The position numbers were made by a program, and so were the translations under genes. Positions 1 through 33,267 of a DNA stretch of 33,267 nt are shown piece after piece (positions within the stretch are counted from its first letter, which is position 1; every line of letters begins with the position of its first letter). The DNA is from a virus. Where the stretch lies: IMG/VR virus record IMGVR_UViG_3300003690_000053, positions 1 through 33,267 of that record, one strand, 5' to 3'. The notes below the pieces were generated by a model. The model was not told the DNA's origin and did not search any database. It saw nothing but the letters and a program-made list of their open reading frames with translations.

Positions 1-288
1 GTCAACTGGAATCTTATGCCTATTATCTGTCAGCTCTAATAAATATGAAACTATATCCTTTGAACATACGACTAGCTGAGAATACGAGTATTGATCTCCC
101 TTATTAATCGTCTTAATTCTACCACGCTTTCCGAAAACTGAATCACACCTATCTTGACAAGTCTCGCAAAAATCTATATCTTCTGATGTGATAGAAAACT
201 GATAAGTATTTTTACCATAATAAAGACAACCATCCCCAAGGCATGCACCAGTCAAATAACAAAAATCAGGAAGATTAGCTATGTTCAT
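1..288 (-). CDS. LAGLIDADG homing endonuclease, 5' part (runs off the window)
   Basis: An open frame of 96 codons begins at the ATG at 288 and is still open at position 1, so only the N-terminal part is visible. Residues 11-22 read YLTGACLGDGCL, which fits the first LAGLIDADG helix, with Asp19 as the expected metal-binding acid. The following residues (GKNTYQFSITSED, then a segment ending GKRGRIKTI) resemble the beta-rich part of such enzymes. The gene starts 42 nt after the intrinsic terminator of the capsid operon. A TATAAT on the minus strand at 295-300 lies just before the start and could be a -10 box, though I see no convincing -35. The Shine-Dalgarno (SD) sequence is weak. It is probably a free-standing homing gene and may be linked to the capsid introns next to it. 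The family call is fairly safe; the target is unknown. Confidence 0.72.
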   Translation of the reverse strand, partial: MNIANLPDFCYLTGACLGDGCLYYGKNTYQFSITSEDIDFCETCQDRCDSVFGKRGRIKTINKGDQYSYSQLVVCSKDIVSYLLELTDNRHKIPVD

Positions 289-294
289 ATATTC

Positions 295-300
295 ATTATA
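295..300 (-). promoter_or_regulatory. Possible -10 box before the homing endonuclease gene
   Basis: The minus strand reads TATAAT seven bases upstream of the ATG at 288. No recognisable -35 hexamer lies at the usual distance. The spacing would give an almost leaderless transcript if it were used, so this is only a candidate. Confidence 0.2.
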
Positions 301-329
301 CCAATAATTTAGCACTTATCCTGTGTGCA

Positions 330-360
330 TAAAAAAAGCCCAGTCATTTCTGACTGGGCT
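330..360 (-). terminator. Rho-independent terminator of the capsid operon
   Basis: On the minus strand a perfect 10-bp stem, AGCCCAGTCA / TGACTGGGCT, is closed by a GAAA tetraloop and followed by a run of about seven T. It lies about 35 nt after the stop codon of the third capsid exon. Read on the plus strand the hairpin is followed by only four T, so it mainly serves the minus-strand operon. Confidence 0.9.
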
Positions 361-377
361 TTTCAGATTGTCATAAC

Positions 378-405
378 TTCATTAGGTAGCATTCATTAGG
401 TAGCA
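378..405. repeat. 14-bp perfect tandem duplication over the capsid stop codon
   Basis: The plus strand carries ttcattaggtagca twice in direct succession (378-391 and 392-405). The second copy contains the capsid stop codon at 396-398, so the stop context is repeated just downstream. It looks like a replication-slippage product. Confidence 0.8.
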
Positions 406-464
406 GAAGTTACGTTAATTCTAGAAATTGCATAATCATTGACGATTGCAATTCCGATTTCTTC
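396..464 (-). CDS. Major capsid protein exon 3
   Basis: The 22 codons plus stop encode EEIGIAIVNDYAISRI and a short tail NVTSAT. This is the C-terminal strand region typical of this capsid family. It has no start codon of its own and is in frame with exon 2 only if positions 465-772 are removed. Confidence 0.85.
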   Translation of the reverse strand, partial: EEIGIAIVNDYAISRINVTSAT

Positions 465-1821
465 CGATTTGTTGCGCTAATGTCGCTTATACATTAGCTC
501 TCCATGTTTCCATGAAGACCAGACTATATCATTACCCTAATCTAATAGGGTACTCGGTATTTCGATTCCACTTGGAATCTACGGACAAAAGTCCTAGTCG
601 TTGAACGTTCTCCATTTTAAAGGAGCTTCGCTGCTGATTGCCTAATCTTTGTAATTTTCAAACTATCACGCTTACCTTTTCAAGTTACGTTGTAGTTTAC
701 AAAGCTCTAAAGGGTTTCCAGCAATTAACCGAGTTTTCATAATAGATTACTCTACTATGCTACGTTTCAAACATAGATCACCCACCCGAGCCTCAGCTTC
801 TGTGGGTCGTCTGCGGGGAGTACAGTGATGTCCTGGCGGATTGGAAAAGCCCCGACGTTTTCAGGGCTTGCAACCACCAAAACTGTGTTCTTCTCCATTC
901 TGGAACTGACGTGGATGTCCAATTCTGTTATCACCAAAGCTCTTTATCTTTGGTTTCTATACATTCCTGCATAGTTCAGACTATCTCTTACGCTGCTTTA
1001 CGCAGCGTTCCGGCGCTCGTGGGAGAATTTACTGACATATTTGATTTCTCAAACTTAGTCTCGTCTCCTAGTCGTTGCACGTTTTGAAAACTTTCGTTTT
1101 CAACTTCGCTCAAGGTTGTCCGTTCTGGATATTCCTTGAATTCACCGAATATGGCCAATTTCTCAGCCGTCCAGAGATGGCCGTATAGTCCTGTGGTAAT
1201 AACTTCACGTTGAGTTGCCTCATCGTAGAAGTCCTTACCGAATACACGGATGGTAGCATACTGATTAGCATGCGTCACGATTTTTGATGCGACTAGATCG
1301 TGCTGTTCGATCAAGCGGAAAGCGGTATTCAGCGAAGTCGTAGTCAAATCGCCAACATTAGTAACGATTTGATCTGCGCGACTGTCTGCGGCAGCCAGAA
1401 GGGCGTTGAAGATATTAGTATCTTCTTCCTTCTGGATAGCTTCCTTAGCTTTGATCTGTGCACGGTCTACGATGTAGAATCTGCGTGCTTTGATTTCACT
1501 CAAGCGAACTGTTGGGTATGCAGCGATTTCGAAAGTAGGAACAAGGAATTCCTCACCTTCTTGGATTTGCTGTGGGACACCACCTCTGCGCGAAACGATA
1601 TGCGCAATAGAGGCAACGTCTCTCTCATAGCGTGCGAGAGCGCCTTGTGGGAGCTCGTCAACCATGAGCAGTTTACGGCCAACCGCCTGATACTCAAGAC
1701 TTCTTCGGATAGGTTCTACCATGGCTTGTGCCAAAGCAACCCTACCTTCTTCGGTTTCGAGAGCTTGAGCAATAATCATTTCTTTATCTACATCAGAAAC
1801 ACTATCTTTCAAAAGAGGCAT
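396..1821 (-). CDS. Major capsid protein, three exons interrupted by two group I introns
   Basis: HK97-fold major capsid protein, the shell subunit of the head. The start is the ATG at 1821: an SD (AGGAG) lies about nine bases upstream and the protein begins MPLLKDSVSD. The longer reading from 1869 is not supported. Exons are 1821-1165 (219 codons), 919-773 (49 codons) and 464-396 (22 codons plus TAA). Joined, they give 290 residues in a single frame. Exon 1 holds the N-arm and core, including FEIAAYPTVRLSEIKARRF and GLYGHLWTA. Exon 2 continues DIHVSSRMEKN and contains FPIRQDITVLPADDP. Exon 3 ends EEIGIAIVNDYAISRI. Without splicing, exon 1 reads on into intron sequence to a stop at 988, giving a false tail of 58 residues. 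The gene lies downstream of the protease, scaffold and minor head genes, the usual head-gene order, and is followed by a terminator. Exon borders are inferred from homology of the pieces and intron structure. Confidence 0.9.
465..772 (-). ncRNA. Group I intron 2 of the capsid gene (308 nt, no ORF)
   Basis: Group I core elements are recognisable on the minus strand. There is a P4-type AATTGCTGGAAACCC (about 711-726) with a matching GCAAT further on, an R element CAACGACTAGGAC (591-603), and an S element GATATAGTC (522-530). P7 pairs GACTA with TAGTC. For P1, the 5' exon end CUAU pairs with GUAG in the intron, forming the standard U-G wobble at the splice site. The last intron base (465) is G, as expected. 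Removing it joins ...GWVIY to EEIGIA in frame. No homing gene lies inside. The call is strong; exact ends rest on P1 and the exon frame. Confidence 0.88.
773..919 (-). CDS. Major capsid protein exon 2
   Basis: Forty-nine codons run from DIHVSSRMEKN to LRLGWVIY, including FPIRQDITVLPADDP. This block is typical of the C-terminal half of the HK97-type capsid fold. It continues HLWTA of exon 1 exactly in frame once the 245-nt intron is removed, and it has no start or stop codon of its own. Confidence 0.87.
920..1164 (-). ncRNA. Group I intron 1 of the capsid gene (245 nt, no homing ORF)
   Basis: A compact group I intron. The R element CAACGACTAGG (1067-1077) and the S element GAGATAGTCTGAAC (974-987) supply the P7 GACTA/TAGTC pairing. 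The 5' exon end GGCU pairs with GGCC just inside the intron, with U-G at the splice site. The last base (920) is G. A perfect hairpin TTGAAAAC-GAAA-GTTTTCAA (1084-1103) sits where P6 is expected, and a CCAAAG...CTTTGG hairpin near the 3' end looks like P9. The block AGCGAAG-hairpin-AACGT-CAACGACTAGG is shared with intron 2, so the two are probably related. The P3/P4 assignment is less clear than in intron 2. Confidence 0.82.
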
Positions 1822-2012
1822 AACATTTTCTCCTAGTTCAGAGTTCGCATAATTACAAACCCTGAACACATAGTGTTCGACAAATTCATTTACTTGTCAA
1901 AGATCCTGTAAGTGTTCCCCTACACTGGTTCACACTTCAGCTTGAACAAAATAAATATTCAAGCAAGGAGAGCTATTCATACATAGGCTGAAGCCTACAT
2001 ACGTTCTCTAGT
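1822..2012 (-). promoter_or_regulatory. 191-nt leader before the capsid gene, with two hairpins
   Basis: This is the longest non-coding gap in the head cluster. It holds a perfect hairpin GAACAC-ATA-GTGTTC (1864-1878), a second hairpin TAGGC-TGAA-GCCTA (1984-1997), and AT-rich sequence. The second hairpin lacks a T-tract and so does not look like an intrinsic terminator. The region is a natural place for a capsid-specific promoter or mRNA leader, but I cannot point to a defined promoter. Confidence 0.35.
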
Positions 2013-2594
2013 TTACACTAGCAACATATACGTAATAAACGTACCTAAGCTCAGTGATCCTTCTGGGGTATCTGTACCTGGGACGCCACTTGGGTAAGCT
2101 CTTGGGGCGACAACACAGTTAGCAAAGACAAATCCTTGCGTACCATTGGTTGTTGCAGTACCTAACGTAGTAGGATAAAGCGCATCGCCGGGAGCGAAAT
2201 CGAGTGGAGAGCCTGAGATACCATCGGTTCCATCGAGGGTAGCGTACTGGTCAGTATGGAATTGTCCACCGCCGTTATAGACGGTAATTCTTCCGGAGGC
2301 GTTCGTTTCATCGCCAGACTGATCACTAACGCGGTTTTGGGTAAAGATTTGTTTACCCGCAGCATTAACAGTGATTTGATCCGAGAACGGGGTTGCGTTG
2401 TCAGACGCTGTACTAAGGCCGGTGCTATCACCAAAGAGACCAAAAACTCGTCTACCAACCACTCCGTCATGGATTTCAGCATCACCTGTACTGAGCAGTT
2501 TCGCAATTTTACCTTCAAAGATTGTTGCGCCCGATCGATTTTTATCGATTGGGTAGTGAGTCGCAACTACAAAGAACTCTTCAATAAGTGCCAT
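2013..2594 (-). CDS. Probable minor head or capsid decoration protein
   Basis: A 193-residue protein with no motif I can name. A good SD (GGAG, eight bases before the ATG) supports the start. Composition is rich in Gly, Thr, Ser, Asp and Asn with few charged helices, suggesting an all-beta fold. Segments such as RITVYNGGGQFHTDQYATL and the C-terminus SLGTFITYMLLV look like strands. No signal peptide or membrane segment is visible. It sits between the scaffold-like gene and the capsid gene, where decoration or head-vertex proteins often lie. That position is the main basis for the role; the family is unknown to me. Confidence 0.6.
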   Translation of the reverse strand: MALIEEFFVVATHYPIDKNRSGATIFEGKIAKLLSTGDAEIHDGVVGRRVFGLFGDSTGLSTASDNATPFSDQITVNAAGKQIFTQNRVSDQSGDETNASGRITVYNGGGQFHTDQYATLDGTDGISGSPLDFAPGDALYPTTLGTATTNGTQGFVFANCVVAPRAYPSGVPGTDTPEGSLSLGTFITYMLLV

Positions 2595-2612
2595 AACATT
2601 TCTCCATTGTCA

Positions 2613-5600
2613 TTAGATTTTTCCAAACACCTTTTTAAGAGCAAAATCTGGTGTTTCGGTAGCGGCTTCATTTTGTTGGTGCAGTGAAAACAACGAAGAG
2701 AGTTTAGTTTGCAGTTCATCATTTGAATTACGAAGACTACTCTTTTCATTGATAACCAAAGGCTGCTCTAGCCCTCTTGACTCCGTAGGTAGCCCTTTTT
2801 TGCCCTCGCTAGCTTGTTTAGCTATAGCGTTTTGAAAATCTTTAATTTGGGCAGGTTCATATTTAGCGAGTTCTTCGACTTTGGTTTCAAGTTGCGATAC
2901 TTCGATCAAGTCATTTTGAAGCATTTGGGCCGCAACTGAGAAAGCAAGTTTTCTGGACTCTATAAGAACCTCGGGTTTAATATCGCCACTAGCGATAACG
3001 GTGCCTTTATCTCTCGTTTGTTTTTCGGGTCCTATTTCCCCGCCTTCTTCGTGTCCCATCAGAGCATTATCTGCTGGAAGTTCTGGATGATCTTTAGGGG
3101 AAGTAGGTTTATCACCTACTGTTTCTCTTTCGTGTCCCATATGGCTGTCATTTGCTGTTTCTGTATTAGTTGGTGTTTCGGCTGTAAATTCAGGTTCATG
3201 TCCCATAGTGGTATTACCTTTAATGGGTTTAATATCTTCATCATCAGCAACTGGTTTCTTGGGCTCTAATTTTTTATTTTGAGCGTCAAGAATTCTTTGA
3301 GCCATAACAGCTAATCTATTTTTAGCATTGCCATGGCCTCTCATATGGAGTAGTTCAGCTTCAAGGATTTCTTCTTCTGACTGGGCGATATTAGTTTTAC
3401 CAGCGCCTTCATCGCCGCCAGTATATCTAGCATCGCCACCTTCTAGTCCGACCTCATCTTCATGTCCCATAGTACCCTTATCAGATGGGATATGTGGTTG
3501 TGGTTTATCTTGTGGGTTCAGGTCGGAGTCTTCATGTCCCATAAGAGCATTATCTCTGGGGACAGTTGGTGTAGTAGCTGTTGAGACGGCTTCATTTTCA
3601 TGTCCCATTTCACTAGCATGTCCACCATCGGCTGGGTTGCCAGCTGAGTAAGGTTTTGTATTTTCACCATCTTGTACATTTTCTTGCTGTATTTCTTTTT
3701 CGCCAGCTTCTTTTGTTTGAATACCGATTGCCTTGGCAACCTCTGCAAGATCGAGTTGAATATCTTGAGTTTTACCGATACTACCTTGCATATGCATAGC
3801 CTCCTTAAGATCGTATTCACTGCTTGCTTCTGTGTCCTCACCTGTAGCTAGTGCACCGACAGCCTTTCCTATGCCTTCGGCGACTCCTCCAATTGCCTCT
3901 CCTGTGCCTGATGCAATACCTCCCACAGCTTCCGCAGCACCTCCTATAGCACCGGCAGCTCCACGAGCCAAACCTCCGAGCATTGATTTTTCTTCGCCTT
4001 CGCCTTCTACATATTGATCGCCTTCATCTGCGGGATTATCTTTTGGCTCTCCGCATGTTGGGCATTCGTCTTCCATTGGTGCTCCACATTCTGGGCAGCA
4101 ATCACCTGCTGCTGCCATTGGTTTTCCTTCTTCTATGACATCGCCAACATCTTCAATATCTTCAATAGATTCGGCTGGGGGGGCATCGTCGATGACTTCG
4201 CCTTCGCCTGGAACTTCTTCTTCTCCGGGGACTTCTTCGACATCAACATCAACGGCGACTTCATCGCCTGGGCCTAGATCATCGGTAGGATCACTACCTA
4301 ATGCGACATCGGCAGCGGCATCGAACTCAAGCAGAACTTCTTTTGGAATTTCGAGTGTAACCATTTCGCCGCCAACATCGCCAACTTCAACGCTAACATC
4401 TGCGTCTGCGTCTTCGTCTCCCATTTCGTCTCCTACTTCTTCTTCTTCTTCTTCAAACGGATCTACATCCATATCATCGCCCATATCATCGCCCATATCA
4501 TCTTCTTCAACTAATTGGGCGAGTTTATCTGCTAGGATATCTTCTTGTGAAGCCATAGCGATTTTCAGAGCTTCGCAGGCGGCTCCGGCGTCTTTGATAT
4601 TAAGTCCGAGGCGGATTTGGTCTTCGACGCAGCAATCTGAGCCATCATTATCTTCCCAGACTTCTGCGACTTTTATAGCGAGGTTCGAATTATACATACC
4701 TGCTTTACTTAATGAAGCGCACACGCATGGTGCGAGTGATTTACCTTCACAGGGTCCGCTGAGTGCGAGTGCATTTTCGCCAAAGCGTCTTGAGAGTTTT
4801 TCGAGGCAAGTTTCCATTGGGAAATCATTGCCATAGGTATGATATGCTTTTTTATATTGAGCAATCACATCTGATTCATCTTTGCTGGCGATTTTAATAT
4901 TCTTAAGAGATCCTGCTTTCTTCATTTTAAGAATAGTTTCTGTTTTCTTTTGAATATCGAATGCGTCGAATTGTTCTTCAGTAATATCTTGTACTTTAAG
5001 TGCTTTAACGAAGCGTAATTTTGCTCGGTTGCAAGATGGGCAATCGCCATTAGGTGTACGAGGAGTCCATTCCCACTGTGCATATGCCATTTTAGTTTTC
5101 ATATCAGCAGCATAAGACACTTTATAAGATGTGCCTGTATCCAGGCAGTACCAATTACCTTTTCCGAGGGACACAGTATTTGTTTTACCATTTGCGGGGC
5201 TCACTGAACCGATTTTAATTTCAGATTTAGCGAGTTTTTTGATTGATTGGGGTTGCAGGCGGACCATAGCAGCGAGTCCGACATTTTCGGCTCCCACTCC
5301 CATTCCCATATCTCCACCACCGCCCATTTCTGGAAGTTCAAAGCCTTCTCCTTCGCCGAGACCTTCATCTCTTTCTCCACCTTCTTCTGCTTCGGGCGTA
5401 AGATTAGCCCAGCGTGTAACATCGACAGAGACTTTAAACTGCATTTCTGAGCTACAGTTATTACACTTACCTTTACCGGAGACGATATCTACATCGCTAC
5501 TGCCGCAAACCACACAGATTGATCCAGGTGGTTTCGGTTCTAGATCTTCTGTACCTTCGAGTCCTTCTGCTCCTGGTCCAGGAGCAGCTGTAAAGGATTC

Positions 5601-6716
5601 CATTCCTGGAACTTGACCCATAGCGCCTGGAGGAGTTGGCAATGTTGCTCCAGCTCCTGGAGCTTGTGCAGCTCCACCTTGTCCTCCCATTTGTCCGCCC
5701 ACCATTTGGGCTTCTTTATAAGTTTTCTTTTCACCTTTAGCTTCTTTAACGATATCCTCTCGTTTTTTTGCAAGTGAAGAAGTTACCCGAGCTCCTCTAG
5801 CTCCACCGCCTGAAGCAACGCTTGTAGATGTCATAGATCCACCTGTCATATTTTTAGTTTTTTCTCTTCTTTCATGTTGATCATCAAATGGTCCTGCGAA
5901 TTCTTCTGCGAATTCTTCTCCTTCATCTAATGGTCCTATGAGTTCTGCTGCGGCAAGTTCATCTTCATCTGTGAGCATACTTTTATCTTTAAATATACCA
6001 CAGCCTGTTCCGTCAGTTCCGTCAGTTCCGTCAGTTCCGTCAGTTTCGTCAGTTCCTTTGTTCAATCTAATTTCCAAAACAACAGTTTGCGGGTTGCCAT
6101 TATCAGGGCCACCGATCATTTGCTGTCCAAACTTATAAACTGCCTGAGCAAAAGCTTTTTTATCTTTAGGATCTGCTTCAATTTCACTTAAAGCGAATCG
6201 GACTTCATACAGGCCATCTTCCGGTTTATTAATATCCTCGATAGCCTGTTCAAAGGCAGCGAATTTATCAACAGAAACGTTATCGACTTGCGTTTCTGCG
6301 AGTTTTTCTTGTACCAATTCATTAACTTTAGCTATTGCTTTCTTATTACCGAGTGAATATTCGATAGCTTCATAGACATCTTCTACTTTCACGCCATGTG
6401 TGCCATTTTTCGCAACGGAATAGATAAGTGCGTCGAGGTCATTAGGAGTATCTGCGCTTGAAGCCATTTTCTTGAAATAGGAGATATTATGTGTTATATC
6501 ATCAAGTTCTTCTCGCTTATAAGGAAGCGAATGAAGCAATGTCAAGAACGCAACCTTATCACTAGATTTATCATCATTAGCTAATGCAGCTGCTCGTTGC
6601 AATTCTTTTGGAGATTTGCTATATTTAGCGATAGCATCGGAGATAGATTGAGTAGCAATCTTAATAACTTCCTTACTATATCCGGCGCTTGGCGCTTGCC
6701 CAGCGTTTAATACCAT
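2613..6716 (-). CDS. Giant acidic scaffold-like / internal head protein with MGHE repeats
   Basis: A 1367-residue protein I cannot match to a named family. Residues 1-200 are mostly helical. Residues 221-238 are a Thr-Asp-Gly repeat. Residues 340-390 are Gly/Pro-rich. CxxC pairs suggest zinc binding at 401/404 with 418/421, at 559/562, and at 873/874/877 with 885/888. Residues 735-860 are extremely acidic. Residues 911-957 are a Gly/Ala amphipathic stretch. Six MGHE motifs follow at 1037, 1059, 1083, 1171, 1193 and 1220. The last 110 residues are helical and end ALKKVFGKI. The gene lies between protease and capsid, the usual scaffold position, and its start overlaps the protease end by 41 bp. 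The SD is weak. A scaffold or internal head role is inferred from position, acidity and repeats. It could instead be a packaged protein with several zinc modules. Confidence 0.7.
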   Translation of the reverse strand: MVLNAGQAPSAGYSKEVIKIATQSISDAIAKYSKSPKELQRAAALANDDKSSDKVAFLTLLHSLPYKREELDDITHNISYFKKMASSADTPNDLDALIYSVAKNGTHGVKVEDVYEAIEYSLGNKKAIAKVNELVQEKLAETQVDNVSVDKFAAFEQAIEDINKPEDGLYEVRFALSEIEADPKDKKAFAQAVYKFGQQMIGGPDNGNPQTVVLEIRLNKGTDETDGTDGTDGTDGTGCGIFKDKSMLTDEDELAAAELIGPLDEGEEFAEEFAGPFDDQHERREKTKNMTGGSMTSTSVASGGGARGARVTSSLAKKREDIVKEAKGEKKTYKEAQMVGGQMGGQGGAAQAPGAGATLPTPPGAMGQVPGMESFTAAPGPGAEGLEGTEDLEPKPPGSICVVCGSSDVDIVSGKGKCNNCSSEMQFKVSVDVTRWANLTPEAEEGGERDEGLGEGEGFELPEMGGGGDMGMGVGAENVGLAAMVRLQPQSIKKLAKSEIKIGSVSPANGKTNTVSLGKGNWYCLDTGTSYKVSYAADMKTKMAYAQWEWTPRTPNGDCPSCNRAKLRFVKALKVQDITEEQFDAFDIQKKTETILKMKKAGSLKNIKIASKDESDVIAQYKKAYHTYGNDFPMETCLEKLSRRFGENALALSGPCEGKSLAPCVCASLSKAGMYNSNLAIKVAEVWEDNDGSDCCVEDQIRLGLNIKDAGAACEALKIAMASQEDILADKLAQLVEEDDMGDDMGDDMDVDPFEEEEEEVGDEMGDEDADADVSVEVGDVGGEMVTLEIPKEVLLEFDAAADVALGSDPTDDLGPGDEVAVDVDVEEVPGEEEVPGEGEVIDDAPPAESIEDIEDVGDVIEEGKPMAAAGDCCPECGAPMEDECPTCGEPKDNPADEGDQYVEGEGEEKSMLGGLARGAAGAIGGAAEAVGGIASGTGEAIGGVAEGIGKAVGALATGEDTEASSEYDLKEAMHMQGSIGKTQDIQLDLAEVAKAIGIQTKEAGEKEIQQENVQDGENTKPYSAGNPADGGHASEMGHENEAVSTATTPTVPRDNALMGHEDSDLNPQDKPQPHIPSDKGTMGHEDEVGLEGGDARYTGGDEGAGKTNIAQSEEEILEAELLHMRGHGNAKNRLAVMAQRILDAQNKKLEPKKPVADDEDIKPIKGNTTMGHEPEFTAETPTNTETANDSHMGHERETVGDKPTSPKDHPELPADNALMGHEEGGEIGPEKQTRDKGTVIASGDIKPEVLIESRKLAFSVAAQMLQNDLIEVSQLETKVEELAKYEPAQIKDFQNAIAKQASEGKKGLPTESRGLEQPLVINEKSSLRNSNDELQTKLSSLFSLHQQNEAATETPDFALKKVFGKI
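3048..3608 (-). repeat. Six MGHE motif repeats in the scaffold-like protein
   Basis: The tetrapeptide MGHE, almost always followed by acidic residues, occurs six times in residues 1037-1223. It is usually preceded by a small or polar residue pair (NALMGHE twice, GTMGHE, TTMGHE, SHMGHE). On the plus strand this appears as repeated tcatgtcccat-like words. Spacing is irregular (22 to 88 residues), so these look like short linear motifs in a disordered tail. Confidence 0.85.
6003..6056 (-). repeat. 9-bp tandem repeat encoding Thr-Asp-Gly
   Basis: GGAACTGAC-type 9-bp units are repeated about six times with one variant unit, encoding residues 221-238 of the scaffold-like protein. It is likely slippage-prone and forms a flexible linker. 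Confidence 0.85.
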
Positions 6717-9700
6717 AGTCTTGATCTTTAAATTGTCCTTCTGTAATAACCTCGGAAGGTCCGACGAAGCGGTGAGTGCTTAAAAGTTCTCTCAGTTGCT
6801 TTTCGGTGATTATTTCTGTCCAATCATCTGGCAATTTAGCACTAGCTAGACGGCTGAAATCTGTCCATTGTTTTTCAGTGATAACTTCTGGCCAATCTTT
6901 CCAACGAGTAACATATCCATCAGTAATAGAATCAAGTTGTCCTTGTGTAATAACGTCATAAGAGCCTCTACGTGTCTGAGGGGACTCGCTAGTTGTGTCA
7001 TCTAGTTCATCAGCGTCTTTTTCACCAGAAATTTCAGCTTCTGTGATTTGTTCCCAAGTTTCATTTGTTCTTGGATGCAAGTCAGCATTTTCTGAGCTAG
7101 AAAGCTGTTTTTCTGTAATCACTTCTTGCTGAGCATCGCTATCGTTAGCTGGATTTCCAACTGCCGCAGTTTTATCTGTTTCTTTAATTGCAGTTTTGTT
7201 TGTTTCTTTAGTTCCTGGCATGACGTTAATTAACTCCTTGTTGGCCAAAATTTCTTTTCCGGCTTTTTCCGGATCACTATCAATCATCTTTTGAATATCT
7301 TCAGGAAAAGTAGACACATTCGCAGAGCGAATAATCTTTTCTCCTTGGGCTTCTATAACCATTGTTCCGTCTGCTGACGTTTTATCAATAACAATGCGAC
7401 GAACTTCTTTGTCGGAAGGATCGCCATCAAACACTTCTATATAAGTTTTAGACACACTAGAGCTCCTAGAGAGTTTATTTGCATTAAGATTCTTAATCTT
7501 ATCCCTTACTTTAGAAGAAGATGCAAATAAATCCTTCTTTTTATTTATGAAATTAGAGGAAAATTTTGGTTTAATTACTGACCCAAGTCCAGACATATCT
7601 TGAATAGATATTCCAGATGGAGTAACTTGAGTAGTTGTAGCACCTATAGGAGGTGGTGCTTGCTGTCCAGGTTGCACTGGTTGAGCTGGTTGAGCATCAG
7701 GAGATTGAGGAGTTGTATCTCCTATAGCTTCAACTGTTGGAGATGGAAGTTGAGCATATCCCATTTCTGAGAGTTCATCAACAATACCTTGAACGTCAGC
7801 CATTGCTTTAACAAGATCGCTAACATATTCCATCGATATCTCATTTTTCTGAGCAAGCATGCTTTTAACGACTTTTTCCATGCCACTCATGCTTTCAGTA
7901 AGATTAGTTAATTCGTCTTGTCCTGCGACCTTCTTTAATTTCGAATCATCATTACCTCTTGTCATTTGTAGTTGAGCAATAGCTTTTTTAAGTTCAGCAA
8001 CCTTTTTGGTAACATTTGGAGCGTGTAAGATATCACATACACCGCATCTATGACATGCAGGGTTAACAACGAAGCTATTTTCAATAAATTTTAGACCGAA
8101 GTTGTGTTCAAAGATTTGTTGTTCTTTATAATGATTTATCTTGCTTTCGCTTCGTTTTTTACCGCAAATGGGACAAGGTTCTTCTCCTGCATCTTCTCCG
8201 TCGTGATATTCACAATTATAATCGCCAGATACTTTACGATTCTTGCGATTTTTAACATGATCACAATATTCATCTGCTGTGGGAGATTTTTTGTGGCAAA
8301 CAGAACAGACAGAATAATCGACAGAACAATTATGAGTAGCAATATCGTTTAATATATAACTATGATCGCTTTCCTCATTATTGAGGCTTCCAACCTGAAT
8401 GTAATAAGTTGGTTCGTCATTCTCTATTATTTCAACTTCTTTGACTCTATGTGCAACATATTTGTCGTAGAAAAATGAATCAAACTTTGACTGCTTAGCT
8501 TTTTTATTTACATTAGCTTTTCTTGATTGACCAGATAATACATCGCTAATAGTATTTGTAAAATAAAGCATGTATTCCACGTATTCGAAATCATTATCAA
8601 TAACAGTTGACGTTGACGCTGAAGCTATGCGCTCATGTCTTGATAAAGTAGCAGGAACACCTAGATTCAAAGATATTTTTCTAACACCCGAAAGCAGATC
8701 ATTTGAAGCCGATGATAACTGCAAAGCTCCTGATTCACTCGATCCTTTTTTAGTTGATCTCTCCTGAACAATACAACCATCGCCATCGAGGTAAGCACCT
8801 AAAAACGTTTTTTGGGTAATAAAAGATTCGTTTCTTAATAAATTAGAAACCTTCTTAACTTTGCTACCAGTGCCAATGTGTTTAAGACAAATTTCGGCTA
8901 GGTCTGGATTCCACGTTGTGATGTATACGCCATTTCTATCAGCAACTTTTCTTTCATGAACATTATTTTCTGGATATCTCTTTTTCAGAGCTTCTTGTAA
9001 TTGGCCTTTAAGTGGATCGTTTAATCCGAAGCTGAAACCAACCGTAGACTGGCTGACCCAACCTTCGGCAGCATATACTCCCAAAATAAATGCTAACTTA
9101 TTATCCAGATTTGCATGATATTCAGAAAAAACATACTTATCCAATATCTCTAAAACATGATCTCCCTCTTTCACAAGACTGGCTTTTATAAAAGCGGGCT
9201 TAACCGTCTTATTAATTTCGGAAATATTTTTTCTATATTTTTTTCCAGATTTCGTTGTATAGTGCAGATCAGAACCTCGTAACACCAAAACAGGATGTTC
9301 GCAGCTTAATGCAAGCCCTGATTTTTTACCACTCCATTTAATATGATAAAGTTGTTTATGATCTTGTGTCTTACAAATGGTGTGAATCTTTTCAATCTTG
9401 CCAGTATGAGTTGCAACTTGATCGCTCTTCTTCAATTCATCAACACGTTTCAACGAAAGATCACCCATTGTTACTAAATCATGTCCACGACTAGCTCCCA
9501 TTGAAGTTCCAGTGCAATATTTTTCCTCTATACTTCTGGCTAATGATGGATATGCAACTTTGTCAATACGGGCGAGAATAAAGATGCCACCTTCTTTATC
9601 ATCATACCAAGAATGGACACATTCGCCCCTTGCATTTTCTACTTCACTATTCTGATGGTTTGTAAAGACAGGAACGCCAATGAAGGTATGAGCTGCTTTT

Positions 9701-9954
9701 TTTAGTTCTGCTTCACAGAAAGCATCACCATTGTCATTAACAATGTCTTTTTCGATAGCAAAGATTTTGACGAAAAGATGATCGGGATACTTATCAATAG
9801 AGGCTTGAATATCGAAACCACCGTACTTGTTTTCTTCTGCTTCTTTGACAGAAGCAGTCTTAATCATTTCTGGCAATACGAATATATCCCAATCTTTGGG
9901 ATGATTCAAAGGTTCTATCGTAAAACTATTAAATGCTATTTTTTTAAATGACAT
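6676..9954 (-). CDS. Prohead protease with an intein and a long repeat-bearing C-terminal tail
   Basis: A 1092-residue precursor; removal of the intein (residues 154-542) would leave 703 residues. The protease domain of the T4 gp21-like type spans 1-153 plus 543-650. The presumed catalytic His100 lies in FTNHQ and Ser151 in CTGTSMG. After the intein the domain resumes CSVDYSVCSVCHKK and holds further Cys pairs (594/597, 634, 637/640) that suggest zinc binding. Residues 650-735 are helical, 735-780 Pro/Gln-rich, and 944-1075 carry six VITEKQ-like repeats. The protease matures head proteins inside the prohead. The long tail suggests that protease and scaffold-binding functions are fused. The N-terminus MSFKKIAF follows an AT-rich sequence with only a weak, distant SD. 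Confidence 0.9.
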   Translation of the reverse strand: MSFKKIAFNSFTIEPLNHPKDWDIFVLPEMIKTASVKEAEENKYGGFDIQASIDKYPDHLFVKIFAIEKDIVNDNGDAFCEAELKKAAHTFIGVPVFTNHQNSEVENARGECVHSWYDDKEGGIFILARIDKVAYPSLARSIEEKYCTGTSMGASRGHDLVTMGDLSLKRVDELKKSDQVATHTGKIEKIHTICKTQDHKQLYHIKWSGKKSGLALSCEHPVLVLRGSDLHYTTKSGKKYRKNISEINKTVKPAFIKASLVKEGDHVLEILDKYVFSEYHANLDNKLAFILGVYAAEGWVSQSTVGFSFGLNDPLKGQLQEALKKRYPENNVHERKVADRNGVYITTWNPDLAEICLKHIGTGSKVKKVSNLLRNESFITQKTFLGAYLDGDGCIVQERSTKKGSSESGALQLSSASNDLLSGVRKISLNLGVPATLSRHERIASASTSTVIDNDFEYVEYMLYFTNTISDVLSGQSRKANVNKKAKQSKFDSFFYDKYVAHRVKEVEIIENDEPTYYIQVGSLNNEESDHSYILNDIATHNCSVDYSVCSVCHKKSPTADEYCDHVKNRKNRKVSGDYNCEYHDGEDAGEEPCPICGKKRSESKINHYKEQQIFEHNFGLKFIENSFVVNPACHRCGVCDILHAPNVTKKVAELKKAIAQLQMTRGNDDSKLKKVAGQDELTNLTESMSGMEKVVKSMLAQKNEISMEYVSDLVKAMADVQGIVDELSEMGYAQLPSPTVEAIGDTTPQSPDAQPAQPVQPGQQAPPPIGATTTQVTPSGISIQDMSGLGSVIKPKFSSNFINKKKDLFASSSKVRDKIKNLNANKLSRSSSVSKTYIEVFDGDPSDKEVRRIVIDKTSADGTMVIEAQGEKIIRSANVSTFPEDIQKMIDSDPEKAGKEILANKELINVMPGTKETNKTAIKETDKTAAVGNPANDSDAQQEVITEKQLSSSENADLHPRTNETWEQITEAEISGEKDADELDDTTSESPQTRRGSYDVITQGQLDSITDGYVTRWKDWPEVITEKQWTDFSRLASAKLPDDWTEIITEKQLRELLSTHRFVGPSEVITEGQFKDQDYGIKRWASAKRRI
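6730..7125 (-). repeat. VITEKQ-type repeats in the protease C-terminal tail
   Basis: Six related motifs occur in residues 944-1075: EVITEKQL, EQITEAEI, DVITQGQL, EVITEKQW, EIITEKQL and EVITEGQF. They are separated by 16-25 variable residues, mostly polar. The regular [DE]-[VIQ]-I-T-[EQ] core followed by a hydrophobic residue looks like an amphipathic binding motif repeated for avidity. Confidence 0.85.
8329..9495 (-). mobile_element. LAGLIDADG intein in the prohead protease (389 aa, Ala1, Cys+1)
   Basis: Residues 154-542 of the protease ORF form an intein. Block A is ASRGHDLVTM, with Ala where Cys or Ser is usual. Block B is SCEHPVLVL with His220. Two LAGLIDADG helices are ILGVYAAEGW (about 290-299) and FLGAYLDGDG (384-393). 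Blocks F and G are TYYIQV and ILNDIATHN, ending in His-Asn followed by Cys+1. Removal joins CTGTSMG to CSVDYSVC. Ala1 with Cys+1 resembles class 2 inteins such as KlbA, where Cys+1 attacks the N-terminal junction directly. The endonuclease acids appear intact. Confidence 0.93.
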
Positions 9955-9968
9955 ATTAATTAACTATC

Positions 9969-10406
9969 CTATGACAAAGAAGGCCATGCGTGAACATTCT
10001 TGCTTCTACATTCGCGATTGGTGCAAGTCGCCTCAGATCCTATAGCAAGCATTCTGTTCAATTCATCCGTAAACACTGTTCCGCAATCTTTACACCTCCA
10101 ATACTTAGGACGCGATTCATTGACATCCTTTTCTTGCACCTGTGCTGTTCTTTTATTTCTTCGCTTTTGCAATGCTTGTGCATACACATGAACTTCATCT
10201 TGATAGAATCCAGCTTTAGGTCCGTTAGGCATAGCCTCTAATGCTGCTTTCGCATCTCGTATACCATATCTCAAAACCTCTTCTGGCTGTTGTTCAGCCC
10301 ATGCTTCAGCAGCAGCAAAGTCAAGAGATACAGTTCCATCTGCAAGGGGTGGCATTTCAAACTTTGCGGAATTTTTTACATAACCTGCCGATTTAATTGT
10401 TTTCAT
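9969..10406 (-). CDS. Leader-family protein with a C-terminal zinc ribbon
   Basis: A 145-residue protein beginning MKTIKSAGYVKN, the leader shared with neighbouring genes. The middle is helical (FAAAEAWAEQQPEEVLRYG, then KAALEAMP). The C-terminal part has four cysteines at 105, 108, 128 and 133 in CKDC and CTNREC, a likely zinc ribbon. It ends 14 nt before the protease start. It is probably a virion or head-assembly protein, judging only from context and the leader. No enzyme signature is visible. Confidence 0.75.
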   Translation of the reverse strand: MKTIKSAGYVKNSAKFEMPPLADGTVSLDFAAAEAWAEQQPEEVLRYGIRDAKAALEAMPNGPKAGFYQDEVHVYAQALQKRRNKRTAQVQEKDVNESRPKYWRCKDCGTVFTDELNRMLAIGSEATCTNRECRSKNVHAWPSLS

Positions 10407-10469
10407 TTAATGCTTTCCTGCACCGCTATAATTAAATTTCTCTGTTTTATTCATAATCAGATTTTCCAT
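10407..10469 (-). CDS. Possible 20-residue peptide
   Basis: A very short frame (MENLIMNKTEKFNYSGAGKH) follows an AAAGGAG at about ten bases and stops immediately before the ATG of the next gene. It may be a real small peptide, a remnant, or only the leader of that gene. Confidence 0.25.
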   Translation of the reverse strand: MENLIMNKTEKFNYSGAGKH

Positions 10470-10497
10470 CAAGAGGCATCTCCTTTGTTATCTGCTT

Positions 10498-10971
10498 CTA
10501 ATATTTGGTCGCTAAATGATTTATAAGAGCCAAGTCAAGATCAGCCCTATACTCAGCCCTATTCAACAACGTAGCTTCTAGTTGAGCAACAGCCTGCTTA
10601 ACCGACGTAACTCCAGAATCCTTAGAAAGGAAAGCTCTTATATCATCTATCGAGGCTTTTGAGGGCAATTTATTCGTGAAGAGGTTCTTAAGACCTTTTA
10701 TTTTGTTTCGGATATCCTCATCAGAGCGTCCTTCTCCTTCATGTAATTTAGCCCTATCAAATGCCTCTTCTACGTTCTCTCTTGTTATGGGTTTGCCATT
10801 AGGCAGGAAGAGCCTACCATCTTTAAAGTCGATATTCCTTCTCTCAATGGCCAACTTAAGCCCTGGACTTAAGTCCTCTACAGTAGTAAGTGGACTTAGT
10901 TGTGCTAACTTGTGAGGGAACTTGAGTTTCCTGCGATTTTTGCTATAGCCTGCTGATTTAATTAATTTCAT
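10498..10971 (-). CDS. Leader-family protein, unknown function
   Basis: A 157-residue protein starting MKLIKSAGYSKNRRKLKFPH, with the shared leader followed by a basic stretch. The rest is mostly helical and charged, with a small hairpin-like segment DGRLFLPNGKPIT and a helical C-terminus rich in Leu and Ala. Its ATG overlaps the end of the upstream ORF by 14 nt, implying translational coupling. No known domain is recognised. Confidence 0.75.
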   Translation of the reverse strand: MKLIKSAGYSKNRRKLKFPHKLAQLSPLTTVEDLSPGLKLAIERRNIDFKDGRLFLPNGKPITRENVEEAFDRAKLHEGEGRSDEDIRNKIKGLKNLFTNKLPSKASIDDIRAFLSKDSGVTSVKQAVAQLEATLLNRAEYRADLDLALINHLATKY

Positions 10972-11311
10972 TCACGCTTGTCCTGTGTTTATGGGCCATA
11001 TCTCTTGCAATCTCAACTAAATTATCAGCTAATTCATTCATTAATTCTGGTGTCATTTGTTCCATATTTTTTGCGAAAAATCTTACGGACAAGGCTACAC
11101 TTTGCAATCTTTCGGCAGGCGTGTCTTTTATACCGGGACTTGGATCATCGTCAGTATTTGGATCAAGCATTTCAGCCTGATCAATAGATTCACCAAGACT
11201 CGGTTCGGCGGGTGGCAGCTTCTGAGATTGCTTCATCCAGTCGTCGTAATCTGCTTTCTGCGGATCATCATGCTCGCCCCATCTAGCATTAAGACTTTGC
11301 TCCCTTGTCAT
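10958..11311 (-). CDS. Downstream half of a leader-family gene split by a 35-bp duplication
   Basis: A 117-residue frame starting MTREQSLNARWGEHDD, without the MKxIKSA leader its neighbours have. Its C-terminal half (PSPGIKDTPAERLQSVAL, then VRFFAKNMEQMTPELMNEL) is closely similar to the 76-residue protein at 11933-12163. Deleting one copy of the adjacent 35-bp repeat fuses it in frame behind the ORF at 11317-11649. It is therefore probably the 3' half of a former gene of about 215 codons. The ATG lies inside the repeat and may allow re-initiation five bases after the upstream stop. Confidence 0.65.
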   Translation of the reverse strand: MTREQSLNARWGEHDDPQKADYDDWMKQSQKLPPAEPSLGESIDQAEMLDPNTDDDPSPGIKDTPAERLQSVALSVRFFAKNMEQMTPELMNELADNLVEIARDMAHKHRTSVNEIN

Positions 11312-11372
11312 TCCTTCTACCCTAATGGCCCATTCACCCTTGTCATTCCTTCTACCCTAATGGCCCATTCAA
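11303..11372. repeat. Perfect 35-bp tandem duplication
   Basis: Two identical 35-bp copies (11303-11337 and 11338-11372) lie head to tail over the junction of two ORFs. The unit length is not a multiple of three, so the duplication shifts the frame and produces the TAG at 11317-11319. Confidence 0.95.
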
Positions 11373-11649
11373 TGGCACTCTTCTCATCAGTAATACCTTC
11401 CTCCTTCAACTCTGCTGCTATCTCAACATCTTCCATAGCCTCATCAATTGTAGTGAGAGAACCACGTCCAACTCTGGGGTTGGCTCTAATAACATCAACA
11501 AGAGGTCGCATTTCTACTAGCAGTTGAGCTTTCTGTTGTTCACTTAATTCATGAGCCCATACTGCTATTTTTCTCATGGGAATAATTTTGTAAAGAAATT
11601 TTTTAAAGTATGTCAATACGTTATATCTTGCTGATTTAATTATTTTCAT
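11317..11649 (-). CDS. Upstream half of a leader-family gene split by a 35-bp duplication
   Basis: A 110-residue frame beginning MKIIKSARYNVLTYFKKF, with the shared leader. A helical segment (HELSEQQKAQLLVEMRPLVD) and an acidic region follow. The last residues VNGPLG are encoded by the second copy of the 35-bp repeat and are probably an artefact of the frameshift. Without the duplication the frame would read ...EWAIRVEGMTREQSLN... and continue for another 116 codons. Function is unknown; it may still be made as a shortened protein. Confidence 0.68.
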   Translation of the reverse strand: MKIIKSARYNVLTYFKKFLYKIIPMRKIAVWAHELSEQQKAQLLVEMRPLVDVIRANPRVGRGSLTTIDEAMEDVEIAAELKEEGITDEKSAIEWAIRVEGMTRVNGPLG

Positions 11650-11656
11650 TTGCTAT

Positions 11657-11932
11657 TTACCCTGTATACCTTACTTTGCCCTGTAGAGAGTCCACATCAT
11701 CTGCCATTCTTATTAAATTGCTTGCCATCTCTCTTAACTGGGCGGCGAATGTAGGACCAGTATCATCTATAGGCTGAAGATCCTTAGGGGTAATTGCTCC
11801 TTCACCATCCCAACCCTCGGGAATCGTGCCTTGACCTTTCTTTGTCCATCCCTGCTCTTTTCCTATCTTCTGCCATTCAGATTTAGATAGTTTTAATTGT
11901 GTTTTACCCGATGCGTTTTTAATTAGTTTCAT
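11657..11932 (-). CDS. Leader-family small protein
   Basis: A 91-residue protein starting MKLIKNASGKTQLKLSKS, a divergent copy of the shared leader. A lysine- and glycine-rich middle (EWQKIGKEQGWTKKGQG) is followed by a C-terminal helical segment (FAAQLREMASNLIRMADDVD). That segment resembles the end of the neighbouring 76-residue protein in layout. The ATG directly follows the TAA of the gene upstream with no spacer. Function is unknown. Confidence 0.75.
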   Translation of the reverse strand: MKLIKNASGKTQLKLSKSEWQKIGKEQGWTKKGQGTIPEGWDGEGAITPKDLQPIDDTGPTFAAQLREMASNLIRMADDVDSLQGKVRYTG

Positions 11933-12163
11933 TTATACTTGTCCTGGAACATTCGTCAATATATCTCTTGCAATAGCCTCTAAATTATCAGCTAATTCAT
12001 TCATTAACTCTGGCGTCATTTTTTGCATATCTTTTGCGAAAAATCTTATGCCCATGGCTATATCTTGCAATTTTGCGGCTGGCGGGTCTTTTATGCCGGA
12101 ACTTGAATCATCAGTAATGTCTTGTGCTGTTTTGTTATAAGATGCTGATTTAATTAGTTTCAT
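11933..12163 (-). CDS. Leader-family small protein, intact paralogue of the split gene
   Basis: I start this 76-residue protein at the ATG at 12163 (MKLIKSASYNKTAQDI). The longer frame from 12211 would put 16 unrelated residues before the conserved leader. The remainder (SSGIKDPPAAKLQDIAMG, then IRFFAKDMQKMTPELMNEL) matches the C-terminal half of the ORF at 10958-11311 almost residue for residue, so the two arose by duplication. It is predicted to be helical. It overlaps the membrane-protein gene upstream by 14 nt. Confidence 0.75.
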   Translation of the reverse strand: MKLIKSASYNKTAQDITDDSSSGIKDPPAAKLQDIAMGIRFFAKDMQKMTPELMNELADNLEAIARDILTNVPGQV

Positions 12164-12356
12164 TTGTTTCTTTCTCACATTGCCAGCGCAACACCACATA
12201 CAACCCAGCAAAAAGCGCTGTAAGGAAATAAAAAATTAAAGCTGTACCCCAATAAGAACCTATCAAGTCGAGGAAAGTCTTGAATACGATATCGTACCCA
12301 AGAGGGCAAAAGAAAGCCGCTGCCGCGAGGCAGATTGTTGCAAGTCTCTCTGTCAT
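12150..12356 (-). CDS. Small membrane protein with two transmembrane helices
   Basis: A 68-residue protein if started at the second ATG (12356), which has TAGGA six bases upstream; the first ATG at 12362 would add two residues. Two hydrophobic segments (LATICLAAAAFFCPLGY and a second ending in FLTALFAGLYVVL) are joined by a short loop. The C-terminus is charged (RWQCEKETNETN). The layout fits a two-helix holin-like or other inner-membrane protein, but nothing else nearby supports a lysis role. A competing frame (12175-12411) has no better support. Confidence 0.6.
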   Translation of the reverse strand: MTERLATICLAAAAFFCPLGYDIVFKTFLDLIGSYWGTALIFYFLTALFAGLYVVLRWQCEKETNETN

Positions 12357-12362
12357 GACCAT

Positions 12363-12536
12363 TCCTACGTTTAGGTTCAGGGTCCGAATTTTCGGATTCT
12401 AGATCTTCCATTGCTGTATTATTAAGTATTATAAAAAACTTACGAAAAATCCTTTATCCCCTCTTAATATAAAAACTATCATTAGATAAATAGTCTACGG
12501 CTTTCCAGAGAAGCCTTAGGTTATCCTTAAATATAC
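12363..12536 (-). other. Intergenic region, AT-rich, no supported gene
   Basis: About 170 nt with an imperfect hairpin GGCTT...AAGCC near 12510 and a TATAAT on the minus strand near 12430, without a convincing -35. It may hold a promoter for the leader-family cluster, but I cannot show one. Confidence 0.3.
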
Positions 12537-13046
12537 CTAAGCCCCAGTTGCATTCTTTACATAATAGATTTCATCTTCAATACTCCCCCTTACGTGCCTA
12601 GGTATTTTGATATTTGCTAAATCATGAACTGTATAATTAGATACCCCTTTAGGAAAAGGCACTGCCCATCGATCTGCAGCAAAACTTAATGCAGCATGCA
12701 AACTAGAAAAGTATTCTCCTGAGGGAGCATATATTTTCTTCTTCTCGTCTTGTGGTAATCTTTTGATACCGGCAAAGAATTGTTTCTTCAAGTCTTTTGT
12801 TAGTGCAGGACCAACAACAATAAAATAATCACCATTTGTAGTATAGTCGTGCCCCTCCCAACGATGATATGAGCCACTTCCCAATTCTCTATCATAACGC
12901 TTCTTTAATGGCGCAGACTTATCATGATAGAACTCTTCCCATTTGATGCCTCTGTCACGAATGCGTTTTCTGCCCTTCAGACTGCCTTTAGGCGGGGGAA
13001 GGTAATTCCTTGCTTGTTTGTGTTCTTTCAGGTTGAAGCTGGCCAT
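12537..13046 (-). CDS. Unknown protein overlapping the portal 3' end
   Basis: The protein is 169 residues from the ATG at 13046 (MASFNLKEHKQARNYLPPP); the longer frame needs a TTG start. The first 59 nt overlap the end of the portal gene in another frame. A basic N-terminal stretch (KGSLKGRKRIRDRG) is followed by a mixed alpha/beta region with many Tyr, Trp and His (SGSYHRWEGHDYTTNGDYF). The N-terminal FNLKE resembles FNLKKAQ and FNLSKTAQ found in the large ORF at 17081-18721. No family is recognised; it is probably a virion protein by context. Confidence 0.7.
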   Translation of the reverse strand: MASFNLKEHKQARNYLPPPKGSLKGRKRIRDRGIKWEEFYHDKSAPLKKRYDRELGSGSYHRWEGHDYTTNGDYFIVVGPALTKDLKKQFFAGIKRLPQDEKKKIYAPSGEYFSSLHAALSFAADRWAVPFPKGVSNYTVHDLANIKIPRHVRGSIEDEIYYVKNATGA

Positions 13047-16000
13047 TAGTCTCTGGTTCTCCAATTAATATTCGTTTTCCTAGTCCATTATCCAATTCGC
13101 TAACAGAAACAGTAATTGTTTCCTCGTCTCCATTTGCAGCAAATCTAGTTCCAGGCAACTTTAAAGAAGCAAATTTCTCAAATGTCGTATCGTTTTCAGC
13201 TGCCTTCTTAAGATCTTTTGCTGCTTCCGTTATATTTTGCAAGATAACATCTTTAATAGTATCAATGTGTTCTTCAACTGCTTCCTCTTTAAATCTTAAT
13301 ATTCTCCATCCAACATTAGCAAGTTTCTGGTCTCTTTGCATATCTCTTTCTTTTAAATCCTCTCGTTCATGCCACATCTTTCCATCTGTTTCAATGCCTA
13401 TTCCAATTTCAGGATAAGCAAAATCTAAACTAAATGGTTGTTGCTGCCCAGGCAATTTGATAGCATATTGTCCAAACAAGGCAAATGGCACATTTAAACC
13501 ACTTAGGACTTTATACATCTTTTGCTCTATCTTTGTTAGGCGCATAACCCTTGTCGGCACTGGTTCTTGCCCTGCTTGTTCTCTTGCTTTGCCTCTTTTT
13601 GGAATTGCTAATCCTGCATCAGCTGATGCGGCAGCTGGCATGCCACCACCAGGAGGTGCACCCATGCCACCACCAGGAGGTGCACCCATGCCACCACCAG
13701 GAGGTGCACCCATGCCGCCCATTTCAGCTCCCGGCATACCTAGAGGGGCACCTTCTATGCCCATTGCTCCTTCTGCTCCTGGCGGGCCTCCTAATCCTCC
13801 ACCCATTGGCATTCCACCTCCTCCCATTGCACCTTCTGCTCCACCTGCACCGGGCATAATCTGCCCACTTTGCATTGCAACTAGTCGTTCTTCTCGCAAT
13901 CTCTCTTGTTCAATATCATAATCTAGCTCGAACTCTTCACAAATTGTTTGACCAGAAACTAATTCTTTGTCATAAACTTGCATAAGCAATTGCAAATTAC
14001 TAGATTTATCACGAAGCTTAAGATCATTCCATTTTATAGTAGGATATATATATTTAGGTTTTCCTACTATTTTAGATTCTTCTTCATCAATAAATCCTTG
14101 CATCATTGCAATAGGCAAGAATATATGTTTTTCAACCCACTTCGCAAGTTTTGATTGCCATCTTTCTAAACGTTTAATCAAAATCTCAACGCCAACCTGA
14201 GCCGAGGTATAACCGGCCGCTTCGCCATTCAGCAAAGCTTGATTAAGCATAAACCCATCTAATACTTCTTTGCCAATGTTTTCCATCTCGGAAGTAATGT
14301 TGTGAATCTTGCTTGTGGCACCCTCCCAGCTATATTCAAATGCGTGGTGGGTAACAATTGTCATATTAGGATCATTAACAACAGCAGATAATTGACTCTG
14401 GACATTTGAGATATCATCGTCAGAAGCCGGACGATCTTTGTCGCCAACTTTAACAATGCGAACAGGCAATATAAGTCGCTCAGCAGTAATCCAGTTTGCA
14501 GTCATAATTTTAGTTTTATAAGCTAAGATAGTAAACATGCGACGTAGCAATGGACTACTATAAGTTGCATAAGAACTAGCATTATGTTTAATATGGCTTA
14601 CAGAACGATTAGATAGTGGAATAGGTCTGCCAGATGCAACTAAATCAATAAGCTTAGGATCTAGCCTGTCATAAATTTGTTTAGGCTCTCTACGCTGCAC
14701 AAGCATTCTAAGCTCTTCATCAGGCATTAAAGCAAGAACTGGTTCTTTTGCTAGAACATTCGTTTGCACTTCAACATAATCTGGATTCATAAGAACAACA
14801 CGACTAAATGAACCACCTTTATGATTGCATTGTTCTCCTTCTCGATCAGTGCCTGATCCACCACAATGTTCACATTCAATTTCCAAGAAAGGAAATACAT
14901 CGCCTAATAAATAATACTCATGACTTATATGAGCAAGCCAATCTTCCAGATCTAAATCTTCTACAGCTTGCTCAAAATACTTACAAATCTTCTTGCTTCT
15001 AGATTCAAGCTTGAATCCTGAAAGTGGGAAATTCGCGTAAAAATCTACACCTGCTGCAACCTTAGGTTCGTTGTCATACCAGAAGCGGCAATTAGAAGCT
15101 ACATACCCTGATGCAACAAATGCACGTTCAGGATCAATTTGAAGATCATAACCTTTGCCAGTATACTTGAATTCTCTTATTTTCTGTATAGGCTGGGCTA
15201 AATATGTTACTCCATCTTCTTCATAGAAAAATCGAAGCTGACGCTGAGGCTTTGGCTTGAAGCCCTGTGGAATCTTGCTGCTGCGCAAGTAAGGCTGTAA
15301 TTTAGGAACTTCCGAAGACGGAATAATTATTCGATAACACCATTCAGAATCAGTCTCGTAGTGTTCGCCATAAAGTGGCAAACGCTTTAATGAACAGTTT
15401 ATACCTACAGACAATAACATCCAATATAGCTGATCTGCCATATCGCAAGAATAATTGTTAGCAACTAACAACCCCTTTGGTGGAGAAAAATGTCCATCAC
15501 CATCAAAATAACCACCAAGAACATGGAGGCGGGACTCTTTATCTAATTCAAAAACATCAGCACGGAATTTCTTTTTAGTTAATTTACCAGTGATATAAGT
15601 ATCAAAAAATTCCCAGATATCTGTTCCACTTTGAGAAACCCTCCATCCGTTTCCGTCTCCATGCTGAAAAGATCTGGTTTTTCCATCAAAACTATGTTGA
15701 GACCATTTTTCTAATTCTGGCACATGATACTCATTGCGATCCATAGTGAAATCAACACGGCATGAATGCTCTGGTTTTGTTAAACAGCCATCAGCAATAC
15801 ACAGCCCAACCATCCACGCTTTATTTGTATCTAAAGCAATTTTGCCTAATTTAGGCATAGGAGCAATTAGCAAATCGTCTTTGACGATATCTTGTGCTTC
15901 TCTTTTGTATATCAATTTATCTGGAAATTCTATCGGTGGTTTATCGCCGCCTGCGGGTATGCCTATCTTCCTGCGATACGCAGCATCTTTTTCGAGCTTT

Positions 16001-16581
16001 CTTTTATGGCGATAAAGTTTTCCGTCAATGACAAAAATCTTATGTTCTTCAGAAACTTCTAGAGTTCTCCAATAACCATAAGCACTAAAACCAAAGCATC
16101 GCTTGTCTGTGCAACTTCTCTCTGAAAAATGAGGTGGACGACGTAATTTGCCGCTCGCCCCTAACACAGGCTCGGATTTAATGTCTTGATACCACATTCC
16201 ATTCGTTACCGGATCTTTAACAACTTTATCATAATCAAAAAGCAGATCTTCGACACGTTTTGTGGTATAGTCATTTAACGTAAGTCCTGTTCCAGCAAGT
16301 ATTTTCCACTGATAGCTCTCCCTTCTCTTACTTGCGATTTGCCAATTTTGTGGTGTATGCAGAGGCGAGAAGAACATAGGTTGGGTGAAAATAACATTTG
16401 CACCGGAACCGGCGAACTGTGCCATTTTAGTGATTGGTGTATTTGCTACTGTGCCAACAGGAAATTGCTGAGTCATAGGCACATCTTCAGAAACGGTTGG
16501 AGCTACAATTTCACCACCAGCAGCCTTTGTCATCATTGCTCTGGTTTGTTTATCTGGTAAGTTAACTCTGATTGGTGCCAT
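12988..16581 (-). CDS. Portal protein with an intein and a C-terminal Vsr/DUF559-like nuclease domain
   Basis: A 1197-residue precursor; removing the intein (residues 93-497) leaves 792 residues. The portal forms the DNA-entry ring of the head and docks the terminase. Portal sequence covers 1-92 and 498 to about 900, with CRFWYDNEPKVAAGVDFY after the splice site, a Cys/His cluster (C570, C573, C585, H587) and the stem/clip region with GFMLNQALLNGEAAGYTSAQ. Residues 905-985 are a Gly/Met/Pro-rich linker. Residues 1012-1120 are a PD-(D/E)XK domain of the DUF559/Vsr type: LDF with Asp1053, IETDGK with Glu1064, Asp1066 and Lys1068, then RDQKLANVGWRILRF. The last 75 residues are unassigned. The gene lies well downstream of the terminase. 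The portal and nuclease calls are strong; what the nuclease does in a portal is unknown. Confidence 0.92.
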   Translation of the reverse strand: MAPIRVNLPDKQTRAMMTKAAGGEIVAPTVSEDVPMTQQFPVGTVANTPITKMAQFAGSGANVIFTQPMFFSPLHTPQNWQIASKRRESYQWKILAGTGLTLNDYTTKRVEDLLFDYDKVVKDPVTNGMWYQDIKSEPVLGASGKLRRPPHFSERSCTDKRCFGFSAYGYWRTLEVSEEHKIFVIDGKLYRHKRKLEKDAAYRRKIGIPAGGDKPPIEFPDKLIYKREAQDIVKDDLLIAPMPKLGKIALDTNKAWMVGLCIADGCLTKPEHSCRVDFTMDRNEYHVPELEKWSQHSFDGKTRSFQHGDGNGWRVSQSGTDIWEFFDTYITGKLTKKKFRADVFELDKESRLHVLGGYFDGDGHFSPPKGLLVANNYSCDMADQLYWMLLSVGINCSLKRLPLYGEHYETDSEWCYRIIIPSSEVPKLQPYLRSSKIPQGFKPKPQRQLRFFYEEDGVTYLAQPIQKIREFKYTGKGYDLQIDPERAFVASGYVASNCRFWYDNEPKVAAGVDFYANFPLSGFKLESRSKKICKYFEQAVEDLDLEDWLAHISHEYYLLGDVFPFLEIECEHCGGSGTDREGEQCNHKGGSFSRVVLMNPDYVEVQTNVLAKEPVLALMPDEELRMLVQRREPKQIYDRLDPKLIDLVASGRPIPLSNRSVSHIKHNASSYATYSSPLLRRMFTILAYKTKIMTANWITAERLILPVRIVKVGDKDRPASDDDISNVQSQLSAVVNDPNMTIVTHHAFEYSWEGATSKIHNITSEMENIGKEVLDGFMLNQALLNGEAAGYTSAQVGVEILIKRLERWQSKLAKWVEKHIFLPIAMMQGFIDEEESKIVGKPKYIYPTIKWNDLKLRDKSSNLQLLMQVYDKELVSGQTICEEFELDYDIEQERLREERLVAMQSGQIMPGAGGAEGAMGGGGMPMGGGLGGPPGAEGAMGIEGAPLGMPGAEMGGMGAPPGGGMGAPPGGGMGAPPGGGMPAAASADAGLAIPKRGKAREQAGQEPVPTRVMRLTKIEQKMYKVLSGLNVPFALFGQYAIKLPGQQQPFSLDFAYPEIGIGIETDGKMWHEREDLKERDMQRDQKLANVGWRILRFKEEAVEEHIDTIKDVILQNITEAAKDLKKAAENDTTFEKFASLKLPGTRFAANGDEETITVSVSELDNGLGKRILIGEPETNGQLQPERTQTSKELPSPA
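13640..13711 (-). repeat. 24-bp tandem repeat (three copies) in the portal linker
   Basis: Three perfect copies of a 24-bp unit encode GMGAPPGG-type repeats inside the flexible linker that separates the portal body from the nuclease domain. The wider linker is also Gly/Met/Pro-rich. Confidence 0.93.
15091..16305 (-). mobile_element. LAGLIDADG intein in the portal protein (405 aa, Lys1, Cys+1)
   Basis: Residues 93-497 of the portal ORF. Block A is KILAGTGLTL, which aligns without gaps to the protease intein start, placing Lys at position 1. Block B is VSEEHKIFV with His180. LAGLIDADG helices are MVGLCIADGC (about 257-266) and VLGGYFDGDG (354-363). Blocks F and G are GYDLQI and FVASGYVASN, so the penultimate residue is Ser instead of His, followed by Cys+1. 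Removal joins RESYQW to CRFWYDNE. Homing endonuclease acids are present. A Lys1 intein is unusual; splicing would have to proceed by direct attack of Cys+1. Confidence 0.9.
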
Positions 16582-16583
16582 GA

Positions 16584-17015
16584 TTAATTATCGATACATA
16601 ATAGAGTACAAGCTGATTCTACATCATCTCCATGCAGAGGGCAATCGCAATCTGATGCTTCTTGCATAGGTTTAAATTCTTTTGATTTAAAAGTTTCTGA
16701 AAGATCGGGAATTTTATCTTTTTTCTTTTTAAGTTTTATTTTATGTGCTTGAAGAAACTTACGTTCTTTAGCATCATAGATAAGACCTGCGAGTCGTTGT
16801 CCAGGTTGCAAATAAGTATGGAAAGTTTGAGGCCCTGGTTTATCAGGAGCATTTTTAGCAGGGCCAAGACGTGCGACCTCTGCACAAAACCGTGCACACC
16901 CTCCGCAGCGACAGCCGGGATCAAAACTGCCTCCGAGGGTAGGAGATTGCAATTGATTGCCACATTGGCTACAGAAATATTGTGGTTTTTGGCGATCTTT
17001 GGCTTTAACATCCAT
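16584..17015 (-). CDS. Cysteine-rich zinc-binding protein of unknown function
   Basis: A 143-residue protein with an N-terminal cysteine cluster (C15, C18, C35, C37, C40, C44 in FCSQCGN and CRCGGCARFC). A lysine-rich middle (KIKLKKKKDK) is followed by a second cluster near the end (C123, C125, C136, C140 with DCDCPLHG). Both clusters look like zinc sites. The gene lies immediately upstream of the portal, with its stop at 16584 and the portal ATG at 16581. A hairpin just before its start may cover the SD. Function is unknown; a structural or assembly role is inferred from position. Confidence 0.72.
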   Translation of the reverse strand: MDVKAKDRQKPQYFCSQCGNQLQSPTLGGSFDPGCRCGGCARFCAEVARLGPAKNAPDKPGPQTFHTYLQPGQRLAGLIYDAKERKFLQAHKIKLKKKKDKIPDLSETFKSKEFKPMQEASDCDCPLHGDDVESACTLLCIDN

Positions 17016-17019
17016 GATG

Positions 17020-17050
17020 CCTTTAGGGCCAGGTTTATTTTCCCTAAAGG
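17020..17050 (-). promoter_or_regulatory. Hairpin overlapping the ribosome binding site of the gene at 16584-17015
   Basis: On the minus strand CCTTTAGGG pairs perfectly with CCCTAAAGG across a 13-nt loop. The second arm contains AAAGG, the only SD-like sequence, four bases before the ATG at 17015. If folded, the site would be hidden from ribosomes. Confidence 0.5.
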
Positions 17051-17080
17051 GATCTTGCAGAGGTGAAAGTTGAGCTTTTT

Positions 17081-18721
17081 TTAGCTCACTTTTTTTTTTG
17101 AAGCTTCTTTGGCTTGTGCGTCTTGAGACGCAAAAGCACCGGGATCCGTCCTTATTTGCCTCACCTCGTCCTGCCGTTTCTTTATATCCTTTTCTTCCTT
17201 TAATTCGATTATTTCTTCCTTTTTCAAATCATCTAACTCTTTATGAGACCAACCTTGGTCCATTAGCTCTTGCTCATCAGGAATTGACAATGGAGTCTCT
17301 AATTCTTTGGGCGACATATACTGAAGCTTAGTCTTCACAGCTTTGAGATCATGTTCAAGCTCTTGCACTTTTTCTTGCAAGCTTGTCTCGGGACTTCCAT
17401 CAACAGTGGTCGTAGATGGAAAACCAATTGCTGTTTTTACATTAGATTCTTTACTTGCTTCATGCCAATTAAAAGGTTTTGAGGTATCGGGATTAGGGCC
17501 ATAGCCTCTATCATCTTTAGCTCTATTTGCTTGCAAACGAGCTTCTGTAACTCCATATTCAGGGAGACGTGGTTTGCGTCTTTGACCTGGTTTCAGTTGC
17601 ATATTGTTAGCCTCTGGAATCCATTTATCGACTTCAAATCGTTTTTGGACATAACCGCCGACCCAATTACCATCTTTGTCGCGGTAAGGACGTGAATATT
17701 TGTCCATGATATTACCGCGCCAGATAGCTTCATAGTCGATATTCCATACATCATCGAGAGTAAGTCCAAACCCTTTATTGCGTTCAACCACATGCCAATC
17801 GGACACTGGTTGTCTATAGAAGGGGTCGAAGCGCTTTTCATTTGGCCCCCACAGGAAGGCATTATCGATAGTTTTTTGTTGTGCTGTTTTGCTCAGATTA
17901 AAGCTTTTCTTTGCTTGTAGCTTTCGAGCTGCTTTTTCAGCTAATGCTTTTATTTCTCGATTTGAACTTTCTATAATTTTTTTATACATTTCGGATCCAA
18001 AAGTTGTATAAGGAGCTTCAATCCCACCTTGGTCATGTCTGACTAGTTCGAATATTTTTCCAGCTACTAGTTGTTTATTTGCTTCTAGGTCTCCCTCGCC
18101 TATCGCCACGCCTTCTGGAAAATATTCTTTTAGTAGTACATCTATATACTGCCAGGTATTTTTTCTTTCTCCGTCTACAACTGTCTCTGCCTTGTTATCT
18201 ATATTTTCTACTAGCCCATCACGGGCCACCATTTGTGGATTGTTATTTGACATTGCTATTTCATCAAGCCATTGCTTTAAAGACATTGGGTCTTTAAAAT
18301 GCAGATGCTGTTCTTCTGCTAGTTGTGGTTCGTTTACTGGTTCTTGATCAAAGCCTGTTAATCCTCCTTGTTCGACTGGTTGATTTGCGCCATATGGGTC
18401 ATCTGGCGTTGCAGGATTAAAAACTTGTGCTTTTTTTAGATTAAACATTTTTGTTTTAGCCGCTCTCTGTAGCTGATCATTATTTTCGCTAAGTTCTTTA
18501 GTTAAATCGACATATTCTTTCACAACTTCTGCTTGATCGACAATACCGCTTTGCATTTCCGCTAAGTCATCTAAAATCTGTTTATTTCTTATAGATAACT
18601 GCTCGTTTCGGCTCGATTGCTCTAATAGTGCATCTATTTGATCTACAGTAATACCATGCTTATCTGCCAATTGAAGCTTTGATTGTACATCATTTAGTTC
18701 TGCCAATGGAGTATCTGGCAT
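17081..18721 (-). CDS. Large probable virion protein, unknown family
   Basis: The protein has 546 residues, starting at an ATG directly after the TAA of the upstream gene. Residues 1-90 are a likely coiled coil (LQLADKHGITVDQIDALLEQ onward). Two FNL-K-type motifs occur: MFNLKKAQVFNP near 92 and SFNLSKTAQQKT near 283. Residues 290-420 are rich in Trp, Tyr, Arg and Pro (WRGNIMDKYSRPYRDKDGNW). The C-terminus is a second charged coiled coil ending ASKKKVS. No enzymatic motif is seen. Its place upstream of the portal suggests a head or neck component or an ejected protein. Confidence 0.75.
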   Translation of the reverse strand: MPDTPLAELNDVQSKLQLADKHGITVDQIDALLEQSSRNEQLSIRNKQILDDLAEMQSGIVDQAEVVKEYVDLTKELSENNDQLQRAAKTKMFNLKKAQVFNPATPDDPYGANQPVEQGGLTGFDQEPVNEPQLAEEQHLHFKDPMSLKQWLDEIAMSNNNPQMVARDGLVENIDNKAETVVDGERKNTWQYIDVLLKEYFPEGVAIGEGDLEANKQLVAGKIFELVRHDQGGIEAPYTTFGSEMYKKIIESSNREIKALAEKAARKLQAKKSFNLSKTAQQKTIDNAFLWGPNEKRFDPFYRQPVSDWHVVERNKGFGLTLDDVWNIDYEAIWRGNIMDKYSRPYRDKDGNWVGGYVQKRFEVDKWIPEANNMQLKPGQRRKPRLPEYGVTEARLQANRAKDDRGYGPNPDTSKPFNWHEASKESNVKTAIGFPSTTTVDGSPETSLQEKVQELEHDLKAVKTKLQYMSPKELETPLSIPDEQELMDQGWSHKELDDLKKEEIIELKEEKDIKKRQDEVRQIRTDPGAFASQDAQAKEASKKKVS

Positions 18722-19498
18722 TTACTTTCCAATCAATTTATCAAACATTTTACTTACTACACTTGATGTAGTTAAACTAGATCCTTTCGAGATAAAAGCA
18801 TTTTTCTGTCGTTCATCTCTTTCTTGTTTTGCTTCTGCAACACGTTTTTCTCCGTGGGTTTTTTCAGGAACTCTTCCAAAATCTCCCTCGGTATCAAAAA
18901 TACTCATACCAGCTTGCGGTGTATTAAATTTATGTCCACCATATGCCGCCAAAGAAGACACTTGATCAGCTTTACGCTGATCAACAGACTTTAAATGATC
19001 AGCCATATCAGAGATTCGTTTTTGTTCAGCTTCTCGTTTATTAGTAGCAATAGCTTCTTTGTCAGCTGCTGTAGTTTCTCTATTATCAAGTGTAGATTCA
19101 AGTTGAGCGATTCTATTTGGATTCCAAATTGAATTAGAAGACTCTGACTTCACAAATTTAGAAGGGCCACGTTCATCCCCGACTTTACCACAGCGAGCGG
19201 AGCCAATATTACTATGTACACTATGTTTAGGATCAAAATTGCCAGAGAGTTTCTTTGACGACAATGCTGACCCAGCTGCAAAACCAGCGTCTTTTTCTGG
19301 TTCTGGAACATCTGTTTCCAAGAAACTGATTCTTGCTTTTTGTTTATAGATATTACCAGAGGTTTGTTTTGTTAGTTTTACGGGTGCTTTAGGCTTATCA
19401 TATCTAGCAGCTTTCATATCTGCCACATCTTGACCGAGCTTGGTATAATCAATATCTAAAAAGTTGATTTTATTTTCAGTTGAAACTTTATGAATCAT
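18722..19498 (-). CDS. Unknown, probably disordered virion protein
   Basis: A 258-residue polar protein. AAAGG about eight bases upstream supports the ATG at 19498. Residues 100-150 are Ser/Lys-rich, and 150-190 and 215-235 are charged helices (AADKEAIATNKREAEQKR; EKRVAEAKQERDERQK). The C-terminus SSVVSKMFDKLIGK is an amphipathic helix, somewhat like the ends of the scaffold-like protein. No known domain is recognised. The stop codon abuts the next ATG, so it is translated with its neighbours. Confidence 0.72.
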   Translation of the reverse strand: MIHKVSTENKINFLDIDYTKLGQDVADMKAARYDKPKAPVKLTKQTSGNIYKQKARISFLETDVPEPEKDAGFAAGSALSSKKLSGNFDPKHSVHSNIGSARCGKVGDERGPSKFVKSESSNSIWNPNRIAQLESTLDNRETTAADKEAIATNKREAEQKRISDMADHLKSVDQRKADQVSSLAAYGGHKFNTPQAGMSIFDTEGDFGRVPEKTHGEKRVAEAKQERDERQKNAFISKGSSLTTSSVVSKMFDKLIGK

Positions 19499-19500
19499 TG

Positions 19501-20160
19501 CTATTTACCTTTATATAGAGTCCGCATTAAATCTTCTGCTAGTTTACTTTTACCATTTTTAATCATTTCATATATAGTAGAACCTGCTATAGCTTTTTCA
19601 TCGGGATGAAAACTCTTACCTGGACTACCATATACTTTAGACAATTCATCATTTTCAAAATCTTCTTCTCCGTCTTGATTATTAACCGAGGTAAATTTAA
19701 TTGTTAATTTGCCATCAGATCTTTCAGCGCTTTCAAAAAAGAGATTAAACTTATGTTGAATCTCTTTAGCCATACTATTAAAGTCGCTGTCAGAGATTTG
19801 CTCACCGCTACCATAATATGAATCTGGGATAAGCACTTCGACTTGTTTTGATCCATCTGCGCTAATATTCTGCTTAACGAACTTACCTTTAAATTCTTGA
19901 AGTCGTCTACCAGGATAGCCGAAACCTTTAAGCTTTTCAAAGAGATATTGTGATAGATCGTGCCTATCTGTACCTGGTTGTGGCTGTTGCGCTTGTTCTT
20001 GTTCGTGTTCTACTTCGTCTACTTGTTGTTTTAACTGAGTAGCAGAATTCAATTCAGGAATATCTCCTTGTTGTATTCCTTCAAAATTAAGTCCTGAGGT
20101 AGGGCTGTTGAAAACCTGCGCTACCATCAAGCGCCTTTTACCGCTTGGAGCAATGACCAT
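19501..20160 (-). CDS. Unknown probable virion protein
   Basis: A 219-residue protein with a good SD (AAAGGTG, five bases before the ATG). Residues 30-65 are Gln/Glu-rich (QQVDEVEHEQEQAQQPQ) and probably unstructured. Residues 68-165 look like a compact alpha/beta domain (KLKGFGYPGRRLQEFKGKF, VEVLIPDSYY, KLTIKFTSV). The C-terminus is helical (TIYEMIKNGKSKLAEDLM). No family is recognised. Neighbours on both sides are adjacent in the same operon. Confidence 0.72.
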   Translation of the reverse strand: MVIAPSGKRRLMVAQVFNSPTSGLNFEGIQQGDIPELNSATQLKQQVDEVEHEQEQAQQPQPGTDRHDLSQYLFEKLKGFGYPGRRLQEFKGKFVKQNISADGSKQVEVLIPDSYYGSGEQISDSDFNSMAKEIQHKFNLFFESAERSDGKLTIKFTSVNNQDGEEDFENDELSKVYGSPGKSFHPDEKAIAGSTIYEMIKNGKSKLAEDLMRTLYKGK

Positions 20161-20189
20161 AAAAACACCTTTCTAAAAAGATCAACTAT

Positions 20190-21023
20190 TTATTTATCAG
20201 CGGTCATTGCATCGGCATATTCGGGCGGATACAGGTTCTTCCAATAGTTAATAAGCCATGCTTTCGATTTAGCATCAAGGTTGGCAACCTTTGTATAACG
20301 AGCAACCTTAATTTCTTCTTTGCTATCAGAGCTTCTGCAAGACTTGCAACCCTTGCAGGCTTTGCATTTCTTACATTTCTCTTTGCAGCATGTACAATCA
20401 GCAGCAGCTTCTTTAACTTCAGACTTAGCACTGGCGCTCACTTGACAAGCTTCACAATCACAGATGCATTCGCCACCGTTTGTACCTGGACAATCCGGAC
20501 CACATGTGCATGTATGCTCAGCTTCTTTAACTTCAGACTTAGCACTGGCGCTCACACAAGCTTCACAATCACAGATGCATTCGCCACCGCTTTTACCTGG
20601 ACAATCCGGACCACATGTGCATGTATGCTCAGCTTCTTTAGTTTCTTTAGCTTCAGTTTCGCTTGTCTTTTGATCGCCATCGCCTTCACGATGTTTACCA
20701 GATTCTGGGTCGTTGTTATGTTCTTTCTCGCCTTCCCATTCGGGCTGACCGCTTGAATCGGCTTCATCTTTTCCTTTCGAGCTAGATCCGCCTGCCTCAA
20801 CTTTTTTAGCTTCAGTTTCTTCTTTTTCTTCTTTTTCTTTCTTTTTCTTGCCAAATGGAGGTGCTTTTTTGTCGCCAAAGTTGTCTATATTGGCTTCTTT
20901 GGTTTCTGTAGCAGTTGCTACAGCAGCAGTCTTCACTACCTCTTTTTTGCCAAATCGTTTTGACACGAACTCAGCAAATGTTGGGGCGTTTCCCGTTTTG
21001 ATCGAATTTGTGATAAGCTTCAT
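20190..21023 (-). CDS. Cysteine-rich repeat protein, metallothionein-like, with leader-family N-terminus
   Basis: The protein has 277 residues from the ATG at 21023 (MKLITNSIKTGN; SD GGAG nine bases upstream). The longer frame would use TTG. A Lys/Glu-rich linker covers about 50-130. Two near-identical cysteine modules follow (residues 135-156 and 172-193), each with seven cysteines in CTCGPDCPG, GGECIC and DCEAC. A third, lysine-rich module has eight cysteines (210-229, ADCTCCKEKCKKCKACKGC). All 22 cysteines lie in these blocks, consistent with binding a cluster of soft metal ions such as zinc. The C-terminus WLINYWKNLYPPEYADAM resembles part of the 45-residue protein at 26570-26707. A virion role is inferred from the leader and location. 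Confidence 0.78.
   Translation of the reverse strand: MKLITNSIKTGNAPTFAEFVSKRFGKKEVVKTAAVATATETKEANIDNFGDKKAPPFGKKKKEKEEKEETEAKKVEAGGSSSKGKDEADSSGQPEWEGEKEHNNDPESGKHREGDGDQKTSETEAKETKEAEHTCTCGPDCPGKSGGECICDCEACVSASAKSEVKEAEHTCTCGPDCPGTNGGECICDCEACQVSASAKSEVKEAAADCTCCKEKCKKCKACKGCKSCRSSDSKEEIKVARYTKVANLDAKSKAWLINYWKNLYPPEYADAMTADK
20407..20631 (-). repeat. Tandem repeat of 114 and 111 bp encoding the cysteine modules
   Basis: Copies at 20407-20520 and 20521-20631 are almost identical, differing by a 3-bp indel and a few substitutions. Each encodes one seven-cysteine module plus the spacer SASAKSEVKEAEH. The close DNA identity points to a recent in-gene duplication. Confidence 0.92.
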
Positions 21024-21029
21024 AAACAA

Positions 21030-21137
21030 TATCTCCTATTTCTAGTCTACACTGAGTAGACAAAGCTTTCTTATTTCTTTATTATTAGTAAATAATCCTT
21101 ATGGATTCCTTCTTTTATCGTATTTATTTTTAAGATT
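21030..21137 (-). promoter_or_regulatory. AT-rich intergenic region with a hairpin
   Basis: A 108-nt gap, unusual in this tightly packed operon. It contains a hairpin GTCTAC-ACTGA-GTAGAC (21045-21061) just upstream of the SD of the cysteine-rich gene, and AT-rich sequence that could hold a promoter. No clear promoter consensus is visible. Confidence 0.3.
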
Positions 21138-22724
21138 TTATGCACCAGGTTGTTGTTGAACTGCTTCGGTTGCCTGCGCATATTCGGATCTTATCTTCCC
21201 GATCAGTTCTTTCCAACCATCGCCCTGACTCATTTCTCTCATATTAACTCTTTGAACAATCTCTGCTATCATCTGTCCAACAACTGGAAAATCTTTTTGT
21301 TCGTCCCAGCCATGACCCCAAGCACTCTCTTCAGCTTGCGGTGTTCCTTGTGCTTTTTGCTCTAAACCAGCAGACTCTGCGTCACCAGACTGCTGGATAC
21401 CGGCCACTGCATTAATCAAATTATTCCGAAGCTCTGTAAGAACCGCATATGCATCGTTGCCTATTTTTGATTGCATCTCTGAAGACCTGTCGTTTTGTCC
21501 TTGCTGAATCGCTTGATTAATTTTCGTATCAAATTGCTCTAAAGCCTTTAATGAGAACTGAATCATCTGTGCTGTTTGCTGGTGTCCTCTTTGTCTGGCC
21601 TGGCCCAAGTATCGTGCAAGTTCAGGTCTTTGCTCATTCGCCTTATTACGAATTCCTAAAAAGAGCTGAGCTCTATTTTGCTCAGGGATTAAATTCTGTA
21701 ATAAGTCGCGCCGCTTCTCGGCGGGGGCTTTCTGAGCGGTCTCTTCTGCTGGAACAGCAGTTTGTGTTCCTGTGTCGCTCTGAGGAACACCCTTCCTCTT
21801 CCTCTCCCATGTTGAAAATGGCGTAATATCAGTAGCAGGAGTAGCAGGAGTAGGAGTACGAGGTGTATTAAATACACTCGGGTTGATACCCTTCCCGGCG
21901 TCCGCTTGCACGACAGAACCACGTCGTTTATTCAAAGACTCTGCAATTCCTTCTTTCGTCCAAGCCAATTTTAAAAGATGATTAATCGCAGCGATCTGGC
22001 TGCTTTTTGGCATTGCCAATAGGTAATTAATATCATCAATAATTTCTTTAAGAATAGCTTCAGCTGTCCTGTAGCTACTCCCCCATCCGGTGCCCTCACG
22101 CGAACCCATCCACGTCTGACCTAGCCACTTAGCACCTCGCCCAATGCCTCCCCCAATGCCTCCCCAGAAACCCGCTCCCTCTTTGATGATATCGAAACAA
22201 GCATCATAAACTTTCTGGCTTAATTCTTTCTTTCCGATTTTTTCGAGATGTTCTGCAACTTTAAGAAGATTATTTGCGTTATCTAAAGATTTATCTGCAA
22301 GTCTTGCCTGTTCGATAACCTCATAAACGGCATTCGGAATTGGAGCACCTGCTTTTATTCTCTTCTGCACTTCATCATGAAAATGTTTTGCATCGTCTAA
22401 ATTAGCAGTTTTAACTATTTTTTCATTTCCGGCATATTTTTCCCAGCCGCTATTGTTATCATTTATTGATTTAAGGTATTCATCCCAGCAATCGAACCAC
22501 ACTTCTTGTGCTGGGCGGCTCGGAGACGCTGTGCGTTTTTGTCTATAGCAGTTATCCCAACAGCGTCTATTTCTAATCCAATAGCCTTGAACGCCTTCAT
22601 ATTGTGCTGTTTTGAGTTTAGACAACGACTGCATCGTATTTGTAACAACTTGAGCAGATTTCACTTGCCCACTTTTCTCCAATTCATCACCGATTTTCTT
22701 TAGATTCTCCAGAATTTTTATCAT
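21138..22724 (-). CDS. Large helical probable virion protein
   Basis: A 528-residue protein. Two helical-hairpin motifs of the same type occur at residues 4-35 (NLKKIGDELEKSGQVKSAQ) and 152-182 (NLLKVAEHLEKIGKKELSQK). Residues 184-215 are a Gly/Trp-rich patch (GFWGGIGGGIGRGAKWLG) that could touch membranes. Residues 290-345 are Pro/Thr-rich, and the C-terminal third is helical and Gln-rich (LGQARQRGHQQTAQMIQF). No catalytic motif is seen. It could be an internal or ejected protein; that is a guess from composition. Confidence 0.72.
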   Translation of the reverse strand: MIKILENLKKIGDELEKSGQVKSAQVVTNTMQSLSKLKTAQYEGVQGYWIRNRRCWDNCYRQKRTASPSRPAQEVWFDCWDEYLKSINDNNSGWEKYAGNEKIVKTANLDDAKHFHDEVQKRIKAGAPIPNAVYEVIEQARLADKSLDNANNLLKVAEHLEKIGKKELSQKVYDACFDIIKEGAGFWGGIGGGIGRGAKWLGQTWMGSREGTGWGSSYRTAEAILKEIIDDINYLLAMPKSSQIAAINHLLKLAWTKEGIAESLNKRRGSVVQADAGKGINPSVFNTPRTPTPATPATDITPFSTWERKRKGVPQSDTGTQTAVPAEETAQKAPAEKRRDLLQNLIPEQNRAQLFLGIRNKANEQRPELARYLGQARQRGHQQTAQMIQFSLKALEQFDTKINQAIQQGQNDRSSEMQSKIGNDAYAVLTELRNNLINAVAGIQQSGDAESAGLEQKAQGTPQAEESAWGHGWDEQKDFPVVGQMIAEIVQRVNMREMSQGDGWKELIGKIRSEYAQATEAVQQQPGA

Positions 22725-22736
22725 TTTTTAATCTCT

Positions 22737-23276
22737 CTATGATGGCGAAACAATGAACTTAGGTTCAAAATCTTCTCCCACAAACATATAATGCATAATA
22801 TTACTTACAATAAAAGCTCTTATATCTCCTACTGTTATATCGAAAGTAACTAAAATCCTGTTTCCTGTTGTTCTTGCCATAAATTGTCCATGTGGTTCCA
22901 CATCTCTTTTAATATCTCTTCCGCCTTTAGTGATATAATAAATTCTTATTGTTTCATTGTTTTGTTCTGCCCAGGCAATAGCTGCTTCAGCACTAGGAAA
23001 GTCAGGATATTCATCTTCTGTAACAGGAATCTCCTGCAAGTCTAATCTTTCTTCGCCTTCAGGATCTTCTCCCATAGGCAATCGATCATCATAAGAATCC
23101 TCTAGAGCGTCTTCTAAATCATCAGGGTGCAATACAGGAAGATTAGTAGGAGCAGGAGGCAGAGGTGATTCTGGTTGGTAATCTGAAAGTTCTCCAACTT
23201 CTCCAGGTTCGTCCGGGTTATAAAATCGCTGAGACAATACATTTCGTAGATATCTCAGCGATGCAATCTTTTTCAT
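22737..23276 (-). CDS. WYL-like domain protein with an acidic linker
   Basis: A 179-residue protein beginning MKKIASLRYLRNVLSQRFYN, a basic N-terminus reminiscent of the leader family. Residues 25-95 are Pro/Glu/Asp-rich. Residues 105-175 (ETIRIYYITKGGRDIKRDVEP, then GNRILVTFDITVGDIRAFIV) follow the WYL-domain pattern: an I-Y strand, R-x-V-x-P, a strand, then G-D-x-R-x-F. The Trp-Tyr-Leu tripeptide itself is missing. WYL domains commonly bind ligands or nucleic acid in regulators; here the context is structural. The domain call is tentative. Confidence 0.6.
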   Translation of the reverse strand: MKKIASLRYLRNVLSQRFYNPDEPGEVGELSDYQPESPLPPAPTNLPVLHPDDLEDALEDSYDDRLPMGEDPEGEERLDLQEIPVTEDEYPDFPSAEAAIAWAEQNNETIRIYYITKGGRDIKRDVEPHGQFMARTTGNRILVTFDITVGDIRAFIVSNIMHYMFVGEDFEPKFIVSPS

Positions 23277-23313
23277 TGAATTTGTTTATAATAAATAATG
23301 CTCATTTCCTTTG

Positions 23314-23691
23314 CTAAATTACTTTAGATCTTTTTAAGCGTTCAAATGTTTTTGCTAAAGAATGCTTTGCGGGAGGAGATTTAACAATAGGAGGCTCAAT
23401 GGGAGTGGGGGCCTCCTGATAAGCGGGCGTTTTGTCTTGCCTTTCTTCTTCTTCTTCTTCTTCTATTTCTTCCTCTTCTAGTTGATATTCATAAAATGCT
23501 TCTGCAAGCTTTAACAGCGCTGACAATTGCTTGGCAATGGCACTCAAGCCCTTTGCTTGCGTATCAAGGATATTTATAATCTTCAACTGACTATCTGTAA
23601 TATCACGAACGCTCTTTCTCATTAATTCTAGGATGTCGTGTTCTGGGAAAACCGAAGGGGTCTCAGTAGTCTTTTTCTTCCGAGCGGGCAT
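23314..23691 (-). CDS. Small coiled-coil protein with a glutamate run
   Basis: A 125-residue protein. A basic N-terminus (MPARKKKTTETP) is followed by a helix suited to a coiled coil (about residues 17-70, with Leu/Ile at heptad-like spacing). A near-continuous Glu run (about 71-87), a Pro-rich linker and a basic C-terminus (KTFERLKRSKVI) follow. It probably oligomerises. Function is unknown. Confidence 0.68.
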   Translation of the reverse strand: MPARKKKTTETPSVFPEHDILELMRKSVRDITDSQLKIINILDTQAKGLSAIAKQLSALLKLAEAFYEYQLEEEEIEEEEEEERQDKTPAYQEAPTPIEPPIVKSPPAKHSLAKTFERLKRSKVI

Positions 23692-23704
23692 GTTGTATTA
23701 ATCG

Positions 23705-24067
23705 TCAAGAATGCTTCAGAAATGTTAACATTGCCACTTTATCATTCAGTTTACTGATATCGACTTTATGTCCTGGCTGAATTCCGTATTGATGAAAATA
23801 GCCAATATTAGCTTCAATTGCCATAGAGCACGGTTTATCACTTGACACAGGTCTTTCTGATAGAGCTGGGATCTGTGAGATTTTAACAATTCTATTATCG
23901 TTTACAAAAGCAATATCTAAAGGAATATAAGTGTTTCTTCCCCAAAAAATTCTTGGTTGAGAGGCAGCAAAGACGAATAGCATGCCATTATCAGATGGCA
24001 TTGATTTACGAAACATAAGCCCTTGTTCATGAGCATGGGGAGTAATTGCAATTTCTACTTTAAGCAT
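23705..24067 (-). CDS. DUF192 family protein
   Basis: A 119-residue protein from the ATG at 24067 (MLKVEIAITPHAHEQGLMFR), two bases after the stop of the upstream gene. The longer frame from 24175 overlaps that gene and adds 36 unrelated residues. It shows DUF192 hallmarks in order: GLMFRKSMPSDNGMLFVF, FWGRNTYIPLDIAFVND, RIVKISQ, then a small-residue C-terminal strand region. DUF192 proteins in bacteria are often small exported or cell-surface-associated proteins of unclear function; no signal peptide is seen here. Its presence among phage structural genes suggests use as a virion domain, which is inference. Confidence 0.8.
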   Translation of the reverse strand: MLKVEIAITPHAHEQGLMFRKSMPSDNGMLFVFAASQPRIFWGRNTYIPLDIAFVNDNRIVKISQIPALSERPVSSDKPCSMAIEANIGYFHQYGIQPGHKVDISKLNDKVAMLTFLKHS

Positions 24068-24068
24068 A

Positions 24069-24464
24069 TTAATTAACCTGATATTCAAAACCTTGCCATT
24101 CAACTTCTTCTTCAAACTCTCCGAGTTCTGAAGGAGGCACATCAAATTCGACCCATCCTTCAAAAATATTAGCATCTATTCGCTCTGCATTAAGATGCAT
24201 ACGTTCTCCTATAAACCCTTGAAACCATTTATCAACTACCGAAATATCTTTTACAGTTTCTGTTCTATTAGTTTTCAAATCGACAGGTCTGGGCACCACT
24301 CGACTTTGTTTAGTCCCTGCGTCATATACATAGTCATATTCAAGCATACCGCCTTTAAATGTCAACATTTTGCCTTCTGCGACATCATAATAAAGCAATA
24401 CATTATTATTTGGCAATTTTATAGGTTTCTTCACAGAAGGAGCATATATAAAAACAGAAGGCAT
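24069..24464 (-). CDS. Unknown small protein
   Basis: A 131-residue protein from the ATG at 24464, which overlaps the upstream stop as TGATG; the longer frame from 24506 is unlikely. The sequence MPSVFIYAPSVKKPIKL and the strands that follow (VLLYYDVAEGKMLTFKGG) suggest a beta-rich protein. The C-terminal third is acidic (PPSELGEFEEEVEWQGFEYQ). No family is recognised. Tight coupling on both sides suggests that it is made in step with its neighbours. Confidence 0.7.
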   Translation of the reverse strand: MPSVFIYAPSVKKPIKLPNNNVLLYYDVAEGKMLTFKGGMLEYDYVYDAGTKQSRVVPRPVDLKTNRTETVKDISVVDKWFQGFIGERMHLNAERIDANIFEGWVEFDVPPSELGEFEEEVEWQGFEYQVN

Positions 24465-24949
24465 CACGCAACTTTCAAGGGCAAAATATTGCCACAAGTA
24501 GAGCATCTAGCGGGCTCAAAACGACTCCACCACTGGTCTTCATGTGTACTAGCTGTTCTAATTTTACGACTAGCAGTCACAGTAGGTTGCTTTGATGTAG
24601 CTAGAGCTTTTTCATAATCAATAGTTTCATTGTCATTTTCAAATATAGACTTGTTATCACCGAGAACCATTACGCGAATAACTTCAGCGCCTTTATTAGT
24701 AATTTCAATCTTATCACCAACACTTTTTACAAGTCCTGATTTTTCCATCGTTATAATTTCTTCGCGAGACATTGTAGTGGGTCTACGATACAACCTGTTA
24801 TTAATTTTACTATCTTCATCTTTCCATATATTAAACAGATTTTTAGCAGCTTTAGGGTTCACAAGATCCTTGGCTTTTAATTGTTTAGTGATTTCTGGAA
24901 CGAGTATAACTAAATAATCAAAAAAAGATTGTCCAAATGTATTATGCAT
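24464..24949 (-). CDS. Winged-helix-like protein with a C-terminal CxxC
   Basis: A 161-residue protein. Its ATG overlaps the end of the HNH gene by eight bases. Residues 58-95 (TTMSREEIITMEKSGLVKSV, then KIEITNKGAEVIRVM) have the helix-turn-strand pattern of a winged helix. The C-terminus has one CSTCG pair, a possible partial zinc site. Nucleic-acid binding is possible but not shown. The rest is not recognised. Confidence 0.65.
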   Translation of the reverse strand: MHNTFGQSFFDYLVILVPEITKQLKAKDLVNPKAAKNLFNIWKDEDSKINNRLYRRPTTMSREEIITMEKSGLVKSVGDKIEITNKGAEVIRVMVLGDNKSIFENDNETIDYEKALATSKQPTVTASRKIRTASTHEDQWWSRFEPARCSTCGNILPLKVA

Positions 24950-25679
24950 ATTCTTTCTTTCTGTTCTTGTCTAGCCATTCCTCTGTTTGTTTTGGCATGG
25001 GCCTGTTTCCACAATCAAAATGAAGATGTCTATGACAATTGGCACATAAAAGAACACACTTGCCCATCTCTTCTTGTATCCTCTTCAAATTGTATTTACG
25101 GCTGATCATCTCATTAATGGCTATCTTTTTTGACTCTGGATCCGTATGATGAAAATCTAAACAAAACCATCTACTCTCTCCACACGCCTCACACTGACAT
25201 TGCTTTTTATAATCTATTAACCACTGTTGTCTTTCTTGCTTTAAAAAACGAGCTTTAATATTTACTTTCTCTGTGTTATTTTGACGATACCGCTTGCTAC
25301 TGTCCCTATCTTTCTGTTTTCGACGTTCAGTTTTTTGTAGTTCTTCTTTCTGATGCTTCTTGGTTTGCGGTTTAATATTAAGATTATAATACTTCTTCTG
25401 GGCTTTCTGTCTCTTTCGTTCACGCTCAGCACCTTGACATTGCTCAGACCTGCAACAACCTCCATTAATTTCAGAATAACAGAACATCTTTTTACAATGT
25501 CTGCATTTCTTTCTGTTTGCAAAATAAATCTTGCTTCGCAATCGAACATTTAATTTTCTGGCTTCTTTTGAACATTCCTTAGAACAATATTTACGTCGCA
25601 CATGGCTTGAAACAAACGTGGCACTGCACAATGGACATGTTTTCGATATCTTATCTATTTCAGTATTTGTAAGTTCCAT
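24942..25679 (-). CDS. HNH endonuclease, probably a free-standing homing enzyme
   Basis: A 245-residue protein. Several N-terminal Cys pairs suggest zinc modules (C15/C18, C32/C36, C59/C62, C75/C76/C81). A long Lys/Gln/Arg-rich helix follows (about 84-150). The C-terminal HNH domain has CQCEACGE, LDFHHTDP with His177/His178, and LLCANCHRHLH with Asn214 and His216. It sits between two unrelated small structural genes and overlaps the next gene by eight bases, as expected for a mobile gene that inserted without breaking the operon. The neighbours look intact. No intron is visible around it. Confidence 0.88.
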   Translation of the reverse strand: MELTNTEIDKISKTCPLCSATFVSSHVRRKYCSKECSKEARKLNVRLRSKIYFANRKKCRHCKKMFCYSEINGGCCRSEQCQGAERERKRQKAQKKYYNLNIKPQTKKHQKEELQKTERRKQKDRDSSKRYRQNNTEKVNIKARFLKQERQQWLIDYKKQCQCEACGESRWFCLDFHHTDPESKKIAINEMISRKYNLKRIQEEMGKCVLLCANCHRHLHFDCGNRPMPKQTEEWLDKNRKKEYA

Positions 25680-25781
25680 ATTAACTAATTCGACAATTCA
25701 TGCCCTCGTTCTTTAAATTATCTGAATTTTTAACCTATTATTTTAAAAACAACAAACAAAGAAATGACTTTTGTCAGACAA

Positions 25782-26573
25782 TCAATCTCTTGTCAAAACA
25801 TATCTCTCGTAGTATGGTTCTTCTTCTTTTCGATCATACCAGCTATAAGGCTCATTCCTTAACTCACGCCAATAAAATCCTTCACCAACGCGCCCGTCGC
25901 CATTATAATTTTCGAGTCCCATTCTATATCTTGTTTGTTTACGTATATCTCTCATTCTTCCTCTAAGGTTTTCATCTTCATCTCTCCATGGCCAGACTCT
26001 TTCTAGCATTGGTAGATCTAAGTTTGACCAAGGGCCGGCAATCGATTTAGCTGTTTTATAGTCAAAAGATTCAGCATACGCTTCTCCACCCGATGCTAGT
26101 CGCAGCAAATCGATAAGATAATATTTTTTATTTAGTTTACGATGGACACAATCAATGGCTAGTTTAAAATTAGGAAACAATTTGATCTGAAGAGAATCGA
26201 ATTCAGTAATATCTCTTGCTATAGCGCTAAGCAGTATTTTTTTTAATGCGGTATTATCTAAATCTTCAAACGCATCGATGAATTTTGCGAGATCTTTCAA
26301 TGAATAGACAAATAAATCTAATGAACGTGAATCTACAGCAGATCGAACAAAACCTTCTTCAGAGCCAGGATTCATTAATAGTTCAACAACTTCCTTCCAT
26401 AAGAACTTAAACGTATGCACATCTTTTTCGATATCTTTTTTGAAGCCAGTAATAAGCTGCGAGATATTTTTTGTTTTGACCTGTCCATTTTCACGATTTT
26501 GGCACAGACCATCATCAGAAAGTCTAATATCATTAACAGCTAATTCTTTTTTAATTAAATTCCAATTATTCAT
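25782..26573 (-). CDS. Unknown protein
   Basis: A 263-residue protein starting MNNWNLIKKELAVNDIRL, with its ATG overlapping the upstream stop (ATGA). Residues 40-165 are helical, and 200-260 are rich in Trp, Tyr, Arg and Glu (PWRDEDENLRGRMRDIRKQ; EEEPYYERYVLTRD). The composition of the C-terminus is striking but matches no family I know. It belongs to the structural operon by position. A gap of about 100 nt follows before the HNH gene, with nothing recognisable in it. Confidence 0.7.
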   Translation of the reverse strand: MNNWNLIKKELAVNDIRLSDDGLCQNRENGQVKTKNISQLITGFKKDIEKDVHTFKFLWKEVVELLMNPGSEEGFVRSAVDSRSLDLFVYSLKDLAKFIDAFEDLDNTALKKILLSAIARDITEFDSLQIKLFPNFKLAIDCVHRKLNKKYYLIDLLRLASGGEAYAESFDYKTAKSIAGPWSNLDLPMLERVWPWRDEDENLRGRMRDIRKQTRYRMGLENYNGDGRVGEGFYWRELRNEPYSWYDRKEEEPYYERYVLTRD

Positions 26574-26707
26574 TTTGTCTTTGATTTTTGTTGTTTACCC
26601 ACCAAAACATCAACATACTTCTTCGGGTATACAACCTTCCAATATCGTTTAAGTCTTTTCTTATTAAACTTTTTCCCACGAGCTTTTTCTGACGTAAGAA
26701 CAAGCAT
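26570..26707 (-). CDS. Small basic protein of 45 residues
   Basis: A short frame from the ATG at 26707 (MLVLTSEKARGKKFNKKRLK onward) to a TGA that overlaps the next ATG. The start overlaps the upstream stop as TAATG, so it fits the operon exactly at both ends, which argues that it is real. It is strongly basic, with a motif RYWKVVYPKKYVDVLVG. That resembles NYWKNLYPPEYADAM at the C-terminus of the cysteine-rich protein at 20190-21023. It may bind DNA or a partner protein; function is unknown. Confidence 0.65.
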   Translation of the reverse strand: MLVLTSEKARGKKFNKKRLKRYWKVVYPKKYVDVLVGKQQKSKTK

Positions 26708-27531
26708 TAGTCATCCATTTCTAAATTTACCTGTTGATTAGATCTTTTTCTTAGTTGGGGATGGCTATTAATTCGCTCGGCCTCTTGTTCAATATTTACA
26801 AAATCAATTTTCTCTGATCTTTGTCCCATATCAATAAAAGCGGGATCTATTTCATCTGCTGTAGGTTCTGGTCTTACTCGGCCTACTGGCTGGAGAGACC
26901 TTGGCTTTTTGCCTTTTTTATTTCCTATTTTTTTAGTAGTTTTCTTCTTTCGCTTTTTGCGAGTTTTTGGCTCTTCAACGGCATCTGCTTCAGCAACTTT
27001 TATTTGTTTCACATGTTTCGTGCTTGATTTTGACAATTCTTCTTTAGACAAAGTTGCTTCTTGATGTGCATCCCAAGCTTGCATTGTCGTTTTAGATTCT
27101 TCTGGGCGATAAGGTTCTTTCAGGCTTTCTTCTGTTTTCTTTGGTTCTTTTTTATTCACACCAATTATCTTATCAGAAGGATCTTCAGAAGATTCTATTT
27201 CGAGCAGTCCCATCTCAATAGCTTTTTGAACATCTCCATCATTGATTTGATCCTGTGTCAAGAATCTCATATCATCTTTTTCAAAGATAATATTTTTAAT
27301 AACTAATGTTTTCTTGCCTATATTTTTAACCTTAAATTCTGTTGGATGGATGTCTAATTCTGGTGCTCCTTCAACAAACTCAATCCATCCCTTTTTTACG
27401 GCCATTCTTATGTCATCTGCATGGGCATCCTTGTCTTCAATAGACCTGGTGCTATTTTTTGTCATCGGATGTCCAACTGTTGGAAGGGTTAGCTCTCCAG
27501 AAAATGTAGCTGAAACTTTAATACGCATCAT
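26707..27531 (-). CDS. Unknown protein with a lysine-rich segment
   Basis: A 274-residue protein. Two similar segments near the N-terminus (HADDIRMAVKKGWIEFVEG and NDGDVQKAIEMGLLEIESS) look like an internal duplication of a helix-strand unit. Residues about 193-216 are a dense Lys/Arg run (KTRKKRKKKTTKKIGNKKGK) typical of nucleic-acid contact. The start overlaps the upstream stop by one base (TAATG). A DNA-contacting virion protein is possible, but this is inference only. Confidence 0.7.
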   Translation of the reverse strand: MMRIKVSATFSGELTLPTVGHPMTKNSTRSIEDKDAHADDIRMAVKKGWIEFVEGAPELDIHPTEFKVKNIGKKTLVIKNIIFEKDDMRFLTQDQINDGDVQKAIEMGLLEIESSEDPSDKIIGVNKKEPKKTEESLKEPYRPEESKTTMQAWDAHQEATLSKEELSKSSTKHVKQIKVAEADAVEEPKTRKKRKKKTTKKIGNKKGKKPRSLQPVGRVRPEPTADEIDPAFIDMGQRSEKIDFVNIEQEAERINSHPQLRKRSNQQVNLEMDD

Positions 27532-28166
27532 TATATCCTTTCTATGGATGCTGCTTTTCTACGAACATAGTCAAATACATCATCGGTCAATCGATTAAAA
27601 TGTTTTCTGTTTGGAGCAAAATTTTTATTTGTCTGCATGTTATGTGGTCCTACGGGGTCTTGTGCTTTATCAATTTCGACATGTCCTAAAGAATCTTCTG
27701 GGTCAAAGAATCTAGTATCACTAGCATCCATATGTTGTACGCCATCTGGCGTTGCATTCCCAGATGGAAATTCACCATCAAACGAAATAGTATTCTCCAT
27801 CTCCTCGATATCCTCTTTTACTTGTTCTTCATACTCTGAACCATGCATACTAACATCGCCTCTTGCTTTAGGATCATCCGGTCCTCTTACTTCTGTGCCA
27901 AAACCGGTGCTAGGCTCTCCATCTGGTCCAAATTCTGAATTACCTGGCATTGTTAGCTTTGCGCCCTGTCCATCTCCTGGTTTGCTCTTCCGACGATAAG
28001 GATTATAGGCAGGACTGAATTGGTCATAATCAAACGTATCTGGAGCGCCTGAGAAATTGCGAGCCACTACAAACAGATGGTTGCCACATTGGCAACCATC
28101 GTTAATATCTCGAAATGCCATTATTTGTTTGCACTTATTGCAAATGAATGCTAACTTATCATGCAT
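27531..28166 (-). CDS. Unknown protein with an N-terminal zinc ribbon
   Basis: A 211-residue protein. Cysteines at 9, 12, 25 and 27 (FICNKCKQ and GCQCGNH) form a compact N-terminal zinc ribbon. The remainder is acidic, Gly/Pro-rich and probably disordered (SEYEEQVKEDIEEMENTI is one clear helix), ending in a basic helix VFDYVRRKAASIERI. No family is recognised. It is one of several proteins in this operon with a short Cys4 module attached to a flexible body. Confidence 0.7.
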   Translation of the reverse strand: MHDKLAFICNKCKQIMAFRDINDGCQCGNHLFVVARNFSGAPDTFDYDQFSPAYNPYRRKSKPGDGQGAKLTMPGNSEFGPDGEPSTGFGTEVRGPDDPKARGDVSMHGSEYEEQVKEDIEEMENTISFDGEFPSGNATPDGVQHMDASDTRFFDPEDSLGHVEIDKAQDPVGPHNMQTNKNFAPNRKHFNRLTDDVFDYVRRKAASIERI

Positions 28167-28168
28167 GT

Positions 28169-29065
28169 TTAGACCACAATCAAATCCGGGTATGCCTTTT
28201 TCGCTTCATCAACCGTAAGAAACGATTCTAAAGTTTTATCATCAACAGATAGTTTGTTTTCTGAATTTTTCTTGAGCGATCTCTCCCAGACAGTTAAAGC
28301 ATCTTTTTCATCTTTTTTCTCTGCCACTAGAAAATGCTGTTTTATTTTACCATCAAGAAAAGCAAGTAATCTAGCTTTAGCAGAATTAATATCACTTAGC
28401 TGCTGTTTTTCTTCGTCATTCATTTTTCGATTCTCAAGTGCCGATTTGCCAAAGAGAGTAAACGCCATGGCATCTGCATCTTTCAGTGAAGCAGTTACCA
28501 TTTCATATATTTTATCTTCTTTTTTCAGAGTTTTTGCATCGTCTTGAATTTTTTCATTAATAGGCATAGTTTTGTGTAAATTCTTAAATCTGTCAGGATG
28601 GTTTTGCAATTGACTCTTTTGTCTGTTTGTAGGCATTTTTTTCTTCATTTCGTCAGTAACATCAGCACCAACATATTTATCCCAGAAAAGCGTCTCTACA
28701 TCTTGAGCACTTTCCGCAGAACGGATAGCATCATAGTGTTTTTGGTCATAAGCTTCTGCAACTTGTTGCACAGTTAAAAGACGAGAGCCATAGGCTTTAT
28801 CTGTACGACGAAGATTATACACGTCTTTGTTCTTATCAAATTTAGCTTCTATGGTTCCTGGGTGATCATCTCCTGTTCGAGCTGCTCCCAGCTGTTTTTC
28901 CCAAGGAACATCAGTATCTTTGGCCCGATGCTCTTCTTTCTGAAGCAGCCAGTCATAGCTACCTGGATTCTTAGGCGTGAATTTATGAGGTTTAGTGTGT
29001 TCAACGAGCATTTGGTCATAATGCTTTGCTGGTTCTTTTTTCGCAGTTTTGCTTTGATTAAACAT
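28169..29065 (-). CDS. Unknown probable virion protein downstream of the terminase
   Basis: A 298-residue protein starting MFNQSKTAKKEPAKHYDQML, with GGAG seven bases before the ATG. Residues 60-80 contain DVPWEKQLGAARTGDD, loosely like the ITEKQL repeats of the protease tail. The rest is charged and helical (TLKKEDKIYEMVTASLKDAD; NDEEKQQLSDINSAKARLLA). No catalytic motif is seen. It directly follows the terminase gene. It could be a scaffold-interacting or internal head protein, which is inference. Confidence 0.72.
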   Translation of the reverse strand: MFNQSKTAKKEPAKHYDQMLVEHTKPHKFTPKNPGSYDWLLQKEEHRAKDTDVPWEKQLGAARTGDDHPGTIEAKFDKNKDVYNLRRTDKAYGSRLLTVQQVAEAYDQKHYDAIRSAESAQDVETLFWDKYVGADVTDEMKKKMPTNRQKSQLQNHPDRFKNLHKTMPINEKIQDDAKTLKKEDKIYEMVTASLKDADAMAFTLFGKSALENRKMNDEEKQQLSDINSAKARLLAFLDGKIKQHFLVAEKKDEKDALTVWERSLKKNSENKLSVDDKTLESFLTVDEAKKAYPDLIVV

Positions 29066-29111
29066 TAAATTTCTCCGGTATTTTCTTTTCCCAAAAACTA
29101 CAATTTATCCT

Positions 29112-31049
29112 TTAACGCATGCCAGGATTTCTCCAAGGCTGCCGACTCATTAGAGCATCTGCAACCTGTTTACCTGTGCCAACACCGACTGGTCCCTGCA
29201 TTCCCTGCCAAACCGTTTCATTGGATTGAGGAGACGTGCCCATATTAACCAGCTTTGGTGAAGGCAATGTATTTGCATTCATATTGATTGCGGAGTAACA
29301 AGCTCCTGCAAGGGAGTCGATTAAATCATCAGTCTTTACGCCATCTCCAGAACGCCTGGCGCTGATTCTATACCCAGTGGGAATAATTTTCTTCTGCAAA
29401 GCAATCATTTCGTCCATTAAAAGAACTGCCGCAGGATCGTTATTAGGAACAATCAGCTTTCCAGCATTTACTACCTGCAAAAGCTCAGCATAAATTACCA
29501 TCTTATATCTATTTGTAAAACGAGTTTCTTTATTTGGCATTCCTGCTTTTCGCAACCTTAACTTGCTCTCCAAGCTATTCCAGGAATCGTATGTGACCAT
29601 GCCAATCCTAAACAAGCGTTTAAGATTAATAACATATTCATCAACTTCAGAAGCGATAACGGGCTTATTAATAGTGGGATGCCAATACTTCAACAAATCA
29701 ACCATAATTATATAATCTGCCTTGTGTGTCTCCTCATTCAAAAATATTTGTTTATGCACTAAAGCTAAAGCATAATTATGGCTTGTTGCTGCTGGATCAA
29801 GATGTAAAAAATATATCTGCCCGGGCTCGCCAAACTTTTTAAACTGAATATTCCCTTTAAAGCATTTTTTAACATATTCTTCTGAAAAGAAATTCTCACC
29901 GGCAATACCACTAAATTCTGCCCCAAATTCCATCTCAAATTCTTCCTCGTTCATTGTCTTGAATTCTTTTTTCAGCGAGATTCTCGTCCTTTCTGGCATA
30001 ACATCCCAAGTTGGAAGCCTACACGCGAGCCTGGAGTCATAAAGATGGGCTTGGGAAAACAAATCCCACAACTTCCCTTCTTTTGCTCGTGGAGAAGATA
30101 TGCTTATAATTTTTCCATCATAAACAATATTACTTACAGTTTTCCCATTTTCGTCTAATTTAGTTTTTCCATTCTTATCCAAAACAGATTCTTCCCGAAA
30201 GAAGTCTGCAATCGTAGGAGTTAAAGCTGAATAAATGCGATCGGCAGACGCCGACCCTCCGCTCGTTTTATAGCTAGCTACTTCATCTAGTATTAACACA
30301 AAACATTTCTTACCAAGCAACGTTGCAGAGTTACTATGACCCACTTCGACAACAATAGAACCTCTTGTTTTTAGCCCCATATCCCTCTCTAAAAATTCCC
30401 TGTTTTCTTCTTTATCTTTGGGAGTCAAGAGGCAGATGCTATCATGCGATAATCCCTCTTTGACATATTTGTCATTAAAATAAGAGCTTGATAATAATTT
30501 ACCTCTAATTTCATTGAATGCAACTTCAGCCTGCCCAGATGAATTCGCGACTGTAAGTACAGTAATAGGGTTATCAGCGGCTATATTATAATAGCCATAC
30601 GGATCTCCTCCAGGAGCTTCCAAGAGCTTCATTGCTTCATAAAGAGCAATGATGCTGGAAACAAAATCCTTGCTAGCTCTGCGACCCCACACAAGAACTA
30701 GCTCTCTAAAAATAACCTTATTATAATATTTGTCCAGAACATTCCCGCGCTCTGAATCTACTAACCCAAGATTTTTACACAAAGAAAGCTCTTCTTCAGT
30801 TAAATTAATATCTTCATTCCCTCTAGAACCTCGGTAAAAAACTTTTAGTATGAGTACCTGAACTGGTTTTAGATGAATTGGACTACGTAGATGTGGCAAA
30901 CCTAAATAATCTTTGCTATTACAAAATTCTATAATATCTGGTATCTTGCGCTTTACACCGGGCAAAGCAATAGCACTCTTCATTTCTGAAATAATATCAG
31001 ACACCGAAGATTGAGCCTTAGATTTATTTGAGGGTCGCCCTCTAGGCAT
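29112..31049 (-). CDS. Terminase large subunit (packaging ATPase and nuclease)
   Basis: A 645-residue protein from the ATG at 31049 (MPRGRPSNKSKAQ), with GGAG six bases upstream; the longer frame uses TTG and would swallow the SD. The ATPase domain has a Walker-A-like GRRASKD (about 122-128, with Asp where Ser or Thr is usual), Walker B LILDE (252-256) and the coupling motif SSPRAKEG (about 318-325). The nuclease domain has the three acidic positions: Asp418 in LHLDPA, Asp488 in VTYDSW, and Asp574/575 in KTDDLIDSLAG. The enzyme pumps DNA through the portal and cuts concatemers. No intein or intron interrupts it, unlike the portal, protease and capsid genes. Confidence 0.93.
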   Translation of the reverse strand: MPRGRPSNKSKAQSSVSDIISEMKSAIALPGVKRKIPDIIEFCNSKDYLGLPHLRSPIHLKPVQVLILKVFYRGSRGNEDINLTEEELSLCKNLGLVDSERGNVLDKYYNKVIFRELVLVWGRRASKDFVSSIIALYEAMKLLEAPGGDPYGYYNIAADNPITVLTVANSSGQAEVAFNEIRGKLLSSSYFNDKYVKEGLSHDSICLLTPKDKEENREFLERDMGLKTRGSIVVEVGHSNSATLLGKKCFVLILDEVASYKTSGGSASADRIYSALTPTIADFFREESVLDKNGKTKLDENGKTVSNIVYDGKIISISSPRAKEGKLWDLFSQAHLYDSRLACRLPTWDVMPERTRISLKKEFKTMNEEEFEMEFGAEFSGIAGENFFSEEYVKKCFKGNIQFKKFGEPGQIYFLHLDPAATSHNYALALVHKQIFLNEETHKADYIIMVDLLKYWHPTINKPVIASEVDEYVINLKRLFRIGMVTYDSWNSLESKLRLRKAGMPNKETRFTNRYKMVIYAELLQVVNAGKLIVPNNDPAAVLLMDEMIALQKKIIPTGYRISARRSGDGVKTDDLIDSLAGACYSAINMNANTLPSPKLVNMGTSPQSNETVWQGMQGPVGVGTGKQVADALMSRQPWRNPGMR

Positions 31050-31061
31050 TATGTTCTCCAA

Positions 31062-31430
31062 TTATACTATATTCTCTAAATCTATATTAAATCCTACCGT
31101 TGCTGAAATATCTGCAAATTCTTGAGAAACCTTAATCTTATTATCTTTGAGAAAGGTATTGACAGAAACAAACTGTTGCGCTACATGGGACTGTAAAGCT
31201 GTTACAAAAGATTTCATCTCTGCGTTAGGATTAAAATATCTGTCTACAACAATAAAATATGTAAGCTCAATACTATTGCGCAAAGCAATCTTATTCATCT
31301 CGTCTGCATCTATTTCAGAATCTGATAAATGCCCCTGCATTGTTTGCAAAAGCCTAAATGCTTTTTCTGCGTCTCCTCTAGCATTGCCAAGATCATCAGC
31401 AAGCGATTTATACTCTTCTGGTTTTATCAT
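31062..31430 (-). CDS. Small helical protein upstream of the terminase large subunit
   Basis: A 122-residue protein, all helical in appearance (AEKAFRLLQTMQGHLSD; KSFVTALQSHVAQQFVSVN). Its ATG overlaps the upstream stop as ATGA, and its stop lies 12 bases before the terminase ATG. The position would suit a small terminase subunit, but I see no helix-turn-helix motif typical of one. The role is left open. Confidence 0.68.
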   Translation of the reverse strand: MIKPEEYKSLADDLGNARGDAEKAFRLLQTMQGHLSDSEIDADEMNKIALRNSIELTYFIVVDRYFNPNAEMKSFVTALQSHVAQQFVSVNTFLKDNKIKVSQEFADISATVGFNIDLENIV

Positions 31431-32152
31431 GTAAAAATAATATCCTCAGAAAACATACGATAATAATAAACAGTTCCCTCATTGTCTTTTTGTCGAACGC
31501 GAATATAATATTTTCTAGTTCTAGTAAGAAACTGAGATTCTTTAGAAACATATCTCATTCTTCTTGTCGCAAAATTAGATCCAACGCCTTCAGTTGTAAG
31601 AGCTTTAAACTCATCAACATCTCTTTCAAAAAACCAATTCTCTACATCATCGTCACTATCTATGGTAAACAAAATATTTGAGAATACTGCGTCTGCGGCT
31701 ATTTGCAATTCAAAATGATAAAAAACAAACTTTTTGGCTTCATCGAGAATATCGAACTCAAACTCCCAATGCCCATTATCAAATGAATTATCAGCAGAAA
31801 TAGTTTTAACCGGATCTGTTAAAATTTTACTTAATTGAAATTTTTGCTCAGTTAAGAATTCATCGAGTGTTTTAAAATAAGCAGTTATATCACTGAATTT
31901 ATTTCTTTTTTCAATATAGCGAAAGAATTCATTTGTTGCAATATGCAAATCAGAATTAATGACATCAACAGTTCTCGAATTACTTAACACATTTGAGGGC
32001 AAAAGCAAATCTACTTTTGTTCTAACATCTGTACTAAGAACAATCGTATCTCTTACTCGCTCAAAAGCATCTTTTATGCGATACAGATAAGCAATCGTCT
32101 TGCCCAAATCAACAGACATCAATCTCCAGCTCTCATTTTCACTTAAAGCCAT
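31427..32152 (-). CDS. Unknown probable virion protein
   Basis: A 241-residue protein. Residues 1-125 are helical (DLGKTIAYLYRIKDAFERV), and the second half is beta-rich with many aromatics (GHWEFEFDILDEAKKFVFYH; RTRKYYIRVRQKDNEGTVYY). This layout is common in head-tail connector and neck proteins, but no specific family is recognised. Its stop overlaps the next start by four bases, coupling it to the gene before the terminase. Confidence 0.7.
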   Translation of the reverse strand: MALSENESWRLMSVDLGKTIAYLYRIKDAFERVRDTIVLSTDVRTKVDLLLPSNVLSNSRTVDVINSDLHIATNEFFRYIEKRNKFSDITAYFKTLDEFLTEQKFQLSKILTDPVKTISADNSFDNGHWEFEFDILDEAKKFVFYHFELQIAADAVFSNILFTIDSDDDVENWFFERDVDEFKALTTEGVGSNFATRRMRYVSKESQFLTRTRKYYIRVRQKDNEGTVYYYRMFSEDIIFT

Positions 32153-32173
32153 TGTGGTCTTATTTTCGTAAAA

Positions 32174-33142
32174 TCATGCTTCTTCTCCTGCACCATCATG
32201 AAGACGACGAATCCAATTCTGAAACGATTTGTTCTCTCTTATTTGCTCGCTAGAGCTATCATAGTCGAGTTGATGCCTCAATATAGCACAAAGATATTTC
32301 ATAATAATTTCTTGGCTGGGTGGATCCCAATCTAAAAAGTTTCTTAGTCGAGAGGGATCATATGCACATTCAAAAGTCACACCAGAACCAGAAAACATGC
32401 TTTCGCCCAATGTCGCCACTTTCATTCCAAACATCTGACATTCGGTGGCTAAGGTTGAATTAATACAAATAACTCCACAACAATTTCTCAACGTCTCGTA
32501 TACGTTCGAGCTTTCATCGACAGTCCAATGGTCTTGCCAGCAGCTAGAAAACCTCCTAGAAGAGAAACCAGGACGATCAGATGCTTTTGGATGCGGTCTA
32601 ATTAAAGTAGGATATTTAGGACCATATTTAGCGAGCAATGTCAAACCAGCCTCTACAGACCCCAAATCAGGATCTCTCGCTGGAAAATAAAATCTTGCAG
32701 AACTATCTGATCCCCGTTGAATAGCATAAAGAAGAGGACCATTAGTATTAGAATGAGAAAATAATTTCCATTTTAAATCATTTTCACAGATATCATGAAT
32801 TTTATTTGCTTCTTGTGCTGTATAATCATCTAAATATTGCTTGTGCTTAGAAAGCGATGAATAATTAAACCAGCCATCTTCATCTATCCACATGCGCTTT
32901 GATTGGCAGAGAAAACCGTGCTCCACAAATAAAACATCCTTGCGCTGTTCATACAAAGAGCCAGGAACCTTAAGCCCCCAAGTAATAATTCTTCTATCTG
33001 ACTGAAACTGCGATAACCATTCTTTAACACGAAAACCTTTTGTTAATTTAATACCCTCTGCCATGGCTGCATGCTGTATAGCACTGCCTATTCTTCGCTT
33101 AGCAATCCTATTTAAATAAACTGTCGCATGTATCATATACAT
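32174..33142 (-). CDS. KpsC/KpsS-like glycosyltransferase (capsule polysaccharide family)
   Basis: A protein of 322 residues from the ATG at 33142; ATG 33136 is equally possible, and the frame from 33163 needs TTG. It shows the pattern of the capsule synthesis/export family (PF05159; beta-Kdo transferases). In the 329-residue numbering of the longer frame: FVEHGFLCQ (79-87), LLYAIQRGSDSS (144-155), LIRPHPK (187-193) and CINSTLATECQMFGMKVATLGE (split here as CINSTLATECQ and MFGMKVATLGE, 233-254), then GSGVT. The GT-B fold and the activated-sugar substrate follow from the family; the actual sugar is unknown. In this phage it may modify the host surface or glycosylate a virion protein. It is the first complete gene of the window. 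Confidence 0.75.
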   Translation of the reverse strand: MYMIHATVYLNRIAKRRIGSAIQHAAMAEGIKLTKGFRVKEWLSQFQSDRRIITWGLKVPGSLYEQRKDVLFVEHGFLCQSKRMWIDEDGWFNYSSLSKHKQYLDDYTAQEANKIHDICENDLKWKLFSHSNTNGPLLYAIQRGSDSSARFYFPARDPDLGSVEAGLTLLAKYGPKYPTLIRPHPKASDRPGFSSRRFSSCWQDHWTVDESSNVYETLRNCCGVICINSTLATECQMFGMKVATLGESMFSGSGVTFECAYDPSRLRNFLDWDPPSQEIIMKYLCAILRHQLDYDSSSEQIRENKSFQNWIRRLHDGAGEEA

Positions 33143-33163
33143 TATTTCTAATCGACAAAACAA

Positions 33164-33212
33164 AATGAAACATTATGATGAAGATGTACCGCTAAGACTG
33201 CTGTTTAGAACT
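33164..33212 (-). other. Short intergenic gap
   Basis: Forty-nine bases between the poly-serine gene and the glycosyltransferase. I see no terminator or clear promoter in it. Confidence 0.4.
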
Positions 33213-33267
33213 TTAAGAAGAACTTGAAGAAGAACTTGAAGAACTTGAAGAAGAACTTGAAGAACTT
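33213..33267 (-). CDS. 3' end of a truncated gene ending in poly-serine
   Basis: In one minus-strand frame the last 55 bases read 17 consecutive serine codons (AGT, TCT and TCA mixed) followed by TAA. The other frames give short-lived or improbable peptides. The gene continues beyond the window. Low-complexity Ser tails occur on some phage structural proteins. The DNA is an irregular 12/15-bp repeat, which could also be a simple repeat outside any gene. Confidence 0.5.
   Translation of the reverse strand, partial: SSSSSSSSSSSSSSSSS

Follow-up and report, generated by a model that had tools for sequence, protein, structure and literature searches.

In an uncultured giant phage related to Bacillus phage G, sequence analysis indicates that two group I introns, self-splicing, free of endonucleases and independent of each other, very probably interrupt the major capsid protein (MCP) gene. 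The in silico evidence demonstrates ribozyme cores and splice-site hallmarks, and shows that removing the introns restores a conserved protein to the base; we infer that splicing takes place inside the infected cell with an efficiency sufficient for capsid supply.

Capsid gene layout and the restored reading frame

The window (the whole stretch analyzed, a 33,267-base virus record) carries a block of head genes on its minus strand, namely those for terminase, portal, a protease-like protein, a large acidic protein, a small presumed decoration protein and the capsid protein; the neighbors of the capsid gene are open frames. A plain ORF scan reported a frame at 1869..988 (-), with the MCP ATG at 1821. 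From this ATG, the frame comprises 219 capsid codons and then 58 intron codons, in agreement with an earlier sequence-only reading, in which the visible ORF ended at 988 with a nonsense tail. The same reading placed the missing C-terminal part of the protein downstream in two pieces; the two pieces are there, but they make up 71 of 290 residues, a quarter of the protein rather than the third that was claimed.

Table 1. Features of the capsid region in the window, and insertion sites in the MCP genes of relatives (by codon).
Feature	Position	Strand	Details
MCP exon 1	1165..1821	-	codons 1-219, 657 nt; ATG at 1821; 3' end ...GGACGGCT
Group I intron 1, predicted	920..1164	-	245 nt; RF00028, fold z, P1, frame
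MCP exon 2	773..919	-	codons 220-268; 147 nt, a multiple of 3
Group I intron 2, predicted	465..772	-	308 nt; RF00028, fold z, likeness to Serratia phage 2050HW
MCP exon 3	396..464	-	codons 269-290 and stop; 69 nt including stop
Terminator-like hairpin, A and T runs on flanks	331..364		between MCP and downstream ORF; read from sequence
Free-standing LAGLIDADG-type homing endonuclease gene, 5' part	1..288	-	cut by window edge; homologues 37-64% identical
MCP insert	33/34		L061 and L062 (identical over the stretch), L253, probably L059 (contig starts inside insert)
MCP insert	within 44		L216
MCP insert	55/56		L216, L245, L248, L259
MCP insert	within 115		L216
MCP insert	121/122		L253

Removal of 1164-920 and 772-465 yields an MCP of 290 residues with its stop at 396. 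Intron 1 starts with GAGAAATTGGCC and ends in GAATTG, intron 2 starts with GTTTGAAAC and ends in AAATCG, and both are phase 0, with each junction falling between codons. The joined junctions read GGACGGCT/GACATCCA (exon 1 to exon 2) and GTGATCTAT/GAAGAAATC (exon 2 to exon 3). The spliced product, which the sequence-only reading had proposed to align to capsid families, matched the PHROG 2522 major head protein with an E-value of 2.5e-66 over residues 13-283, and its homology to phage G-like HK97-type major capsid proteins (PHROG 2522; gp27) extends over the whole length. Bacillus phage G gp27 is 53% identical to the MCP from end to end, but is intron-free; gp27, for which a structure has been solved (6wkk), also matched the MCP of a close relative (E 6.5e-96).

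Relatives were fetched from IMG/VR by three queries (exon 1, exons 2-3 and a distant member), and the resulting 221 loci held 101 distinct MCP sequences that are uninterrupted through the whole protein. Eight close intron-free relatives were printed base by base, and in all eight codon 219 continued into 220 and codon 268 into 269 without a base gained or lost. Because these relatives are exactly continuous, both splice sites are fixed to the base with little room for chance, and the intron limits (920-1164 and 465-772) and the 290-residue product first read from the sequence were confirmed. Compared with the nearest intron-free relative, pN/pS was 0.12 for exon 1, 0.08 for exon 2 and 0.29 for exon 3; these values are rough, with synonymous sites near saturation, and span the whole branch to the relatives, beyond the time since insertion. 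The values of 0.08 and 0.29 nevertheless suggest that exons 2 and 3 are constrained, which fits the spliced product. Since both exons look purified like exon 1, the MCP is very probably spliced and functional.

Ribozyme features of the two introns

The Rfam group I intron covariance model (RF00028, curated cut-off 50 bits) matched the region of intron 2 at 782-500 (-) with 104.7 bits (E 2.1e-26), and that of intron 1 at 1186-957 (-) with a far lower score of 61.4 bits (E 2e-13). No other RNA family rose above the cut-off in an Rfam scan of the whole 33-kb window. The two group I introns that had been read from the letters were thus recovered by Infernal and Rfam. Two outcomes named beforehand as contrary to that reading, namely no group I match at either place, or related phages whose MCP ends at the equivalent of position 988, were both looked for and neither was found.

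The hallmarks claimed for both introns (R and S elements with P7, P1 with U-G at the splice site, and a final G) were all present. In P1 of intron 1, the exon 1 end GGCU pairs with intron GGCC, and in P1 of intron 2, the exon 2 end CUAU pairs with GUAG; in each case the last base of the 5' exon is a U that lies opposite a G of the guide sequence, forming the U-G pair at the splice site. The RF00028 alignments span the model from end to end and placed P3-P9 in both introns, with the same P7 strands (GACUA/UAGUC) in the R/S core, and both introns fold more stably than dinucleotide shuffles (energy z of -6.2 for intron 1 and -5.6 for intron 2). Between the P7 5' strand and the P3 3' strand, intron 2 has two hairpins (P7.1/P7.2) and intron 1 has one long imperfect stem; these extra hairpins behind the P7 5' strand may point to subgroup IA. 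No P10 pairing of at least 4 bp was found at either intron. Also as first read, neither intron contains an endonuclease ORF, for which 245 and 308 nt leave no room, and they are therefore not of the mobile, endonuclease-encoding kind. In the transcript, each intron would fold, a guanosine would attack the 5' splice site marked by the U-G pair, and the exon ends would be joined after the terminal G to give an mRNA for the 290-residue HK97-type capsid protein.

Capsid gene insertions and endonucleases in relatives

In this clade, the MCP gene has been invaded at seven sites, the two in the window and five in relatives (Table 1), with up to three introns per gene. Neither the 101 distinct uninterrupted MCPs nor the interrupted ones have an intron at the window's two sites. 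The interrupted relatives (L061/L062, L216, L245, L248, L253 and L259) resemble the window in having group I-type inserts in the same gene of the same clade, but differ from it in the sites and in that most of their inserts hold LAGLIDADG-type ORFs, named here from translation motifs. The inserts at 55/56 are mutually homologous, and L248 has a shrunken copy without an intact endonuclease. In L216 (800-4216), the MCP gene has three group I-type inserts, the first two separated by a 35-nt exon. RF00028 matched all three L216 inserts, one in L062 and one in L253 below its curated cut-off; over 80 relative records, it gave weak matches only in those of L061/L062, and a permissive Rfam scan of five relative loci returned nothing. 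Silence of the model was not taken as absence because it is too insensitive, having missed L245, L248 and L259. At 33/34, a clean junction would need A, not U, at -1, and the boundary given there is approximate. As a set, the seven sites show higher conservation than positions drawn at random (p 0.0004), although the window's two sites taken singly lie only at the 76th and 79th percentile of conservation. A search of the literature found no report of recurrent invasion of a phage G-like capsid gene at seven sites, and this recurrence is a more interesting result than the pair in the window.

The ORF at 288-1 (-) matched Pfam LAGLIDADG_3 (PF14528) weakly (14.9 bits, below the Pfam cut-off); we base the label LAGLIDADG-type on its motif, position and homologues. 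Homologues lie directly downstream of the MCP gene in at least six relatives (L043, L049, L062, L066, L215 and L259); they surfaced only from MCP loci, and exact peptide patterns for relatives of the ORF found none in viral contigs. In collaborative homing, an intron without an endonuclease relies on a free-standing one to cut its empty site, and the window has the same published arrangement of a free-standing endonuclease beside introns without one (PMC3984707, PMC10448857). The downstream LAGLIDADG enzyme might thus cut intron-free MCP genes at the intron sites or close by, allowing the introns to spread with it, and the recurrence of the gene at the same spot in relatives would agree with this. 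However, four of those relatives (L043, L049, L066 and L215) carry the endonuclease while both window intron sites are empty, the window's own copy is cut off at the window edge, and the enzyme may simply home into the intergenic spot. Because relatives have the gene with both sites empty, we offer endonuclease help in homing only as a hypothesis, and consider it unlikely.

A ~400-575-residue endonuclease-like gene of another kind was seen in L007 (3348-4934) and about 15 other relatives, often just downstream of the MCP gene, and the position behind the capsid gene looks like a hotspot for endonucleases. In L071, the MCP gene is intact and two small ORFs downstream of it (10187-10381 and 11091-11723) have capsid pieces of 30-40 residues (residues 241-272 and 42-79) inside otherwise unrelated proteins.

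Elsewhere in the window, the protease-like head protein (6676-9954, -) has an intein-like insert with LAGLIDADG_3, with the end ...ILNDIATHNC followed by SVDYS..., and a free-standing HNH endonuclease ORF lies at 24942-25679 (-; PHROG 2255, E 3.9e-22). The portal protein (12988-16581, -) has a LAGLIDADG intein-like insert near its N-terminus and, at its C-terminus, a DUF559/MTES_1575 (PD-(D/E)XK-like) nuclease-type domain with the pattern D...IETDG...H. All 12 of the large IMG/VR relatives that were tested have this domain, in most cases within a frame of ~750 aa, and in the one relative opened (L368) it was fused to the portal. Phage G lacks the domain, the phage collection gave no match to it, and the portal-nuclease fusion looks unusual.

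Alternative products, intron origin and known systems

The exon 1 frame stays open for 58 codons into intron 1 (988-1164), up to a stop at 990-988 just before the P7 3' strand; at least 55 open codons were seen in 1.8% of base shuffles. By contrast, intron 2 has an in-frame UGA at its second codon, and the inserts of relatives that were checked likewise differ from intron 1 in this respect. Many phage introns stop the upstream frame early, an arrangement believed to shield the ribozyme from ribosomes (PMC3984707). As the exon 1 frame is open through the core of intron 1, translation could hinder the splicing of this intron. Ribosomes and the splicing of intron 1 may therefore be in competition, a feature that was noticed post hoc and may be due to chance.

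The open frame also raises the idea that the introns serve to give alternative products, either a putative 277-residue variant by read-through of intron 1 or, by skipping of exon 2, a 241-residue one with the junction GGACGGCT/GAAGAAATC, which the 49 in-frame codons of exon 2 between two phase 0 introns would allow. We judge this very improbable: no relative has an intron at either of the window's two sites, and the skipped form would lack residues that are highly conserved, among them G242 and R247. It is likewise very improbable that intron 1 is a translation-gated switch on capsid supply, in which ribosomes compete with splicing and early or crowded translation gives the 277-residue protein instead.

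The sequence-only reading took a core block common to both introns, GTKCAACGACTAGGA, as a sign that one was derived from the other or from a common source. Derivation of one from the other was not supported: the block is a generic core motif of phage group I introns, seen in viral contigs in at least 120 stretches, and duplication within the MCP gene is hardly credible. Blast of each intron against the other and against ~200 loci spoke against such derivation, with a single significant match of 18 nt between the two and a much closer relative elsewhere, in unrelated phages, for each. Among phage records, intron 2 is closest to an intron of Serratia phage 2050HW (77% identical over 232 nt), which, unlike that of the window, lies between pieces of an RNA polymerase beta gene and has an endonuclease ORF immediately upstream of the core that matched. 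Intron 2 is also 71% identical over 248 nt to an MCP intron of the crAss-like phage cr118_1, and almost the whole of intron 1 can be aligned, at 66% identity, with an intron-like stretch of a viral contig (L090). The two introns therefore look like separate arrivals. They probably came independently, either homing to or reverse splicing into conserved codons of a gene that is a repeated target of the clade's mobile introns, and both may have lost, or never had, their own endonuclease. As for the inserts being inert and the MCP broken, as in a defective phage or prophage or a contig with a pseudogene copy, exon 1 alone is indeed not a full capsid protein, but this is scarcely believable given base-exact inserts with intact ribozyme cores, second and third exons that are free of stops and frameshifts and purified like the first, and open adjoining head genes.

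Group I introns in phage capsid genes, one or several per gene, have been published before. The major capsid gene of mycobacteriophage LittleE has a self-splicing, probably group I, intron, whose splicing was shown by RT-PCR and protein size; it differs from the window in being a single intron of ~819 bp with an HNH endonuclease, in an unrelated phage and capsid (PMC3706429). In crAss-like phages (record cr118_1, MT774379), the MCP is likewise split by group I introns, in one case into five fragments separated by group I intron domains, but the MCP family and the insertion sites are different, and of the four inserts in that case three have coding sequence for intron-type domains, unlike those of the window (Yutin 2021, PMC7886860). 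The presence of two endonuclease-free introns in one MCP gene, singled out as notable in the sequence-only reading, stands, although its novelty needs tempering in view of these published multi-intron capsid genes. Phage Twort is cited, in PMC6669764, for a gene with several introns and for exon skipping, and intron-rich huge phages have been described (PMC12363816).

With seven sites and up to three introns in the same 870-base gene, these capsid genes form a natural series well suited for asking how an mRNA needed in abundance can tolerate several ribozymes, and how introns lose or gain endonucleases. Gene finders will call a truncated capsid protein here, so that jumbo phage genomes of this kind drop out of capsid-based trees and marker counts.

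Follow-up and report, generated by a model that had tools for sequence, protein, structure and literature searches.

An exact 35-bp tandem duplication splits a small leader-bearing gene in a contig related to Bacillus phage G

The internal proteins of bacteriophage T4 have only a capsid targeting sequence in common (PMC3012670, PMC7411985). According to the passages of PMC9503650 that deal with packed ADP-ribosyltransferases, such enzymes are thought to be carried in the heads of many myoviruses and phage G encodes at least ten of them; a leader of the kind reported below is not described in those passages. The window analyzed here is a virus record of 33,267 bases, and its matches to terminase, portal and major capsid proteins indicate that it derives from a giant tailed phage related to Bacillus phage G (Donellivirus gee). 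Phage G is the closest cultured relative found, with a major capsid protein that is 50% identical and a portal that is 34% identical. A tandem duplication divides one gene into two ORFs in a block of short ORFs that has the portal gene (12988-16581) on one side and the head-protease gene (6676-9954) on the other. The portal ORF (12988-16581, minus strand) contains an intein-like insert that matches an endonuclease, its C-terminal domain is likewise endonuclease-like (phrog_559, phrog_503), and a search of genome_contigs with the portal gave no match.

The repeat occupies positions 11302-11371 and consists of two adjacent 35-bp copies that are 100% identical over its maximal extent. Base 11372 falls outside, leaving exactly 2.0 copies and hence no microhomology at the endpoints. 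An exact tandem copy of this length is far beyond chance. The initial annotation of this DNA had already recognized a perfect, adjacent 35-bp duplication, though its position was given one base off, as 11303-11372. The split gene, the duplication and the paralogue comprise the following elements.

11302-11336, no strand assigned: copy 1 of the 35-bp duplication, which holds the ATG of the 117-aa ORF
11337-11371, no strand assigned: copy 2 of the 35-bp duplication, an in-frame part of the 110-aa ORF
11309-11319, minus strand: TAG AAGGA ATG junction, with the stop of the 110-aa ORF and the start of the 117-aa ORF 5 nt on
11317-11649, minus strand: 110-aa ORF, N-terminal half of the split gene, with leader and homology to contig L004
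11623-11649, minus strand: leader MKIIKSARY, common to adjacent unrelated ORFs
10958-11311, minus strand: 117-aa ORF, leaderless C-terminal half of the split gene, with a C-terminal helical pair
10998-11149, minus strand: paralogous segment, 85% identical in DNA to 11961-12112 inside the 76-aa ORF
11933-12163, minus strand: 76-aa paralogue, in which the leader is fused directly to the helical segment

Thirty-five base pairs do not make a whole number of codons, and the frame breaks when two copies are present. The two-copy sequence thus contains two minus-strand ORFs of 110 and 117 aa, with the limits first reported for them, and the computed one-copy sequence is a single ORF of 218 aa that stays open through ...AIRVEGMTREQSLN... 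This agrees with the original proposal that deletion of one copy fuses both ORFs in frame, to give a protein with the leader at its N-terminus and the paralogous helical segment at its C-terminus; the one-copy ORF has both. If the second copy was made by duplication, it follows directly that the ancestral sequence held a single copy and hence a single gene; no further assumption is needed. The paralogy of the C-terminal half with the 76-aa ORF was likewise correctly noted at the outset. The two segments differ by 5 synonymous and 18 non-synonymous changes, a pattern that looks close to neutral. AlphaFold2 places helices at residues 65-84 and 88-116 of the 117-aa ORF, and these are the better supported parts of a model with low overall confidence (pLDDT 64). 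Searches of Pfam and PHROGs gave no significant match for the small ORFs, and the "family leader" and "family helix" of the initial annotation have no annotation in either collection.

The junction itself could be read as a functional fission, in which ribosomes terminate at the TAG, start again at the ATG 5 nt downstream and produce a tagged 110-aa protein and a separate 117-aa protein. The TAG-AAGGA-ATG layout is suggestive, adjacent genes abut tightly or overlap, and the 117-aa ORF is open, with a conserved paralogue of its C-terminal half. However, this layout is the mechanical outcome of the duplication, and the purine-rich stretch within 11309-11319 has zero spacing to the ATG. The copies have not diverged, which leaves no time for selection to have acted, and the leaderless half would be without the family tag. 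We consider functional fission quite unlikely.

Viral contigs, species genomes and 50 related records were searched for the split gene, and its sole detectable homologue lies on contig L004. Neither half found a close relative in viral_contigs, nor did the one-copy protein in genome_contigs. Against the 50 whole related records the one-copy protein matched the L004 contig alone, and a search of viral_contigs with the conserved core as a two-row alignment again returned only that contig. No homologue was found in L020, the closest relative by portal (86%), and none was seen in phage G. The L004 homologue is a 70-aa ORF (match at 12971-13120) that starts with MKIIYSA and aligns to residues 36-80 at 58% over 45 aa. 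For this N-terminal part, dN/dS between L004 and the window is about 0.16 (dS about 1.5), which indicates that it was formerly under selection. The second half survives in L004 as a short remnant, GEDDDPQ (GEHDDPQ in the window), in the -1 frame relative to the first segment and with no ATG, GTG or TTG start seen upstream in its own frame. Measured between two anchors, the window gene in its one-copy form is 100 nt longer than L004, a shortfall of about 100 bases that disrupts the frame in L004. The 35-bp repeat is missing from L004, and the gene that follows the homologue has an in-frame stop. Both known copies of the split gene are therefore broken, by different routes. Relatives with two separate ORFs and no repeat had been named in advance as the observation that would speak against a single ancestral gene. 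In L004, which has no repeat, the two segments do occupy different frames; the second, however, is a brief remnant with no start codon seen upstream, and it marks a broken gene and not a pair of working ORFs.

The segments of L004 and those of the two-copy window share the same relative frame (-1), a coincidence with an even chance for two disrupted copies. If it were more than that, the gene could be a two-frame one by design, expressed through a programmed -1 shift or as overlapping genes, and the in-frame join of the one-copy form would be incidental. As such a design would allow, the 135-nt difference in spacing between L004 and the two-copy window is divisible by three. On the other hand, inspection by eye identified no X-XXY-YYZ slippery site in either overlap, and the C-terminal part of L004 is the remnant described above. 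Moreover, the window copies are identical, whereas the N-terminal parts have reached the dS given above, so the duplication is younger than the split between the two lineages. A two-frame design is accordingly very improbable.

To place the duplication among its relatives, exact tandem duplications with units of 15-150 bp were collected from the window together with 127 related loci, about 2.1 Mb of DNA when overlaps are counted. The unit is divisible by three in 81 of the 85 duplications recovered, and among the four non-triplet ones only the 35-bp duplication of the window was flagged as lying within an open frame. Frame-breaking duplications are thus rare in this phage group, which is what selection against them would produce. 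In related contigs the rate of frame breaks is about 0.016 per kb, and exact tandem duplications longer than 5 bp were absent from all the other break sites examined. The window contig has 2 supported breaks in 23 kb against 0.37 expected (P about 0.05, for a comparison chosen post hoc), which suggests a marginal, weak excess over the relatives. An ORF of the protease region is also broken in a 476-kb record (L128, 5419-5422), at a site with no tandem repeat.

These data bear on the phase-variation switch offered in the initial annotation, in which slippage would add or remove one 35-bp unit and so toggle the 218-aa protein. Two perfect direct copies are able to revert, the unit lies within a reading frame and is not divisible by three, as an on/off switch would require, and the gene is one of a variable set that may interact with the host. 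Yet the exact 35-bp unit has 0 matches in the 2.9 million contigs of viral_contigs, and neither there nor in L004 was an allele with another repeat number found. There are only two copies, the homologue in L004 is free of the repeat, the open frames of relatives hold no other non-triplet exact tandem repeat, and a second, unrelated frame-breaking duplication is present in a head gene of the same contig. We do not retain the switch, which we judge highly unlikely.

That second frame break lies 4.6 kb from the first. It is listed here with its neighbors and with a homopolymer difference elsewhere in the contig.

6684-6698, no strand assigned: exact tandem duplication of a 7-bp unit, GGCGCTT x2 (2.14 copies), which separates the protease ORF from the next ORF
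6676-9954, minus strand: head-protease ORF with an intein-like insert, one ORF with its neighbor in relatives
2613-6716, minus strand: 1367-aa ORF, joined to the protease in related loci
17090-17099, minus strand: A10 run (T10 on the plus strand), one base short of the A11 of L020

The protease and the 1367-aa ORF form a single ORF in 79 related loci (47 contig groups), and alignment of 6684-6698 to L020 and L004 identifies a 7-nt insertion in the window. No Shine-Dalgarno-like site was found at the start of the 1367-aa ORF. In 33 kb, exact 7-base tandem repeats readily arise by chance, and the window has three, although the one at 6684-6698 coincides with that insertion. Phage G, unlike the 79 loci with their fused ORF, has a gene for the protease alone (gp19, 300 aa); a split by the 7-bp duplication is thus not necessarily lethal and could be tolerated. 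The ORFs that flank 17090-17099 correspond to one 691-aa ORF in L020, and the A10/A11 difference is a candidate indel error, mutation or slippage site.

Two group I introns (Rfam RF00028, above the gathering score) are located on the minus strand at 957-1186 and 500-782, with scores of 61 and 105 bits. The former interrupts the major capsid gene, the C-terminal part of which is found at 773-919, so the frame break in that gene is due to an intron, unlike the duplications. An intron was also considered as the cause of the split in the small gene and ruled out, as the Rfam introns lie only near the capsid gene. At the end of the contig, an open-ended ORF (1-315, minus strand) includes the LAGLIDADG-like text GACLGDGCLY and probably encodes a homing endonuclease or intein.

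Taken together, the 35-bp duplication is probably a private, non-functional and very recent event in this contig. The gene would previously have been a single 218-aa one, in the variable block of small leader-tagged genes of the portal-protease interval. A very recent doubling of the 35-bp segment would then have shifted the frame and split the gene into an N-terminal half with the leader and a C-terminal half without it. Exact, private, frame-breaking copies are compatible with both remaining proposals of the initial annotation, a very recent mutation and an assembly error. That the second copy was made in assembly has close to an even chance; contig ends with a short unmerged overlap might, for example, have been set end to end. 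Units of 35 and 7 are below the k-mer sizes usual in assemblers. The artefact is slightly favored, since a single contig contains both frame-breaking tandem copies and since the 7-bp copy interrupts a head gene that 47 contig groups have intact and leaves its second part without a ribosome site. The window contig contains zero N, so no scaffold gap marks a join, which counts against an artefact. The alternative, a genuine and recent mutation that abolishes the function of a dispensable and rapidly evolving gene, is possible, if somewhat doubtful. We infer both the choice between artefact and mutation and the dispensability of the gene. A literature search on false duplications and frameshifted viral contigs returned nothing specific. 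The case serves mainly as a warning: in a contig with a homopolymer difference as well as two tandem copies of non-triplet length, split ORFs are poor biological evidence.

The leader on the 110-aa ORF is shared more widely. Small and otherwise unrelated ORFs near the split gene have the common leader MK-I-I-K-T/S-A-x-Y, and the shorter form MK-x-I-K-S/N-A starts five ORFs of the block: 11317-11649, 11933-12163 and the three listed here.

11657-11932, minus strand: 91-aa leader ORF with the extended leader GKTQLKLSKSEWQKIGKEQGW
10498-10971, minus strand: 157-aa leader ORF, the start of which overlaps the end of the 117-aa ORF
9969-10406, minus strand: 145-aa leader ORF with a homologue in L020

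The pattern M[KR]x[IVL][KR]xA occurs at 34 of 3060 first ATGs (ORFs of at least 60 aa) and 6 of 16683 internal ATGs (Fisher p 4e-22); the leader is position-specific, at ORF starts. A DNA pattern for it gave 22 matches in the 50 whole records, and a permuted pattern gave 3. Several relatives have leader ORFs either between portal and protease or downstream of the capsid gene, and in L007, L009 and L028 the protease itself begins with MKR-I/V-KTAS. A 523-aa ORF of L020 (9809-11377) begins with the extended leader and repeats it near the end, which suggests a fusion of cassettes. In phage G (NC_023719; loci L136-L146), a related leader, [M/V/L]KRL[I/V/M]K[K/A], heads 11 ORFs on one strand and 0 on the other, and control patterns gave 0 matches. 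These 11 ORFs have differing bodies and are scattered over the genome. Above the Pfam cut-off they match nucleoside deoxyribosyltransferase-like, SLOG, GNAT and ParB N-terminal domains, and two PARP-like matches fall below it.

The leader resembles the T4 capsid-targeting sequence and may mark proteins for packing into the head; the 11 phage G ORFs, several of them enzyme-like, are candidate head-packed proteins. We tentatively suggest, at somewhat less than an even chance, that the split gene belongs to a wide leader-tagged cargo set of phage-G-like giant phages, in which the tag would direct a variety of small proteins and enzymes to the prohead, to be delivered along with the DNA. The tag would take the form MK-I-I-K-T/S-A-x-Y in the metagenomic relatives and KRL-I-K-K/A in phage G. 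Cassettes of such a set would often be duplicated, fused or broken, and the 35-bp duplication would be one such event caught at birth. The tag matters more than the duplication. It occurs on unrelated proteins of cultured phage G as well as of several uncultured relatives, and would predict which unknown genes of giant phages are head-packed and delivered to the host.

As a short tandem-duplication frameshift, real or made in assembly, the event conforms to type: the copies are exact, adjacent and non-triplet, they break an ORF, and they occur in one contig only. It differs in having a similar second event nearby. In the comparison with T4 IPI-IPIII and Alt, the leader sequence is a different one, the phage G leader genes are spread genome-wide, and packaging, cleavage and ejection are putative here. 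The likeness lies in small, variable, mostly unrelated proteins that have a short N-terminal leader alone in common, as found here, and in the position of the leader genes of the window beside the portal and head protease. Finally, T4 Alt is an ADP-ribosyltransferase, and the leader genes of phage G include PARP-like candidates for this class of enzyme, which is treated for phage G in the passages of PMC9503650 cited above.

Follow-up and report, generated by a model that had tools for sequence, protein, structure and literature searches.

Why does a portal gene, in a virus record of 33,267 nucleotides (IMG/VR IMGVR_UViG_3300003690_000053, positions 1 to 33,267), continue into a nuclease? The whole of this stretch was analysed and is called the window here. 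An earlier note on the same DNA had singled out positions 12988-13560, which encode residues 1008-1197 and the stop codon of the protein, as a Vsr/DUF559-type nuclease domain fused to a portal. Portals are seen as structural gates, cutting being a task for the terminase or other, separate enzymes, and a nuclease site carried by the portals of a whole clade breaks this division. The reading preferred here, to which we assign a probability of roughly 0.4, is that a portal-tethered nuclease processes the phage's own DNA during packaging, by analogy with T4 endonuclease VII.

Portal and nuclease do lie in one ORF (Table 1). What the earlier note did not mention is the intein-like LAGLIDADG insertion between the N-terminal segment and the body of the portal, the junctions of which were set against the empty alleles YQW↓ARFYY and YQW↓CRFYY (arrows mark junctions). 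The body (residues 498-899 in the comparison with Bacillus phage G gp14) belongs to the portal family phrog_16240, annotated as “portal protein”. It is followed by a linker that measures 76-202 aa in relatives (median 110) and contains 28% Gly, and then by the nuclease domain, which is small and separable. An AlphaFold2 model of a full intein-free portal (L011) reached a pLDDT of 40, too low to place the C-terminus or the portal fold.

Table 1. Position in the window of the portal-nuclease fusion gene, its parts and the large terminase gene.
Feature	Position	Strand	Details
Portal-nuclease fusion gene	12988..16581	(-)	1197 codons; single uninterrupted ORF including one intein-like insertion
Portal N-terminal segment, residues 1-92, final letters ...RRESYQW	16306..16581	(-)	Runs straight into the body in intein-free L010, L011, L013, L015, L017, L034
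Intein-like LAGLIDADG insertion, residues 93-498 (about)	15088..16305	(-)	LAGLIDADG_3 E 1.8e-5; end VASN↓C; no Cys/Ser at position 1
Portal body, residues 499-899	13885..15087	(-)	phrog_16240 E 3.4e-44; phage G portal 33.6% identity, E 2e-64
Gly/Pro/Met/Ala-rich linker, residues about 900-1010	13552..13884	(-)	Contains 24-nt tandem repeat (APPGGGMG)
DUF559/Vsr-like PD-(D/E)XK nuclease domain, residues about 1011-1130	13192..13551	(-)	Pfam DUF559 E 2e-8; AlphaFold2; Foldseek 3r3p, 3hrl, 4oq2
Asp1053 (LDF motif)	13423..13425	(-)	Invariant, 102/102
Catalytic motif Glu1064-x-Asp1066	13384..13392	(-)	E 102/102, D 98/102
His1071	13369..13371	(-)	Invariant, 102/102
Asp1084 (RD motif)	13330..13332	(-)	Invariant, 102/102
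C-terminal tail, residues 1131-1197	12991..13191	(-)	Variable, shorter in part of clade; modelled β-hairpin at about 1157-1174
Large terminase	29112..31061	(-)	phrog_2 E 8e-17; RNase-H-type nuclease motifs HLDPAA, TYDSW, TDDLIDS intact

The match of the C-terminal domain to DUF559 (PF04480) scores 34.5 bits against a cut-off of 20.6; the domain also matches MTES_1575 (E 1.3e-8), and DUF559 was matched individually by all 35 aligned relatives (E 0.01 or better). AlphaFold2, given the alignment of these 35 sequences, predicted an α-β-β-β-α-β core with pLDDT >90 across most of it. The top Foldseek neighbour of the model in the PDB is the homing endonuclease I-Bth0305I (3r3p; E 1.5e-4, TM 0.81 on the target), other neighbours being PvuRts1I, AbaSI and the DUF559 protein NGO0050 (3hrl, TM 0.81), and searching PDB sequences with a profile led to two of the same structures (3r3p, E 1.6e-6; 3hrl, E 7e-6). 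With its core order and its similarity to these solved structures, the modelled domain falls in the PD-(D/E)XK superfamily, and the predicted PD-(D/E)XK/Vsr-like fold is thus confirmed; the possibility raised earlier, that structure prediction would reveal no such fold, did not come about. The domain lies outside the Vsr mismatch endonucleases proper, since TIGR00632 gave 22.5 bits against a cut-off of 97.85; the Vsr family PF03852 was matched by two of the 35 members, with a best E of 0.001. NGO0050 shares with it the motif set DF...ExDG..H...R...G(W/F)xxLRF as well as the fold, whereas the known members of DUF559 are free-standing or reside in non-portal proteins. What is new is the fixed architecture, in which a portal and a DUF559 domain, each known in itself, are combined. 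PvuRts1I and AbaSI are cutters of hydroxymethylated DNA, and the resemblance to their fold would suit a quality control inside the head, in which the domain would cut entering DNA if this is foreign, lacks modifications or bears different ones. However, the similarity in sequence is weak, and cutting DNA that is already in the head offers the phage no obvious benefit, so that such a role is improbable.

Comparison of 102 distinct domains, after computational removal of inteins, revealed fourteen residues that are invariant in all of them: T1016, E1019, Q1038, D1053, E1064, G1067 and H1071, followed by D1080, R1083, D1084, L1087, G1091, W1092 and R1096. The acidic pair D...E-x- of PD-(D/E)XK enzymes is therefore present throughout, as D1053 and E1064. 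Position 1066 is D in 98 domains, E in two and C in two (L166, L169, L170 and L004), and these four keep the remaining catalytic positions. The canonical Lys of (D/E)xK is absent, its place being taken by D1066, and K1068 occurs in only seven of the 102 domains. Since the same place in the solved structures reads EADG in the DUF559 protein 3hrl and EVNG in I-Bth0305I, the missing catalytic Lys is a trait of the family. The earlier description of all core acidic and lysine positions as intact thus stands for the acidic residues and has to be given up for Lys1068. Pairwise dN/dS of the nuclease, where dS could be estimated, is 0.02-0.15, about as in the portal body and in most cases lower than in the linker. 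The nuclease active site is kept under strong purifying selection.

Inteins usually persist in conserved functional or active sites of proteins that need their function after splicing. In seven distinct portals (L024, L031, L045, L046, L080, L102 and L106) an intein is situated inside the catalytic motif, directly after E1064, with the pattern ...E↓C[LV]HP...N↓CDG..., and intein-free ECDG alleles are found in L017 and L028. Of these inteins, six were tested; each matches both Intein_splicing and LAGLIDADG_3, with most scores for Intein_splicing under the curated cut-off. Given the preference of inteins for conserved functional sites, their presence in the catalytic motif speaks independently for an active site that is needed. 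This bears on a non-enzymatic role, in which the domain would bind or guide DNA at the portal or anchor a scaffold, and cutting would be dispensable. Some of the Foldseek matches are mitoribosomal proteins, which are not nucleases and suggest that Vsr-like folds can be binding modules, and the replacement of D1066 by E or C in four portals points the same way; yet D1053, E1064, H1071 and D1084 do not vary in any of the 102 domains and inteins persist in the catalytic motif, which makes a purely non-enzymatic domain quite unlikely.

Across the clade, intein-like insertions occupy about five distinct sites, the nuclease active site among them, and several portals carry more than one: L042 (2416 aa), L046 (2218 aa), L045 (2051 aa) and L033 (1841 aa). 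The element that follows “...QW” in the window is also found in L003, L006, L007, L009, L012, L014, L019, L035, L036, L045, L046 and L047. It has a normal N↓C (or Q↓C) end and is without a conserved Cys, Ser or Ala as first residue, where K, L, S, E, M, D, Q or C is found. Judged from these ends, it may represent an unusual intein class or one that cleaves only at its C-terminus.

When only the portal body was used as query, IMG/VR gave 47 loci, and in every one with the 3' end of the gene on the contig the nuclease follows the portal in frame; the exceptions are L027 and L047, which run off their contigs, and L048, which is frameshifted yet still encodes the domain. A wider portal-seeded search, from which the best 80 of 224 candidates were taken, and a nuclease-seeded search were added. 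In the nuclease-seeded set the portal body is present in the matching ORF at all loci except two: L182 lies at a contig end and starts within the linker, and L183 is the frameshifted contig of L048. No version of the domain as a separate ORF was found in the relatives, nor did the nuclease-seeded search return one outside portals. The fusion therefore recurs in all relatives of the clade with the 3' end on the contig, and the suspicion that it is an assembly error or a chance event is ruled out by about 100 distinct portals with the same fusion. Initiation within the gene to yield a free nuclease is disfavoured, since in-frame start sites number 248, below the 318 expected from a synonymous shuffle. 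The group is widespread and uncultured and includes phages of 300-550 kb; among the contigs are some of 548, 494, 476, 379, 371, 334, 316 and 300 kb. Among named phages in INPHARED none was found with the fusion, and the nuclease matched weakly there, mostly to homing-type or helicase genes; a match in a Lak phage was rejected as a portal fusion, being a free-standing homing-like ORF. The open-access literature, including a survey of jumbo phages (PMC7824862), yielded no description of a portal-nuclease fusion, and it may be mentioned elsewhere.

In a tree of 104 portal cores, built quickly and without bootstraps, all 97 rows with a nuclease fall into a single clade (SH-aLRT 99), which also takes in two truncated rows. 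Outside it are five nuclease-free portals, those of phage G and its close relatives L124 and L128, that of L051, which is an uncultured phage record of 485 kb, and that of L129. The last (WJJK01000228.1) is a contig of 4.3 kb in a Candidatus Altiarchaeales MAG and encodes a distant nuclease-free relative similar to the portal of L051. Phage G (Donellivirus) gp14 has the homologous body and then a Gly/Pro-rich tail, as do phage G-type portals generally at the same place, but it has no nuclease domain, and the phage G genome record contains no DUF559 match. Because these portals have the tail without the nuclease, the simplest history suggested by the tree is that the portal gained the nuclease once, at its C-terminus, past a flexible linker that already existed; a loss in the lineage of phage G could also have produced the pattern. 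Since the nuclease served as query for part of the sample, it is the loci from the portal-seeded searches that speak for an absence of losses. Distances between portals and between nucleases are correlated (Mantel r 0.66, with 0 of 999 permutations as high).

It had also been suggested that the domain is a domesticated homing nuclease. A homing nuclease that is still active in the portal gene, or was recently captured by it, would accord with I-Bth0305I as the closest solved structure and with a locus rich in inteins and introns. I-Bth0305I, however, is intron-encoded and has long DNA-recognition regions (PMC3943268), whereas the present domain shows no visible DNA-recognition extension and is fixed in a virion protein. 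Close relatives that differ in having or lacking the domain, the mark of mobile EDxHD homing enzymes, were not found in the clade; every member with a complete 3' end has the domain, it is specific to portals, and a single origin explains its spread. A recent or mobile homing nuclease is thus very improbable.

What the domain would act on is suggested by its place. A nuclease that is fused to a portal, instead of being a free enzyme, points to DNA at the portal as its target, and a nuclease never found free presumably has a task that needs the portal. In T4 the Holliday-junction resolvase endonuclease VII (gp49), bound to the portal gp20, frees Y- or X-branched DNA that is arrested in packaging, as stated in PMC9958956 with reference to Golz and Kemper (1999). 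It offers a possible functional parallel as a nuclease acting from the portal, although it is a separate protein of an unrelated nuclease family. By this analogy, splicing of the inteins would leave a portal ring with 12 nuclease domains tethered beside the DNA channel, on the head-interior side. Each domain would be a metal-dependent endonuclease specific for structure or damage, and would process the phage's own DNA while it threads the portal, for example by removing branches or by resolving nicked, mismatched or end structures, as a built-in counterpart of the portal-bound T4 enzyme. Occurrence in portals only and in one clade, the invariant active site, the low dN/dS, the correlated distances of portal and nuclease, the inteins in the catalytic motif, the patchy separate resolvases described below and the endonucleases among the fold neighbours are counted in favour of this processing role. 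The substrate preference of DUF559 domains is not readable from sequence.

The position of the C-terminus argues against simple debranching, and our confidence in the processing role is low for this reason. Portals are dodecamers in which the C-termini form a crown or barrel that lies within the head (PMC4493910, PMC4992974), a position that the earlier role proposals had not taken into account. With linkers of the length given above, the 12 domains would thus be tethered inside the head close to the channel, whereas branches would stall at the terminase side, and the domain may therefore be misplaced for removing them. The same position favours the main rival, a virion-borne effector, in which 12 nucleases carried in the head, maybe freed at the linker by a head protease, would enter the cell and attack host or competing DNA. 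A gene for a head-maturation-protease-like protein is nearby, at 6676-9954 of the window on the (-) strand (phrog_18299, E 0.001), and toxin domains are known on the MuF head proteins of phages (PMC3482391), which likewise place an enzymatic domain on a head or packaging protein. Yet MuF toxins are diverse, polymorphic and exchangeable, and swapped domains of this kind were not found here: one nuclease family occupies this C-terminus throughout the clade and is inherited vertically, together with the portal. Cleavage of the linker by the head protease is putative, and delivery as an effector is, on balance, unlikely. The odds are about even for a more general statement, that a major lineage of uncultured large and huge phages has as its DNA gate a ring of 12 active nucleases, which would both conduct DNA and cut or repair it, with genome processing intrinsic to the portal and not left to a separate enzyme. 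The fusion opens a direct way to study how packaging copes with the recombining, branched genomes of very large phages or, if the rival holds, how a virion might deliver a nuclease.

Within the packaging machine the domain could also act as a headful cutter, another role that had been put forward earlier, by making or trimming the cut that ends packaging and so replacing or helping the large terminase (TerL). A precedent is T4 gp4, a TnsA-like virion nuclease of the PD-(D/E)XK type that is tied to packaging and whose DNase activity is reportedly needed for it (PMC7824862), although gp4 is a separate head-completion protein outside the portal. Against this, the nuclease motifs of TerL are retained in the window and, by alignment, in those huge relatives that were checked, three of which have motif I beyond the aligned part, and the headful cut occurs outside the head, whereas the portal C-termini are inside. 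Headful cutting by the domain is accordingly disfavoured and has little probability. A loss of the TerL nuclease with takeover by the portal was rejected, as its motifs are intact. Scanning viral contigs with the TerL of the window gave no match, and the TerL sequences of the relatives came from the records behind the loci.

If the portal nuclease processed branched DNA, it might take the place of free resolvases. RuvC was absent from all eight fusion-phage records, which are few, of uncertain completeness and may include the same phage twice, and is present in the nuclease-free phage G. Endonuclease VII was found in one of the eight records and RusA in one, with one further weak match, and RecU in none of those checked, the coverage of resolvase families being incomplete. 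The pattern is weakly consistent with a partial substitution of resolvases by the portal nuclease; a strict replacement was rejected because Endonuclease VII occurs in one fusion phage and RusA in one. Pox_A22 was uninformative as a resolvase marker, since it matched no control.

Several neighbouring features of the window are worth recording. Two group I introns (Rfam RF00028) are located on the (-) strand at 500-782 (E 2e-26) and 957-1186 (E 2e-13), where they adjoin or overlap the 3' part of an ORF at 988-1869 that matches a major head protein (phrog_2522, E 3e-44); judging from these positions, they probably interrupt the major head protein gene. The head-maturation-protease-like protein has an intein of its own (Intein_splicing and LAGLIDADG_3). 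Between it and the portal gene, at 9969-12211 (-), five consecutive small proteins share the motif MK(L/I/T)IK(S/N)A at or near their N-termini, in the variants MKTIKSAGY, MKLIKSAGY, MKIIKSARY, MKLIKNASG and MKLIKSASY, which may be a signal shared by virion proteins for targeting or cleavage. A free-standing HNH endonuclease ORF (phrog_2255, E 4e-22) is present at 24942-25679 (-).
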